Assembly (NCBI GenBank): GCA_027621175.1
Contig: JAQCCM010000004.1
Span: 1-64,000 of the forward strand
DNA length: 64,000 bases
Direction: 5' to 3'
DNA from: Bacteroidota bacterium
Lineage (GTDB): Bacteria > Bacteroidota > Bacteroidia > Flavobacteriales > Flavobacteriaceae
Below, piece by piece: positions 1 to 64,000 of the stretch. Below the pieces are notes generated by a model. That model was not told where the DNA came from and did no database searches. It saw only the letters and a program-made list of their open reading frames with translations. Position 1 is the stretch's first letter. Each line of letters opens with the position of its first letter. The position numbers and the translations under genes are program-made.

Positions 1-143
1 GAAATTTTACTATGTCCAAAGTACAAGCTAGAGAAGAGTTAATAAAGCTAAAAGAATTGCTTGATTTAGGGATAATATCAAGAAATGAATTTGAAACAAG
101 TGCAAAACCATTAAAAAAAATAGTTCTAAAATCTGGAAACTAA
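1..143 (+). CDS. C-terminal end of a truncated ORF with a SHOCT-like motif (…MSKVQAREELIKLKELLDLGIISRNEFETSAKPLKK…)
   Basis: Open frame from the window edge to TAA at 141-143. The 'LIKLKELLDLGIIS..EFE' pattern matches the SHOCT short C-terminal domain. Internal ATG at 12. Not in the ORF track. Confidence 0.6.
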   Translation, partial: NFTMSKVQAREELIKLKELLDLGIISRNEFETSAKPLKKIVLKSGN

Positions 144-1202
144 CTAAACCATAGGCATATCTTCTTCTTTTAGTTCTGCTATTTCTAAACCTCTTAAATA
201 GGTTAGTGAAACGTTTAAACTTGAATGCCCCATAGCTCTTTGTAGCTTGTGTAATGACCCTGTTCTTTTGAATATCTCTATTGCTCCTGAATGCCTAAAA
301 GAGTATAGTGTTTGCCCTTGTATTAAGAGCCTACTTTTAGCTTTATATCTTCCCCATAGTGTTTTAAAATATTCAGGGTTTGGAGGGTCTACAAATCCTT
401 GAAATACACTTCCACAGTCTTCCTTTTGTAGAAAAGGTTTAATGTAACTTGGAATTGGTACAATTCTATTTCTTCCTGACTTATTTCTCTCACCAGAAAG
501 CCTAATCTCATTAAGCCCTTTTGATATGTCTCCCCAACATAATTCACGGATCTCTCTATGCGGTCTAAGTAAACATCCATAAGTGAGTAAACTACATAAG
601 TGTAAGTTTTTATTAAAGCTTTTTATCTCATCTAAAACAGCTCCTACATCATCAAAAGGTTTATGAAGTTTTGCCTTGTTTTTTTTTGAGGGAATACCTT
701 CCATTGGATTAGACTTCATCCCCTGTACTCTAGCCTCATTTATAAGGGCTTTTAGGTGCCGTTTAAGCGTGTTGTAAGACACTCCAGACGAATACCTTGA
801 CAGGACATTTTTAATGGCCTTAGAATCAACTTTTGAATTTTGGATTTCATCATGAATTAATCTGTAACAATAACTAAGCATGTCAGTATATTTTTTGGAA
901 TAACCACCACTTAGTTTTGTATCCAGGGCTTGCTTTAAATATTCAATGTCTGTGAACTTACCAGCTATAACTTTTTTAGATCTAAACTCTAAAAGTTTAC
1001 CATCATTTAAAAGGTGCTTGTAAACATCAGAAGCCAGAATCTTTCCCATTTCATATCTCTGCTCAATGGGGTGTCTGTTTGGATCAATGGATGAGTTGAT
1101 CCTCTTGCCGTTGTACAATCTAATCCTCTTTCCCTCTATAGAGAAAGACACATAAACAAGTTGTTTATTATCAATATGAACCTTTGGAAATCTTATTGTC
1201 AT
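144..1202 (-). CDS. Tyrosine recombinase / phage-type integrase
   Basis: 352 aa with C-terminal catalytic motifs (HREIRELCWGDI; TLYSFRHSGAIEIFKRTGSLHKLQRAMGHSSLNVSLTYLRG: R..H..GH..Y). Adjacent to a tRNA fragment. Confidence 0.9.
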   Translation of the reverse strand: MTIRFPKVHIDNKQLVYVSFSIEGKRIRLYNGKRINSSIDPNRHPIEQRYEMGKILASDVYKHLLNDGKLLEFRSKKVIAGKFTDIEYLKQALDTKLSGGYSKKYTDMLSYCYRLIHDEIQNSKVDSKAIKNVLSRYSSGVSYNTLKRHLKALINEARVQGMKSNPMEGIPSKKNKAKLHKPFDDVGAVLDEIKSFNKNLHLCSLLTYGCLLRPHREIRELCWGDISKGLNEIRLSGERNKSGRNRIVPIPSYIKPFLQKEDCGSVFQGFVDPPNPEYFKTLWGRYKAKSRLLIQGQTLYSFRHSGAIEIFKRTGSLHKLQRAMGHSSLNVSLTYLRGLEIAELKEEDMPMV

Positions 1203-1278
1203 TTGCCAGTGTTTTGCCAGTTAATAATTATCTAACTGTGCACTTCACTGGAAATAAATAAGTTATAAAAGATTGGTT

Positions 1279-1322
1279 CTTGACTGCCAGTCAAGCGCTC
1301 TAGCCAACTGAGCTACATCCCC
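1279..1322 (-). pseudogene. Truncated tRNA-Ala(GGC)-like gene (acceptor 5' strand, D-arm and anticodon arm only)
   Basis: The minus strand reads GGGGATGTAGCTCAGTTGGCTAGAGCGCTTGACTGGCAGTCAAG, then AACCAATCTTTTATAAC. There is no T-arm or acceptor 3' strand in the next ~70 nt. Confidence 0.7.
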
Positions 1323-1553
1323 AAATATTTTTTCGCCAACGGCGCCCTGCCGCTGATTTCAAGTATTTTTCTCTTTTTCGAGCATCAACTTGAGTAGCGT
1401 GTGTTTCAGTATGCACTACTTTCCAAGGCACATACGATTTTGTTGAGCGTACCTGACCTTTATTATGTGTTATAAGGCGTTGGAATACATTCTTCGACAT
1501 GCCCTATAATTGCAAGCTCCTTTTTCGCTATACAAGATATAAACAAAAAACAT
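1300..1553 (-). pseudogene. Decayed GIY-YIG nuclease-family ORF
   Basis: The minus strand starts MFFVYILYSEKGACN from ATG at 1551-1553. GHVE (YIGH-like) is in another frame, then NVFQRLITHNKGQVRSTKSYVPWKVVHTETHATQVDARKREKYLKSAAGRRW in the 1300..1500 frame. The last codons read through the tRNA 5' end. Confidence 0.65.
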
Positions 1554-1697
1554 TTTCACACGATTTCAATGAGCACTCCTCGCCCGTACCGAAGGCTACG
1601 TTCGGGCTGGTAACCAACTGAGCCCCGCCAGAACGATCTGTCGGGCTGGTACAGCCCCATAGCAGGCAAAAATAATCCTTTTTTCCTTTTGTTTTAT

Positions 1698-2462
1698 TTA
1701 TGCGGATAAATAGTGAGGTAAAGCAGCAATAGAGCTTATGATGCCATCGGGCCTAATTTGACTTTGATCAATAAGGTGTTTTCGATACTTCCCCGTTTGC
1801 ACCAATACGGCTTGATAGCCTGCATCTTGTGCGCCTTGAATATCATTTACTAAGTCATCACCTACCATTAATAGCTCATGGGGTTTTGCTTCGAGTAATG
1901 AACTGCCCATTTCAAAAAAAGCTTGGCTAGGCTTTCCTACTACATATGCTTTTTTCCCTGTTGCGTGTTCTAGCGCAGCTACAAACGCGCCACTGTCCAA
2001 TTGCAGTCCTGCTTCAGTTTGAAAATAACGCCCTTTGTGAAGTGCTATAAGCTCAGCACCTTCTAGGACTTGATTCATCAATTCATTGAGTAAATCGTAG
2101 TTCCAAGAATTTCCAATATCTCCAATTACAATGGCTTCGGGTTGCTGTAAAACATTTGGAGGATAATCTGATTGTGCGACTTCTGCGAGAATTAATCGGC
2201 AGCGTTGTACCCCCATTTTTTGTAGTTGTAAGACACCTGCATAGTTGGCACTGAGCAGCTCGTCTTCTTGAATGTTGAGCCCCAATCCCTTAAGTCTTGC
2301 TACAAGAGCACTTCGCGAAAGCGTGGTATTATTGGTGATAAATTGATATTTGATTCCCTGTTTACGCAACCATGAAAGCGTTTCGTTTCCGCCAGAAATC
2401 AATTGATTTCCTACGTAAAACACGCCGTCTAAATCAAACAATACTCCCGTAATGGATTTCAT
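1698..2462 (-). CDS. HAD-superfamily IIA hydrolase (NagD/HDHD2-like phosphatase)
   Basis: DLDGVFYVG motif I, TNNTT motif II, VVGKPS and MVGDDLVNDIQGA motifs. Confidence 0.85.
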   Translation of the reverse strand: MKSITGVLFDLDGVFYVGNQLISGGNETLSWLRKQGIKYQFITNNTTLSRSALVARLKGLGLNIQEDELLSANYAGVLQLQKMGVQRCRLILAEVAQSDYPPNVLQQPEAIVIGDIGNSWNYDLLNELMNQVLEGAELIALHKGRYFQTEAGLQLDSGAFVAALEHATGKKAYVVGKPSQAFFEMGSSLLEAKPHELLMVGDDLVNDIQGAQDAGYQAVLVQTGKYRKHLIDQSQIRPDGIISSIAALPHYLSA

Positions 2463-2512
2463 AACCTATCAATCGTTTATTCCGTATTTTTGCCTCGTTG
2501 GATTACAACAAA

Positions 2513-3289
2513 TATATGGGGAATCAAAAAATATCCGAGGGCATACATGTGCATAGCGAAAATGCTGTGGCTGCCATTACGTTTGCCCACCCCAAGCACA
2601 ATTGTTTTCCACAAGAACAACTTCGTGCTTTGACTGCTGCCATTGATTCCTGTGATAAAGACGAGGCGGTTCATGTTATTTTACTTCAAAGTGACCCTAG
2701 CAAAGCTTTTTGTGCTGGCGCTTCTTTTGACGAGCTTCTTGCCGTAAAAACACCCGAACAGGGGAAGACCTTTTTTATGGGTTTTGCAAAGCTTATCAAC
2801 GCCATGCGAGTGTGCAGAAAGCCTATCGTTGGCCGTATTCACGGCAAGGCAATTGGTGGAGGCGTGGGTATTGTTGCGGCTTGTGATTATGCGATTGCAA
2901 CGCAAAGCGCTCAAGTACGTCTTTCTGAATTGGCTATTGGTATTGGACCTTTTGTTATTGCCCCTGCAGTAGATCGCAAGATTGGCACAGGCGCCTTAGC
3001 CTCATTAGCCCTACAGCCCAAACAGTGGAAGTCTGCGGATTGGGCGTTGCAACATGGACTTTTTACGGAGGTTTACGCAGATTTTGATGCAGCAAATAAT
3101 GCAGCTATTGCAAAAGCTACACAGTTGGCAAGCTTTGCGCCCGAAGCCGTTGCCGAACTCAAAAAAACACTTTGGGCAAATACCGACCATTGGGCAGAAC
3201 TTCTACTAAAAAATGCCGAAATTTCAGGCAGACTCTTACTTTTGCCACAAACACAGGCGACACTTAATCAACTTAAATCGAACGGATGA
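2513..3289 (+). CDS. Enoyl-CoA hydratase/isomerase family protein
   Basis: Crotonase fold signatures (AFCAGASFDELL; GRIHGKAIGGGVGIVAACDYAIA; RLSELAIGIGPFVIAP). The ORF extends to 2498 from TTG; ATG 2513 preferred. Confidence 0.85.
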   Translation, partial: YMGNQKISEGIHVHSENAVAAITFAHPKHNCFPQEQLRALTAAIDSCDKDEAVHVILLQSDPSKAFCAGASFDELLAVKTPEQGKTFFMGFAKLINAMRVCRKPIVGRIHGKAIGGGVGIVAACDYAIATQSAQVRLSELAIGIGPFVIAPAVDRKIGTGALASLALQPKQWKSADWALQHGLFTEVYADFDAANNAAIAKATQLASFAPEAVAELKKTLWANTDHWAELLLKNAEISGRLLLLPQTQATLNQLKSNG

Positions 3290-3735
3290 GCAAAATTCGC
3301 ATTACCAAAAGCTTTTCATTTGAAACCGGACACGCACTTTACGGCTATGATGGGCTTTGCAAAAATGTACACGGCCACAGCTATAAACTTGACGTTACGG
3401 TTATTGGCACACCCATACGGGACTCTAACAATGTCAAGTTTGGGATGGTCATTGATTTTAAAGACCTCAAAGAAATAGTGAAAGACGAGATTGTAGATGT
3501 CTTTGATCACGCTACCGTTTTTAATCAAAACACACCTCATGTTGCCTTAGCAAATACATTAGAGCAAAGCGGGCATAAAGTGTTATTAGTGGATTATCAG
3601 CCTACTAGTGAGGAGATGATTATCGACTTTGCCGCAAAAATTCAAGCAAAACTCCCCCAACAAATCAAGCTGCATCACTTGCGATTGCAAGAAACCGCCA
3701 CTTCCTATGCCGAGTGGTACGCTGCCGACCAGTAA
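3286..3735 (+). CDS. queD: 6-carboxytetrahydropterin synthase (QueD/PTPS family)
   Basis: FSFETGHALYGYDGLCKNVHGHSYKLDV, VIDFKDLK, and LQETATSYAEW at the C-terminus. Confidence 0.85.
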   Translation: MSKIRITKSFSFETGHALYGYDGLCKNVHGHSYKLDVTVIGTPIRDSNNVKFGMVIDFKDLKEIVKDEIVDVFDHATVFNQNTPHVALANTLEQSGHKVLLVDYQPTSEEMIIDFAAKIQAKLPQQIKLHHLRLQETATSYAEWYAADQ

Positions 3736-3751
3736 TTCTTATTTTTGTACC

Positions 3752-4513
3752 ATGAACATACCCAAAGGAAAAAAAGTCTATTTCGCTTCTGACAATCATT
3801 TGGGCGCACCCAATCATCAAAAAAGCAGGGTCCGTGAAAAGCAATTTGTCGTTTGGCTCGATACCATCAAAGCTGATGCTGCCGCAATTTATTTAATGGG
3901 CGATTTGTTTGATTTATGGATAGAATACAAAAGAGTTGTTCCCAAAGGTTTTGTTCGCGTGTTGGGCAAACTTGCCGAACTTGCCGATAGCGGTATTCCG
4001 ATATACTTTTTTGTAGGCAATCACGACATGTGGATGCAAGATTATTTTGAAACTGAATTGGGAATACCAGTGTATTACGAGCCGCAACAAATCACACTTA
4101 ACAACACCTCTTTTTTTATTGGGCATGGCGATGGCCTAGGACCCGGAGACAAGGGCTATAAACGCATGAAAAAAGTATTCCGAAATCCATTTATTCAATG
4201 GCTCTATCGTCTTGTTCACCCCGATTTGGGACTGCGTATTGCACAACATATGTCGTTAAAAAATCGTTTGATTTCAGGCGATGATGATAAAATTTATAAC
4301 GGTCCAGACAGCGAATGGCTGGTACATTACTGCAAGGAAAAGCTAAAAACCCAAAGCACGGACTATTTTATTTTTGGGCATCGTCATTTACCTTTAAATA
4401 TTGAACTATCCAAAACTTCGCGCTACATCAATTTGGGCGATTGGCTTGAATACAACACCTATGCCGTTTTTGATGGCAATTCGGTTACCCTAAGCACCTG
4501 GGAAACGTCATGA
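3752..4513 (+). CDS. lpxH: UDP-2,3-diacylglucosamine diphosphatase-like metallophosphoesterase
   Basis: ASDNHLG, MGDLFDLW, GNHDMW and GHRHLP metallophosphoesterase motifs. ATG 3752 preferred over the track start at 3629, which overlaps queD. Confidence 0.75.
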   Translation: MNIPKGKKVYFASDNHLGAPNHQKSRVREKQFVVWLDTIKADAAAIYLMGDLFDLWIEYKRVVPKGFVRVLGKLAELADSGIPIYFFVGNHDMWMQDYFETELGIPVYYEPQQITLNNTSFFIGHGDGLGPGDKGYKRMKKVFRNPFIQWLYRLVHPDLGLRIAQHMSLKNRLISGDDDKIYNGPDSEWLVHYCKEKLKTQSTDYFIFGHRHLPLNIELSKTSRYINLGDWLEYNTYAVFDGNSVTLSTWETS

Positions 4514-5721
4514 TAGAACAAAAAACACACGACTACGAATATGCGGTGCTTGTTGGGATTATCAATCAACAGCAAAACGAACAACAAGTTCAAGACTATA
4601 TGGACGAGTTGGCATTTTTGACACTTACGGCAGGTGGCGAGGTTAAAAAACGCTTTACCCAAAAACTGGATACACCAAATCCCAAAACCTTTATTGGAAG
4701 TGGTAAAATGGAAGATGTACGTGCTTTCGTAAAAACACATGATATCAGTACTGTTATTTTTGACGATGAATTGACCCCTGCCCAACAAGGAAACATTGAA
4801 GAACTTTTAAAGTGTAAAATTTTAGACCGTACAGGACTTATTTTAGACATTTTTGCCCAACGCGCCAAAACCAGTTATGCCCGAACTCAGGTAGAATTGG
4901 CACAATATCAATATCTATTACCACGACTAAAAGGACTTTGGACGCACTTGGAACGTCAACGTGGAGGTATTGGAATGCGTGGTCCAGGGGAAACTGAAAT
5001 TGAAACGGATCGTAGGATTGTTCGCGACAAAATTTCATTGCTCAAAAAGAAACTTACGACCATAGACCGCCAAATGGAAACCCAGCGTGGTAATCGTGGT
5101 GCGCTGGTGCGTGTTGCTTTGGTGGGCTATACGAACGTAGGAAAATCCACCCTAATGAATGTGTTGAGTAAAAGCGATGTATTTGCCGAAAACAAACTCT
5201 TTGCTACACTCGATACCACAGTGCGTAAAGTAGTGGTCGAAAACCTGCCTTTTTTACTCTCCGATACGGTCGGATTTATTCGCAAACTACCCACCCAATT
5301 GGTAGAAAGTTTTAAAAGCACATTGGACGAAGTACACGAAGCCGATTTGCTCTTGCATGTGGTTGATTTGGCACATCCACAGTTTGAGCAGCATATTGAT
5401 TCTGTAAACGAATTGCTAGCCGAACTCAAGGCACAAGACAAACCCACATTGATGGTGTTTAATAAAATTGACGCATATGCTCCAGAGGCTTTTGGCGAAA
5501 CCGATTTGATTGCTGTTCGGGGGAGTGAACACTATTCCCTTGAGGAATGGAAAGACACGTGGATGGCAAAAACCGAAGGCGAAGCTGTATTTATCTCCGC
5601 AGCAAAAAAAACCAACCTACAGCACTTTAGGCAACGCCTTTACCAAAGCGTTCGAGCGCTTCACGTAACCCGCTTTCCATACAATCACTTTCTCTACCCC
5701 GAAATTGAGGTGGAGGAATAG
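4510..5721 (+). CDS. hflX: GTPase HflX
   Basis: LKGLWTHLERQRGGIGMRGPGETEIETDRR glycine-rich segment, GYTNVGKSTLMN P-loop, DTVGFI, NKID. Confidence 0.93.
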   Translation: MIEQKTHDYEYAVLVGIINQQQNEQQVQDYMDELAFLTLTAGGEVKKRFTQKLDTPNPKTFIGSGKMEDVRAFVKTHDISTVIFDDELTPAQQGNIEELLKCKILDRTGLILDIFAQRAKTSYARTQVELAQYQYLLPRLKGLWTHLERQRGGIGMRGPGETEIETDRRIVRDKISLLKKKLTTIDRQMETQRGNRGALVRVALVGYTNVGKSTLMNVLSKSDVFAENKLFATLDTTVRKVVVENLPFLLSDTVGFIRKLPTQLVESFKSTLDEVHEADLLLHVVDLAHPQFEQHIDSVNELLAELKAQDKPTLMVFNKIDAYAPEAFGETDLIAVRGSEHYSLEEWKDTWMAKTEGEAVFISAAKKTNLQHFRQRLYQSVRALHVTRFPYNHFLYPEIEVEE

Positions 5722-5822
5722 CAGTTGACGACTTTTTTATTATATTAGCATGGAACATACCCCAAATCTGTTCTTACCATTCACATTGCATTCTAGAACG
5801 TTTTTGGGGCCATAAAAGCCTA

Positions 5823-6251
5823 ATGTTAGCAATGAAAAAAAGAGAACCCATTCAACACATCATGACACCAAACCCCATTGTTTTAAACTTAAATGATGGC
5901 CTTAGTCAAGCTGAAATTTTATTTAAAACCCATAAAGTTCGCCATTTACCAGTGGTTTCTGGCGATGAAATTAAAGGTATTTTAAGCATGACCGATCTGG
6001 CACGGATCAGTTTTGTAGACAGCTATGATCCCGAAAACTTTGCTGTGGACACTTCCGTATATTCCATGTTTACTTTAGAACAAATTATGGTGCGTAACCC
6101 ACAGTGTATTTCACCAGACGCAACCATTAAAGAAGCCGCAGAACTGTTTTTAGAGGTGGAATTTCACGCCTTGCCCGTGGTAGAAAACAACAAGCTGGTA
6201 GGGATGCTCACCACTACTGATTTGATTAAGTTTTTAGTAGAGCAATACTAA
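5823..6251 (+). CDS. Tandem CBS-domain protein
   Basis: Two CBS repeats (HIMTPNPIVLNLNDGL…RHLPVVSGDEIKGILSMTDL; IMVRNPQCISPDATIKEAAELFLEVEFHALPVVENNKLVGMLTTTDL). Confidence 0.85.
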   Translation: MLAMKKREPIQHIMTPNPIVLNLNDGLSQAEILFKTHKVRHLPVVSGDEIKGILSMTDLARISFVDSYDPENFAVDTSVYSMFTLEQIMVRNPQCISPDATIKEAAELFLEVEFHALPVVENNKLVGMLTTTDLIKFLVEQY

Positions 6252-6289
6252 AAATAAATTCGCGGCTTTTTTCACGTACCGAATATTTT

Positions 6290-7051
6290 GTGAATAAACA
6301 GTTGCGATCACATTTAAATATAACAATGGAATTTACTCCCGAACACCTCACGGCTATTAAAAGCAGGAAGGATGCTATTCGTATTGCGAATCAAAATAAC
6401 ATTTCAATTGCCAAAACATTAAGTAAACTGAAATACGAAGCCGAGTTACGAAAATTACAATCCGAGTTAGTAACCTTACAGCAATGGATTGCAAAAACCA
6501 AAAGGCGTGTGGTCGTTATTTTTGAAGGGAGAGACGCTTCAGGAAAAGGAGGAGCTATTAAGCGTTTTAAAGAACATTTAAACCCCAGATCTTCACGAGT
6601 GGTAGCCCTCACAAAACCCACTGCAGTTGAGCAAGGACAGTGGTATTTTAGACGCTATATCAAAATGTTACCCAATCCAGGCGAAATTGTTTTTTTTGAC
6701 CGAAGCTGGTATAATCGCGCTGTGGTTGAACCCGTCATGGAGTTTTGCACTAAAGATCAGTATGATCAATTCATGACTCAAGTTCCTGAGTTTGAACATT
6801 TGTTACATGAGGACAACTTAAAAATCATCAAATTTTGGTTTTCCATTTCAAAAGAGGAACAACAGAAACGGTTTGAATCTCGTCTAGACAACCCACTCAA
6901 GCGATGGAAATTTAGTCCAGTCGATGTACAAGGGCAAAAACTTTGGGATAAATACACCCATTACAAATCACAAATGTTTAGTAAAACCCATGCCAATTTT
7001 AGCCCGTGGATAATTGTGAAAACAAACAGCAAAAAGCAGGCACGCTTATAG
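6290..7051 (+). CDS. ppk2: Polyphosphate kinase 2 family protein (copy 1)
   Basis: FEGRDASGKGGAIKRFKEHLNPR Walker A, FFDRSWYNRAVVEPVM, and NPLKRWKFSPVD lid motifs. Start may be 6326 (MEFTPEHL). Confidence 0.88.
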   Translation: MNKQLRSHLNITMEFTPEHLTAIKSRKDAIRIANQNNISIAKTLSKLKYEAELRKLQSELVTLQQWIAKTKRRVVVIFEGRDASGKGGAIKRFKEHLNPRSSRVVALTKPTAVEQGQWYFRRYIKMLPNPGEIVFFDRSWYNRAVVEPVMEFCTKDQYDQFMTQVPEFEHLLHEDNLKIIKFWFSISKEEQQKRFESRLDNPLKRWKFSPVDVQGQKLWDKYTHYKSQMFSKTHANFSPWIIVKTNSKKQARL

Positions 7052-7177
7052 AGTATGCGTTATGTACTCTCTCAATTTGATTATGATCAAAAAGGAGTTA
7101 TATATAACGAATTGCTTCCGGACCCCAATATTATAATGCGCTAACACCGAAGCAGCATACAAATAGATATTTAAGCT

Positions 7178-7969
7178 ATGCCATCTCAATATACCAAGCA
7201 AGAAATAGAACTGCTCAATTCAAAGAATGGGCGTTATATGTTATTGAAAAGTAAAAACACGAACATAGCTAAAGCCATAGAAGACACCAAGCATGACATT
7301 GATCTTAAAATTAAACAAGAAGAACTTATAAAGCTTCAAAATTGGGTTATTCAAAACGATAAGAAGGTGGTCATTCTTTTTGAAGGAAGAGACGCTGCAG
7401 GTAAAGGGGGGGCTATTCGAAGGATTACAGAGCATATTAACCCCAGACATTTTAGAGTGGTTGCCCTAGATATTCCCACGGCTGATGAAAAAAAACAATG
7501 GTTTTTTCAGCGGTACATCAATCATTTACCAAAGCCCGGTGAAATCGTATTTTTTGATAGAAGTTGGTATAATCGAGCGGTAGTTGAACCTGTAAACACC
7601 TTTTGTACAAAGGAAGAATATACTGTTTTTATGAGGCAAGTTAATCCTTTTGAAAGGATGTTAGTGGAATCAGACACCCATATAATTAAGTTGTATTTTT
7701 CGATACACAAAGAAGAACAAGCTAAACGTTTTGAGGAAATTAAAAACAACCCCCTAAAGCGGTGGAAAATAACAGATGTGGATGAAAAAGCACAGGATTT
7801 ATGGGATAAGTATTCGCAATACAAATTGAAAATGTTTGAAAAAACAAACACGAAAACGGCTCCTTGGGTAATTATTGATGCAAATAAAAAATCTAGAGCA
7901 CGAATAAAAGCAATTACACATATTTTAGATGTAATTCCCTACAACAATTCACATGAAAAAACTTCTTAA
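7178..7969 (+). CDS. ppk2: Polyphosphate kinase 2 family protein (copy 2)
   Basis: FEGRDAAGKGGAIRRITEHINPR, FFDRSWYNRAVVEPVN, NPLKRWKITDVD. Paralogous to the preceding ORF. Confidence 0.88.
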   Translation: MPSQYTKQEIELLNSKNGRYMLLKSKNTNIAKAIEDTKHDIDLKIKQEELIKLQNWVIQNDKKVVILFEGRDAAGKGGAIRRITEHINPRHFRVVALDIPTADEKKQWFFQRYINHLPKPGEIVFFDRSWYNRAVVEPVNTFCTKEEYTVFMRQVNPFERMLVESDTHIIKLYFSIHKEEQAKRFEEIKNNPLKRWKITDVDEKAQDLWDKYSQYKLKMFEKTNTKTAPWVIIDANKKSRARIKAITHILDVIPYNNSHEKTS

Positions 7970-7975
7970 AAAGTC

Positions 7976-8845
7976 TTATAATTTCATATTGATGCCAATC
8001 CCGAATACTTCTCTTACTTGTAAGGCTTCTACGGCATTGTCGTCATAAACAAGGTGTAAAATCAGATTAGCAGAAATGTTTTTATTTACTGTCATATTAA
8101 GTGTAGCTTGATAATCTAAATCCACATTTTGGGGCTTATCTAAATAATTACTATACAACCCCAATCGCTGCTCAAAGCTTATGTTTTCAAAAAGAGTAGC
8201 AAGCCAAAAAGCGTTTAGCGCAGCGCCAAATTCAAGACGCGAACTTTTCCCTTTTTCGACGCCAAAAAAAGTTTCGTCAACACTTAAATTTTCTGTAAAA
8301 AATTTATTTACGAGCGTATATCGTGGGCTTACTGGTGAAATATTCATCCATAAGTTGTCATGCTCTTTCCAACTAAGTCCAAGCCCTAACTGCAAATAAG
8401 CAGGGGATAAAAATGCTGACTTTTTAGTGCGTATTTCATCTCCTTTTGCATCTGTGTTGTAGTCATAACCGTTAGAGAAAGCTGTTCTAAATCCAAAAAA
8501 AGCAGAGTAGCTCCATAGTTTGGATAAGCGTTTTCCAAGCAATGACTGTACTTCAAAGCGATCACTTGTTTTTTTATAAAATTGGCTTCCACTTGTTTTT
8601 GCAAGACCGTAGTCTACCAAAAAAGTGGTGTCCCAAGGCCAGACATCTTTTTTATAATGGAATGTATAATTGGTTAAAAAGTTAAGTGAAATATTATCTG
8701 CTCCTCCTGAAACCCAATTGCTAAAAGTAGCATGATTAAATAATAGCGAAGCATTTCCGCTTTTGTTCCAATGCTTGGTTTCGGTTTCGTTTTGTGCAAA
8801 AGTGAGGGCGCTACAAAGTAGGGTTATACACACTATATATCTCAT
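7976..8845 (-). CDS. DUF3078 domain protein (predicted outer-membrane, copy 2)
   Basis: Signal peptide; WNKSGNASLLFNHATFSNWVSGGADNISLNFLTNY. Homologous to the neighbouring ORF. Confidence 0.8.
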   Translation of the reverse strand: MRYIVCITLLCSALTFAQNETETKHWNKSGNASLLFNHATFSNWVSGGADNISLNFLTNYTFHYKKDVWPWDTTFLVDYGLAKTSGSQFYKKTSDRFEVQSLLGKRLSKLWSYSAFFGFRTAFSNGYDYNTDAKGDEIRTKKSAFLSPAYLQLGLGLSWKEHDNLWMNISPVSPRYTLVNKFFTENLSVDETFFGVEKGKSSRLEFGAALNAFWLATLFENISFEQRLGLYSNYLDKPQNVDLDYQATLNMTVNKNISANLILHLVYDDNAVEALQVREVFGIGINMKL

Positions 8846-8932
8846 GATGTAATGATTTGGGTTACGCCATAAAGATATAAAAGAAATGACTAAAACATCT
8901 CAGCGCCGATATGTATTCTTGAAAAACCGAAG

Positions 8933-9817
8933 TTACTTCAACGCCATGCGAACACCAACACCAAAAACTTCACGGACTTGTAAGTTTTGAACGGCGTTGT
9001 CGTCATAAACCAACTGCAGAATAAGATTGGTAGAAACATATTCGTTCACCCGTAACTCGGCAGCAATTTGGTAGTCGACATCTATGTTTTCTGCCTTATC
9101 CAAATAATCTGAATACAAACCAAGACGTTGTTCTAAGATCATATTTTCCATAGGGGAAAACTTATAAAATGCATTTACAGAAGCACCCAATTCAAAGCGG
9201 TGGTTATCGCCTTTTCGTACCCCAAAATACTTTTTACCATCGGGTAACTCCATGGTAAACTTTCGACTTACTAACGTCAGTCGTTGGGTAAAAGGAGCAA
9301 TGTTTACCCATAAATCTTTGGATTTTTTCCAATATAAACCCACCCCTAACTGAATATAAACAGGGGAGAAAAAATGGGTTTTAAGGTCTCGGATTTCATT
9401 ACCTTCATCATCTTCTCCGTATTTGAAGCCGCGTGCAAATTGCGTTTTGATTCCGAAAACGGTGGAGTAATTCCAAGTGGAACTAAATTTTTTCCCTAAG
9501 AAAGATTGTAAATCAAAACGGTCGTTTGTTTTACGCAAAAACTTTGTACCGCTGAGTTTTGTTAGCCCAAAATCACCTAGAAATTTGGTGTCCCAGTTCC
9601 AGCCATTTTTACTGTAGCTGAGATCATAATCTGTGTGAAAACTCAAGGAAACACTGTTTTGACCTCCAGAGGCCCATTCACTAAAGGCTGTTTGATTAAA
9701 CAAAAGTTTGGCAATACCACCTCTTTTCCAATCCTTTTCAGGGTTTTGAACGGAGTCGGTTTGGGCATAAAGCATGGCATTTAGAACGATAAAACAAAGT
9801 GCAACGCTTTTTTTCAT
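8933..9817 (-). CDS. DUF3078 domain protein (predicted outer-membrane, copy 1)
   Basis: Signal peptide; WKRGGIAKLLFNQTAFSEWASGGQNSVSLSFHTDY. Shares the VYDDNAVxxLQVREVFGxG C-terminus with the other copy. Confidence 0.8.
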   Translation of the reverse strand: MKKSVALCFIVLNAMLYAQTDSVQNPEKDWKRGGIAKLLFNQTAFSEWASGGQNSVSLSFHTDYDLSYSKNGWNWDTKFLGDFGLTKLSGTKFLRKTNDRFDLQSFLGKKFSSTWNYSTVFGIKTQFARGFKYGEDDEGNEIRDLKTHFFSPVYIQLGVGLYWKKSKDLWVNIAPFTQRLTLVSRKFTMELPDGKKYFGVRKGDNHRFELGASVNAFYKFSPMENMILEQRLGLYSDYLDKAENIDVDYQIAAELRVNEYVSTNLILQLVYDDNAVQNLQVREVFGVGVRMALK

Positions 9818-9823
9818 AAACAG

Positions 9824-10333
9824 TTATTTTGGTTTCGAATATAAAGGAACAGAAGAGCAGGCTTCACCATAAGACAACTTTCGCACCACTGGAATTAGTT
9901 TTGCTGTCAATATGCCCATGGCTTGTTGCGGAACGGGTTTGTTTGCACAGCCCTTTATCATTACCAATCCATTTTTGTAAGGAGTGATATCAAAAACGGC
10001 TAATTTTTCAGTAAATAGAAAACGCTCCAAATCATCAATAGTACCAACCACAACAGCTTTTGTAACGGGTTGCAAATAGCGAATCAAGAGCAATGTGGCC
10101 CATTGGGGCACCAACACATCTTCGGGGCAATGTACCGCAACAAAATGATCCTTGTAAGCGGTCCAGTCGTGGGAACTAAGTCGTTCCCGAAACGATTGTT
10201 CGCGTAACAGCACACCATCGTCTAAAAAATCGGTAATAGAAAGTAATGTTCGTGTTCCGTCAAGATAGAATTCTTCCAAGTCAATCACTTGAAGGGCACT
10301 CCCTGCCACACGATTGATAATCTCTCCTGCCAT
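9824..10333 (-). CDS. DUF2480 family protein
   Basis: MAGEIINRVAGSALQVIDLEEFY and PEDVLVPQWA are typical of this Bacteroidota family. Adjacent to the suf genes. Confidence 0.75.
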   Translation of the reverse strand: MAGEIINRVAGSALQVIDLEEFYLDGTRTLLSITDFLDDGVLLREQSFRERLSSHDWTAYKDHFVAVHCPEDVLVPQWATLLLIRYLQPVTKAVVVGTIDDLERFLFTEKLAVFDITPYKNGLVMIKGCANKPVPQQAMGILTAKLIPVVRKLSYGEACSSVPLYSKPK

Positions 10334-10647
10334 TACAGAAACCCGAGTTCAAGTTTGGCTTCCTCGCTCATCAAATCGCGCGTCCACGGTGGGTCAAAAG
10401 TAAGTTCCAATTCCACTTCATTAACCTCGTCCAAAGAGCGTACTTTTTCTTTTACTTCTTGTGGAAGAGATTCCGCCACTGGGCAATTGGGCGTGGTAAG
10501 GGTCATCAGTATTTTCACATCGTTGTCCTCATTGACAAACACATCATAAATAAGGCCCAATTCATAAATATCCACAGGAATTTCAGGGTCGTAAATGGTC
10601 TTTAAGGTCTTGACAATTTTTTCTCCAAGTGCAGCAGTATCCATCAT
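10333..10647 (-). CDS. DUF59 / MIP18-type Fe-S assembly factor (SufT-like)
   Basis: IYDPEIPVDIYELGLIYDV and TTPNCPVAESLPQEV motifs. Confidence 0.87.
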   Translation of the reverse strand: MMDTAALGEKIVKTLKTIYDPEIPVDIYELGLIYDVFVNEDNDVKILMTLTTPNCPVAESLPQEVKEKVRSLDEVNEVELELTFDPPWTRDLMSEEAKLELGFL

Positions 10648-11069
10648 GATGTAAGTTGCGTTTGGTACGCTATGGCGTACATTTTTAGTTGTTTAATCAT
10701 GGAAACCAAACCATTTGCGCGCGTAGGGGAAAGATGCTCTTTTAGTCCAATTTCGTCAATAAATCCGGTATCGGCAGCTAAAATATCTTTGGGATGTTGG
10801 TTTGAAAACACACGAATAAGAATAGCAATAATTCCTTTTGTGATGATGGCATCGCTATCAGCTGTAAATGCAATTTTATCTTTTTCGAGTTCGGCGTGTA
10901 CCCAAACTTTACTCTGACATCCTTTAATAATGTGATCGTCCGTTTTGTATTCTGGGGCTATTAACGGTAATGATTTTCCAAGTTCAATCATGTATTCGTA
11001 ACGTTGCATCCAGTCGTCAAACATGGCAAATTCGGATACAATTTCTGCTTGTTGTGCTGCTATATTCAT
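10644..11069 (-). CDS. sufE: Cysteine desulfuration protein SufE
   Basis: DDHIIKGCQSKVWVHAEL active-cysteine motif and LSPTRANGLVSMI. Confidence 0.9.
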   Translation of the reverse strand: MNIAAQQAEIVSEFAMFDDWMQRYEYMIELGKSLPLIAPEYKTDDHIIKGCQSKVWVHAELEKDKIAFTADSDAIITKGIIAILIRVFSNQHPKDILAADTGFIDEIGLKEHLSPTRANGLVSMIKQLKMYAIAYQTQLTS

Positions 11070-11085
11070 AGGTTAAAGATACGGA

Positions 11086-12321
11086 TTAACGCAACATACT
11101 AACTGCTTTTTCAACGCCCGTTACAAATCGTTCTACTTCTTCGTGGGTGTTGTAAAACGCAAACGAAGCGCGCACCGTTCCAGGAATTTGATAAAAATCC
11201 ATAATGGGTTGGCAGCAATGATGTCCTGTTCTAACGGCAATTCCCATTTTGTCAAGGAGCGTTCCTATATCGTAGGGATGTAATCCTTCCACATTAAATG
11301 AAATTACGGCTACTTTGTTTTGCACATCCCCGTATATACGTAAACCTTCAATTTCTTTTAGCTTTTTTGTGGCGTGTTGTAGCAAGTCGTTTTCGTGTGC
11401 TGCAATGGCATCAAAACCAATATTGTTCATATAATCGACAGCAGCACCAAAGCCCACACCACCCGCAATGTTAGGTGTGCCTGCTTCAAATTTATGTGGC
11501 AAATCGGCGTAGGTTGTTTTTTCAAAGGTTACTTGGTCTATCATTTCGCCACCTCCTTGATAGGGTGGAAGTTTACGCAACCACTCTTCTTTGCCGTACA
11601 ACATACCAATTCCTGTTGGACCGCAAATTTTATGTGCGGATGTAGTATAAAAATCTGCGTTTAGTGCTTGCAGATCCGGAACCAAATGCGGTGTGGCTTG
11701 AGCACCATCGATAAGTACGGCAGCGCCAACCGCATGCGCTTTTTCAATAATATGTTCAATGGGATTGATAATCCCCAATGCGTTTGAAACATGATTCACA
11801 AAAACCACTTTGGTACGGTTGTTTACAAGTTGGTCAAAAGCGTCCATATCTAGGATTCCCGCATCTGTCATTGGAATAACCTTGAGCGTTGCGCCTGTGC
11901 GCTCGCAAAGCATTTGCCATGGAACAATATTAGCATGATGTTCTAATGCAGATACTATGAGTTCATCCCCTTGTTTTAGTAAGGATGCAAATCCATTTGC
12001 CACCAAATTAATGGCGTGGGTAGTGCCCGATGTTAAGATAATTTCGTACGCTTGCTTGGCATTAAAATGCCGCTGAATTTTTTGTCTAGCTGCTTCAAAC
12101 AGATCGGTAGCTTCTTGGCTTAATGCATGAACGCCTCTGTGGATATTGGCGTTGGTGTGTTTATAATAATCACTAATTGCATCAATGACTGGAAGTGGCG
12201 TTTGCGATGTTGCAGCGTTATCCAAATACACCAATGGCTGTCCATTAACCTGACGGTGTAAAATGGGAAAGTCATTTCTAATGTTCACTAAATTAAGCGT
12301 GGTGTTATACATCAAACCCAA
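11086..12321 (-). CDS. sufS: Cysteine desulfurase SufS
   Basis: YLDNAATSQTP, TTSAHKICGPTGIGMLYG (PLP lysine), VRTGHHCCQP. Confidence 0.93.
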   Translation of the reverse strand: MGLMYNTTLNLVNIRNDFPILHRQVNGQPLVYLDNAATSQTPLPVIDAISDYYKHTNANIHRGVHALSQEATDLFEAARQKIQRHFNAKQAYEIILTSGTTHAINLVANGFASLLKQGDELIVSALEHHANIVPWQMLCERTGATLKVIPMTDAGILDMDAFDQLVNNRTKVVFVNHVSNALGIINPIEHIIEKAHAVGAAVLIDGAQATPHLVPDLQALNADFYTTSAHKICGPTGIGMLYGKEEWLRKLPPYQGGGEMIDQVTFEKTTYADLPHKFEAGTPNIAGGVGFGAAVDYMNNIGFDAIAAHENDLLQHATKKLKEIEGLRIYGDVQNKVAVISFNVEGLHPYDIGTLLDKMGIAVRTGHHCCQPIMDFYQIPGTVRASFAFYNTHEEVERFVTGVEKAVSMLR

Positions 12322-13621
12322 TATTTACACCTAGTTTATTTGCAATCAATTTATTAATGCGTTTTTTAACCGAATCAATTTGTACACTTTGCAACACATT
12401 ATTAGCAAAGGCATAGGTGAGCAGCCCGCGTGCTTCCTTTTTTGGAATACCACGAGATTGGAGATAAAAAAGGGCATCTTCATCCAATTGACCAATGGTA
12501 CAGCCGTGGCTACATTTGACGTCGTCGGCAAAAATTTCAAGCTGTGGTTTTGTGTTAATGCTTGCCTTGTCATCCATCAAAATATTGTTGTTTTGTTGGA
12601 AGGCATTGGTCTTTTGTGCTTCTTTTTCAACAATAATTTTTCCATTGAAAACACCCGTTGCATTTTCGGCATAGATGCCTTTGTAGTCTTGATGACTTTC
12701 ACTGTTAGGCTGTGCGTGATGCACGAGTGTATGGTGATCTACAAACTGCTTTCCCTCAATAAGAGTAATACCTTTCATCGTCGAGTTGATTTCGGGTGCC
12801 TTGTGATAGAAATTTAGGTTATTCCGTGTAAGTTTTCCACCAAATGAGAACGTATGTACTTTGGCGTGACTGTGTTTTTGTTGCGAAATATAGGTGCTAT
12901 CTATAAGCGTTGCCTCAACGTTGTCGTTTTGGATTTTATAGTAATCCAATTGGGCGTTTTGTTCCGTAAAAATTTCAGTAACCACATTGGAAAACGTAGC
13001 CTCGGCAGTCAGACTTTGATGCCGCTCTACAATTTGTATTTCAGCATTTTTCTCCAACACAATCAAATTGCGAGGCTGCAGAATCATATTTGGATTTTTA
13101 TCTGTGGCAAAATGAATAATCTGCACAGGCTTTTCTACCACCTTTCCTTCGGGAACATAAATATATGCACCTTCTTTGGTAAAGGCCGTGTTGAGTGCTG
13201 TTAGAGACGCTTCCTTATCAGCAATTTGGTTAAAGTATTTTTTGATTACGGGCGCAAATTTTCGTTTAGTCAATGCTGCAGACAACAAACAAACATCCAC
13301 ACCATCGTGTGTAGTTTCAGACAAATATGCGTTGTAAACACCATCAACAAATACAATTTTATAGGTGTCAACATCCTGTAAAATGTATTGTTTAACCTCT
13401 TCGAGTTTTAGGTTTACATCCTCTTTTGGAAATACAGAAAAATGGGTTTTTGTAAGTGTTCTAAGCGAGGTGTATTTCCAATCCTCTTGCTTTATAGTGG
13501 GAAAGCCTTGTTGTTCAAATACTTCAATGGCAGCGGCGCGCTCGTCTTGCAATTTACGCTGTGGACCGTCTTGGGCATCAAATGCCAAATACGAAGACAA
13601 TAAGGTTTCTTTTAAATCCAT
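12305..13621 (-). CDS. sufD: Fe-S cluster assembly protein SufD
   Basis: SufBD family; KCSHGCTIGQLDEDALFYLQSRGIPKKEAR. Confidence 0.92.
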   Translation of the reverse strand: MDLKETLLSSYLAFDAQDGPQRKLQDERAAAIEVFEQQGFPTIKQEDWKYTSLRTLTKTHFSVFPKEDVNLKLEEVKQYILQDVDTYKIVFVDGVYNAYLSETTHDGVDVCLLSAALTKRKFAPVIKKYFNQIADKEASLTALNTAFTKEGAYIYVPEGKVVEKPVQIIHFATDKNPNMILQPRNLIVLEKNAEIQIVERHQSLTAEATFSNVVTEIFTEQNAQLDYYKIQNDNVEATLIDSTYISQQKHSHAKVHTFSFGGKLTRNNLNFYHKAPEINSTMKGITLIEGKQFVDHHTLVHHAQPNSESHQDYKGIYAENATGVFNGKIIVEKEAQKTNAFQQNNNILMDDKASINTKPQLEIFADDVKCSHGCTIGQLDEDALFYLQSRGIPKKEARGLLTYAFANNVLQSVQIDSVKKRINKLIANKLGVNIGFDV

Positions 13622-14367
13622 TATGCGCCTTGTTTTATCCAGTCGTAGCCTTTTTCTTCAAGTTCCAAAGCCAAGTCCTTGGTTCCAGATTTTACAATTC
13701 TCCCTTCGTGCAATACATGTACAAAATCGGGAACGATATAATCTAACAATCGCTGGTAGTGCGTAATCACCACAATTGCGTTGTCCTTGCCTTTAAGCTT
13801 GTTTACGCCATTGGCTACAATGCGTAGCGCATCAATATCAAGTCCCGAGTCTGTTTCATCTAAAATGGCAAGTTTGGGTTCAAGCATTGCCATTTGAAAA
13901 ATTTCATTTCGCTTTTTTTCGCCGCCAGAAAATCCTTCGTTTAGCGAGCGAGATAAAAACCGCGAATCGATTTCTAAAAGGGCTGCTTTTTCACGAATTT
14001 TCTTAAGCATTTCGTTGGCAGGCATATCATCAAGTCCTTTTGCTTTGCGGTTTTGGTTGATTGCCGTTTTGATAAAATTAGTTACCGATACTCCAGGGAT
14101 TTCCACAGGATATTGAAACGATAAAAAGATACCAAGATGGGCGCGTTCGTCTGCGCTAAGTTCTGAAATATCATCGCCATTAAATAAAATGCTTCCTTGC
14201 GAAACATTATATTCTTCGTGTCCAGCAATCACGGTTGAAAGGGTGCTTTTACCAGAGCCGTTTGGACCCATAATGGCATGTACTTCGCCAGCTTTTACGT
14301 CCAAATTAATTCCTTGAAGAATGGTTTTGCCTTCGCAACCGGCATGTAAATTATCAATGCTTAGCAT
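13621..14367 (-). CDS. sufC: Fe-S cluster assembly ATPase SufC
   Basis: GPNGSGKSTLSTVIAGHEEY, FSGGEKKRNEIFQMAML, LDETDSGLDIDAL. Confidence 0.95.
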   Translation of the reverse strand: MLSIDNLHAGCEGKTILQGINLDVKAGEVHAIMGPNGSGKSTLSTVIAGHEEYNVSQGSILFNGDDISELSADERAHLGIFLSFQYPVEIPGVSVTNFIKTAINQNRKAKGLDDMPANEMLKKIREKAALLEIDSRFLSRSLNEGFSGGEKKRNEIFQMAMLEPKLAILDETDSGLDIDALRIVANGVNKLKGKDNAIVVITHYQRLLDYIVPDFVHVLHEGRIVKSGTKDLALELEEKGYDWIKQGA

Positions 14368-14370
14368 GTG

Positions 14371-14724
14371 TTAGTTGGGTTTGAGAATAGAGTTGTCTGT
14401 GGGATTCACCAATGAATCTATAGATGTGATTTTAATACGTTTGTCCCAACCCTCTTCTTCGGGTTGTTTGTTTTCTACTTTTCCTTTAATGTAAACAGGA
14501 ATCATGTCGTATTCGTCTTGCTTTAATGGGGTGCACAAATCGTGTAGCTCATGCATTTGTTCGTCGATAATAACGCCATAAATTTCAGTACCGGTGTTGA
14601 GTACTGCTGCATCCGCCAAGTATAAAAATTCGCCGTAGAATTGCGGATTAGCATCTGATTTTTTAGGTGTTTGCGTGCAGGAGGCTGCAAACGCAATAAT
14701 TAAAATAAAGGGTAATATTCTCAT
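14371..14724 (-). CDS. Small predicted lipoprotein inside the suf operon
   Basis: 117 aa; N-terminal hydrophobic segment and a lipobox-like AASC. Same strand and tightly packed between sufB and sufC. Confidence 0.7.
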   Translation of the reverse strand: MRILPFILIIAFAASCTQTPKKSDANPQFYGEFLYLADAAVLNTGTEIYGVIIDEQMHELHDLCTPLKQDEYDMIPVYIKGKVENKQPEEEGWDKRIKITSIDSLVNPTDNSILKPN

Positions 14725-14734
14725 GATTTAGGAT

Positions 14735-16180
14735 TTATCCAACAGAACCTTCAAGTGAAATTTCAAGTAGTTTTTGTGCTTCCACAGCAAACTCCATTGG
14801 AAGTTTATTTAGTACTTCTTTGCTAAAACCATTTACGATAAGCGCAATGGCTTTTTCGGTATCGATGCCTCGTTGGTTACAGTAAAAAATTTGGTCTTCA
14901 CCAATTTTACTGGTCGTGGCTTCGTGTTCAATTTTTGCCGTTTTGCTTTTTGCTTCGATGTATGGGAACGTGTGTGCACCACATTTATTTCCCATCAGAA
15001 GCGAATCACATTGTGAAAAGTTCCGGGCATTTTTGGCATTGGCACCTATTTTTACCAAGCCGCGGTAGCTATTTTGCGATTGCCCCGCAGAGATCCCTTT
15101 GGAAATAATCGTACTCTTAGTACGTTTACCCAAATGAATCATTTTGGTGCCTGTATCGGCTTGTTGAAAATTGTTCGTAAGTGCAATGGAGTAAAATTCC
15201 CCAATGCTATCATTGCCTTTCAAAATGCACGATGGATACTTCCATGTAACGGCAGAGCCTGTTTCGACTTGTGTCCAAGAAATTTTTGAACGTTCGTGGC
15301 AAATCCCACGTTTGGTCACAAAGTTAAATACCCCTCCTTTTCCATCTTTATCGCCTGGAAACCAGTTTTGAACGGTAGAGTATTTGATTTCAGCGTCGTC
15401 AAGGGCAATAAGTTCAACAACCGCCGCATGCAACTGATTTTCATCTCTTGCGGGTGCGGTACATCCCTCCAAATAACTGACGTAACTGCCTTCGTCTGCA
15501 ATCACTAATGTACGTTCAAACTGCCCAGTTCCCGCCTGATTAATTCGGAAATAGGTAGAGAGCTCCATCGGGCAATGTACCCCTTTTGGAATATAACAAA
15601 ATGATCCATCTGAAAATACAGCTGAGTTTAGTGCTGCATAATAATTATCGGTACGCGGAATCACAGATCCAATATATTTTTGAACCAATTGGGGATGCTC
15701 CTTAATGGCTTCTGAAATAGAACAAAAAATAATGCCTTTTTCAGCCAAAGTATCTTTAAAAGTGGTGGCTACCGAAACGGAATCCATTACAATATCAACG
15801 GCAACACCTGCTAATTTTTTTTGTTCCTCAAGCGAAATTCCCAGTTTTTCAAAGGTTTTGAGTAGTTCGGGATCTACTTCATCTAGGCTGTCGTATTTCA
15901 CTTGCGACTTGGGCGCAGAGTAATAAGCGATACTTTGTAAATCGGGCTTTTTGTATTTGACATTTGCCCAATCGGGTTCTTCCATTTGTTGGAATTTTTC
16001 AAAGGCTTCTAGGCGCCATTTGGTCATCCAAGCAGGTTCGTTTTTGCGCGCCGAAATAGCACGGACAATGTCTTCGTTTAGTCCAACAGGAAACGTATCA
16101 GATTCAATATCGGTGTAAAAACCGTATTCATACTCTTTGGTTTCGAGTTCTTTTTTTAATTCTTCTTCCGTGTATGCCAT
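14735..16180 (-). CDS. sufB: Fe-S cluster assembly protein SufB
   Basis: [61 protein letters not shown]. Confidence 0.95.
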
Positions 16181-16189
16181 AGCATTTTT

Positions 16190-16516
16190 TTAAAGTGAAA
16201 AACTTTCACCACACCCACAAGTTCTGTTGGCGTTTGGATTGTTAAAAACAAACCCTTTGCCGTTTAACCCCCCTGAATACTCTAGGGTAGTTCCAACAAG
16301 ATACAAAAAGCTTTTCTTATCTACTACAATGCGCACGTCATTGTCTTCGAAAATTTTGTCGTTTTCACCCAAAGCTGCATCAAATGTGAGCTCATAAGAC
16401 AAGCCAGAGCATCCACCACTTTTAACACCAACGCGCACAAAATGGGTCTGCGAGTCAACGCCGTCTTGTTGCATCATCTGCACCACTTGGTTTCGGGCTT
16501 CTGGAGAAACTTTTAT
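16190..16516 (-). CDS. sufA: HesB/IscA/SufA-type Fe-S carrier
   Basis: GVKSGGCSGLSYEL and CGCGESF cysteines. Internal Met (MIKVSPEA) preferred over the 16558 start. Confidence 0.88.
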   Translation of the reverse strand: MKVSPEARNQVVQMMQQDGVDSQTHFVRVGVKSGGCSGLSYELTFDAALGENDKIFEDNDVRIVVDKKSFLYLVGTTLEYSGGLNGKGFVFNNPNANRTCGCGESFSL

Positions 16517-16663
16517 CATAGGCTTATTTGGATTAATTCCAAAGTACAAATATACCACATTTTACTACGATACAATAGTGTCACAATTGACTTTTCAAAT
16601 AGCACGATAACAGCTTGTTACTGCAGTAAAAAGAATCATCGTAAAATACGCTAAGTTTGCAGC

Positions 16664-17701
16664 ATGATTGAAGACCAAAAACCTTCCAAAACCGCACTGG
16701 AATCGTTGGGCGAATTTGCCCTAATAGAACATCTTACAAAATCCGCAAAAACAACCTTACCTTCTACCAAATTGAGTATCGGTGACGATGCTGCCGTATT
16801 ATCTCACAACGGCGAAACTGTTATCAGTACAGACATGCTTGTCGAAGGTGTTCACTTTGACTTGGGCTATATGCCGCTAAAGCATTTGGGGTACAAAGCT
16901 GTAGTGGTAAACTTGTCGGATATCTATGCGATGAATGCACAAGCTACACAAATTTTACTGTCCATTGCGGTTTCCAACCGCTTCACCTTAGAGGCATTGG
17001 AAGCGTTATACGCAGGCGTGCATCTAGCGTGCAAAACCTATGGCGTTGACCTGGTAGGTGGCGATACCACCTCCTCCAAGCAAGGATTACAACTTTCGGT
17101 AACGGCCTTAGGTGTGGCACCCAAAACGGGAGCTGTGAAACGCAGCGGTGCTGCCGAAAGCGAACTTTTGGTGGTTTCCGGCGATTTGGGAGCCGCCTAT
17201 ATGGGGTTGCAAGTTTTGGCGCGTGAAAACGAGGTGTTTAAAGCCAACCCGAATCACAAGCCCGACTTAGATCCGTACACCTACTTGGTGGAACGTCAAC
17301 TAAAACCTGAAGCGCGAAAAGATATTGTTTCGCTTTTGGAAGTACTAGAAGTTACGCCCACATCTATGATTGACATCAGTGACGGGTTGTCTTCGGAAGT
17401 ACTTCATTTATGCAAACAAAGCGAAGTAGGGTGCAAGCTCTACGAAGAAAAAATCCCGTTAGACCCGCAGTTTATTGCGGTATGCGAGGAGTTTAACATC
17501 GACAGTACGACTATTGCCCTAAGTGGAGGTGAAGACTATGAATTACTCTTTACCATCAAACAAGAGGACTATGACAAAATAAAAGGCAATCCCAACCTTA
17601 GTGTGATTGGGCATATGACTTCTAAAGAAGAGGGCGCCAATTTGGTTACAAGAGGCAATGAAATTATTCCATTAAAAGCGCAAGGTTGGAAGGCGTTTTA
17701 G
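16664..17701 (+). CDS. thiL: Thiamine-phosphate kinase
   Basis: GDDAAVL, STDMLVEGVHFDL, NLSDIYAMNA, DISDGLSSEVLH, SGGEDYELLFT. Confidence 0.93.
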   Translation: MIEDQKPSKTALESLGEFALIEHLTKSAKTTLPSTKLSIGDDAAVLSHNGETVISTDMLVEGVHFDLGYMPLKHLGYKAVVVNLSDIYAMNAQATQILLSIAVSNRFTLEALEALYAGVHLACKTYGVDLVGGDTTSSKQGLQLSVTALGVAPKTGAVKRSGAAESELLVVSGDLGAAYMGLQVLARENEVFKANPNHKPDLDPYTYLVERQLKPEARKDIVSLLEVLEVTPTSMIDISDGLSSEVLHLCKQSEVGCKLYEEKIPLDPQFIAVCEEFNIDSTTIALSGGEDYELLFTIKQEDYDKIKGNPNLSVIGHMTSKEEGANLVTRGNEIIPLKAQGWKAF

Positions 17702-18981
17702 GCCTGCATCAACGCTTCAATTTCATCGGCTTCTATCGGAATATTTTCCATTAAATTTAAAGGCGCACCTGCTTCTTGTACCACCACATCGTCTTCAAGG
17801 CGTATGCCAAAACCTTCATCGGGGATATAAATACCGGGTTCTACAGTAAAGACCATATTGGCTTGCATGGGTTTGTCAAGAAGTCCGTAGTCGTGGGTGT
17901 CTAAGCCCAAGTGGTGTGAGGTGCCGTGCATAAAATACTTTTTATACGCCTCAGCGTTTTCGGAAACTTCGTTTTTGGTGAGTAGTTTTAAATCTATAAG
18001 TGCGCTGCTCATTAGTTTTCCCACTTCTTTGTGGTATTCCTTCCAAAGTGTGCCGGGCACTAATAATTTTGTAGCCTCGTTTTTGACCTTTAGCACGGCA
18101 TCGTAAACGGCGCGCTGGCGCGTATTAAATCGTCCAGACACAGGGATGGTTCGGGTCATATCGGACGAATAATTGCCGTATTCAGCACCTACATCTAAGA
18201 GTAACATATCGCCTTCTTTGCACCTGCGGCAATTTTCTATATAGTGCAATACATTACTATTGGCACCCGAAGCAATTATAGGGGTGTAGGCAAAGCCTTT
18301 GGAACGGTTACGCAAAAATTCATGCGCAAATTCAGCCTTTATTTCATGCTCCCAAACGCCTGGTTTGACAAAGCTTAAAATACGTCTAAAGCCTTTTTCA
18401 GTGATCTTACAAGCATGTTCGATCTGCGCAATTTCTTCAGGGTCTTTTACGCCACGTAATTCTTGTAAAATAAAATTACTTTTTTCGTAATGGTGGTTGG
18501 GAAACTGATCTTTGCACCACGCAATAAAACGATCTTCTCGTGTTTGGGTTTCTACCTTAGCACGGTAGTGTTCGTTGGTATTGATGTAGATGTTTTCAGC
18601 ATTATTTGCTAATTCCAAAAATATTTTTTCAAAGCTATCCGTCCACAAAACGGTTTCAACACCTGACACTTCTGTCGTTTCTTTTTGGGTGAGTTTGTGT
18701 CCTTCCCAAACGGCAATATGGGCATTGGTTTCACGGACAAAAACCAGTTCGCGCTGGGTAGGATTTTTTGCGTCGGGATACAGCACAAGTATGGTTTCTT
18801 CTTGGTCGATGCCGCTGAGGTAAAACAAATCGCGGTGTTGCGCAAAAGGCAAGGTGCTATCAGCACTAATGGGATAAATGTCGTTGGAATTAAAAACAGC
18901 AATGCTATTGGGCTTTAATTGTGCCATAAAGCGTTGGCGGTGTTGACTAAAAACAGATGCGGGCAGTGGTGTATATTTCAT
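17698..18981 (-). CDS. pepP: Xaa-Pro aminopeptidase (aminopeptidase P family)
   Basis: LLLDVGAEYGNYSSDMTRTIPVSG, MHGTSHHLGLDTHD, FTVEPGIYIP. MKYTPLP start preferred. Confidence 0.88.
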   Translation of the reverse strand: MKYTPLPASVFSQHRQRFMAQLKPNSIAVFNSNDIYPISADSTLPFAQHRDLFYLSGIDQEETILVLYPDAKNPTQRELVFVRETNAHIAVWEGHKLTQKETTEVSGVETVLWTDSFEKIFLELANNAENIYINTNEHYRAKVETQTREDRFIAWCKDQFPNHHYEKSNFILQELRGVKDPEEIAQIEHACKITEKGFRRILSFVKPGVWEHEIKAEFAHEFLRNRSKGFAYTPIIASGANSNVLHYIENCRRCKEGDMLLLDVGAEYGNYSSDMTRTIPVSGRFNTRQRAVYDAVLKVKNEATKLLVPGTLWKEYHKEVGKLMSSALIDLKLLTKNEVSENAEAYKKYFMHGTSHHLGLDTHDYGLLDKPMQANMVFTVEPGIYIPDEGFGIRLEDDVVVQEAGAPLNLMENIPIEADEIEALMQA

Positions 18982-19021
18982 ATCGTAAAGTAAAAAAATT
19001 ATCTTCACATAAAATTAGAGG

Positions 19022-21842
19022 CGTGAAACATATCTTACTACTACTTGGACTTTCGATTGCTACAGCACAACCCACCCCAACATCAGCTGATGAAATACGT
19101 GAGGCTACGGCTGAAATAGATTCATTAATTGCCAAATCGCTAGTGGCAAAATTGCCGCTTACGAATATGGGTCCTAGCGTGATGAGTGGTCGTGTTACCG
19201 ATTTGGCTGTAAACCCAAATGCTACTTATGAGTTTTATGTAGCCTATGCTTCTGGCGGATTGTGGTACACCAATAACAATGGCACGACATTTTCGCCTGT
19301 CATGGACAATAGCGCTACTCAAAATATCGGAGACATTGCGGTGCATTGGCCTACGCATACCATTTATGTGGGAACAGGGGAAAACAATGCCTCTCGATCA
19401 TCATATGCGGGAATTGGCATTTTAAAATCTACAGACCGAGGCGCAAGCTGGCAGTATTTAGGTCTGGAAGATGCACACCACATAGGAAAAATTGAAATCA
19501 ACCCTAACAATCCTGATGAAATCATTGTGGGGGTTACTGGACATTTATATTCAAAAAACCCGACACGTGGTATTTATAAATCTATTGATGGAGGGCAAAC
19601 ATGGCAGCAAACGTTAGCATTAAACAATACCACTGGAGTCATTGAAATTACAGTAGCTCCAGAAAATTTTAATATTCAATATGCAGCGGCGTGGGAAAAA
19701 GACCGCAAGGCGTGGCACTTTACCGGCAGCGGAAGTACTTCGGGAATTTATAAAAGTATTGATGGGGGAAATACATGGCAATGGATTACAACCCCAACCA
19801 GTGGCTTCCCACAGGGCAATGGCGTTGGACGTATAGGACTAGCCGCATTTGATGCGAATACCATTTACGCTATTGTTGACAATCAAGATAGACGACCTAG
19901 AAAAACCACCGCACAGAAGAAATTGACCAAAAAAGATTTTGAGGGTATTTCATTGGAGGCCTTTATGGCAATAGACTCCGAATTACTCGATAATTTTTTA
20001 AAAGACAATAGTTTTCCCAAAGAACATACCGCAAAAAGTATACGCAAGGCGGTCCGTAATGGTACGCTTAAACCTGCTGATCTTTCGCTATATCTAAGCG
20101 ATGCAAATGCGGATTTGTTTGATACGCCTGTTGTTGGCGCACAAGTGTTTAAAAGTGAGGACGGGGGACAATCTTGGGCCATAACACACGAAGGGTTTTT
20201 GGACGACGTGTATTATAGTTATGGCTATTATTTTGGTATGATTCACGTTACTCCTTCCAATAGCAATCGCATTTATATATACGGCGTACCTATGCTTACT
20301 TCAGCAGATGGGGGAAAAACATTTAGTACATTAGATGCGCCAAACGCGCATGTAGATCATCATGCACTTTGGATAAACCCCAACAATCCAAAACACCTTA
20401 TCAACGGAAACGATGGCGGTGTTAATATCAGCTATGATGGCGGTGCAAACTGGATAAAAGCAAATCAGCCATCTGTAGGGCAGTTTTATACGGTGTATGC
20501 CGATAGCCAAAAACCCTATCATGTATATGGTGGCTTGCAAGATAATGGTGTGTGGGAAGCACCTCACACTTCCAAAGAAAGTGTGGCGTGGCATCAAACC
20601 GGACACAACGCTTGGACGCGGATTATGGGCGGCGATGGCATGCAAATTCAAGTGGATAAGCGCAACGCGAATATTGTTTATACAGGGTATCAGTTTGGTA
20701 ATTATTTTCGAATAAACAGGGAAACAAATAAACGTACATACATTCAACCAAAGCATAAACTAGGCGAGGCACCACTGCGGTTTAATTGGCAAACCCCCAT
20801 TTTATTGTCGCCACATAATAATGACATACTGTATTTTGGAAGTAACAAGTTGCATCGTTCCATGAATAAAGGAGACGATTGGGCCGTAATTTCTGACGAT
20901 CTCACCAAAGACGGAAAAAAAGGGAACGTGCCATACGGTACGCTTACTGTCATTGACGAATCGATATTTAATTTTGGACATCTTGCGGTAGGTTCCGACG
21001 ATGGACGTATTCATCTTACTAAAGATAGCGGTGCCACTTGGGGATGCATCAGTAACGACTTGCCTCAAGACTTGTGGGTGAGCAGGCTACAATTTTCAAC
21101 ACACAACCCCTCAACCATTTACGCAACACTAAACGGGTATCGCTGGGATGACTTTACCCCTTATGTATATGTTTCAGACGATTATGGCACCACTTGGCGT
21201 AATATTTCTGCCAACTTACCTAACTCTCCTGTAAATGTTGTTCGTGAAGATCCTACTAACAAACAATTACTATATGTGGGAACAGATAATGGATTGTATG
21301 TTAGTGTAGATAGAGGCACAAGTTGGCATTTGTTTGATCAAGATATTCCACGGGTAGCGGTACATGATTTGTTTATTCAAAAAGAGGAAAATGATTTGCT
21401 TGTGGGTACGCACGGACGATCTATATATTTGTTGGAATTGGAAGCGGTACAACAATTACCAAAATTTGTTGAGCAACCTATTGTTATATTAAAGCCCGAG
21501 GCGATAAAGCACAGCAAAAGATGGGGGCAAAAAAGTAGGGTTTGGTATGATGCATATACACCGAAATTCAACTGGACTTTCTTTGCCGAAGCCCAAACGG
21601 ATGGTGTTTGGACATTAAATTCAGAAAAAGAGGTTGTGGTGTATGAGGAAGCAGTAGAACTTAGTAGAGGGCTTCAAAAAATTTCATATGCCTTGCGCAT
21701 ACAACCCGAAGCGGTCAAATCATATAATAGAAAACACAAAACGAATCTTACCCCAGCAGAGGACGGAAACGTTTATTTGCCTGAGGGCACTTATACCATT
21801 TCTTGGAATGATGAGCCTCAAGCTAGCTTAAAAATAGAGTGA
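19022..21842 (+). CDS. Secreted BNR / VPS10 (sortilin)-type beta-propeller protein
   Basis: Signal peptide; many S(T/I)DGGxTW Asp-box repeats (KSTDRGASWQ, KSIDGGQTWQ, KSEDGGQSWA, VSDDYGTTWR). GTG at 19022 is a likely start. Confidence 0.82.
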
Positions 21843-21982
21843 TTTTGTTTGATGTTTTTGAAACATATTTCTTTCTTTTTGAACAAAAAACGGAAAGCTT
21901 GTTAGAATTGTCCTAAATAAGCTAAATCCTTTGGCATTCAGGCGTTCAGCACCTAATTTTGTACCGAACAAAAACCAAAACT

Positions 21983-22642
21983 ATGGGAGTTATCTTATCA
22001 TCAACCATTCTTAGAAAAGTAGCCATGGCATTGTCGGGCATTTTCTTAATGGTTTTTTTGCTACAACACTTTGTCATTAATATCACTTCTGTTTTTAGTG
22101 CAACTATATTCAATCAATTTTCGCACTTTATGGGTACCAATCCTGTGGTGCAGTTTTTACTACAACCAGTTCTTATTTTTGGTGTCATATTCCATTTTGT
22201 GATGGGGTTTGTCCTCGATATTCAAAATAGACGTGCCCGAGGCACACGCTATGCCGTTTATAAAGGCAGCGCAAATGCAAGCTGGGCTTCTCGAAATATG
22301 ATTATTTCTGGCGCTACGGTATTGGCATTTTTAGCACTACACTTTTACGATTTTTGGGTTCCTGAGATAAATTATAAATACGTTGAAGTGTTGCCAGAAG
22401 ACCCGAACCGCTACTACGAAGAATTGGTACATAAGTTTGAAGACCTAACACGTGTGGTACTCTATGTGGTTTCTTTTTTCTTTCTAGCATTACACTTGTC
22501 GCACGGTTTTTCATCCGCATTTCAGTCTATGGGATTCAATAATAAATACACACCTGCAGTAAAATCTTTTGGAAAACTGTACGCCGTTGGAATTCCTTTA
22601 GGATTTGCATTCATCGCTATTTTTCACTTTTTAAATCACTAA
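21983..22642 (+). CDS. sdhC: Succinate dehydrogenase cytochrome b subunit
   Basis: Five-TM b558-type protein ([32 protein letters not shown]) directly upstream of sdhA. Confidence 0.87.
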
Positions 22643-22643
22643 T

Positions 22644-24647
22644 ATGGCAACATTAGACGCTAAAATTCCCAAAGGTCCTATTGCCGAAAAGTGGACCAAT
22701 CATAAAAATAACATCAATCTTGTAAGCCCAGCGAACAAGCGTCTCATTGACGTTATTGTAGTGGGCACCGGACTTGCCGGTGGCTCTGCTGCAGCTACAC
22801 TTGCTGAATTGGGCTACAACGTAAAAGCATTCTGCTTTCAAGACTCGCCAAGACGTGCGCATTCCATTGCAGCACAGGGAGGAATAAACGCAGCAAAAAA
22901 TTATCAAGGTGACGGAGATTCTGTTTACCGCTTGTTTTATGATACTGTAAAAGGAGGCGATTACCGTTCCCGCGAAGCCAATGTACACCGCTTGGCAGAG
23001 GTGTCTACCAATATTATCGATCAATGTGTGGCACAAGGAGTTCCTTTTGCTCGTGATTATGGCGGTTTGTTAGATAACCGTTCATTTGGTGGGGTGCTGG
23101 TTTCCAGAACATTTTATGCCAAAGGGCAAACCGGGCAGCAGTTGTTGTTGGGAGCATATTCAGCGATGAACCGCCAAATTGGACGCGGAAAAATTAAAAT
23201 GTATAGCCGTCACGAAATGCTAGACCTTGTAAAAGTGGATGGCAAAGCGAGAGGGATTATCACACGTAATTTGGTAACTGGTGAAATCGAACGACATGCT
23301 GCGCATGCGGTTGTTATTGCTTCGGGAGGATACGGCAACTTGTTTTATTTGTCCACCAATGCTATGGGAAGTAACGTAACGGCAGGATGGAAAATCCACA
23401 AACAGGGAGCTCATTTTGCGAATCCGTGTTTTACACAAATCCACCCAACATGTATTCCCGTTTCTGGAGATCATCAATCTAAATTAACATTGATGTCTGA
23501 ATCGTTGCGTAATGATGGGCGTATTTGGGTGCCCAAAAAGAAAGAGGATGCAGCGGCTATTCGCGAAGGACGACTAAAACCCACCGATTTGGCAGAGGAA
23601 GACCGCGACTATTATTTGGAGCGTCGTTATCCTGCTTTTGGAAACTTAGTACCTCGTGATGTAGCATCTCGTGCAGCAAAAGAACGCTGTGATGAAGGCT
23701 ATGGCGTAAACAAAACAGGGGAAGCTGTTTTCCTTGACTTTGCAGATGCTATTGTGCGTTACGGAAAAGAAAAAGCTCATGTAAAAGGCTTGGACGAAAA
23801 CGACACGGCACTTGTACAAAAACTAGGAAAAGAAGTCGTTAAGGCAAAATATGGAAACTTATTCCAGATGTACGAGAAAATCGTAGATCAAAATCCTTAT
23901 GAAACGCCTATGATGATTTATCCAGCCGTACACTATACCATGGGCGGCGTATGGGTAGATTATAACTTGATGACTACTATTCCAGGTTGTTTTGCCATTG
24001 GCGAAGCCAACTTCTCCGATCACGGGGCAAACCGCTTAGGCGCATCGGCTTTGATGCAAGGATTGGCAGACGGTTATTTTGTATTGCCTTATACTATTGG
24101 TGATTATTTGGCAGACGATATTCGCACCGGACCAATTTCTACTGCTTCGCCAGAATTTGAAGAAGCAGAACAACGGGTAAAAGCTCAAATAGATGCGTTT
24201 ATCAACAATAAAGGCACCAAAACAGTGGATTATTTTCACCGTAAATTGGGTAAAATCATTTGGAACAAATGTGGAATGTCACGTAACGAGAAAGGGCTTA
24301 AAGAAGCCATGGCTGAAGTAAAAGCGCTCCGTGAGGAGTTTTATAAAGACGTATTTGTTCCTGGAACAGCAGATTCATTTAACGAGCCATTAGCGAAAGC
24401 ACTCCGTGTTGCGGACTTCTTAGAATTGGGCGAATTGTTTGCCAAAGATGCTTTAGTGCGTACGGAATCTTGTGGAGGTCACTTTAGAGAAGAATCCCAA
24501 ACACCTGAAGGAGAAGCACTTCGCGATGATGAGAATTTTACTTTTGTCTCTGCTTGGGAATACAAAGGAGAACCTAGTGATGCTGAACTTCATAAAGAAG
24601 CATTGAACTACGAAAATATTGAACTGAAAACAAGATCGTATAAATAG
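22644..24647 (+). CDS. sdhA: Succinate dehydrogenase / fumarate reductase flavoprotein subunit
   Basis: [70 protein letters not shown]. The TAG stop (24645-24647) lies within a GGCAATAG repeat. Confidence 0.95.
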
Positions 24648-24668
24648 GCAATAGTGAATAGGCAATAG
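24643..24668 (+). repeat. Left flanking repeat of the S23 ORF: AATAGGCAATAG-tg-AATAGGCAATAG
   Basis: Two direct copies 14 bp apart. Inverted relative to ATTGCCTATTGCC at 25047-25059. Confidence 0.8.
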
Positions 24669-24675
24669 TTAAAAA

Positions 24676-25044
24676 ATGACACACATTCAATCATATAAAG
24701 ATTTATTGATTTGGAAAAAAGGGATGGCTTTGGTCAAATCAGTTTACCTGTTGTGTGAGCAATTACCTAAAGAAGAAGTTTTCGGTTTGCAAAGCCAGAT
24801 GAAACGTGCCGCTATTTCTATCCCATCTAATATTGCGGAAGGCTATGGTCGAAATTATACGCAAAATTATGTTCAATTTTTACGAATTACACGTGGCTCA
24901 TTACTTGAATTGGAAACCCAACTCATTATTTCTAAAGAGCTAAAATTAGTTGGAAACAAATTGTGCCAAAAAGTACAAGGGTTAATTACAGAAGAAAATA
25001 AAATGTTAAATGCCTTTATAAAGTCAATAAGCAAGGAAAGATAA
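24676..25044 (+). CDS. Four-helix-bundle protein of the S23 / 23S-rRNA intervening-sequence (IVP) family
   Basis: YKDLLIWKKGMALVKSVYLL…QLPKEEVFGLQSQMKRAAISIPSNIAEGYGR…FLRITRGSLLELETQLIIS is the typical S23 signature. Confidence 0.92.
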   Translation: MTHIQSYKDLLIWKKGMALVKSVYLLCEQLPKEEVFGLQSQMKRAAISIPSNIAEGYGRNYTQNYVQFLRITRGSLLELETQLIISKELKLVGNKLCQKVQGLITEENKMLNAFIKSISKER

Positions 25045-25046
25045 TT

Positions 25047-25059
25047 ATTGCCTATTGCC
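25047..25059 (-). repeat. Right flanking repeat of the S23 ORF: ATTGCCTATTGCC (reverse complement GGCAATAGGCAAT)
   Basis: Inverted GGCAATAG-type motif 2 bp after the S23 stop codon. Confidence 0.8.
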
Positions 25060-25080
25060 TTTTGGCTATAAAACTAAAGT

Positions 25081-25827
25081 ATGAAACTGACATTAAAAAT
25101 TTGGCGTCAAGAAAACGCTACCGCAAAAGGAAGTATGCAAACCTATTCGTTGGACGGAGTTTCTCCAGACATGTCGTTTTTGGAGATGATGGATGTGCTT
25201 AACGAACAGCTGATGGAACAAGGTATAGATCCTGTTGCATTTGATCACGATTGTCGCGAAGGCATTTGTGGGTCTTGCTCTATGTTTATTAACGGTGAAG
25301 CTCACGGTCCCGATAGACTCGTTACCACATGCCAACTGCACATGCGCAAATTCAAGGACGGCGATACCATTCATATTGAGCCTTTCCGAGCGCAACCGTT
25401 TCCTGTTATTAAGGACTTGGTAGTTGATCGTTCCGCTTTTGATCGTATTCAGCACGCAGGAGGTTTTGTTTCGGTTAACACTTCGGGAAACACCCAGGAC
25501 GCAAACGCCATTCCTATAGAAAAAGCAGACGCCGATAAAGCCTTTGATGCCGCTGCATGTATTGGCTGTGGCGCATGTGTTGCAACATGTAAAAACGCTT
25601 CTGCAATGCTATTTGTTTCGGCAAAAGTTTCGCAGTATGCACTATTGCCACAAGGTCAAGTGGAAGCTACGGATCGTGTTCTCAATATGGTCAAGCAAAT
25701 GGACGATGAAGGCTTTGGAAATTGTACCAATACAGGTGCGTGCGAAGTAGAATGTCCAAAAGGAATTTCGTTAGAAAACATCGCCCGCATGAACCGTGAG
25801 TATCTCTCGGCGAACGTAAAGGGGTAA
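25081..25827 (+). CDS. sdhB: Succinate dehydrogenase / fumarate reductase iron-sulfur subunit
   Basis: [21 protein letters not shown] [2Fe-2S], [28 protein letters not shown]. Confidence 0.95.
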
Positions 25828-25879
25828 AGCATTCAAAAGATAAACTACATTTCTCTACATAAATCAGTAGTTTTATCTG

Positions 25880-26653
25880 ATGGAAACCCTTCACACCGCC
25901 TTACTTCAAAACGATTTGCATTGGCACAACCCTGCTGAAAATCAATTTGCATTTGAGCAGCTTATGCAAAAATTACCTAAAGCTGTAAACCTTATTGTAC
26001 TGCCAGAAATGTGGGCTACGGGTTTTACCATGACACCTAATGAAGTGGCTGAATCCATGCGGGGAACCTCGGTAGCGTGGATGCAACACATGGCAAAACA
26101 GCACAATGCAGCCGTTTGTGGCAGTCTTGCCATTAAAGAAAAAGATGCGTTTTACAACCGATTTATTTTTGCGCATCCAAACGGTCAAATTGACACCTAT
26201 GATAAAGCACATCCCTATACGCCGTCTGGTGAAGCGCGGGTGTACAACGCTGGGAAAGGAAGTGTACTGATTGAATATGCCGGTTTTCGTATTCGTCCGT
26301 TGGTGTGCTACGATTTACGTTTTCCCGTATTTGCGCGTAACACAGACCAATACGATTTGCTTCTTTGTGTAGCCAATTGGCCTGTAGCACGTATTCAAGC
26401 ATGGAACACGCTGCTTTGTGCACGCGCGATCGAAAACATGGCTTTTTCAGTGGGTGTAAATCGAACGGGGAAAGACGCTTACCGACTGCAATATCCTGGT
26501 GCTTCTGCGGCATATAACGCCCTTGGCGATACGCTGGCTTTTGCCGATACGTCAGCATCTATTGCTACAGCTGAATTTGATAAAAAGGAACTCTACAAAC
26601 TGCGTGAAAAACTACCGTTTTTGAAGGACCGGGATGCGTTTACTCTAAAATAA
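25880..26653 (+). CDS. Nitrilase-superfamily amidohydrolase (omega-amidase-like)
   Basis: VLPEMWATGF (E), YDKAHPYTPSGEARVY (K), PLVCYDLRFPVFAR (C). Confidence 0.85.
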   Translation: METLHTALLQNDLHWHNPAENQFAFEQLMQKLPKAVNLIVLPEMWATGFTMTPNEVAESMRGTSVAWMQHMAKQHNAAVCGSLAIKEKDAFYNRFIFAHPNGQIDTYDKAHPYTPSGEARVYNAGKGSVLIEYAGFRIRPLVCYDLRFPVFARNTDQYDLLLCVANWPVARIQAWNTLLCARAIENMAFSVGVNRTGKDAYRLQYPGASAAYNALGDTLAFADTSASIATAEFDKKELYKLREKLPFLKDRDAFTLK

Positions 26654-28235
26654 ATTGCTCTTGTAATTCCCAGTTGGCGCGTACGTCTAAAAGTGGCGGA
26701 AAGTGATATACCGCTTCGGGCTTTTTACCTTCCAAATAATTTCCAGTATCCCACTTGCCATTTGCGTTTTCGTCTATTCGAACGCGTACGTAGTATTTGT
26801 TTGGTAATAGGTAAGCAAACCGATATAAACCACGCTCTTCTTTAACATATACGCTGCGAATAATTTCCTCTTTTTCATTTGTTAAGTCAATAAAAATGGG
26901 ATATGATGGCACATTGGCTAAGCGCAATGAGAGGTTACCGTAATCCACCCTACTTTTGGTACTCATTGAAGTTGAAAGACTATCATTTTGGACATCAAAA
27001 AAATCTGTTACAGCACCAGGTAAAAGGTCGAATTGGTATTTTTCGTTTGGAAAAACATCAAACAAGACCTGTAGCTCATGCATGCCTTTTTGGGCAAGCG
27101 TAAAAGGTACTAAAGTAGAATCTTTGGCACGCAACTGCATGGAATCTTGTATAAATTGTTTTATAGGAGTATTGGCGATTAGCTTCAAGGTGTCGGTTAG
27201 GTGTAATGCTCCTTTTGGCTCAAAGGAAAGTTGTAATGAATCCGGTTCCGCTTTTCGAACACGATAGGTAAATTCTTTTGATAAGGTGTCGTGGCGTAAC
27301 GTAAAGCGGAGAGAATCGGTATCAATCCCTTTGAACCAATAGTAAAGGGTGTCTGTTTTGCGGTCGCGCGACACTACCGAAGCAAAGCTATCACCAACCA
27401 CTTCATTTAGTTCAATGGTAATGACATCACTACCCTTAAATCCAAATCCTATACGCTGCTTTCCCGCTTGGTAGGCTTTTCCAAAATCAAAAGCGATATC
27501 TTCTTTAAAAAGCGATAGCTGAAAAAGACTATCGTTTGGTAATGTAATGACGTGTTGTACAGCATCTATTTTATCCACCGAAGGATCAAACACATAATTT
27601 TTTGACACATCTTTAACCGCAGTCAAAAGATAATCTCCTGCTTTTAGATTGGGCATTGTAAATTCGGTTAGACTGTCGAGTGTGTTGGTGTAATAAAGCG
27701 GTTTGTTTTTGAAAACAACAGAGTCATTGTATGTGCTATCGATGGGATAAAGCATAACCGAAACAAAGGATTCGGGTTTGCGCGCAAAGGCATCTGAAAT
27801 ACTACCTCGAAGTGTAAGGGAATCAATGGTAGCACCTGTAGAAAACACATAAGAGAAATACGAAAACGGATTACCTTCATTATTGTCCACCACACTTTCG
27901 CCAAAATTGAACGTATAGGTAGTATTTGGTGCGAGTGAATCCAAAAATTCAACTTCAATATATTTTGCCGCTAGGCTTTGTGGTGAAATTATGTATGTGG
28001 TTTGCTCTAGTGGAGGCGAAACCACCAATTGATCATTTAATTTATTCAGTTTGATGTACTCATCAAAATAAATACGAATGCGATCTTTACTGAAATTCAC
28101 GGTTTTTTGTGGCGGGTCTGCGCGTAAGACTACCGGAGGAATTTCATCTTTTGGTCCACCCGTTGGTGCACCACGCCGGGCACATTGCACAAATATGGAG
28201 CAAATCAGAAACGCAATAAATAGCCGTTTAATCAT
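26640..28235 (-). CDS. Ig-like (SbsA-type) domain lipoprotein
   Basis: Lipobox FVQCARRGAPTGGPKDEIPPVVLRADPPQKTVNFSKDRIRIYFDEYI; conserved Bacteroidota lipoprotein architecture. Confidence 0.75.
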   Translation of the reverse strand: MIKRLFIAFLICSIFVQCARRGAPTGGPKDEIPPVVLRADPPQKTVNFSKDRIRIYFDEYIKLNKLNDQLVVSPPLEQTTYIISPQSLAAKYIEVEFLDSLAPNTTYTFNFGESVVDNNEGNPFSYFSYVFSTGATIDSLTLRGSISDAFARKPESFVSVMLYPIDSTYNDSVVFKNKPLYYTNTLDSLTEFTMPNLKAGDYLLTAVKDVSKNYVFDPSVDKIDAVQHVITLPNDSLFQLSLFKEDIAFDFGKAYQAGKQRIGFGFKGSDVITIELNEVVGDSFASVVSRDRKTDTLYYWFKGIDTDSLRFTLRHDTLSKEFTYRVRKAEPDSLQLSFEPKGALHLTDTLKLIANTPIKQFIQDSMQLRAKDSTLVPFTLAQKGMHELQVLFDVFPNEKYQFDLLPGAVTDFFDVQNDSLSTSMSTKSRVDYGNLSLRLANVPSYPIFIDLTNEKEEIIRSVYVKEERGLYRFAYLLPNKYYVRVRIDENANGKWDTGNYLEGKKPEAVYHFPPLLDVRANWELQEQFILE

Positions 28236-28262
28236 AGCGCAAAATAACGACTATTTTCTTGC

Positions 28263-28949
28263 TTACGGAAGAATGTTTTGCGCATACGCCATTCCCATGA
28301 CAGATATTTTATTACATGCGCCGTTCAATAAGGCATTCCCACAAGCAGTTAATGTGTCACCCGTGGTAATCACATCATCAACCAACAATAAGTGCTTGTA
28401 CTCCTTTTGTGGTTGAACTAAAAAGGCATTTTTCACTTCTTCCCAGCGTGCTTCACGAGACATACGCACCAATGTTTTGGTTTGGTTTTTTCGCAACAAC
28501 AGCTTGTCTAAATACGGCACATCTAAAACATTTGCCCAATATTGTCCAAAACCAGTTACTTGATTGTAGCCTCGTTTTCGTAGCCTCGAAGGATGTAGCG
28601 GTACAGGAACAATACCATCGCATTGCAACACAGGATGTTCTTTTGGAATGTGTTGGGCACTTTGTTGTGCAATCCAATGGGATACGTGCTTTTTCCCTTG
28701 ATATTTTAATGCATGAATAAGTTTCTGAATGGGTGAATGCTGTATAAAATAAAATGGGGCATAAGCGCCTTCCAAAGGGAGGTATTGTTTTAACATTGTT
28801 TTTATGGCGTTGTTTTCGTCCTGTTCAAAATAGGTTTTTGGAAGCTTAGATGCGCATCTCACACATAGCCATTTTTGTTCTTTAGCGAGCGGTTGTATGC
28901 AGTTCCAACAGCACTGCGGAAACCAAACGGAAAGCAAATCATTCAACAT
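28263..28949 (-). CDS. comF: ComF-family phosphoribosyltransferase-like protein
   Basis: FPQCCWNCIQPL…CVRCA zinc ribbon; LLVDDVITTGDTLTACGNAL PRPP motif. Confidence 0.87.
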   Translation of the reverse strand: MLNDLLSVWFPQCCWNCIQPLAKEQKWLCVRCASKLPKTYFEQDENNAIKTMLKQYLPLEGAYAPFYFIQHSPIQKLIHALKYQGKKHVSHWIAQQSAQHIPKEHPVLQCDGIVPVPLHPSRLRKRGYNQVTGFGQYWANVLDVPYLDKLLLRKNQTKTLVRMSREARWEEVKNAFLVQPQKEYKHLLLVDDVITTGDTLTACGNALLNGACNKISVMGMAYAQNILP

Positions 28950-29008
28950 AGGTTAAGGTTCTTATTGTGGCACGATGTAAATTAGTAAACTTATCCTATT
29001 TTTGCGCC

Positions 29009-30547
29009 ATGGCAGACCAAGATTTGTTTAAAAAGGTATTGTCCCATGCCAAGGAGTATGGGTTTGTGTTTCCTTCTAGTGAAATTTACGATGGGCTTAG
29101 TGCCGTATACGATTACGGTCAGCAAGGTGTTGCCCTGAAAAAAAACTTACGCGAGTATTGGTGGAAAGCTATGGTGCAACTCAATGAAAATATTGTAGGC
29201 TTAGACGCAGCAATATTGATGCACCCCACTACGTGGAAGGCTTCAGGTCACGTGGATGCATTTAACGATCCACTTATTGATAATAAGGATTCTAAAAAAC
29301 GCTACCGTGCTGATGTATTGGTGGAAGATTATGTAGCTAAGCTGGATACAAAAATTGAGAAAGAGGTAAAAAAAGCGGCCAATCGTTTTGGTGATGCATT
29401 CGACAAAGCACAATTTTTAAGCACCAATCCTAGAGTAGTTGGCTACAAAGAGAAAGGAGATGCCATTTTAAAACGCTTGGGAAAATCGTTAGAAAACGAA
29501 GATTTGGCAGACGTAAAGGCACTTATTGAAGAATTAGAGATTGTGTGTCCTTTGTCAGGTTCTAAAAACTGGACGGAAGTCAAGCAATTTAACCTGATGT
29601 TTGGCACTAAATTAGGCGCATCTGCCGAAACTGCTACCGAATTGTATTTACGTCCCGAAACTGCACAAGGGATTTTTGTGAATTTTCTGAATGTGCAAAA
29701 AACAGGGCGGATGAAATTGCCGTTTGGTATTGCCCAAACAGGAAAAGCATTCCGTAACGAAATTGTTGCACGCCAGTTTATTTTCCGTATGCGTGAATTT
29801 GAACAAATGGAAATGCAGTTTTTTATTCCTCCTGGAACACAAAAAGAGTGGTATGCGTATTGGAAAGAAACACGTCTAAAATGGCACCATTCATTGGGGT
29901 TAGGAGCGGAGAATTATCGTTTTCACGACCACGAAAAATTGGCACATTACGCCGATGCCGCTTGTGATATCGAGTTCCGTTTTCCATTCGGGTTTAAAGA
30001 ATTGGAGGGAATTCACTCCCGTACAGACTTTGACTTGAGTAGTCACGAAGAATATTCAGGCAAAAAATTACAGTATTTTGATCCAGAGCGACAAGAAAAC
30101 TATGTGCCTTATGTGTTGGAAACTTCGATTGGTTTAGACCGTTTATTCTTGGCAGTATTTTCAAATGCTTTGCAAGAAGAAACACTCGAGGACGGTTCTA
30201 GCAGAACAGTTTTACGCTTACCCGCTGTGGTTGCGCCAACCAAAGCAGCTGTATTGCCCTTGGTGAAAAAAGATGGCTTACCCGCTATCGCAAAAGATGT
30301 GGTAAATGACTTAAAGTGGGACATGGCAGTTACCTATGACGAAAAAGATGCTGTAGGTCGTCGTTATCGCCGACAAGATGCCTTGGGAACGCCTTTTTGT
30401 ATTACTGTAGATCATCAAACCTTGGAAGACCAAACGGTAACCCTTCGTCACCGTGATACCATGGCGCAAGAACGCATGAGCATAGCCGAAGCAAAAGCAA
30501 AAATCAGCGAAGCGACTGCTTTTCAAACATGGTTGGCAAACGGCTAA
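29009..30547 (+). CDS. glyS: Glycine--tRNA ligase
   Basis: Class II motifs; LFKKVLSHAKEYGFVFPSSEIYDGLSAVYDYGQQGVALK, YLRPETAQGIFVNF, EFEQMEMQFF. Internal ATG 29009 preferred. Confidence 0.93.
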   Translation: MADQDLFKKVLSHAKEYGFVFPSSEIYDGLSAVYDYGQQGVALKKNLREYWWKAMVQLNENIVGLDAAILMHPTTWKASGHVDAFNDPLIDNKDSKKRYRADVLVEDYVAKLDTKIEKEVKKAANRFGDAFDKAQFLSTNPRVVGYKEKGDAILKRLGKSLENEDLADVKALIEELEIVCPLSGSKNWTEVKQFNLMFGTKLGASAETATELYLRPETAQGIFVNFLNVQKTGRMKLPFGIAQTGKAFRNEIVARQFIFRMREFEQMEMQFFIPPGTQKEWYAYWKETRLKWHHSLGLGAENYRFHDHEKLAHYADAACDIEFRFPFGFKELEGIHSRTDFDLSSHEEYSGKKLQYFDPERQENYVPYVLETSIGLDRLFLAVFSNALQEETLEDGSSRTVLRLPAVVAPTKAAVLPLVKKDGLPAIAKDVVNDLKWDMAVTYDEKDAVGRRYRRQDALGTPFCITVDHQTLEDQTVTLRHRDTMAQERMSIAEAKAKISEATAFQTWLANG

Positions 30548-31116
30548 AACCTTTTCCCTATAGATATTCCAAAACGACCATGGGCTTCTGGCTGGGAAGG
30601 ATTAATTTTGCTATCCGTAAAGTAACGTCCTACACCAGCGAATATTTCAAAAGTAAAACCGTTTCGATTCACCCATTTTTTCCCCAACGCTACCCCCATA
30701 GAAAACTGGAATTCATTAGATTCCTTGTCTTTGTTTTCATCAAAATCGACAGATGAAAAAGAGCTAAACGCCTCAACAAAAAGTCCACTAGCACCAAAAT
30801 CTTTTCTATTTAAAAAATAGAACCGGTAATAGGGCGTAAGGGAAAAGTTTTGATAGCTTGTGTTGTTGTCTCCGATATTTGCAAATAGTGAAATTCCATA
30901 ACCGTTAGACTCATTAACAAGCCTTTCGTAGCTTATACTTAAGGCAGGATGCAGAATTAAATCAAATGCGTTTAGCCGAATTTCATTTTTTTCCAAAACC
31001 TTAACTCCTTCGTATTGATTTAGGATTTCGACTCGGGTAATATCTTCATTTTTTTCTTGTGCAGACACACCGAACACACCAAGCACAACAAAAGAAGTTA
31101 AAAGTATCTTATACAT
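30544..31116 (-). CDS. Predicted outer-membrane beta-barrel protein (DUF3575-like)
   Basis: Signal peptide; alternating amphipathic strands ending in FGISIGKRF. Confidence 0.55.
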   Translation of the reverse strand: MYKILLTSFVVLGVFGVSAQEKNEDITRVEILNQYEGVKVLEKNEIRLNAFDLILHPALSISYERLVNESNGYGISLFANIGDNNTSYQNFSLTPYYRFYFLNRKDFGASGLFVEAFSSFSSVDFDENKDKESNEFQFSMGVALGKKWVNRNGFTFEIFAGVGRYFTDSKINPSQPEAHGRFGISIGKRF

Positions 31117-31181
31117 GACAATAGGATTTAGTTATATCAAATATACACAAATTTCACTCCTTAGTTTGTATTTTAGCACTC

Positions 31182-31946
31182 ATGCAAATTATTTCATATA
31201 ATGTTAACGGAATTCGTGCCGCGCTTAACAAGGGTTTTTTGGATTGGCTAAAAGCAGCCTCGCCTGATATCCTTTGTTTACAAGAAACCAAAGCTCGACC
31301 AGAACAACTCGATCTTTCTATTTTTGACAACGCAGGCTATCCGTACCACTACTGGTTTTCGGCCCAAAAGAAAGGCTATAGTTCTGTGGCGATTTTATGC
31401 AAACAAAAACCTAAGCACATTGAATATGGTACGGGTATTGACTATATGGATTTTGAAGGACGCAATCTGCGTGTAGATTTTGACAACGTTTCTGTGATGA
31501 GTTTGTATTTACCGTCAGGAACCAACCCAGATCGTTTAGCCTATAAGTTTACATATATGGATGATTTTCAGGTGTACGTAAACAACCTAAAAAAAGAACT
31601 TCCAAATTTAGTCATTTGTGGCGATTACAATATTTGCCATGAAGCCATAGATATTCACGATCCAGTACGCAATGCAAAAGTTTCGGGCTTTTTGCCCGAA
31701 GAGCGCAGCTGGTTAGACGGTTTTATTCAAAATGGTTTTGTGGATTCATTTAGGCATTTAAATGTGGAGCCGCATCAATACAGTTGGTGGAGCTACCGCG
31801 CCAATTCCCGTGCTAATAATAAGGGCTGGCGCATTGACTACGCCATGGTTTCTGAACCACTAAAAAATAGTATTAAACGCGCCTTTATCCTACCCCAAGC
31901 AGTCCATTCTGACCACTGTCCTGTTGGCGTAACACTTGCAATTTAA
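31182..31946 (+). CDS. xth: Exodeoxyribonuclease III (AP endonuclease)
   Basis: SYNVNGIRAAL, CLQETKA, WWSYRANSRANNKGWRIDYAMVS, HSDHCPV. Confidence 0.92.
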   Translation: MQIISYNVNGIRAALNKGFLDWLKAASPDILCLQETKARPEQLDLSIFDNAGYPYHYWFSAQKKGYSSVAILCKQKPKHIEYGTGIDYMDFEGRNLRVDFDNVSVMSLYLPSGTNPDRLAYKFTYMDDFQVYVNNLKKELPNLVICGDYNICHEAIDIHDPVRNAKVSGFLPEERSWLDGFIQNGFVDSFRHLNVEPHQYSWWSYRANSRANNKGWRIDYAMVSEPLKNSIKRAFILPQAVHSDHCPVGVTLAI

Positions 31947-31949
31947 CAG

Positions 31950-32987
31950 ATGAAATACACCATTATTCCGCACACTGATATTCGGGTGAGCAAAATTTGC
32001 CTTGGCACCATGACTTGGGGCAATCAAAACACACAAGAGGAAGCCTTTGAACAAATGGATTATGCCCTGGAAAAAGGGGTGAATTTTATTGATACAGCCG
32101 AATTATATCCTGTTCCAGCAAACGCAGAAACGTATGCCGATACGGAGCGCATTATAGGCCATTGGTTTGCCCAACAAAAAAACCGAGATAAGGTAGTGTT
32201 GGCGACCAAAATTGCGGGCCCTGGTGCTTATACCGCTCATATCCGTACAACGGGCTTTACTCCTGAAAGCCTTCGCGAAGGATTGGAAGGAAGTTTGACA
32301 CGCCTAAAAGCAGATTATATAGATGTCTATCAATTGCACTGGCCCGAACGAAACACTAATTTTTTTGGAAAACGGGATTATTTTCCAGATGAAAACGAGC
32401 AATGGGAAATCAATTTTCAGGAGGTTTTAGAAACGCTGGATGGCTTTGTTAAGGAAGGGAAAATTAGGCATATTGGTTTGTCTAATGAAACCCCCTGGGG
32501 TGCAATGAAGTATTTGAGCATTTCTGAATACAAAAATCTCCCCCGAGCGAAAACCATTCAAAACCCATATTCCTTGCTCAATCGTACTTTTGAGGTGGGA
32601 AATGCGGAGGTTTCGCATCGTGAGCAGTTGGGGCTTTTGGCATATTCCCCTTTAGCTTTTGGGGTGCTTTCTGGAAAATACCGCGGTGGAAATCTTCCCG
32701 AGAAAAGCAGGCTAAAATTATTCCCTCGCATGAAACGATACAGTGGAAATGAAGCTTTAGCAGCTACGGAAGCCTATGCTAAAATTGCTGAAAAGCATCA
32801 GCTATCACTTACGCAATTGGCGTTGGCTTTTGTTACCGATCGCCCTTTTGTCACGTCCAATATTATCGGTGCTACCACCATGGAACAGCTAGCGGAGAAT
32901 ATCGCTACTGCAAATGTTACATTATCAGATGACATTTTAGCAGAAATTGATGCGGTGCATAATCAAATGCCCAACCCTGCGCCTTAA
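31950..32987 (+). CDS. Aldo/keto reductase (Tas-like)
   Basis: ICLGTMTWGNQNTQEEAFEQMDYALEKGVNFIDTAELYP, YQLHWP, YSPLAFGVLSGKY. The last 30 codons are duplicated at 33772-33861. Confidence 0.9.
   Translation: MKYTIIPHTDIRVSKICLGTMTWGNQNTQEEAFEQMDYALEKGVNFIDTAELYPVPANAETYADTERIIGHWFAQQKNRDKVVLATKIAGPGAYTAHIRTTGFTPESLREGLEGSLTRLKADYIDVYQLHWPERNTNFFGKRDYFPDENEQWEINFQEVLETLDGFVKEGKIRHIGLSNETPWGAMKYLSISEYKNLPRAKTIQNPYSLLNRTFEVGNAEVSHREQLGLLAYSPLAFGVLSGKYRGGNLPEKSRLKLFPRMKRYSGNEALAATEAYAKIAEKHQLSLTQLALAFVTDRPFVTSNIIGATTMEQLAENIATANVTLSDDILAEIDAVHNQMPNPAP
32898..32987 (+). repeat. Left copy of the 90-bp aldo/keto reductase 3'-end direct repeat
   Basis: Aligns without gaps to 33772-33861: 10 mismatches in 90, only 1 in the last 57 bp. 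Confidence 0.95.
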
Positions 32988-33050
32988 ACGAGTTTTGTTA
33001 AGATTTATATATTCTTTCAGTCAAGTGGGGTTTAAATAGGATGAAATAAA

Positions 33051-33081
33051 AACCCCCGAAACGGCTCAAATTTCGAGGGTT
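33051..33081 (-). terminator. Intrinsic terminator for the minus-strand mini-operon
   Basis: AACCCCCGAAA…TTTCGAGGGTT stem (1 mismatch). Followed on the minus strand by TTTTATTTC. Confidence 0.75.
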
Positions 33082-33114
33082 AAGGTGTAATTAAAAAGTA
33101 AATTATAGAGCCAA

Positions 33115-33354
33115 TTATAAGCAGTCAGCGCATGCCTCTATACGTTTTGCTAAATCTTTTAATGCGTGTTTTAGCTGCTCTTTTTCTTCAAGTGATATTT
33201 CGGTTTTGGCACCGTTACTGTTAATGCCGTTAATTTTGTGGTTTAGCCACGAACGTGATTTTCCAAAGTATTTTTTTGAAACCTGCGCCCACGAAATATC
33301 CAATAATATATCGCTTACCGATTGCTTTAGAGATTGTGTTTTTGTTATGCTCAT
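33115..33354 (-). CDS. DUF5053-like small protein with a possible helix-turn-helix
   Basis: 79 aa; ISWAQVSKKYFGKSRSWLNHKINGINSNG looks HTH-like. Within the repeat-flanked island. Confidence 0.65.
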   Translation of the reverse strand: MSITKTQSLKQSVSDILLDISWAQVSKKYFGKSRSWLNHKINGINSNGAKTEISLEEKEQLKHALKDLAKRIEACADCL

Positions 33355-33393
33355 ATTTGTGTTTTTGTGCCCTCTTTCAAGGGGATTTTGATG

Positions 33394-33534
33394 TTAATCC
33401 ATATCAAGAAGCTCGTCTAATAGGTTTCTTATGTACCATTCCAATTCAGGCTCGCCGTTTGGGCAGGATTTTTTATAGTTCCGTATGGTTTCTATTAAAT
33501 CTGCCTCTTGTTGTGTTACTTTCAGTGTTATCAT
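33394..33534 (-). CDS. Small ORF (46 aa, MITLKVTQQEADLIETIRNYKKSCPNGEPELEWYIRNLLDELLDMD)
   Basis: Not in the ORF track. Intact ATG-to-TAA frame, co-directional and 39 bp upstream of the DUF5053-like ORF, preceded by TACGTTTG. Confidence 0.5.
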   Translation of the reverse strand: MITLKVTQQEADLIETIRNYKKSCPNGEPELEWYIRNLLDELLDMD

Positions 33535-33558
33535 TAGTGTTACTTTCTAATTACAACA

Positions 33559-33583
33559 CAAACGTAATATACATTTGTATATT
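33559..33583 (-). promoter_or_regulatory. Bacteroidota-type -7 box (TACGTTTG on the minus strand) next to the palindrome AATATACATTTGTATATT
   Basis: -7-like TAnnTTTG at 33559-33566. Hyphenated 8-2-8 perfect inverted repeat at 33566-33583, directly upstream of it. Confidence 0.6.
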
Positions 33584-33771
33584 AAACAAGGTTTATGCAG
33601 TTATTATTAAAAAAAATTCTATTGAGGGAGTTTGTTTTTGGTTGTTGTCTTTTTTTTTGGAAAGAAAACAAAAATGTTTGCTTTTCAACTAAACCTTATT
33701 AACAATGAAAATAACACTTCATTTCTTTGCGTTTTATTAAATTTTATGAATACCACATCATATAAGAGTAA

Positions 33772-33861
33772 AATATTGCTCCTGTTGATTTAACTTTATC
33801 AAATGACATTTTAGCAGAAATTGATGCGGTGCATAATCAAATGCCTAACCCTGCGCCTTAA
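33772..33861 (+). pseudogene. Right copy of the aldo/keto reductase 3' end (…NIAPVDLTLSNDILAEIDAVHNQMPNPAP*)
   Basis: 30 in-frame codons homologous to 32898-32987. No start and no upstream AKR sequence. Its stop overlaps the radA stop tail-to-tail. Confidence 0.93.
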
Positions 33862-35207
33862 AACAAATGCGCTACTACTTCTTGTATTGTGGCCAATCGA
33901 ATAAGTTCTAAGCCTTTTGGCGGTTCAGCGACTTTTTGCGCCACCACCATACGCTCAAAGCCCAACTTTGTAGCTTCTTGCATGCGTTGTTCCATTTTGG
34001 GGACGTTACGCAACTCTCCAGAGAGTCCCACTTCGGCAGCAAATGTATAGCCTTTAGGAATGGCAACATCCAAACTGCTAGAGAGTATGGCAACCATCAC
34101 TGCCAAGTCTAACCCGGGATCGTCCAGGCGGATACCCCCCGCAAGGTTTAGAAATACATCTTTGGCGCCCAATTGAAAACCAGCCCGTTTTTCCAATACG
34201 GCTAACAGCATATTCAGCCGTTTATTATCAAAGCCCGTACTGCTGCGTTGTGGCGTGCCATATACGGCAGAACTTACAAGAGCTTGCACTTCTATAAGCA
34301 TGGGTCTAATACCCTCAACAGTAGTGCCAATGGCGTGTCCGCTAAGTCCCGCACTTTCTGAGGAAATAAGCAATGCGCTGGGGTTAGAAACAGGCAATAA
34401 TCCCTCTTGTGCCATGGTATAAATACCCAATTCGGCCGTCGTGCCAAATCGGTTTTTGTGTGCACGTAAAATGCGATATACATGATTTCTGTCGCCCTCA
34501 AAATGAAGTACGGTATCAACCATGTGTTCTAACACTTTAGGCCCTGCAATGGCACCATCTTTGGTAATATGCCCAACCAAAAATACAGGTGTTTGTGTGC
34601 TTTTCGCAAACTGGAGTAACTCGGCCGTACAGGCACGAATTTGCGATACACTGCCTGCAGTACTGTCAATGACATCGGAGTGTAGGGTTTGTATGGAGTC
34701 AATCACAACAACTGCCGGTTGAAGTTTACCCAAATGGTGCAATAGCGACTGCGTATGTGTTTCTGCAAGCAGATAGCATTCGCTGCTTTCTTCGGTTACG
34801 CGCGCGCTACGCAGTTTTATTTGTTGTTCGCTCTCCTCTCCCGAAACATAAACCACTTTCCCTTTTACAGAAAGGGCAACTTGTAACAGTAATGTAGATT
34901 TTCCAATGCCGGGTTCGCCACCCACAAGCATCATGGCTCCCGGAACAATACCGCCGCCCAACACACGATCTAACTCTGAATCTCCTGAAGGTAGTCGTTG
35001 AATCGCATCTATGGCCACATCTTGAATACGCACTGGGCTAGCTTTTGTTGGCGCAACTTTTTCGCTTTGCCAGGCCGGTGGTTTCGGGTTGTTCAACACT
35101 TCTTCTTGCAGCGTGTTCCAGCTTTTACAAGAGCTACATTGCCCTTGCCATTGCGTGTGTTGAGTTCCGCAATGGGTACAAAAAAATGCCTTTTTGACTT
35201 TTGCCAT
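33858..35207 (-). CDS. radA: DNA repair protein RadA
   Basis: FFCTHCGTQHTQWQGQCSSCKSWNT zinc finger, GGEPGIGKSTLLLQ, HRILRAHKNRFG-type KNRFG motif, Lon-like C-terminal domain. Confidence 0.95.
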   Translation of the reverse strand: MAKVKKAFFCTHCGTQHTQWQGQCSSCKSWNTLQEEVLNNPKPPAWQSEKVAPTKASPVRIQDVAIDAIQRLPSGDSELDRVLGGGIVPGAMMLVGGEPGIGKSTLLLQVALSVKGKVVYVSGEESEQQIKLRSARVTEESSECYLLAETHTQSLLHHLGKLQPAVVVIDSIQTLHSDVIDSTAGSVSQIRACTAELLQFAKSTQTPVFLVGHITKDGAIAGPKVLEHMVDTVLHFEGDRNHVYRILRAHKNRFGTTAELGIYTMAQEGLLPVSNPSALLISSESAGLSGHAIGTTVEGIRPMLIEVQALVSSAVYGTPQRSSTGFDNKRLNMLLAVLEKRAGFQLGAKDVFLNLAGGIRLDDPGLDLAVMVAILSSSLDVAIPKGYTFAAEVGLSGELRNVPKMEQRMQEATKLGFERMVVAQKVAEPPKGLELIRLATIQEVVAHLF

Positions 35208-35220
35208 TGGGCGAAGCTAC

Positions 35221-36177
35221 TTATTTTTTAGAAAAAATGGGGAGTAGTAAAAAAGAAAGACTGCCAAAAATGACGATCATAATGGTTTGTCCTGTCCACA
35301 TCACCCAACCAAAAGCCAACGCATCGGGATAAGGCACATCAAAAGCTTGCAAAACCGCAGCTACAGCCAAGGGATATAAACCGATGCCGCCGTTGGTGGC
35401 AGACATGGCAAACCCTCCTGCAATAAATGCCGGGATAATCGCCGAGAGGGATAATCCACTTGTTTCGGGAAGCGCAAAAGTAACCACCCAAAACATCATC
35501 AAGTACATAAGCCAAATAAATAGGGTGTGTGCTATAAACGCCCATTTATTTTCCATAGAGCGTACCGAAAGCATTCCCGACCAAAGGCCATTAAAAAAGC
35601 CCATTAATTTTGTTGCCCATGCTTTTTGTGAGCGCTTCAGTTTTTTGATAAAAACAAAAAAAAGGACTGCGATACCTACTACCCAAAGCAGGATATATAC
35701 ATTAAGCGTAGGATTTCCAATGATGTCAAGTATTAATTCGCTGTGAAGTAAAAACCCCAAACCTATAAAGGAGAACAACAAAATAAGGTCGATAATGCGC
35801 TCAGTTACAATGGTACCAAATCCTTTTTGAAATGGAACACCGGCATAGGTTGCTAGTGCGGTAGCACGCAATACTTCTCCAGAACGTGGGATACCTAAGT
35901 TCGAAAAATAGGCAATCAGTACCGTTAAGGTTCTGATGGTAAAGGATGGTTGGTAGCCAAGCGGTTTAAGTAAAAAATTCCAGCGGTAAGCCCGCGATAA
36001 GTGGCTAAGCGCACCGAAAACCAGCGATAAAAACACAACGGTTAAATCGGCTTGTTTAATGGCAGCAAAAATTTGCAGGCGGTCTTCTTCAGAAGTATTC
36101 GCAAATGAAAAATATACCAAATAAAGTCCTAAACCTAAAGGAACTATATTTTTAAGAAGCTTTAGGGATTTAGCCAT
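35221..36177 (-). CDS. Lysylphosphatidylglycerol synthase TM region / flippase-like membrane protein
   Basis: Multi-TM protein with LSHLSRAYRWNFLL and NLGIPRSGEVLRATALATYAGVPFQKGFGTIVTERIIDL. Confidence 0.8.
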   Translation of the reverse strand: MAKSLKLLKNIVPLGLGLYLVYFSFANTSEEDRLQIFAAIKQADLTVVFLSLVFGALSHLSRAYRWNFLLKPLGYQPSFTIRTLTVLIAYFSNLGIPRSGEVLRATALATYAGVPFQKGFGTIVTERIIDLILLFSFIGLGFLLHSELILDIIGNPTLNVYILLWVVGIAVLFFVFIKKLKRSQKAWATKLMGFFNGLWSGMLSVRSMENKWAFIAHTLFIWLMYLMMFWVVTFALPETSGLSLSAIIPAFIAGGFAMSATNGGIGLYPLAVAAVLQAFDVPYPDALAFGWVMWTGQTIMIVIFGSLSFLLLPIFSKK

Positions 36178-36181
36178 GGAA

Positions 36182-36532
36182 TCAGTCCAAGGTATTGGTG
36201 GAGGTATTTGGGAAAATCAGCGTCGGTTTAAACGATTTGGCATCGTAAACGGACATACTGGCGTAGCTGATAATAATGACGACATCTCCTTTTTGTACTT
36301 TTCGTGCCGCAGGCCCGTTTAGTGTGATTTCACCTGAATCAGCAGCCCCTTCTATAACGTACGTTTCTAGACGTTCCCCGTTGTTTACATTCACCACCTG
36401 CACCTTTTCCCCTGCTATAATATTTGCAGCATCCATAAGGGTTTTGTCAATGGTAATACTACCGATGTAGTCTAACTCGGCTCCTGTAACTTTTACGCGG
36501 TGAATTTTAGATTTTAAAACCTCAATTTGCAT
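36182..36532 (-). CDS. panD: Aspartate 1-decarboxylase
   Basis: [24 protein letters not shown] (GS cleavage site), [18 protein letters not shown]. Confidence 0.95.
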
Positions 36533-36545
36533 GGCACAAATGTAC

Positions 36546-37382
36546 TTATTTTAATGCGATATTATCAATCAATCGAACCCCTTCAACAGAAGTTGCCACA
36601 AAGAGGCGTTGTTTATCTAGCGCATTGACTTCGGCAACTTCTTTAAGCGTCGTTTCGTCAACGCACAAGGCGTAGTGCAGTGTAAATGTAGGATGCTTGG
36701 CAAACATATTTGTAATATGGTCGTAAATGGCCTCTTTTTTCATACCGTTACTGGCGCACTGTTCTAGCGTTTTGTAAATAAAACCCGCTTCGGCTCTGGT
36801 AGCTTTTGTCAAAAGCTCGTTACGCGAACTCATGGCTAGCCCGTTGTTTTCTCTCACTATTGAGCAGGGGACAATTGTTGTGGGTATGTTTGCTGTTTTC
36901 ACCCAGTTCTTAATAATTTGCAATTGCTGAAAATCTTTTTCTCCAAAGTAAGCACGATTGGGGTTAATAACCTCAAAAAGCTTAGACACAATGGTGATAA
37001 CTCCGTTAAAATGATTTGGGCGATCTGCACCTTCCATCACAGCATCTAATCCGTTGCATGCATGCAATTCGGCATGAACTTGCTTGGGATACATATCCTT
37101 AATTGATGGCGCAAAAACATGAATATTTGGATTTATTTTATGAATGGCGTCCACATCTTCCTTAAGACGAACAGGATATGCATGTAAATCTGAAGGGTTG
37201 TTAAATTGGGTTGGATTTACAAAAATAGTTACCCAAACCGTTTCGTTTTCAATTTGTGCACGTTCTATCAGCGCAAGGTGTCCTTGGTGTAAGGCACCCA
37301 TAGTGGGTACCAATCCGCATTGATTTCCCAAATACTTTTTACGTTCGCGATGAAGTGCTTCTAAATTTTGATATAGTGGCAT
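36546..37382 (-). CDS. panC: Pantothenate synthetase
   Basis: [51 protein letters not shown]. Confidence 0.95.
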
Positions 37383-37468
37383 TGGTGTACTGAAACGAAT
37401 CAAACACAAAAGTCGTGTAAATTTTTAGTAAATTTGCTTTTTAATCCACAAATACGGTTAGCGCCTTT

Positions 37469-38272
37469 ATGAAAGACAAAAAGATATTATACATATCATC
37501 AGAGGTCGTGCCTTATCTACCGCATAGTGAACTTTCCAATTTGGCATTTGATATCCCAAAAATGGTTAATGACCGTGGAGGGCAAACACGTATTTTTATT
37601 CCAAAATATGGATTGATTAATGAGCGGCGTCATCAATTACATGAAGTAATTCGTCTTTCAGGAATGAATTTGGTTGTCAATGATATTGATATGCCTTTGA
37701 TCATCAAAGTTGCATCTATTCCTAAAGAACGCATGCAAGTTTACTTTATTGATAACGAAGACTATTTCAAAGGGCGTGGATTGTATGCGGAAGAAAATGG
37801 AAACCTCTATTCCGACAACGAAGAGCGTGCTATTTTCTTTGCCAAAGGCGTTATTGAAACAGTAAAAAAACTAAACTGGTCTCCAGATATTATTCATGTT
37901 CAAGGCTGGATTGCAACTTTAGTACCGTTGTATTGTAAGTTTTATTACAAAGACGAGCCTTTGCTTGCTCACACCAAAATTGTAACATCTTTCTTTGCGC
38001 CGCCTTTCAAAGGAAAGTTAGAGGGAGATTTATTTTCAAAAATTGCATTTGACGGTATAGAAGCCCACCAAATGGAAAACTTAAAAAACGCAACACTAGA
38101 TGAAATGCTTTTAAACGCTGTAAATCACTCCGATGGCATTATTCTTGCCAGTCCAGATATCAGCGATGCAGTGAAAAAGGCTGCGTATAGTAGCGCAAAA
38201 CCTATTTTAGAATTGAGTAAAGAAGCTGATATCCTTGATGCCCACGAAACCTTTTACCAGACTGAATTTTAA
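37469..38272 (+). CDS. Stand-alone glycogen/starch synthase N-terminal (GT5-like) domain protein
   Basis: MKDKKILYISSEVVPYLPHSELSNLAFDIPKMVNDRGGQTRIFIPKYGLINERR…PDIIHVQGWIATLVPLY. Only the N-terminal Rossmann domain is present. Confidence 0.8.
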   Translation: MKDKKILYISSEVVPYLPHSELSNLAFDIPKMVNDRGGQTRIFIPKYGLINERRHQLHEVIRLSGMNLVVNDIDMPLIIKVASIPKERMQVYFIDNEDYFKGRGLYAEENGNLYSDNEERAIFFAKGVIETVKKLNWSPDIIHVQGWIATLVPLYCKFYYKDEPLLAHTKIVTSFFAPPFKGKLEGDLFSKIAFDGIEAHQMENLKNATLDEMLLNAVNHSDGIILASPDISDAVKKAAYSSAKPILELSKEADILDAHETFYQTEF

Positions 38273-38280
38273 TACCCAGA

Positions 38281-39998
38281 TGATTAAAAAAATTATCCCA
38301 ATTGCACTTTTTCTTTCCCTAATATCGTGTGATAAAAAATTTAATGACCTTGGCTCTGAAGTGCTTCCTGAAATTTTAGTCCAAGGCAAAAAAGCAACGT
38401 ATCCAGCTAAGGTATCCCATGACTTATTGGATGTGGTTCAAACAAATGCTGGAGGCGTTTTGCAACTGGGGGAACGTCCTAATAACTTATTTGGATCGAT
38501 TTCTACCAACGTCGTTTCCCAGTTTAACTTAAGTGCTTATCCGCCTAAATTTGGAAACTTTACCCAAAAACGTGAAATTGATAGTACCTTTAATGAAATG
38601 GAAACCATTACGGATGTATGGTTGGAAATTCCATTTTTTACCAATAGGAATGATGCAGACAACGATGGTTTAATTGATGCATACGACATTGACGATGCTG
38701 ACGTTAACAGCGACTCGGACGGAGATGGCGCTAGTGATATTATAGAGCGAAACGCCGGAACAGATCCAACAAACCCAGATACGGACGGAGATGGTATTTT
38801 AGATGGGAATGATACGGAAACTAAGAATCCAAATCCCGATAAAAAACTCTATGACATAGACTCTCTTTTTGGCAATAGGGAAGCAATTTTTGATATTGAG
38901 GTTACGAAGCTCAATTACTTTTTACGTCAATTAGATCCTGATGCTAATTTTGAGCAATTCCAACCGTATTATTCCAATTTCAATTTCAATTCTTATAAAG
39001 GTCAACAATTGGCCAGTGAAACTATGCAACTGGATTTTGATGAAATTGATGTTGATGAGGAAGATGCCAAAAATTTAACGCCAAGACTTCGTGTTCCTTT
39101 GGATAAATCATTTTTTCAGCAACAGATTTTTGATAAAGAGGATGCAACGGAACTTTCAACAGCTGTATTATTTCAAGATTATTTCAGATCTGTTTCCATT
39201 GAAACACGTAACTTTAGTATGCCCTTACTTATGTTGCTTGATTTTAACAAAATGACCATTCGGGTTGCCTATACCTACAAGGCAAAAAAGGCAAATACCA
39301 ATCCCGTGGAAATTGAAGAAAAGAGCAAGGAATTTCTCATCAACGCAAGTGCTCTTAAATTTAATACGATAAATAGGACAGTACCAGCATCGCCCGTACT
39401 AAATGAGATCGTTACCACTTCTGAACCATCAAAAATTGCTTTAGGTGGCGGATTGGGAAGTGTTGCCACAATTCATCTTTTTGAAGACAATGAAAGCTTG
39501 GAAGCAATTAAAGGAAAAAAAGATTCTTGGCTCTTTAATGAGGCAAACCTTATATTTTATGTGGATAAACAAACCGTAGAACAATATGGATTAACACTAC
39601 CAGAGCGCTTGTATTTATACAATGCGGATACTAATGCAGCGATCCTAGATTTTTCACAAGACGTAACCACAACAAAAAAACACAACAAGGTGGTGTATGG
39701 CGGATTTCTTACAGAAGACGACGACAAACAATACTATAAAATTAGAATCACGGATTACCTCCGTAATATTGTTAAAAAAGACTCTACCAACGCACCTTTA
39801 CGCTTGGCAGTTGCCGATGCTTTTGCAACTCAAAGTCCCGTTCCCATGGCTAAAGCCAAAAACACTAGCCTTAATAAAATTCCCGCTACAACAATCTCTA
39901 CGCCAAAGTCAGTGGTATTTGTAGGACCAAACCCAACAGACCCAGCACTTGAAAATCTTAAGTTGCAGCTAGAGGTATACTATACAGAAATTGAGTAA
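38281..39998 (+). CDS. DUF4270 lipoprotein with an embedded thrombospondin type-3-like Ca-binding segment
   Basis: LSLISCDKKFNDLGSEVL lipobox; DADNDGLIDAYDIDDADVNSDSDGDGASDIIERNAGTDPTNPDTDGDGILDGNDTE. Confidence 0.8.
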
Positions 39999-40059
39999 AA
40001 AACATATTAGCAAACAACCAATAAATTAATATTTTTAGAACATCCTATAATCTAAAAAT

Positions 40060-40326
40060 ATGGTAAACGGGGTACTTATTCTTGTCGCTACATTCCTTGC
40101 TCTACTGGCGTTAAATTATTTTTCTATTCGCGCTTTTAAACTTTCAAAACATAAGCGAGAACGGTTACGTGATATTTGGTTAATCATTTACGTTCTTTTT
40201 ACTGTTCTCTTAGGGTTGATTAATGTAGTTGTTGAGGAAAATGCTTTGATTGGCTGGGGGCAAATTGTTATCGGGGTAGCTTTCTTTTTTGCTGATAAAT
40301 ACGACAGAAAAAGAAAAAATTTATAA
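40060..40326 (+). CDS. Small two-to-three TM hypothetical protein
   Basis: 88 aa with hydrophobic segments VLILVATFLALLALNYF and IWLIIYVLFTVLLGLINVVV. Confidence 0.6.
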   Translation: MVNGVLILVATFLALLALNYFSIRAFKLSKHKRERLRDIWLIIYVLFTVLLGLINVVVEENALIGWGQIVIGVAFFFADKYDRKRKNL

Positions 40327-41769
40327 CTCTTTCCGTAATCGTGCAACGGGTGCGCCAATCATTTCGCGGTATTTTGCCACGGTTCTTCGGGCAATGGGAT
40401 AGCCTTTTTCGTTCATGATATGCATCAATTGCTCGTCGGTAAGTGGACTGGTTTTATCTTCAGCGGTAATCACATCGTTCAATGCTTTTTTTACTTCTAT
40501 GGTCGAAACATCTTCGCCAGCAGCGTTGGTGATACCTTCTGAGAAAAACCACTTTACCAATTTGGTACCATAGGGGGTGTCAACATATTTGCTATTGGCA
40601 ACACGAGAAACAGTCGAAATATCCATTCCAATACGATCGGCAATATCCTTGAGAATCATCGGTTTCAACTTTTGCTCATCTCCAGAAAGGAAATACGCTT
40701 CTTGAAACACCATAATGGTTTTCATGGTTTCATAGAGTGTGTGTTGTCGTTGTTTTATGGCATCAATAAACCACCGGGCAGCATCTAATTTTTGTTTGAT
40801 AAATTGCACGGCTTTTTGTTGTTCTTTACTTTTTTTGTTTGCCTCTTTATAACCTGAAAGCATGTTGCGATATTCAGAAGAAACATGCAGCTCTGGCGCA
40901 TTGCGCCCATTGAGAATAAGATTGAGTTGCCCATCAATTAGCTGAATGGTAAAATCAGGAACAATTTGGGCATTCATTTTGCTTTCGCCACCAAATGCAG
41001 CACCCGGTTTTGGGTTTAGTTTTTCGATTATATGCATACAGTCTTTTAACTGCTCATCATCAATTTTAAAGCGCGCTTTTATTTTATTAAAATGCTTTTT
41101 TGTAAAGGCTTCAAACTGCTCTTCAAGAAGCATAATTGCTGTTGTAACTGCTGGACTCTGTTGTTTACGTCTAAGTTGAATAAGCAAGCACTCTTGTAGG
41201 TTTAGTGCACCTACACCTGCTGGATCAAGCTGGTGTACCGATTCTAAAATTTTGCGTACTTCTTTCTCGTCAGTATAAATATTTTCGGTAAATGCCAGGT
41301 CATCAACAATATCTATCAACTCTCTTCTAATATAACCACTGGTATCAATGCTTCCCACTAAAAATGCGGCAATGCGGTATTCCTGTTCTGTGAAAGTAAA
41401 GGTGTCTAATTGTGCCATCAATTGCTGATGAAAGCTTATTCCTGCTGCATAAGGCACGTGTTTTTCCTCATCGTCTGAACTGTAGTTTTGCGAACGGAGG
41501 CGGTATTCAGGGATTTCGTCATCGCTTAAGTAGGCATCAATATCAATATCTTCAGCCTCAATAATTTCTCCGTTGTCTTCTTCAGCATTGCTAAATTCAT
41601 CTTGCTCATTTGCATCTTCTTTACCAGAGTCTAAAGCAGGATTTTCTTCAATTTCGCGTAATATTTGTTGCTCAAAAGACTGAATAGGCAATTGAATTAA
41701 CTTCATCAGCTGAATTTGCTGCGGAGATAACTTTTGAGATAGCTTAAATTGAAGGTGTTGCTTGAGCAT
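40321..41769 (-). CDS. rpoN: RNA polymerase sigma-54 factor
   Basis: LSPQQIQLMKLIQLPIQSFEQQILREIEENPAL; C-terminal RpoN box IARRTVAKYREMIGAP. Confidence 0.95.
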   Translation of the reverse strand: MLKQHLQFKLSQKLSPQQIQLMKLIQLPIQSFEQQILREIEENPALDSGKEDANEQDEFSNAEEDNGEIIEAEDIDIDAYLSDDEIPEYRLRSQNYSSDDEEKHVPYAAGISFHQQLMAQLDTFTFTEQEYRIAAFLVGSIDTSGYIRRELIDIVDDLAFTENIYTDEKEVRKILESVHQLDPAGVGALNLQECLLIQLRRKQQSPAVTTAIMLLEEQFEAFTKKHFNKIKARFKIDDEQLKDCMHIIEKLNPKPGAAFGGESKMNAQIVPDFTIQLIDGQLNLILNGRNAPELHVSSEYRNMLSGYKEANKKSKEQQKAVQFIKQKLDAARWFIDAIKQRQHTLYETMKTIMVFQEAYFLSGDEQKLKPMILKDIADRIGMDISTVSRVANSKYVDTPYGTKLVKWFFSEGITNAAGEDVSTIEVKKALNDVITAEDKTSPLTDEQLMHIMNEKGYPIARRTVAKYREMIGAPVARLRKEL

Positions 41770-41817
41770 GAATTTACGTTGGGTCCTTAAAAATACAAAA
41801 AACCCACATAATTTTTC

Positions 41818-43224
41818 CTAAAATGCGGCATTTAGCGGAGTTCTTGGGTATGGGATCACATCTCTGATGTTGGACATTCCTGTGGTGTAGAGTACCAAAC
41901 GCTCAAATCCAAGCCCAAAACCAGCGTGTACGGCAGTTCCAAAACGGCGTAAATCTGTGTACCACCACAATTCTTCTTCGTCTATATCCATGGCGCGCAT
42001 GCGCTCAATAAGTTTGTCAAGGCGTTCTTCACGCTGCGATCCGCCAACCATTTCGCCCACACCCGGGAACAATACATCCATTGCACGAACGGTTTTACCG
42101 TCTTCGTTCATACGCATATAAAATGCTTTGATTTCTGCTGGATAGTCAAATAAAATCACGGGACTGCTAAAGTGTTTTTCAACCAGATAACGTTCGTGTT
42201 CACTTTGTAAATCGGCACCCCAAGCATCAATAGGATACTTAAACTTCTTCTTTTTGTTGGGTTTTGAATTTCGTAAAATAGCAATGGCTTCGGTGTATGA
42301 AACCCGCATAAATTCATTTTTCGTAACAAACTCTAAACGCTCTATAAGTCCCATTGGACTGCGCTCTTGCTGTGGTTTTTTTGCCTCTTCTTGCGCAAAG
42401 CGTTGATCTAAAAACGCTAAATCTTCTTTGCAATTCTCTAATACATACGCCAAAACCGATTTGATGAAATCCTCCGCCAAGTCCATATTGTCGTCTAAAT
42501 CGTTAAAGGCAACTTCGGGTTCTATCATCCAAAATTCTGCTAAGTGTCTAGAAGTATTGGAGTTTTCGGCTCTAAACGTTGGCCCAAACGTATACACCTT
42601 ACCCAATCCCATGGCATAGGTTTCAGCTTCTAATTGTCCCGAAACAGTCAGGTTAGTTTCTTTACCAAAAAAGTCGGGCTCGTCTGATTTTTGGCTAGGG
42701 TCTTTTGTAGTTACACGAAACATTTCGCCAGCCCCTTCGGCATCACTTCCGGTAATGATGGGGGTATGCACTTGGTAAAATCCATGTTGTGTAAAGTATT
42801 GATGTACGGCAAACGATAGCGCAGCACGCACGCGCATAACGGCAGCAAAAGTATTGGTGCGTACACGCAAATGGGCTTTTTCGCGTAAAAACTCTAAGGA
42901 ATGTTTTTTTGGTTGAATGGGATATTCATCGGGGTTTGAACGGCCTAAAATAGTTACCGAGTCGGCTTGAACTTCAAACAGCTGTCCTTTTCCTTGACTT
43001 TCAACGAGCGTTCCTGAAATCTCTAGAGCAGCTCCTGTATTTATTTCGGCAAGCACTTCTTCTGGGGTTTTTTCAAAATCGACTACGCATTGCAAATTTG
43101 CCAAACAAGAACCGTCGTTAAGTGCAATAAAGCGGTTGGCACGAAAGGTGCGCACCCAACCGCGAACGGTAACTTTTTGATCTTTTTGTTCACCAGAAAA
43201 AAGTTGACGAATGTCCATACTCAA
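41818..43224 (-). CDS. asnS: Asparagine--tRNA ligase
   Basis: OB fold [21 protein letters not shown]; class II motifs [34 protein letters not shown]. Confidence 0.93.
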
Positions 43225-43254
43225 GTTAAATTAACAGTGGCAAATATAGCGGAA

Positions 43255-45639
43255 TTATTCTGCTTCGTTCTCGGGAAAAATCTTAAATTTTGGCTCTTTG
43301 AGCGTACGTTTATTCGCTATTTGCTTTTCAAGAGAAAGCAACAAAGAAGGCAATAAAATCAGGTTAGCAAGCATGGCAAAAAGCAAGGTTGCCGACACCA
43401 AACCACCAAGAGCTACCGTGCCACCATAGCTCGAAATCATAAAGACCGAAAAGCCAAAAAACAGCACAATAGAAGTGTAGAACATACTTACTCCCGTTTC
43501 GCGTAGTGCTGCATACACCGATTTTCTAACGTTCCATTTTGTAGCCTGCAGTTCTTGTCGGTATTTTACCAAGTAGTGAATGGTGTCATCTACCGAAATA
43601 CCAAAAGCAACGCTAAACACCAGTATGGTTGATGGTTTAATGGCTATACCCAAAAAGCCCATCATGCCCGCAGTAAGAATAAGCGGAATTACATTTGGCA
43701 ACAGGGAAATAAGAATCATGCGGAACGAGCGGAACATATACGCCATAAACAAGGCAATAAGCAAAATGGCAAGACTGAGCGACACCACCAAATTACGCAC
43801 CAAAAAGCGTGTTCCTTTGAGGTAACCTAAGGCTTTTCCTGTCATGGAAACCGCAAAAAGGTCGGCAGGGAAATATTTATCAATGCTTTTTTGTATTTGC
43901 TGCTCAATGGCTTCCATACGTTCGGTACTTACATCTTGAAGCATCACAGTAATTCGAGCAAATTGCCCTGTTTCATCTACCAATCGTGTTAAAAAACTGG
44001 CTTCATCGCTTAAGTTTTTAGCGTGCGCTCGGATAAAATTATTTTCTTGATTTGTAGGCAGTTGGAAGTATTTTGGATTTCCGTTATAGAAAGCTTGCTT
44101 TAAGTATTTTGCTACGGCAACGGCTGAAACGGGATTAGACAATTCTGGAATTTCACGTAAATCATTTTCAAGCCTATTCATACGGCTTAATGTTGAAAGG
44201 CGAGTTGCTCCGTTTTTGCGTTTGGTATCAACCATGATTTCAATGGGCATAACCCCTTTGAAGTGTGTTTCAAAAAAACGAATATCCTTATAAAACCCAG
44301 CTTTTTTGGGCATATCATCTACGATGGTCCCCGAAAGGCGAATTTCATACATCCCAACAATACTCAGCATTAGCGCAATAACCGATATAAAATATACTGC
44401 CACACGATGTTGCTTTACCATGCGTTCCATCCACGCTACAAAGCCTGACATCCACTTTCTGTTTAGATGTTTCAAATGCTTCTTATTTGGAATTGGCATA
44501 AAGCTGTAAATGATAGGAATCATTAACAACGACAATACAAATATCATCATGATGTTGATGGACGCTACTACACCAAATTCACGTAACAGTGTACTGTTCG
44601 TCATCATAAACGTGGCAAAACCACAGGCAGTGGTCATGTTGGTCATGAGTGTGGCGTTTCCAATTTTAGAAATAACCCGTTGTAACGACCGTGCTTGGTT
44701 GCCGTGTTTTTTGATTTCGTTTTGGTATTTATTGATAAGAAAAATACAATTGGGTACCCCAATCACAATGATTATAGGTGGGATGAGTGCTGTAAGCACG
44801 GTTATTTCATAACCCAATAAACCGATGATGCCAAAGGCCCACATGACACCAATAACCACAATGGACATGGAAATGAAGGTTGCTCGATACGACCTAAAAA
44901 AGAAAAAGAAAATAAGCGTTGTAACCAAGGTTGCTACTACGACAAACAATCCGATTTCATCTAAAATCATTTTGGCGTTTATGGTGCGGATATAAGGCAT
45001 GCCCGATACGCGTACATCAAGTTTGGTTTGTGCTTCGAAGGCTTCTATTTTTGGGATCAAAACATGGTCCACAAAGGCTTGTCGCTCGCCACTATTCACC
45101 ACCTCTGGACGCAGGTAAATCCCTGTTTGCACCACACCCGTTTCTTTGTTGAAAAGCAGTTCGTTGTAGAGCGGTTGTTGCTGAAACAACCATTTTTTTA
45201 ATGCGGTTGCTTCTTCGTTGGTTTTGGGCTGTTGATAGGGAATTGGTACCGTCTCAAACACTCTTTTTTTGGTATTCCGCTTGAGTTGGGTTAGTTCACT
45301 AATTCCCATGACATAAGCAATACTAGGTGATGCTGCTAAACTATCGCCAAGCGCTTTCCAAGCATGGAGTTTCTCAGGAGTAAAAAACTGCTTGTCTTGT
45401 ATGGCAATAACCACCATATTCCCCTCCTCGCCAAAACGGTCTAAAAAGTTTTCGTAAAACGTATTAAAGGGGTGATTGTCGGGCAAAAGATTTGCCTCGG
45501 TAAAGCTAAACCGAATGTTTCCCCACTGCGTAGAAAGGAAAAAAGTAGCAGCCAAAATGGCTGCTAAAAGCAATATACGGTTACGCAGGATAAGCCGTGC
45601 CACGCTTCCCCAAAAGCGTGTATTTATCCATTTTATCAT
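43255..45639 (-). CDS. RND/MMPL-family membrane transporter
   Basis: Twelve-TM RND layout; VFSVAFGISVDDTIHYLVKYRQE; GIIGLLGYEITVLTALIPPIIIVIGVPNCIFLINKY. Confidence 0.87.
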   Translation of the reverse strand: MIKWINTRFWGSVARLILRNRILLLAAILAATFFLSTQWGNIRFSFTEANLLPDNHPFNTFYENFLDRFGEEGNMVVIAIQDKQFFTPEKLHAWKALGDSLAASPSIAYVMGISELTQLKRNTKKRVFETVPIPYQQPKTNEEATALKKWLFQQQPLYNELLFNKETGVVQTGIYLRPEVVNSGERQAFVDHVLIPKIEAFEAQTKLDVRVSGMPYIRTINAKMILDEIGLFVVVATLVTTLIFFFFFRSYRATFISMSIVVIGVMWAFGIIGLLGYEITVLTALIPPIIIVIGVPNCIFLINKYQNEIKKHGNQARSLQRVISKIGNATLMTNMTTACGFATFMMTNSTLLREFGVVASINIMMIFVLSLLMIPIIYSFMPIPNKKHLKHLNRKWMSGFVAWMERMVKQHRVAVYFISVIALMLSIVGMYEIRLSGTIVDDMPKKAGFYKDIRFFETHFKGVMPIEIMVDTKRKNGATRLSTLSRMNRLENDLREIPELSNPVSAVAVAKYLKQAFYNGNPKYFQLPTNQENNFIRAHAKNLSDEASFLTRLVDETGQFARITVMLQDVSTERMEAIEQQIQKSIDKYFPADLFAVSMTGKALGYLKGTRFLVRNLVVSLSLAILLIALFMAYMFRSFRMILISLLPNVIPLILTAGMMGFLGIAIKPSTILVFSVAFGISVDDTIHYLVKYRQELQATKWNVRKSVYAALRETGVSMFYTSIVLFFGFSVFMISSYGGTVALGGLVSATLLFAMLANLILLPSLLLSLEKQIANKRTLKEPKFKIFPENEAE

Positions 45640-45663
45640 AGCAATCCTCTGTTCATGAACCGT

Positions 45664-46215
45664 TTAAACGGTCATGATTTCTTTTTCTTTTACCACATAT
45701 TTTTCTTCTATTGTGGCAATGTATTTGTCGGTCTTTTCTTGAACATCGAACTCAGCATTTTTAAGTTCGTCTTCAGAAAGATCCAGTTTTTTTAGTTCTG
45801 TATTGGCATCTTTTCGGGCATTGCGAATACCAACTTTGGCGTGCTCGGCCACTGCCTTCGCTTGTTTTACCAGTTCGCGGCGTCGTTCTTCGGTTAGTGG
45901 CGGAATACTGATGATGATTGACTCGCCATTGTTCATGGGATTAAAACCCAAATTGGCAACCATGATGGCTTTTTCAATTTCAGGAATTAGTGTCTTTTCC
46001 CAAGGCTGTACCGATAGGGTTTGCGCATCGGGTGTATTTACATTTGCCACCTGACTAAGCGGTGTTTGTGCTCCGTAATAATCTACTTTCACTGAAGAAA
46101 GCATCACAGGGTTTGCCTTTCCTGCACGGATATTAATAAAAGATTTGTCAAGATGCTCTAGCGCCTTGTCCATGGCTTCCTCCGTTGATTCGAGGACAAA
46201 ATTTAGTTCTTCCAT
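45664..46215 (-). CDS. frr: Ribosome recycling factor
   Basis: RAGKANPVMLSSVKVDYYGAQTPLSQVANV; PPLTEERRRELVKQAK. Confidence 0.95.
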   Translation of the reverse strand: MEELNFVLESTEEAMDKALEHLDKSFINIRAGKANPVMLSSVKVDYYGAQTPLSQVANVNTPDAQTLSVQPWEKTLIPEIEKAIMVANLGFNPMNNGESIIISIPPLTEERRRELVKQAKAVAEHAKVGIRNARKDANTELKKLDLSEDELKNAEFDVQEKTDKYIATIEEKYVVKEKEIMTV

Positions 46216-46218
46216 AGC

Positions 46219-46926
46219 TTATAAATTTACTAAAGTCCCGATGGGTTCGCCCATAACAACTTTTTTCAAATTACCGGGTTTGTTCATGTCAAATACAATA
46301 ATGGGTAGCTCGTTTTCTTGGCTTAGCGTAAACGCGGTCATATCCATAACTTTTAAGCCTTTACTGAGTACGTCACTGAAGGTAATGTTATCATATTTTT
46401 GTGCCGACTTGTCTTTTTCTGGATCAGCGGTATAAATACCATCTACGCGAGTTCCTTTTAGGATTACATCTGCGCTCACCTCAATAGCACGAAGTACGGC
46501 TGCAGAGTCAGTTGTAAAAAATGGATTTCCAGTTCCTGCGCCAAAAATGACCACACGTCCTTTTTCCAAATGGCGTACCGCACGACGTTTAATATACGGT
46601 TCTGCAATGGCTTCAATTTTTAATGCGGTTTGCAATCGGGAAGGTATTTCGGCGTCTTCTAATGCACTTTGAAGGGCTAAGCCATTAATACAAGTGGCCA
46701 ACATGCCCATATAATCGCCTTGAACGCGATCCATGCCGTTACTTGCTGCGGCAACGCCGCGGAATATGTTTCCACCTCCAATAACAACAGCTACTTCTAC
46801 TCCCAAGCCAACAATTTCCTTGATGTCTTGTGCGTATTCGGCAAGTCGTTTGGGATCAATGCCGTGTGTGCGGTCGCCCATAAGCGCCTCGCCGCTTAGT
46901 TTTAGAAGTATACGTTTGTATTGCAT
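46219..46926 (-). CDS. pyrH: Uridylate kinase
   Basis: [44 protein letters not shown]. Confidence 0.95.
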
Positions 46927-46997
46927 GAAGTATGTTTATGCAAATATAGCAAGTTCGGGGTGATAGATGATGCATCATGTTGTGCTTCACGATTAAA

Positions 46998-48416
46998 TTA
47001 TTCTGTTGGAAAATCAGAGATGTAATTTTGAACATCCGATTTACTATAAAAATCTTGAGGAACAACACGATGTATTAGCTTAAATGCGTCAAACTCCTCC
47101 TGTGTAATCGAAGTAAATGAATTGAAATTTATGTTTTTCTGATACACTTCTTTGATACTGAAATTAACATCCATAGAGAGTACATTCTGCCTGTTTCTAC
47201 CCTTAACTACTTTATTTTTTTCAATGATTTTAAAGGGTCTTTTAAGACCTACTAATTGCTGATATTCTTCAAAAATATGATACAATGTGTATTTGCCTAA
47301 ATGGTTTTTTACAAAATTATAGGTCCTATTATTAAGTCGTCCTTCATAAAACAACCCAAACAATTTTACCCTTTTCTCGTGCTTATTGCTTTGATATAAT
47401 ATTTTATGTACGCCAAAATCTTCTACGTCAACCAGCAAGTAACCGTTATACTCTTTTTTCTTTTTGGAGCTAAAGCGGATTTTATACACGGGTACACTCA
47501 AATCATACACTATACCTTCATTTGAAAAGTTATATTTATTAGGATTCGCTAAAAAGGGCAAGACCCAGTTTTTTTCTTCAAATAGATTTTTAGTTGCCAA
47601 GCGTTGCAAGCCGCCAAGTTGATCTGCCGCATGTTTCTTTGGGGTTAGTTTTGATTCTTCTTGTTCTATAGAATCCACTTTTTTTGACGGATTATCAACT
47701 TTAGTAGTAATCAATGGTCCTGATTTTACTTTAAAATAAGAGTCTTTTTTCACTCTCTTTTTAAGGATTTCATTTATGGTTTTTTCCATAGAATCAAATT
47801 GATTACTCGTGAGTGAATCTTGAAGTGTTGCGGCTTGCAACACTTGTAGTTTATGGTGTTTTAACCCGCCACTATCTCTAAACCACTTGTTTTTTGTAAA
47901 AGATTCATCTCTTTCATTTTTTGGGACTTGTGCTAAAATTTCATCTACAAACGTTTGGTCAAGTTCTGGAATGGTTGACTTTTTAATTTCAATATCCATT
48001 TTTTTGAAATCAACCAAATCCGTTGCATGTACAAACACCTCACTTGATGAAAGGCCAAAATCAACAGTCTTTTCTGTATTTGCTTTTACACTATCAATGA
48101 TTTCTTCGGCGGTAAGTATTCGATTGCTGACTACTACGGGCATAAGTTCCATAGCTTTAGGAAGCATGTATAATGTATCCGAAACTTGGCTAACAGCCAC
48201 TTTTTTGGGCGCATATCCCAAGCACGACAAGGTTAAGCTATCGGATTGTTCTTGTTTCCAAAAAACGGCTCCATATGAATTGGATATGACGCCCTTTTTT
48301 CCATCAAACACGTGAACGAGCGAAATCGGTTCTTTGGATATGCTATCTAGAATAGTGATTTGTTGCGCGTGCGCAAAAACAAATGAAAGCGTGACAATAA
48401 TAGATAAGCATCTCAT
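46998..48416 (-). CDS. Secreted carboxypeptidase-regulatory-like (CarbopepD_reg) domain hypothetical protein
   Basis: Signal peptide and QQITILDSISKEPISLVHVF…NSYGAVFWKQEQSDSLTLSCLGYAPKKVAV at the N-terminus. Confidence 0.6.
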   Translation of the reverse strand: MRCLSIIVTLSFVFAHAQQITILDSISKEPISLVHVFDGKKGVISNSYGAVFWKQEQSDSLTLSCLGYAPKKVAVSQVSDTLYMLPKAMELMPVVVSNRILTAEEIIDSVKANTEKTVDFGLSSSEVFVHATDLVDFKKMDIEIKKSTIPELDQTFVDEILAQVPKNERDESFTKNKWFRDSGGLKHHKLQVLQAATLQDSLTSNQFDSMEKTINEILKKRVKKDSYFKVKSGPLITTKVDNPSKKVDSIEQEESKLTPKKHAADQLGGLQRLATKNLFEEKNWVLPFLANPNKYNFSNEGIVYDLSVPVYKIRFSSKKKKEYNGYLLVDVEDFGVHKILYQSNKHEKRVKLFGLFYEGRLNNRTYNFVKNHLGKYTLYHIFEEYQQLVGLKRPFKIIEKNKVVKGRNRQNVLSMDVNFSIKEVYQKNINFNSFTSITQEEFDAFKLIHRVVPQDFYSKSDVQNYISDFPTE

Positions 48417-48444
48417 ATAAAAAGTTTGGGCACCTCTAAAATAT

Positions 48445-48473
48445 AAAAAGACCTCCGATTAGGAGGTCTTTTT
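48445..48473 (-). terminator. Intrinsic terminator downstream of tsf
   Basis: AAAAAGACCTCCGATTAGGAGGTCTTTTT; perfect GACCTCC/GGAGGTC stem with T-runs on both sides. Confidence 0.9.
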
Positions 48474-48499
48474 ATCATTTTTAACAAATCAAGAATGGA

Positions 48500-49327
48500 T
48501 TAACCCAGCGCTAAGCGCTTAAATCCGGTAACTTTTAAATCTGGGTTTACAGACTTCACATAGGTAGCAACGCTTTGCTTGCTATCTTTGATAAAGTCTT
48601 GATTTACAAGTGTATTGTCTTTAAAAAAGCGTTTTATTTTTCCTTTTGCTATGTTATCTAACATGGCTTCGGGCTTGCCTTCTTGACGCAATTGGTCTTT
48701 GGCAATTTCGATTTCCTTTTCAATAACCGCAGCATCAACGCCATCTTCGTCAAGTGCGATGGGATTCATAGCAGCAGCTTGCATAGCAACGTTCTTGGCG
48801 GCTTCGGCAGCACCTTCAACAGATGCGGATAAACTAACGAGCGTAGCAATTTTATTTCCAGCATGGATATACGATCCAACAAATGGCGCGTCCAGGCGTT
48901 CAAAACCTCCGATTTCAATTTTTTCACCAATCACACCTGTTTGCTCGGTAAGTTTGTCTGCAACCGTAAGGTCACCTTCAAAAGTATCCGCTAAAAAGGC
49001 ATCTTTAGAATCGTGAGCCAACGCAATATCGGCAAGCTTATTAGCCAGTTCCAAATAACTATCGTTTTTGGCAACGAAATCTGTTTCACAATTAACTGAA
49101 ACTACAACTCCAGCACTGGCATCATCGTTTATGCGAGCAATAACGGCCCCTTCAGACGAATCGCGATCGGCACGGTTTGCCGCCACTTTTTGTCCTTTTT
49201 TGCGGAGTAATTCAATAGCAGTGTCGAAGTTACCTTCGGCCTCTACTAAGGCTTTTTTACAATCCATCATTCCAGCACCCGTAGCTTGGCGCAATTTGTT
49301 TACTTCAGCAGCAGTAATTTTTGACAT
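48500..49327 (-). CDS. tsf: Elongation factor Ts
   Basis: VNKLRQATGAGMMDCKKALVEAEGNFDTAIELLRKKG; VNCETDFVAKND. Confidence 0.96.
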   Translation of the reverse strand: MSKITAAEVNKLRQATGAGMMDCKKALVEAEGNFDTAIELLRKKGQKVAANRADRDSSEGAVIARINDDASAGVVVSVNCETDFVAKNDSYLELANKLADIALAHDSKDAFLADTFEGDLTVADKLTEQTGVIGEKIEIGGFERLDAPFVGSYIHAGNKIATLVSLSASVEGAAEAAKNVAMQAAAMNPIALDEDGVDAAVIEKEIEIAKDQLRQEGKPEAMLDNIAKGKIKRFFKDNTLVNQDFIKDSKQSVATYVKSVNPDLKVTGFKRLALG

Positions 49328-49338
49328 AGCGTTTTTGT

Positions 49339-50286
49339 TTAGTTGTCTTCTGTTGGTTCTTCTGATTCTACTTCAGGAGTTTCTTCTTCGGTTGTTTCAG
49401 TAGCTTTATCTTCCGTTGCGGTAGGCTTAGCTACTTCCTCTGTAGCTTCAGCAACTACTTCAGCTACTTCTTCAATAACTTCCGTAGCAGTTGGCTCGAC
49501 TGAGGCTGCTTCTTTCACAGCTTTAGTAGCTTTGGTAGTTTTCGTTTCTGCAACTACTTCGCCTTCACTAGTAGCGGCATCTACCTCAGCTTTATCTTGT
49601 TTGCGCTCTTGCAATCCTTCTGCAATGGCATCGGTTACTAGTGACATAATTTTATCAATAGATTTTGATGCATCGTCATTGGAAGGAATTACGTAATCCA
49701 CTTCGCGCGGATCCGCATTGGTATCCACCATGGCAAATATGGGGATGTTCAATTTTTGCGCCTCTTTAACAGCAATGTGCTCGCGACGAGTATCTACAAT
49801 GAAAAGAGCTCCGGGAAGACGTGTCATATCTGAAATAGAACCTAAGTTCTTTTCAAGCTTTGCACGTAAACGATCTACTTGTAATTTTTCCTTTTTAGAT
49901 AAGGTATTAAATGTACCGTCGGCTTTCATTTTATCAATGGCTGCCATTTTTTTCACCGCTTTGCGGATGGTAACAAAATTGGTAAGCATACCACCAGGCC
50001 AACGCTCTGTAATGTAAGGCATGTTTACGTTTGCTACTTTTTCAGAAACGATATCTTTTGCTTGCTTTTTAGTAGCCACAAACAAAATTTTACGTCCCGA
50101 GGCAGCAATTTTCTTTAGCGCTTCGTTCGCTTCTTCGATTTTAGCAACCGATTTGTAAAGGTTTATGATGTGAATCCCATTGCGCTCCATGTAGATATAT
50201 GGGGCCATGTTTGGATTCCATTTGCGGGTAAGGTGACCAAAATGCACTCCGGCATCTAATAGGTCTTTAACTTCTATTTTAGACAT
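49339..50286 (-). CDS. rpsB: Ribosomal protein uS2 with a long acidic C-terminal extension
   Basis: LLDAGVHFGHLTRKWNPNMAPYIYMERNGIHIINL; ~80-aa E/T/A/V-rich C-terminus. Confidence 0.95.
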   Translation of the reverse strand: MSKIEVKDLLDAGVHFGHLTRKWNPNMAPYIYMERNGIHIINLYKSVAKIEEANEALKKIAASGRKILFVATKKQAKDIVSEKVANVNMPYITERWPGGMLTNFVTIRKAVKKMAAIDKMKADGTFNTLSKKEKLQVDRLRAKLEKNLGSISDMTRLPGALFIVDTRREHIAVKEAQKLNIPIFAMVDTNADPREVDYVIPSNDDASKSIDKIMSLVTDAIAEGLQERKQDKAEVDAATSEGEVVAETKTTKATKAVKEAASVEPTATEVIEEVAEVVAEATEEVAKPTATEDKATETTEEETPEVESEEPTEDN

Positions 50287-50317
50287 TTTTGTTGATAGTT
50301 TACGTTCCCTGATTAGC

Positions 50318-50352
50318 AATACTTAAGTGGCGATGTCTCGGCCTTAAGTATT
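50318..50352 (-). promoter_or_regulatory. Hairpin in the rpsB 5' region
   Basis: AATACTTAAG-(15 nt)-CTTAAGTATT, a 10-bp perfect stem 32 bp upstream of the rpsB start. Confidence 0.6.
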
Positions 50353-50425
50353 TAGATGCTAAACTAATGGCAACAAATTAGTGGTAATTAAATGAACTTG
50401 ATGTTGCATAATTGCAACGGTGAGG

Positions 50426-50812
50426 TTAACGTTTCGAGAATTGGAATTTTTTTCGTGCCTTCTTTTGACCAAACTTTTTACGCTCCACCATTCTTGGGTC
50501 ACGTGTAAGTAGTCCTTCTGGTTTAAGTGCCAAACGGTGCTCTTCATCAATGGCACAAAGCGCTCTTGATATTGCAAGGCGTACGGCCTCAGCTTGTCCG
50601 TTAGGACCTCCACCAACAACAGTAGCAGACAGGTTGTATTGTCCTGCCGTTTCTGTTAAGGCAAAAGGTTGGTTTACTTTATATTGTAGTGTGGCAGGTG
50701 CAAAATACACGGCCAATGGCTTTTTATTTACAGTAATTTCACCTTTACCTTCTGTAAGGTAAACACGCGCGATGGCAGTTTTGCGGCGACCAATTTTGTG
50801 GATGGTTTCCAT
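50426..50812 (-). CDS. rpsI: Ribosomal protein uS9
   Basis: IGRRKTAIARVYL; LLTRDPRMVERKKFGQKKARKKFQFSKR. Confidence 0.96.
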   Translation of the reverse strand: METIHKIGRRKTAIARVYLTEGKGEITVNKKPLAVYFAPATLQYKVNQPFALTETAGQYNLSATVVGGGPNGQAEAVRLAISRALCAIDEEHRLALKPEGLLTRDPRMVERKKFGQKKARKKFQFSKR

Positions 50813-50813
50813 A

Positions 50814-51269
50814 TTAGTTTAACTCGTTGATGTTTAATTCGTTAGGTTGCTGTCCGTCGTGTGTATGTGCTGCACCAGCAAACACATATAAGTTACGAAA
50901 CAATTCAGCACCTAATTTATTTTTAGGAAGCATACCCTTAACCGCTTTTTCTACTATGCGAGTAGGGTCTTTTTGAAACACTTCATTGGCAGTCAAACTA
51001 CGTTGACCACCTGGATAACCCGTGTGGCGGATGTATGTTTTTTCTGTCCATTTGTTACCGGTAAGTTTGATTTTATCGGCATTGATTACAATAACGTTGT
51101 CGCCACAATCCACGTGAGGAGTGAAGCTAGGCTTGTATTTGCCACGCAACAGCTTGGCTACTTTAGATGAAAAACGACCTAATACTTGGTCGGCGGCATC
51201 AACTACAACCCACTGTTTATCAGCGTTTTGCTTGTTGATGGATACGGTTTTATAACTTAATGAGTCCAC
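50814..51269 (-). CDS. rplM: Ribosomal protein uL13
   Basis: WVVVDAADQVLGRFSSKVAKLLRGKYKPSFTPHVDCGDNVIVINADKI. Confidence 0.96.
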   Translation of the reverse strand: MDSLSYKTVSINKQNADKQWVVVDAADQVLGRFSSKVAKLLRGKYKPSFTPHVDCGDNVIVINADKIKLTGNKWTEKTYIRHTGYPGGQRSLTANEVFQKDPTRIVEKAVKGMLPKNKLGAELFRNLYVFAGAAHTHDGQQPNELNINELN

Positions 51270-51384
51270 TGTGTACGTTTTTGCTCGTTATTCCGCTACA
51301 ACATATACTTCTGTTTGGCGGGCTGCAAATGTACAAACTATCCCCAATATTGCAAACGCTAATTTTAGATTTGTTTAATTGTTG

Positions 51385-54189
51385 TTAATGTGCTTCCAGC
51401 CAGTTCTGCCCAACGCCAATATCGACCGTGAGCGGTACTTGAAGTGTGTAGGCGTTTTCCATTTCCGTTTTTACAAGCTGTGTTAGGGCATTTAATTCCG
51501 ACTTTGGACATTCAAAAACCAATTCATCGTGTACTTGTAGCAGCATTTGCGCGCTGAATTGTTGTTCTCGCATCTTGTCATATATATGGAGCATGGCAAT
51601 TTTGATAATATCGGCAGCACTTCCTTGAATAGGTGCATTGATGGCGTTTCGCTCGGCAGCACCACGTACGATGGCATTTCTAGAATTGATATCTTTTAAG
51701 TACCTGCGCCTTCCTAGAACCGTGGTAACATAGCCATGCTCACGGGCAAAATCTACTTGTGCACTCATATACGACTTCAGTTTGGGGTAACTTTCATAAT
51801 ACATATCAATAAGTTCCTTAGATTCGGAACGCGAAAGCGTGGTTTGGTTGCTTAATCCAAAAGCAGACACACCATATATAATACCAAAATTGACCGTTTT
51901 GGCTTGGCTTCGTTGCTCTCGGCTTACTTCTGCCAGTGGTACACCAAATACTTTTGCTGCGGTGGCCGCATGAATGTCTTCATTGTTGTTAAACGCAGCT
52001 ACCATACTGGGGTCTTCGCTTAGCGAAGCAATAATACGTAGTTCAATCTGGGAATAATCCGCAGCCATAAGCACATGCTGGTCGTCTTTGGCTACAAAGG
52101 CTTTACGAACTTGTTGTCCACGTGGTGTTCGAATAGGAATGTTTTGCAAGTTAGGATGATTACTACTCAGTCGCCCCGTTGCTGCAACCGCCTGATTATA
52201 AATGGTATGCACACGATTCGAATGTGCGTTTACGTCTTGTGGCAATGCCCAAACATAGGTATTATTGAGTTTTTGGACGCTACGCCATTCTAGAATATCA
52301 GCAACAATGGGATGATTTTTGGCAAGAATAGATAACACATCTTCTGCGGTGGAGTATTGTCCTGTTTTGGTTTTTTTGGGTTTGTCTACTAGTTTAAGCT
52401 TGTCAAATAAGATAGGTCCCAATTGCTTTGGCGATGCCAAATTGAAAGTTTCACCGGCTTGTTCAAAAATGCGTTCCGCTAATTGTTGTGCTTCTTGCTC
52501 CAGTTTACCTCCCATTTCGTTTAGATAGGGAACGTCCAATGAAATCCCTGCCAATTCCATGGCTGCCAAAACGGGCACAAGTGGCAGCTCTACCTTATGC
52601 AGTAAATCGCGTTGTTCGTTTTTACCCAATTCTTCCTCAAAATGCTCCTTAAGTTGCCAGGTGATATCAGCGTCCTCGGCAGCATATTCGGTTTGTTGAT
52701 CTAATGGCACATGGCGCATTGATCCTTGATTTTTCCCTTTTTTACCAATCAAATCTGTAATAGGTTTTGGACGATATCCCAAATAAGTTTCGGCAAGTAC
52801 GTCTATATTATGACGCATATCGGGATTTATGATATAGTGCGCCAACATGGTATCAAAAAGTGGCCCTTTAACGGCAATGCCATGTTGATACATTACCTTG
52901 ATATCATACTTTAGATTTTGTCCCACTTTTTCAATGGATTCGTTGTTAAAAAAAGGCGCTATATCGTTTAGAATTTCTTGACGTTCGGCTTTATTTTCAG
53001 GAACAGGGACGTAATAGCCTGTGCCAGCTTGCCAACTAAAGGCAATGCCTACGAGCGAAGCACTGATGGCATCTAAGCCAGTGGTTTCGGTGTCAAAGCA
53101 AACGCTTTTTTGACGCATCATGGTCGCTATTAAAAGGCTGCGTTCCATAGGGGTTTGCACGCATTGATAATGATGAGGTGTGTTCTCAAGCGATTTAAAC
53201 TCGGAGGCGGATTCTTCCTGTCCACTACCAGGCTGATGGAATAAATCAAACGCAACAGGAGCTGTTTCGGGAGTAGTGGGCTCAGCTTGTGCAGGCGCTT
53301 CGTTGGGCGCAAATACTTTTATAAAAGTTTCGCTGAGACGTCTGAATTCCAATTCTTGAAAAAGCGCTTTCACCGCAGGGATATCGGGCTGGCTAAGTTG
53401 GTAACTTGCCGCATCGAATTGCACGGGCACATCTAATAAAATACGTGCTAGTTTTTTGGAAAGCAGCCCCAATTCTTTGTTGGCTTCAATCTTTTCTTTC
53501 ATCTTACCTTTTAGCTCGTGCGTGTTTTCCAGAAGCGCTTCCATGCTTCCATATTGCTTTAAAAATTTTTTTGCGGTTTTATCACCAACGCTAGGAAGCC
53601 CAGGGATATTATCCACTGCATCGCCCATCATGCCCAAATAATCAATGACTTGTTCGGGATATTCTACCTCGAATTTTTTTTGCACTTCAGGGATGCCCCA
53701 AATTTCAATGTCATTACCCATACGTGCAGGGCGGTACATAAAAATATTTTCTGAAACCAATTGGGCAAAATCCTTATCGGGTGTTACCATATACACTTGG
53801 AAAGCCTCCTTTTCTGCTTGTTTAGCAAGAGTACCAATAATATCATCGGCTTCAAATCCTTCCAATTCAACAACAGGTATATGTAAGGCTTTGAGTAAAT
53901 TTTGGATGTAGGGAACCGCAATTTTTATGGCTTCTGGCGTTTCAGAACGATTGGCTTTGTACTCAGGGAACATGTCGTTTCGTACCTGCGACCCTCCTTT
54001 GTCAAACGCCACGGCAAGGTAATCTGGTCGTTCACGTTTTATTACATCAAAAAGCGAATTGGTAAATCCCAGAATGGCGCTGGTATCCATGCCCTTGGAA
54101 TTGATGCGTGGGTTTTTGATAAAAGCATAGTAGCCACGAAAAATAAGCGCGTATGCGTCTAAAAGGAAAAGGCGATTTTGATTGGCCAT
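51385..54189 (-). CDS. polA: DNA polymerase I
   Basis: FEN, 3'-5' exonuclease (VCFDTETTGL) and polymerase motifs (DYSQIELRIIA; QAKTVNFGIIYGVS; QVHDELVFE). Confidence 0.96.
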   Translation of the reverse strand: MANQNRLFLLDAYALIFRGYYAFIKNPRINSKGMDTSAILGFTNSLFDVIKRERPDYLAVAFDKGGSQVRNDMFPEYKANRSETPEAIKIAVPYIQNLLKALHIPVVELEGFEADDIIGTLAKQAEKEAFQVYMVTPDKDFAQLVSENIFMYRPARMGNDIEIWGIPEVQKKFEVEYPEQVIDYLGMMGDAVDNIPGLPSVGDKTAKKFLKQYGSMEALLENTHELKGKMKEKIEANKELGLLSKKLARILLDVPVQFDAASYQLSQPDIPAVKALFQELEFRRLSETFIKVFAPNEAPAQAEPTTPETAPVAFDLFHQPGSGQEESASEFKSLENTPHHYQCVQTPMERSLLIATMMRQKSVCFDTETTGLDAISASLVGIAFSWQAGTGYYVPVPENKAERQEILNDIAPFFNNESIEKVGQNLKYDIKVMYQHGIAVKGPLFDTMLAHYIINPDMRHNIDVLAETYLGYRPKPITDLIGKKGKNQGSMRHVPLDQQTEYAAEDADITWQLKEHFEEELGKNEQRDLLHKVELPLVPVLAAMELAGISLDVPYLNEMGGKLEQEAQQLAERIFEQAGETFNLASPKQLGPILFDKLKLVDKPKKTKTGQYSTAEDVLSILAKNHPIVADILEWRSVQKLNNTYVWALPQDVNAHSNRVHTIYNQAVAATGRLSSNHPNLQNIPIRTPRGQQVRKAFVAKDDQHVLMAADYSQIELRIIASLSEDPSMVAAFNNNEDIHAATAAKVFGVPLAEVSREQRSQAKTVNFGIIYGVSAFGLSNQTTLSRSESKELIDMYYESYPKLKSYMSAQVDFAREHGYVTTVLGRRRYLKDINSRNAIVRGAAERNAINAPIQGSAADIIKIAMLHIYDKMREQQFSAQMLLQVHDELVFECPKSELNALTQLVKTEMENAYTLQVPLTVDIGVGQNWLEAH

Positions 54190-54277
54190 GGTAGAATTGC
54201 TGTGCAGTATGTTTCAAAAATAGAATTAAATTTATAAAGATATGTTGCTTTGAAAAGATTCCTTTTACTTTTGCCCC

Positions 54278-55492
54278 ATGTGGCGATATATTCTTTTTGT
54301 TTCTTGCTTCTTTTTAATCTCATGGTATGCTTTTCAGGCCATAAAAACACAAACTTCTATGAAGTGGCTTTTGGTGTTGTACTGGGGAATTTGTTTGGCA
54401 GTTGTTCTAAATTTCATAATCCAACTTAGATTTTTTAGCCATGTAGATAACGATGTGTCTAGGTTTTTCTCTTTTGGATATTTACTCATCTTATTCATCG
54501 TACAATTCATTTTAATTGTCTTTTTGGCAGCAGAAGACACCTATCGTATTTTCCGTGCGATAATCCATTTCATCTTTCCTTCTCCTTCAGAAACATGGGT
54601 TGGTCGTAGAGAATTTATCAGCAAAATGGCTCTTGGATTAGCTGCTATTCCCTTTGCAGGGCTTATGTACGGGATATTTAAAGGGCGCTATAATTATAAG
54701 GTTTTGCATCACACCATAGCATTTGATGACCTTCCGGATGCTTTTGATGGATACACCCTAACGCAAGTTTCCGACTTCCATTGTGGGAGTTTTGATCGGT
54801 ATGACAAAGTAAAATACGGTATCGATTTGATAAATGCGCAAGGCTCCGATGCCATTTTTTTCACTGGGGATATGGTCAACAATAAGGCCGCGGAGCTAAA
54901 CAAGTGGACTGAATTATTTTCCACCTTAAACGCCAAAGACGGAGTGTTTTCCGTATTGGGGAACCACGACTATGGTGATTATGTTTCATGGGAAAATGAA
55001 GAAAAAAAAGAGGAAAACTTAGTAAAACTTATTCGTCTTCAAAAACAGATGGGTTTTCAACTATTACGCAACGAACATACCACTATTCAACGCGGAGACG
55101 CTCAACTTGATGTGGTTGGCGTTGAGAACTGGGGTAAAGGGGGATTTAAAAAAGCGGGAGATATAGATAAGGCCCTCTCAAAATCCTCTTCAAATAGTTT
55201 TAAAATACTCTTGAGTCACGACCCTTCTCATTGGGAAATGATCGTTCGAGATCACCCTACACATATCCCTTTAACGCTTAGTGGGCACACCCATGGAATG
55301 CAGTTTGGTATCGATATTCCAGGTTGGATAAAATGGAGTCCAGCTAAATGGCGTTACCCGTATTGGTCTGGTTTATATAAAGAGAAAAAACAACACCTAT
55401 ACGTTAACCGTGGGTTTGGCTATTTGGCCTATCCGGGGAGGCTTGGCATGTGGCCCGAAATAACGGTAATTACGTTAAGAAAAGCAGTGTAA
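54278..55492 (+). CDS. Membrane-anchored metallophosphoesterase
   Basis: N-terminal TM segments; SDFHCGSF, TGDMVNN, LGNHDYGDY, LSGHTHGMQFG. Confidence 0.87.
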   Translation: MWRYILFVSCFFLISWYAFQAIKTQTSMKWLLVLYWGICLAVVLNFIIQLRFFSHVDNDVSRFFSFGYLLILFIVQFILIVFLAAEDTYRIFRAIIHFIFPSPSETWVGRREFISKMALGLAAIPFAGLMYGIFKGRYNYKVLHHTIAFDDLPDAFDGYTLTQVSDFHCGSFDRYDKVKYGIDLINAQGSDAIFFTGDMVNNKAAELNKWTELFSTLNAKDGVFSVLGNHDYGDYVSWENEEKKEENLVKLIRLQKQMGFQLLRNEHTTIQRGDAQLDVVGVENWGKGGFKKAGDIDKALSKSSSNSFKILLSHDPSHWEMIVRDHPTHIPLTLSGHTHGMQFGIDIPGWIKWSPAKWRYPYWSGLYKEKKQHLYVNRGFGYLAYPGRLGMWPEITVITLRKAV

Positions 55493-55553
55493 CCTATTAT
55501 TTGGCTAAAAAATGTATTTTTGCTATAAACCAAATCATTATAAATAGCGTGTT

Positions 55554-55850
55554 ATGTCAAAATTTGGCGACTTAATTGATGCAAATATCCCAATTCTGTT
55601 GATTTTTTACACAGATTGGAATTATCCTTCTACGCAAATGCACCCCGTGCTTAGAGATGTAGCTGCTGCCATGGGCGATACTGGAAAAGTGGTTAAAATA
55701 GATGTGGACAAAAACCCCAAGTTAGCTGAAGCCCTTCGCATAAAAGGATTGCCAACGCTTATGATTTACAAATCGGGCGAAATGGTATGGCGTCAAAGCG
55801 GCGAACAAGATGCCAATACGCTTATCGGGCTAATGAAAGATTTCGTTTAA
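55554..55850 (+). CDS. Thioredoxin-fold protein lacking the canonical CxxC
   Basis: Thioredoxin pattern ILLIFYTDWNYPSTQMHPVL…VKIDVDKNPKLAEALRIKGLPTLMIYKSGEMVWRQSG. The active-site region is WNYPST instead of WCGPC. Confidence 0.8.
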   Translation: MSKFGDLIDANIPILLIFYTDWNYPSTQMHPVLRDVAAAMGDTGKVVKIDVDKNPKLAEALRIKGLPTLMIYKSGEMVWRQSGEQDANTLIGLMKDFV

Positions 55851-58800
55851 TCTGTCGTATAGGGAGCAGTTGCTTTTCTAAAGGCTTTGTTTGCCTCGGA
55901 TACATGATCCAAGTCAGGCTCTAGGGTCTGGTAGCTTTCCAAAATTGTCTGATACGCTCTGATTTCAATTGCAATATTTTGTTTGTAATACGTGAGTTCC
56001 TCCTTAGGAACTTGACTAAATAAGGCTAATCGATTTTGATATACCTGTGCAATAGCATCATATAATAATCTTCCCGACTCAGGCATGTCAGCGGAAAATA
56101 ATACTGAAACATACGATGTCATGGGTGTATAATATTCATAAGCAGAATATAAGGGAGCAAACTGACGGGTATTTTCTATAAAGTCTTTGATTAGCGTGCT
56201 TGCTATAGCGTTGTCTTTGGCATCAACGGCTACATCCACGACTGCACGGTAGCGCTCTACATCAGACAAAATCGTTTCGGCATAAATTTGTTGATCTGCA
56301 GGGCTAAATGAGTCATAATACAACAGTTTGTCAGCATACTTCTCAGCCAGCTGTTTGATAAGCTGCCCGCCTTTTTGGGTGCTTTCAGCCCTGTAATATG
56401 TGGCTGCTATTGGAGTGAGTAAACTGTAATACCCAAAATATTCTAAAGGCATTTTTTCCATGGTCAAATCCAATATTTCAATGGCTTTTTTAGCTTGATT
56501 TTCATTGACGAGTTGCTCTGCCAATCGCGCCATATTACTACGGAATGAGATACTATTTTTACGTGTTTCAGGGTCGTGATAAATATCTGGGCTGTTGGCA
56601 TTTCCCCAGTCCCATTTCTTCACGATGTTGTACATACGCTCCGAATCTATGCGTCCCATTTGATATGGGTTTTGCGGGTTTTCAGGCGTTTTGATAGGAA
56701 CAAGTTTATATATCAATCCATCGAGTTGGAGGTATTCTTTCATCCAAATATACTCGTCGTCTTCGTAGCTACCACCCGTAAAATAAATAGGACGTTTCCA
56801 ATCGTTATTACGCAGAATATCCAACATCATAATTCTGTTTTTATACAACCCTGATGTAGGTAAATCGATATCAATAAAATCAACAATAAGGTCGGCATCT
56901 TCGGGTTTTACCACCCCGCTTTTAAGGACGTTTTCTTTGTTTACAGGTACCCTGACTTTATTGGTAGGATAATACACCAAGTTCTGCGTTCCTTCTGGAA
57001 TTTGACTTAAATCTACTTCGTATTGCTGCAACAGATGCTTGTAGCGTGTGCGTGGATTATCACTCGCCACCCAATCTACAAAATCGCCTAATCCCCAACG
57101 AACCGAGTCAATAATCGCTTCAAATTTGATATAATCGCGAGTGCCATATGCATATTGTTTATGTGTGAGTTGCGAAGGAATGGGTGTGCTTTCGTAGGTC
57201 TTGCGTTTGAGTTGATCAATGTACCAATCCGTAGCTAAAAGTTGGGTGTTAATACTACGCACATCGGTGCGATAGCCTTCAATTTCTTGTGCATACCACA
57301 GCGCAAAGGTGTCATTGTCGCCAATGGTAAAGATCAAAGCATCTTTGTCTTCATCAATAGAGTCTAGATAAGCTTTTGCTGTAGATTGCGCCGTATAGCG
57401 GTTGGATCGGTCGTGGTCGTCCCAATTTTGTGAGCCCATTAGCACGGGTACGGCAAGCAAGCAAAGCATTACAGAAAGGGGAGCTGCCACACGCAACGAC
57501 ACATATTTTTTAATCGATTCAGCCAGGGCAACCACGCCAATACCAATACACATGGCAAACACATAAAACGATCCAACGAGTGCATAATCGCGCTCACGTG
57601 GTTCAAAAACCCTTTCGTTGAGATATACCTTAAGAGCCAAACCTGTAAAAAGGAAAAATACCAACAATACCCAAAATCGTTTTTTGTCTTGCTGATATAG
57701 AAATAAAGCGCCAAGAACTCCTAAAAACAGGGGCAACATATAATAGGTGTTACGGCCTTTGTTGTTTTTAGCATCATCATAAAGATTTTTTTGCGGCCCC
57801 AAACGTAAGCTGTCTAGCCAAGAAATACCACTAATCCAGTTGCCATTAAAAGGATCTAATTTTCCTTGCTCATCGTTTTGTTTTCCTGCAAAATTCCACA
57901 TAAAGTAGCGGAAATACATATAATTGATTTGGAAAGTAAACAGGTAGTTTAGATTGTCAATTAGACTTGGTTTTTCAATGTCCAAATACGATCCAAACTG
58001 TTGTAGAAACTTATGATAGCCATTGGCATCTACTTCTCCGTTATTGACGCGTGAAATAAAATCATTGATGGCGTCTATAAGTTGTGTTTGACCGCGATAT
58101 TCGGGTTTTACATCAAAGTCAGGTGCCCCAAAATAGGTGATATAATTTACCGCATTTCCAGAACTCCACATGCGCGGAAGTAACCCTGTGTGTTTGCTGT
58201 TGGCGTTAATGCGCGCGTCTTCCCATGCATTCACTACCACATAGCGTCCTTTTTTGAGGTCTTTTTCGTATTTGGGTTTGTCATCTTTATATGGATCTTC
58301 ATCATCCTGACCTGCATACATATCGGAATACATGGGCCCATAGAATAAATGTGTTTCAGGATATTGTTCTAGGTTGTAATATGCTAAAAGTGAACGCGCA
58401 TCTGTGGGTGCATTTTCGTTGATAACCGTATTGGCATTGGCACGAATAGGTAACAAAATCCAAGACGAAAATCCAACTAAAACAAATACGACACACCACA
58501 AACCGGTATTGGCTTGCACCCATTTTTTTTGTTGTGTAAAACGTAATCCCCAAATAAAAAACGCCAAAATAGACAGTCCCGCAATGATGGTCCCTGAATT
58601 AAAAGGCAGTCCAAAACTGTTCACAAAAAACACTTCAGCGTTGCCAAAATATGCTAAGGTTAACGGTAGGAGTAGCTTAAAGATAAAAAGCAATACCGCT
58701 ACTGAAACCACATTTGCCACCACAAACGATTTCCACGAAAACGTATAATGCTTAAAATAGTACAACATGCCAATGGCGGGTACGGTGAGTAGTCCCATAA

Positions 58801-59368
58801 AATGCACCCCGAACGACAACCCAATCAAAAAAGCAATAAGCACCAGCCAGCGGTCGCCGTGAGGTTTGAGCATATCTTCTTCCCAGCGCAATCCGAGCCA
58901 AAACATGGCAGAAGTCATTAGCATCGCCATGGCATATACTTCAGCTTCTACGGCATTAAACCAAAAACTATCCGAAAAGGTGTAGCTAAGCGCACCCACA
59001 ACACCAGCCCCCAACACTAGAATGGCTTGTGCGCCAGTTGGGTTTACTTCTTTAATTACAAATTTTGTAATTATTCTAGTAAGTGACCAAAACAGAAACA
59101 ATATGGTAAAGGCACTTGCCAGTACGGACATCATATTTACCCAAAAAGCCACACGTTCTGGACTACTGGCAAAAGAGGAAAAAAATGCGCCCATCATTTG
59201 AAATAGTGGTGCGCCAGGCGGATGCCCAACTTGTAGTTTTGCCGATGTAGCAATGTATTCGCTACAGTCCCAGTAGCTTGCTGTAGGTTCTACGGTAAGG
59301 TAGTAGGTTACTAAGGCAACACAAAAAACAAACCAGCCCGTTAGGGTGTTTCCTTTGGAGTAGTTCAT
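55847..59368 (-). CDS. DUF2723 (TMEM260-like) membrane protein
   Basis: YYLTVEPTASYWDCSEYIATSAKLQVGHPPGAPLFQMMGAFFSSFA; multi-TM N-terminus, TPR-like C-terminus. Confidence 0.87.
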   Translation of the reverse strand: MNYSKGNTLTGWFVFCVALVTYYLTVEPTASYWDCSEYIATSAKLQVGHPPGAPLFQMMGAFFSSFASSPERVAFWVNMMSVLASAFTILFLFWSLTRIITKFVIKEVNPTGAQAILVLGAGVVGALSYTFSDSFWFNAVEAEVYAMAMLMTSAMFWLGLRWEEDMLKPHGDRWLVLIAFLIGLSFGVHFMGLLTVPAIGMLYYFKHYTFSWKSFVVANVVSVAVLLFIFKLLLPLTLAYFGNAEVFFVNSFGLPFNSGTIIAGLSILAFFIWGLRFTQQKKWVQANTGLWCVVFVLVGFSSWILLPIRANANTVINENAPTDARSLLAYYNLEQYPETHLFYGPMYSDMYAGQDDEDPYKDDKPKYEKDLKKGRYVVVNAWEDARINANSKHTGLLPRMWSSGNAVNYITYFGAPDFDVKPEYRGQTQLIDAINDFISRVNNGEVDANGYHKFLQQFGSYLDIEKPSLIDNLNYLFTFQINYMYFRYFMWNFAGKQNDEQGKLDPFNGNWISGISWLDSLRLGPQKNLYDDAKNNKGRNTYYMLPLFLGVLGALFLYQQDKKRFWVLLVFFLFTGLALKVYLNERVFEPRERDYALVGSFYVFAMCIGIGVVALAESIKKYVSLRVAAPLSVMLCLLAVPVLMGSQNWDDHDRSNRYTAQSTAKAYLDSIDEDKDALIFTIGDNDTFALWYAQEIEGYRTDVRSINTQLLATDWYIDQLKRKTYESTPIPSQLTHKQYAYGTRDYIKFEAIIDSVRWGLGDFVDWVASDNPRTRYKHLLQQYEVDLSQIPEGTQNLVYYPTNKVRVPVNKENVLKSGVVKPEDADLIVDFIDIDLPTSGLYKNRIMMLDILRNNDWKRPIYFTGGSYEDDEYIWMKEYLQLDGLIYKLVPIKTPENPQNPYQMGRIDSERMYNIVKKWDWGNANSPDIYHDPETRKNSISFRSNMARLAEQLVNENQAKKAIEILDLTMEKMPLEYFGYYSLLTPIAATYYRAESTQKGGQLIKQLAEKYADKLLYYDSFSPADQQIYAETILSDVERYRAVVDVAVDAKDNAIASTLIKDFIENTRQFAPLYSAYEYYTPMTSYVSVLFSADMPESGRLLYDAIAQVYQNRLALFSQVPKEELTYYKQNIAIEIRAYQTILESYQTLEPDLDHVSEANKAFRKATAPYTTD

Positions 59369-59453
59369 AGAATTTCTAAAGCCACTAAAGTACAATATAT
59401 TAGAAAACCACAAACAAGATTGCTTAAACTATTGGTGCAACAAAAAGTTTGTT

Positions 59454-59461
59454 TATTTTTG
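59454..59461 (+). promoter_or_regulatory. TATTTTTG -7-type promoter box upstream of the tRNA-Gln region
   Basis: Matches TAnnTTTG, 10 bp before the first TGGCCTA. Confidence 0.55.
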
Positions 59462-59470
59462 CAACCGCAT

Positions 59471-59601
59471 TGGCCTAAAGTTTAAGCTGCCAAAGGCAGC
59501 AAAGCTGGCAACACGCCTGCCTGCCGGCAGGCAGGTCTGATTCAAAATCAGACTTTTCCGGCAGAAGTGTAGCTTCTACTTTTAATTGAAGCTTGATATA
59601 T
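59471..59601 (+). repeat. Hairpin-rich mosaic with tRNA-Gln-like fragments
   Basis: TGGCCTA (59471), hairpin GCTGCC-AAA-GGCAGC (59486-59500), CTGGCAACACG (59505-59515, identical to the tRNA-Gln D-region), 20-bp palindrome (59516-59535), hairpin GTCTGATT-CAA-AATCAGAC (59535-59553). Confidence 0.7.
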
Positions 59602-59674
59602 TGGCCTATGGTGTAACTGGCAACACGTCTGATTTTGGTTCAGAAGAGTCTAGGTTCGAGCCCTAGTAGGCCAA
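59602..59674 (+). tRNA. tRNA-Gln(TTG)
   Basis: TGGCCTA…TAGGCCA acceptor stem, anticodon arm TCTGA-TTTTGGT-TCAGA, T-arm CTAGG-TTCGAGC-CCTAG. Confidence 0.92.
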
Positions 59675-59675
59675 C

Positions 59676-59709
59676 AAAAAACCCGCTCTAAATAGAGTGG
59701 GTTTTTTTA
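59676..59709 (+). terminator. Intrinsic terminator after tRNA-Gln
   Basis: AAAAAACCCGCTCTAAATAGAGTGGGTTTTTTT. Confidence 0.88.
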
Positions 59710-60627
59710 TTCAAACAAAAATCGCAACGGAATATCCAGTCTTTTGTTCCAATCGTTTTCGGTGTGTTCAGCTCCTTCAAACACCTTAGACTCCCAAATA
59801 AGTCCATCAATTTTTGCTGCTGCGATAATGCTATCAATGCTATTTTGCCCTAGTTCGTAAAGACTATCAAGGGTTTTGGTACCACGGTCTAAATATAATT
59901 TCTTGCCACGTAAAGTACGACTGTTATCGCTCACATATGAGGCAATGGCTTCTGGAAACGGATTGTCTTCTACATAAAACACCACAGGCCAATGCGTTGA
60001 CAAACAAGCAGCACCGCCAAAAACTTCGGGATATTCCAGTAGGGCATACAAGGATATTAATCCGCCCATACTGCTTCCTGCAATAAAGGTGTTGGCCATA
60101 TCCGTCTTGGTATTAAAAGTGGCGTCTATTTGTGGTTTTAGTTCTTCAACAAGGAATTTTAAATAGGCATCTGCATTCGGTTTTTCGGAAAAAAGTTTTT
60201 GTTCACCACGCATGGCAAAGCGCAGTATGGAGTCTAGCTTTGGCATAGCGTAATCTTCTACCACTTTTTGTGGAACAAAATTCGCATGTCTTGCCGCTGC
60301 ATTGTTCCAAATTCCCACTACTATGGGCAGTGGTTGTATGTCATTTTCCAATTTCGTTAAGACTTCATGCACACCCCATGCTTGACCATTCCACGTTTGG
60401 GATGCGTCAAAAAGCATTTGTCCGTCATGCATATACAACACAGGGTGATCTTTGCCTTGCGTATAGCTTTCGGGTAACCAAACATCTACATTTCGGGGGT
60501 CAATGTGTACCGATTTAAACGATGTGTAGGTTACCATTTTCCCCTCAGAAACATTGGGAGCTTTGCGGGTATTTGTGCAGCCAAATAAACAAAAAGCAAT
60601 AAGGGTTACAACAAGCATAGATTTCAT
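59707..60627 (-). CDS. Esterase-family alpha/beta hydrolase (lipoprotein)
   Basis: Lipobox CLFGCTN; VLYMHDGQMLFD; FIAGSSMGGLISLYALLEYPEVFGG; C-terminal GAEHTENDW. Confidence 0.83.
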   Translation of the reverse strand: MKSMLVVTLIAFCLFGCTNTRKAPNVSEGKMVTYTSFKSVHIDPRNVDVWLPESYTQGKDHPVLYMHDGQMLFDASQTWNGQAWGVHEVLTKLENDIQPLPIVVGIWNNAAARHANFVPQKVVEDYAMPKLDSILRFAMRGEQKLFSEKPNADAYLKFLVEELKPQIDATFNTKTDMANTFIAGSSMGGLISLYALLEYPEVFGGAACLSTHWPVVFYVEDNPFPEAIASYVSDNSRTLRGKKLYLDRGTKTLDSLYELGQNSIDSIIAAAKIDGLIWESKVFEGAEHTENDWNKRLDIPLRFLFE

Positions 60628-60730
60628 ATGGCTAAATATATAAAATTAAGTCGCTGGTCTATTTTAGTATGTTTCATAACACAAGATTTAAGGCAGTGAA
60701 GGGTTAGGTTTAAGTATGGATTTTAAGGGC

Positions 60731-60758
60731 GATTACATCAAATATACAAAATCCAATA
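60731..60758 (-). repeat. Orphan copy A of the TA-module operator repeat
   Basis: GATTACATCAAATATACAAAATCCAATA; no ORF follows it on the minus strand. Confidence 0.75.
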
Positions 60759-60800
60759 GTACTCTATAAATATGTCACATGTATAGAAAAAGCAACGGGC

Positions 60801-61034
60801 TTATTGATGATCAGAGATTGTAACTAAAAAACCGCCTTCTTTGTAAAATCCGCGACCACGATATTTAGTATTGATTCTAAATTGGTATTCTTTATGTTGT
60901 TTGGGCTTTAGCAATTTCAGACGTATCGCTTGTGGATGCCCTGCTTCGAAGTAGGATTTTGCTTTGAGGTATGGTTTAATGATGTTTCGCTTTCGTAAAT
61001 AACGGACTACCTCGTCTGTTTCATAGACTTTCAT
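60801..61034 (-). CDS. RelE/ParE-like small putative toxin (copy 1)
   Basis: 77 aa; YQFRINTKYRGRGFYKEGGFLVTISDHQ. Paralogous to 61291..61527. Confidence 0.6.
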   Translation of the reverse strand: MKVYETDEVVRYLRKRNIIKPYLKAKSYFEAGHPQAIRLKLLKPKQHKEYQFRINTKYRGRGFYKEGGFLVTISDHQ

Positions 61035-61212
61035 CTGTCAAGTAGTTAAAATCAGCTAAGGGCTTGTCTTTTAGCTCTTGTGGCATTGGGGCAGATTCTT
61101 GCGTTTCTTTAAACTGGATAGCCATGAAGTTAAGTAGCTCTCGTAACTCTTCCCAGTTTTTAAATTCTTTTTGCGGAAGAGGGTTACCCTCATTTATTAT
61201 AATTGTAGTCAT
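61021..61212 (-). CDS. Putative antitoxin (copy 1)
   Basis: MTTIIINEGNPLPQKEFKNWEELRELLNF…; overlaps the downstream toxin by 14 bp. Confidence 0.58.
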   Translation of the reverse strand: MTTIIINEGNPLPQKEFKNWEELRELLNFMAIQFKETQESAPMPQELKDKPLADFNYLTDESL

Positions 61213-61218
61213 CTTGTA

Positions 61219-61248
61219 GGATTTACATTTAAATATACAAAATCCAAT
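61219..61248 (-). promoter_or_regulatory. Operator repeat copy B upstream of antitoxin 1
   Basis: GGATTTACATTTAAATATACAAAATCCAAT, with outer GGATTT/AAATCC dyad. Confidence 0.7.
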
Positions 61249-61290
61249 GTTATCCCATAAATAACGCACTAACGATAAAAGATAAAATGC

Positions 61291-61527
61291 TTATTGATGG
61301 TCAGAGATTTCAAAAACGACAAGTCTGTTTTGTTCTTTTTTGGCGTAGTCACGATATTTTCGTGTAATTCTAAAATACCAAATACCACTGGAATACGGAT
61401 ATCGTTTTTTTAATTGAACTTGCTGATAATGGCCTTCTGTGATATATCCTTTTGCCTTTTTGTATTCCTTTAAGATGTGGCGACTTTTCAAATAAGTTAC
61501 GACTGTTTCATACTCAAAAACATCCAT
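61291..61527 (-). CDS. RelE/ParE-like small putative toxin (copy 2)
   Basis: 78 aa; IWYFRITRKYRDYAKKEQNRLVVFEISDHQ. Confidence 0.6.
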   Translation of the reverse strand: MDVFEYETVVTYLKSRHILKEYKKAKGYITEGHYQQVQLKKRYPYSSGIWYFRITRKYRDYAKKEQNRLVVFEISDHQ

Positions 61528-61530
61528 TCA

Positions 61531-61740
61531 TTAAAGATTATGCAGTTTGGGGCTAGGATCATTTTCGTAAGCGTTCAAAGACTTCTGAAGATGTTCTGGC
61601 AATTTGTTTTCGTCGGCTTCCCAAAGAATAGCATATCCGTGTAGTTCGGCAAGGTCTTCCATCAAATCCTTGTAGTTATCGTACGGCTTTGCACTTAAGT
61701 TTTCTTTTAGCGAGTCGTCATTGATAGTAATTGTAGTCAT
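61531..61740 (-). CDS. Putative antitoxin (copy 2)
   Basis: MTTITINDDSLKENLSAKPYDNYKDLMEDLAELHGYAILWEADENKLPEHLQ. Internal Met at 61740 preferred over 61866. Confidence 0.58.
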   Translation of the reverse strand: MTTITINDDSLKENLSAKPYDNYKDLMEDLAELHGYAILWEADENKLPEHLQKSLNAYENDPSPKLHNL

Positions 61741-61748
61741 CTTTGTAG

Positions 61749-61777
61749 GATTTACATGTAAATATACAAAATCCAAT
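61749..61777 (-). promoter_or_regulatory. Operator repeat copy C upstream of antitoxin 2
   Basis: GGATTTACATGTAAATATACAAAATCCAA, containing the perfect palindrome TTTACATGTAAA. Confidence 0.7.
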
Positions 61778-61785
61778 ATTATTCC

Positions 61786-61842
61786 TATATTTGCACCGTT
61801 TAACGGGAAGAGGTAGGGGGACAAAGTCCTCTTTTTTATTTT
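61786..61842 (+). promoter_or_regulatory. rimP promoter (TATATTTG) and structured leader
   Basis: -7 box at 61786-61793. GGGGAC-AAA-GTCCTC hairpin followed by a T-run before the ATG at 61843. Confidence 0.6.
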
Positions 61843-62316
61843 ATGGAATTTACGAAAACCGTACATGATTTGCTAGACGAAGCACTCGCCGAACAGCCAT
61901 CGCTGTTTTTGGTGGATGCACATATCGATAGTGCATCACATATCCGTGTGGTTCTAGATGGTGACCAAGGCGTTACCCTAGAGCAATGCATGCAAGTAAG
62001 TCGCCATATCGAGCATAATTTGGATCGTGAAGAACATGATTTTTCGCTTGAGGTAGGTACTGCGGGTGCGGCTTCGCCGCTTACAATTCCACGTCAATAC
62101 AACAAACACGTAGGGCGTATTTTGGCCATTGTAACCAACGACGACCAAAACATAAAAGGTACACTCACCGACACAAACAAAGAAGGCATAACGCTGCAAT
62201 GGAAAGCACGTGAGCCTAAACCTATTGGAAAAGGAAAACATACGGTAACCAAAGAAGCCGATGTTCCCTTTACAGAAATTAAAAAAGCAACTGTTCAAAT
62301 TCAATTCAACAAGTAA
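61843..62316 (+). CDS. rimP: Ribosome maturation factor RimP
   Basis: SHIRVVLDGDQGVTLEQCMQVSRHIEHNLD; LEVGTAGAASPL. Upstream of nusA. Confidence 0.92.
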   Translation: MEFTKTVHDLLDEALAEQPSLFLVDAHIDSASHIRVVLDGDQGVTLEQCMQVSRHIEHNLDREEHDFSLEVGTAGAASPLTIPRQYNKHVGRILAIVTNDDQNIKGTLTDTNKEGITLQWKAREPKPIGKGKHTVTKEADVPFTEIKKATVQIQFNK

Positions 62317-62318
62317 GT

Positions 62319-63554
62319 ATGGAAAATCTGGCACTTATAGAGTCTTTCTCGGAATTCAAGGATGAAAAATTCATCGACCGTGTAACACTCATGTCCATTT
62401 TGGAAGAAGTATTTCGTTCTACATTAAAGAAAAAATACGGGACCGACGACAATTTCGATATCATCATCAACCCAGACAAGGGCGATTTGGAAATTTGGCG
62501 TAATCGCATTGTGGTAGAAGACGGCGAAGTTGAAGACCCAAATGAAGAAATCGAACTTTCTGAAGCACGTAAAATTGAGCCTGATTTTGAGGTTGGTGAA
62601 GACGTTTCTGAAGAAGTGAAATTGGCGCAATTAGGTCGCCGCATGGTATTGTCGTTACGCCAAAACTTGGTAGCGCGTATTCACGAGCACGACAACACTA
62701 TTATTTACAAGCAATTTATTGATTTGATTGGGGAGATTTACACCGCCGAGGTGCATCATATTCGAAACCGTGTTGTCATTTTATTAGACGATGAAGGCAA
62801 TGAAATTATCTTACCTAAAGACCGCCAAATCCCATCTGATTTTTACCGTAAGGGAGACAATGTTCGCGGGATTATTGAAAGCGTAGAGCTTAAAGGCACC
62901 AAGCCAAGTATCATCATGTCAAGAACATCTCCTATGTTTTTGGAGAAACTCTTTGAGCAAGAAATTCCAGAGGTTTTTGATGGTCTTATTACCATTAAAA
63001 AAGCCGTTCGTGTGCCAGGTGAAAAAGCAAAAGTAGCCGTTGACTCTTACGACGACCGCATTGACCCAGTGGGTGCTTGTGTGGGAATGAAAGGATCACG
63101 CATTCATGGAATTGTACGTGAACTGGGTAATGAAAATATTGACGTTATCAATTACACCAACAACACCCAATTATTGATTACAAGAGCCTTGAGCCCAGCT
63201 AAGGTTACTTCTGTAAAAATAGATGAAGAAAACAAGCGTGTTGAGGTTATGATGGACCCGAGTGAGGTGTCGAAAGCTATTGGTCGTGGTGGATTTAACA
63301 TCCGACTAGCAGGTCAACTAACAGGTTACGAGATTGATGTGTATCGTGAAGGTATGGAGGAAGATGTAGAACTTACAGAATTCTCTGACGAAATCGAAGC
63401 ATGGATTATCGAAGAATTTAAAAAGGCAGGATTAGATACTGCAAAAAGCGTGTTGGAACAAGATGTAGAGGACTTAGTAAAACGTACCGACTTGGAGGAA
63501 GAAACCATCCAGGATGTACGTAAAGTACTAAGCGCAGAGTTCTCTAACGAATAA
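62319..63554 (+). CDS. nusA: Transcription termination/antitermination protein NusA
   Basis: S1/KH layout; DPVGACVGMKGSRIHGIVRELGNENIDVI. Confidence 0.95.
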   Translation: MENLALIESFSEFKDEKFIDRVTLMSILEEVFRSTLKKKYGTDDNFDIIINPDKGDLEIWRNRIVVEDGEVEDPNEEIELSEARKIEPDFEVGEDVSEEVKLAQLGRRMVLSLRQNLVARIHEHDNTIIYKQFIDLIGEIYTAEVHHIRNRVVILLDDEGNEIILPKDRQIPSDFYRKGDNVRGIIESVELKGTKPSIIMSRTSPMFLEKLFEQEIPEVFDGLITIKKAVRVPGEKAKVAVDSYDDRIDPVGACVGMKGSRIHGIVRELGNENIDVINYTNNTQLLITRALSPAKVTSVKIDEENKRVEVMMDPSEVSKAIGRGGFNIRLAGQLTGYEIDVYREGMEEDVELTEFSDEIEAWIIEEFKKAGLDTAKSVLEQDVEDLVKRTDLEEETIQDVRKVLSAEFSNE

Positions 63555-63591
63555 CCGCACATTTTTTTAATTTTGAGCGCACAAACATTTT

Positions 63592-64000
63592 ATGGCTGAT
63601 TTAAAAACAATACGAATAAACAAAGTACTCCGCGAGTTAAACATCTCATTGGATCGTGCGGTGGAACACCTTGCTGAAAAGGGGTTTCAGGTAGAGGCAC
63701 GACCAACAACTAAAATTTCGCAGCAGGAGTATAATCTTCTTTTGGATGCGTTCCAAACGGATCGTTCAAAGAAGGAAGCTTCGCATGAAGTTTTTGAAGA
63801 AAAGCGCAAAGAAAAAGAAGCCATAAGAGAGCAAACTCAAAAAGCACCTTCGCCAGAACCACCAGCGCCAAAGCCTGACAAGGTAGTTCGTGCGCAAAGC
63901 AAATCGAGTGGCTTAAAAACATTGGGTAAAATTGATTTAAATCCAAAACCTACAACTAAAAAAGAAGAAGCCCCGAAGCCAGCTCCAACCCCCGCACCAG
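63592..64000 (+). CDS. infB: Translation initiation factor IF-2 (N-terminal part; runs off the window)
   Basis: MADLKTIRINKVLRELNISLDRAVEHLAEKGFQVEARPTTKISQQEYNLL directly after nusA, then a K/E/P-rich linker. Confidence 0.9.
   Translation, partial: MADLKTIRINKVLRELNISLDRAVEHLAEKGFQVEARPTTKISQQEYNLLLDAFQTDRSKKEASHEVFEEKRKEKEAIREQTQKAPSPEPPAPKPDKVVRAQSKSSGLKTLGKIDLNPKPTTKKEEAPKPAPTPAP

Follow-up and report, generated by a model that had tools for sequence, protein, structure and literature searches.

In Neurospora mitochondria, GC-rich palindromes flank tRNA genes (Yin et al. 1981, as cited in PMC4478555), and the GC clusters of yeast mitochondria are longer (GC42) and bounded by short direct repeats (PMC4478555). 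The palindromes that we describe here, from one genus of Flavobacteriaceae, resemble the GC palindromes of Neurospora and yeast in being short, GC-rich, dispersed, located near tRNA genes, capable of merging and thought to be mobile. Unlike mitochondrial GC clusters, they are bacterial and lie inside tRNA copies, and unlike the yeast clusters, the single pair of filled and empty sites found here shows no target duplication. They are also comparable to REP elements and the Rickettsia palindromic elements (PMC3733652), which are likewise dispersed palindromic mini-elements of bacteria, but they differ from these in being low-copy, in lying inside tRNA copies and in that no Y1 transposase was detected in the genomes with this palindrome at tRNA-Gln.

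Small GIY-YIG open reading frames (ORFs) also occur at tRNA loci of this genus. They recall the free-standing GIY-YIG homing endonucleases encoded, for instance, by T4-like phages, in their small size and in their variable presence at a fixed site (tRNA-Ala); unlike them, they form a putative cassette between an altered and an intact copy of a bacterial tRNA gene, and none was found at the tRNA-Gln loci examined. The direct-repeat copies and recombinational loss seen here are shared with ordinary tandem tRNA duplication and decay, from which the arrangement differs in that its core has stayed conserved despite near-saturated divergence and that palindromes occupy loops and helix junctions. Among the open-access papers listed in our searches, none describes GIY-YIG genes lodged in bacterial tRNA copies, and none is relevant to GIY-YIG at the tRNA genes of Bacteroidetes or Flavobacteria; the palindrome string was not found in this literature either. 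Within that open-access scope, novelty is provisional.

The leader of the tRNA-Gln gene

We analysed a window of 64,000 nucleotides from a draft genome (G000; 86% complete, 42 contigs). The tRNA-Gln gene at 59602-59675 is the only one detected in this incomplete assembly, and it is preceded by a leader whose pieces are colinear with the intact tRNA over the acceptor strand, the D-arm and the anticodon arm (Table 1). The promoter box, tRNA-like pieces, hairpins, palindrome and tRNA listed in an earlier note on this DNA were all recovered at their positions by direct reading and a repeat search. Boxes of the TTGG and TATTTTTG type are the promoter consensus of the phylum Bacteroidetes; a scan for sigma-70 promoter and terminator consensus sequences, which does not cover Bacteroidetes promoters, returned none. 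The upstream copy, which can no longer form a tRNA, lacks the 3' acceptor strand and is reported by neither ARAGORN nor Rfam. At the gathering score, Rfam finds only tRNAs in the window and no known leader RNA such as a T-box or a group I intron, and a comparison of the leader with plasmid records gave three weak matches, all within the tRNA part.

Table 1. Coordinates of the features discussed in the text. Positions refer to the window unless a locus is named.
Feature	Position	Strand	Remarks
Putative Bacteroidetes-type promoter	59432-59461	+	TTGG 59432-59435, 18-base spacer, TATTTTTG 59454-59461; read directly
Copy of tRNA-Gln 5' acceptor strand and D-arm start (TTGGCCTAAAGTTTAA)	59470-59485	+	82% direct repeat of 59600-59616
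TTGGCCTA, acceptor-strand portion of tRNA-Gln copy	59470-59477	+	read directly
D-arm portion of tRNA-Gln copy, hairpin insert included	59478-59515	+	colinear with intact tRNA
Hairpin insert in D-loop of copy, GCTGCC-AAA-GGCAGC plus AAAG	59486-59504 (hairpin 59486-59500)	+	read directly
Copy of tRNA-Gln D-loop/D-stem (CTGGCAACACG)	59505-59515	+	11-base identity
Perfect 20-bp palindrome CCTGCCTGCCGGCAGGCAGG	59516-59535	.	lies precisely between positions 26 and 27 in the tRNA numbering of the copy
Anticodon-arm copy TCTGA-TTCAAAA-TCAGA, loop altered	59536-59552	+	hairpin GTCTGATT/AATCAGAC spans 59535-59553
Leader tail: decayed T-arm region and weak hairpin AGCTTC/GAAGCT adjoining tRNA	59553-59601	+	
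Intact tRNA-Gln(UUG)	59602-59675	+	ARAGORN; Rfam RF00005, 63.6 bits
Terminator-like hairpin AAAAAACCCGCTCTA/TAGAGTGGGTTTTTT	59676-59707	+	inverted repeat
Altered tRNA-Arg copies	L143 1120-1310	minus	also L214, L247-L255
GIY-YIG ORFs by tRNA copies	L210, L211, L225 (tRNA-Ala); L214, L251, L143 (tRNA-Arg); L209 (tRNA-fMet)		
Filled and empty palindrome flanks, 20-bp palindrome	L174 1330-1400 and 1785-1830		

We compared the leader with 2000 dinucleotide-shuffled versions of itself. An 11-base word in common with the tRNA occurred in 2 of the 2000 shuffles, a colinear chain of at least 19 bases in common with it in 3 of 2000, and a perfect 20-nt palindrome in none of 2000. The predicted folding of the leader has a z score of -4.0. 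The earlier note had described the last hairpin of the copy as resembling an anticodon arm. This hairpin is indeed present at 59535-59553, but its loop is TTCAAAA instead of the TTTTGGT of tRNA-Gln, and it matches the reverse complement of the tRNA-Gln anticodon arm at 16 of 18 bases. The altered loop thus makes the arm closer to the reverse complement than to the arm itself.

The tRNA-Gln locus across the genus

We searched 17 genomes of the genus and found the tRNA-Gln locus in 14 of them. The same promoter boxes, at near-equal spacing, lie upstream of tRNA-Gln in all 13 congeners compared, and this conservation supports a predicted 5' leader of ~135 nt in the window, where ~130 nt had been proposed before. 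The arrangement seen in the window recurs in three congeners (G002, G007 and G008). Aligned across these relatives, the leader does contain duplicated tRNA segments, which agrees with the proposal in the earlier note that it holds a partial tandem duplicate of tRNA-Gln. The copy of the acceptor strand and D-arm start is identical to the tRNA in all three. At the site of the D-loop insert, G007 and G008 carry a different, partly paired sequence, and G002 carries no insert. G002 thus provides a view of the unoccupied site, as would be expected if the copy had been interrupted by small palindromic elements, as was also suggested earlier. The altered anticodon-arm copy has one and the same sequence in each of the four copy-bearing genomes. 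In G008, T-arm letters (CTAGGTTCGA) are kept after the anticodon arm, indicating that the original duplicate extended further.

The remaining loci lack the copy. Five genomes (G003, G006, G009, G010 and G016) have the promoter, a few bases and a single tRNA-Gln, with no leader, and in four of these five the single-copy junction reads ..CATTGGCCTATGG, which fits recombination between two copies. Another five (G001, G005, G012, G013 and G014) have a leader of ~60-75 nt with no clear tRNA pieces; the last ~20 bases of these leaders match the tail of the window leader in several genomes. A tree of the adjacent gene, the deepest forks of which are weak, places G006 as the sister of the window genome and G002 next. 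With the leaderless G006 in this position, repeated loss of the leader is probable. Judged from these sequences, the leader is dispensable, several relatives having apparently lost it exactly, as recombination between copies would do. Beyond the genus, 15 tRNA-Gln loci contained no extra partial copies and only one full tandem pair, carried by G036 (L118), a same-order relative. A different insert lies upstream of tRNA-Gln on the minus strand of L112 (G003), where ~100 nt containing a hairpin-like repeat are placed in the promoter region between direct repeats of AAACTATTGGTGCAA.

Conservation of the leader core

The core of the leader, formed by GGCAACACGCCTGCCTGC and GCAGGCAGGTCTGATTCAAAATCAGAC (45 bases), is identical in four of four genomes, and the tail diverges freely. 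Divergence at fourfold sites of the adjacent upstream gene is 61-63% between the window genome and G007 or G008, 56-69% for the other distant pairs among the four copy-bearing genomes, and 32% for the closer pair G000/G002. An identical 45-base core at 56-69% fourfold divergence is not accounted for by drift. Gene conversion with the intact tRNA could account for the acceptor and D-arm letters, but not for the palindrome and the altered arm, such that selection or exchange among relatives would be needed.

Partial copies and GIY-YIG genes at other tRNA loci

Partial copies of tRNA-Arg, tRNA-Gly, tRNA-Leu and tRNA-Ala in the genus also bear palindromes at loops or helix junctions. G000 and G008 carry a 5' copy of tRNA-Gly whose anticodon arm is altered; G001, G002 and G007 carry a 3' half copy in which a palindrome immediately precedes the T-stem. 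G002 and G006 have a copy upstream of tRNA-Leu(UAG), with a palindrome at the border of D-loop and stem, and G000 has one downstream of it that bears two such inserts. Of 12 genomes examined, 10 have an altered copy upstream of tRNA-Arg(UCU), the exceptions being G005 and G015. Most genomes conserve the D-arm and the changed anticodon arm of this copy well, and a palindrome is present at positions 9/10 in some and absent from G007, G009 and G014. This altered tRNA-Arg copy, with the anticodon arm TTCCGATTTYCAATCGGAA in most genomes, is situated between tRNA-Ser and tRNA-Arg and is strongly conserved.

Small GIY-YIG ORFs (PF01541) lie between or beside tRNA-Ala copies in G006, G007 and G014, tRNA-Arg copies in G000, G001, G008 and G014, and tRNA-fMet copies in G014; one more is found downstream of another tRNA-Met in G001. 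The stop codons of the ORFs at L209-L211, L225, L214, L251 and L143 fall inside or directly beside tRNA sequence. At tRNA-Ala of G007, a promoter is followed by a palindrome-bearing 5' tRNA copy, the GIY-YIG ORF and the intact tRNA, and the ORF ends at a TAG within the tRNA sequence. At the same gene, G002 and G008 have scar leaders that retain only the last codons of the ORF, and G010 and G011 have an empty site. This series indicates that tRNA leaders in the genus can be scars of GIY-YIG cassettes. A GIY-YIG gene was absent at every tRNA-Gln locus examined; the tail of the tRNA-Gln leader, with its frames read by eye, held nothing convincing as the end of a GIY-YIG ORF, and the GIY-YIG protein had no matches among plasmid records. 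In the window itself, a decayed GIY-YIG cassette lies at tRNA-Ala(GGC) (1249-1655, minus strand). It comprises a 5' tRNA-Ala copy, interrupted at positions 9/10 and in the D-loop by palindrome-like inserts, and a nuclease remnant with in-frame stops, and the tRNA-Ala 5' half is severed by unrelated sequence and adjoins a tyrosine-recombinase gene (144-1202, PF00589).

Origin of the leader

We favour, at a probability of about 0.7, the reading that the leader is a relic of a tandem tRNA-Gln duplication, namely the modified 5' two-thirds of a second gene, made from the tRNA promoter. In an ancestor within the genus, tRNA-Gln would have been duplicated at its own promoter. The downstream copy would have kept its function, and the promoter-proximal copy would have lost its 3' half, gained palindromic mini-inserts in an unpaired loop and where the D and anticodon helices meet, and changed its anticodon loop. 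Transcription from the original tRNA promoter would yield it as a folded leader that is presumably removed by RNase P, and several relatives would then have lost it exactly via recombination between the copies. This order of events depends on a tree whose deep forks are weak. The identity of the core at 56-69% fourfold divergence should not be found in a mere relic, and we regard the leader as a tolerated, putatively co-transcribed relic, the core of which is kept by some maintaining process.

The partial copies that flank a GIY-YIG gene at other tRNAs make a tRNA-directed nuclease cassette a plausible source of the duplication, for tRNA-Gln perhaps, and by analogy. A specific version of the favoured explanation is that the leader is the scar of a GIY-YIG cassette that once lay between two tRNA-Gln copies, for which we would give somewhat less than one chance in three. 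The tRNA-Ala cassette, with its promoter, palindrome-bearing 5' copy, ORF and intact tRNA in this same order, provides the model and has left scar leaders in G002 and G008, but the tRNA-Gln leader contains no recognisable GIY-YIG remnant, and the T-arm letters of G008 directly after the anticodon arm leave little space there for a past ORF. An attachment-site scar is far less probable. tRNA genes are classic attachment sites, and a lost tyrosine-recombinase island using tRNA-Gln could have left such a copy; a tyrosine recombinase (PF00589) is present at the tRNA-Ala locus of the window (144-1202). However, no recombinase gene was seen beside tRNA-Gln among the ORFs of the window read by eye, the insert totals only 131 bp and is alike in four genomes, and the ~1.5-kb flanks of the relatives revealed no island. 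Chance similarity or an assembly error might be suspected in an incomplete draft, but it has a negligible probability, given that the arrangement is common to four separately assembled genomes and that shuffled leaders rarely or never match the copy and the palindrome.

A regulatory role was also weighed. The leader could be a selected RNA that holds the tRNA-Gln precursor inactive by refolding until it is remodelled or cut, with the TTGGCCTA strand and the anticodon-like hairpin pairing with the 3' acceptor strand and anticodon arm of the tRNA. Consistent with such a model are the conserved 45-base core, the 16 of 18 leader bases complementary to the anticodon arm, and the predicted acceptor-stem probability, which is 0-0.14 with this leader in all four genomes and 0.94-0.99 in genomes without it. 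In 36-49% of trials, however, shuffled leaders of the same composition also bring the acceptor-stem probability under 0.5, which makes the refolding prediction weak. Moreover, any tRNA copy would pair likewise with its own tRNA, the tRNA-Arg copy has an altered arm that does not complement tRNA-Arg, and close relatives have no leader. We consider this model unlikely. Antisense pairing as a general rule for the copies was rejected on the tRNA-Arg case.

Returning to the favoured duplication, the survey of the genus adds several features to the earlier note: the genus-wide arrangement, the involvement of several tRNA genes, the apparently repeated and traceless loss, a core conservation far exceeding neutral expectation, and the GIY-YIG loci at tRNA-Ala, tRNA-Arg and tRNA-fMet. 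Here, tRNA genes seem to be targeted by an invader of a small and poorly described type. Both the small palindromes and a minimal nuclease gene apparently use tRNA genes as large islands classically do, borrowing the promoter of the tRNA and, in the tRNA-Ala case, a stop codon that lies within the tRNA. Tentatively, and at odds of little better than one in four, the genus may host tRNA-targeting elements that consist of an altered copy with junction hairpins, with or without a GIY-YIG gene, in which the copy is selected and of which the tRNA-Gln leader is a form without an ORF. Equally speculative is the selected role that the altered copy might play in such an element, as a decoy for the nuclease target, an immunity site or a control of expression. 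If true, the occupied, decayed, scarred and empty sites in close relatives would permit study of a minimal element persisting within essential RNA genes. The locus would also be a case of an apparently essential single-copy tRNA that is made, as predicted, from a long, strongly folded precursor.

The palindrome family

Relatives of the palindrome with at most 3 mismatches number 7 in G000 and 24 in the genus, and a reversed control gave none. Nine of the 24 genus cases lie inside tRNA copies (20 of the 24 were inspected), where ~1% would be expected near tRNA genes. All placeable insertion sites are loops or helix junctions, which has a chance of ~1% if the eight sites, a small sample picked by eye, are independent. 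On contig C28 of G000 (L174), a GIY-YIG gene separates a palindrome site from a palindrome-less copy of its flank; the two sites show that the palindrome was gained or lost exactly, with no target duplication. Searched against Rfam at E values up to 1, the related loci gave tRNAs, and all else fell below the family gathering scores. Y1 transposase (PF01797) was found only in G003 and G004 and in none of G000, G002, G007 and G008, all incomplete drafts; within that limit, it was rejected as the palindrome agent. At L197 and L198 (G010 and G008), one palindrome is inserted exactly mid-way into another member of the same family. Contigs C2, C3, C4, C7, C10, C12, C27 and C42 of G000 terminate at tRNA genes or in their close vicinity; repeats at these places may have disrupted the assembly.
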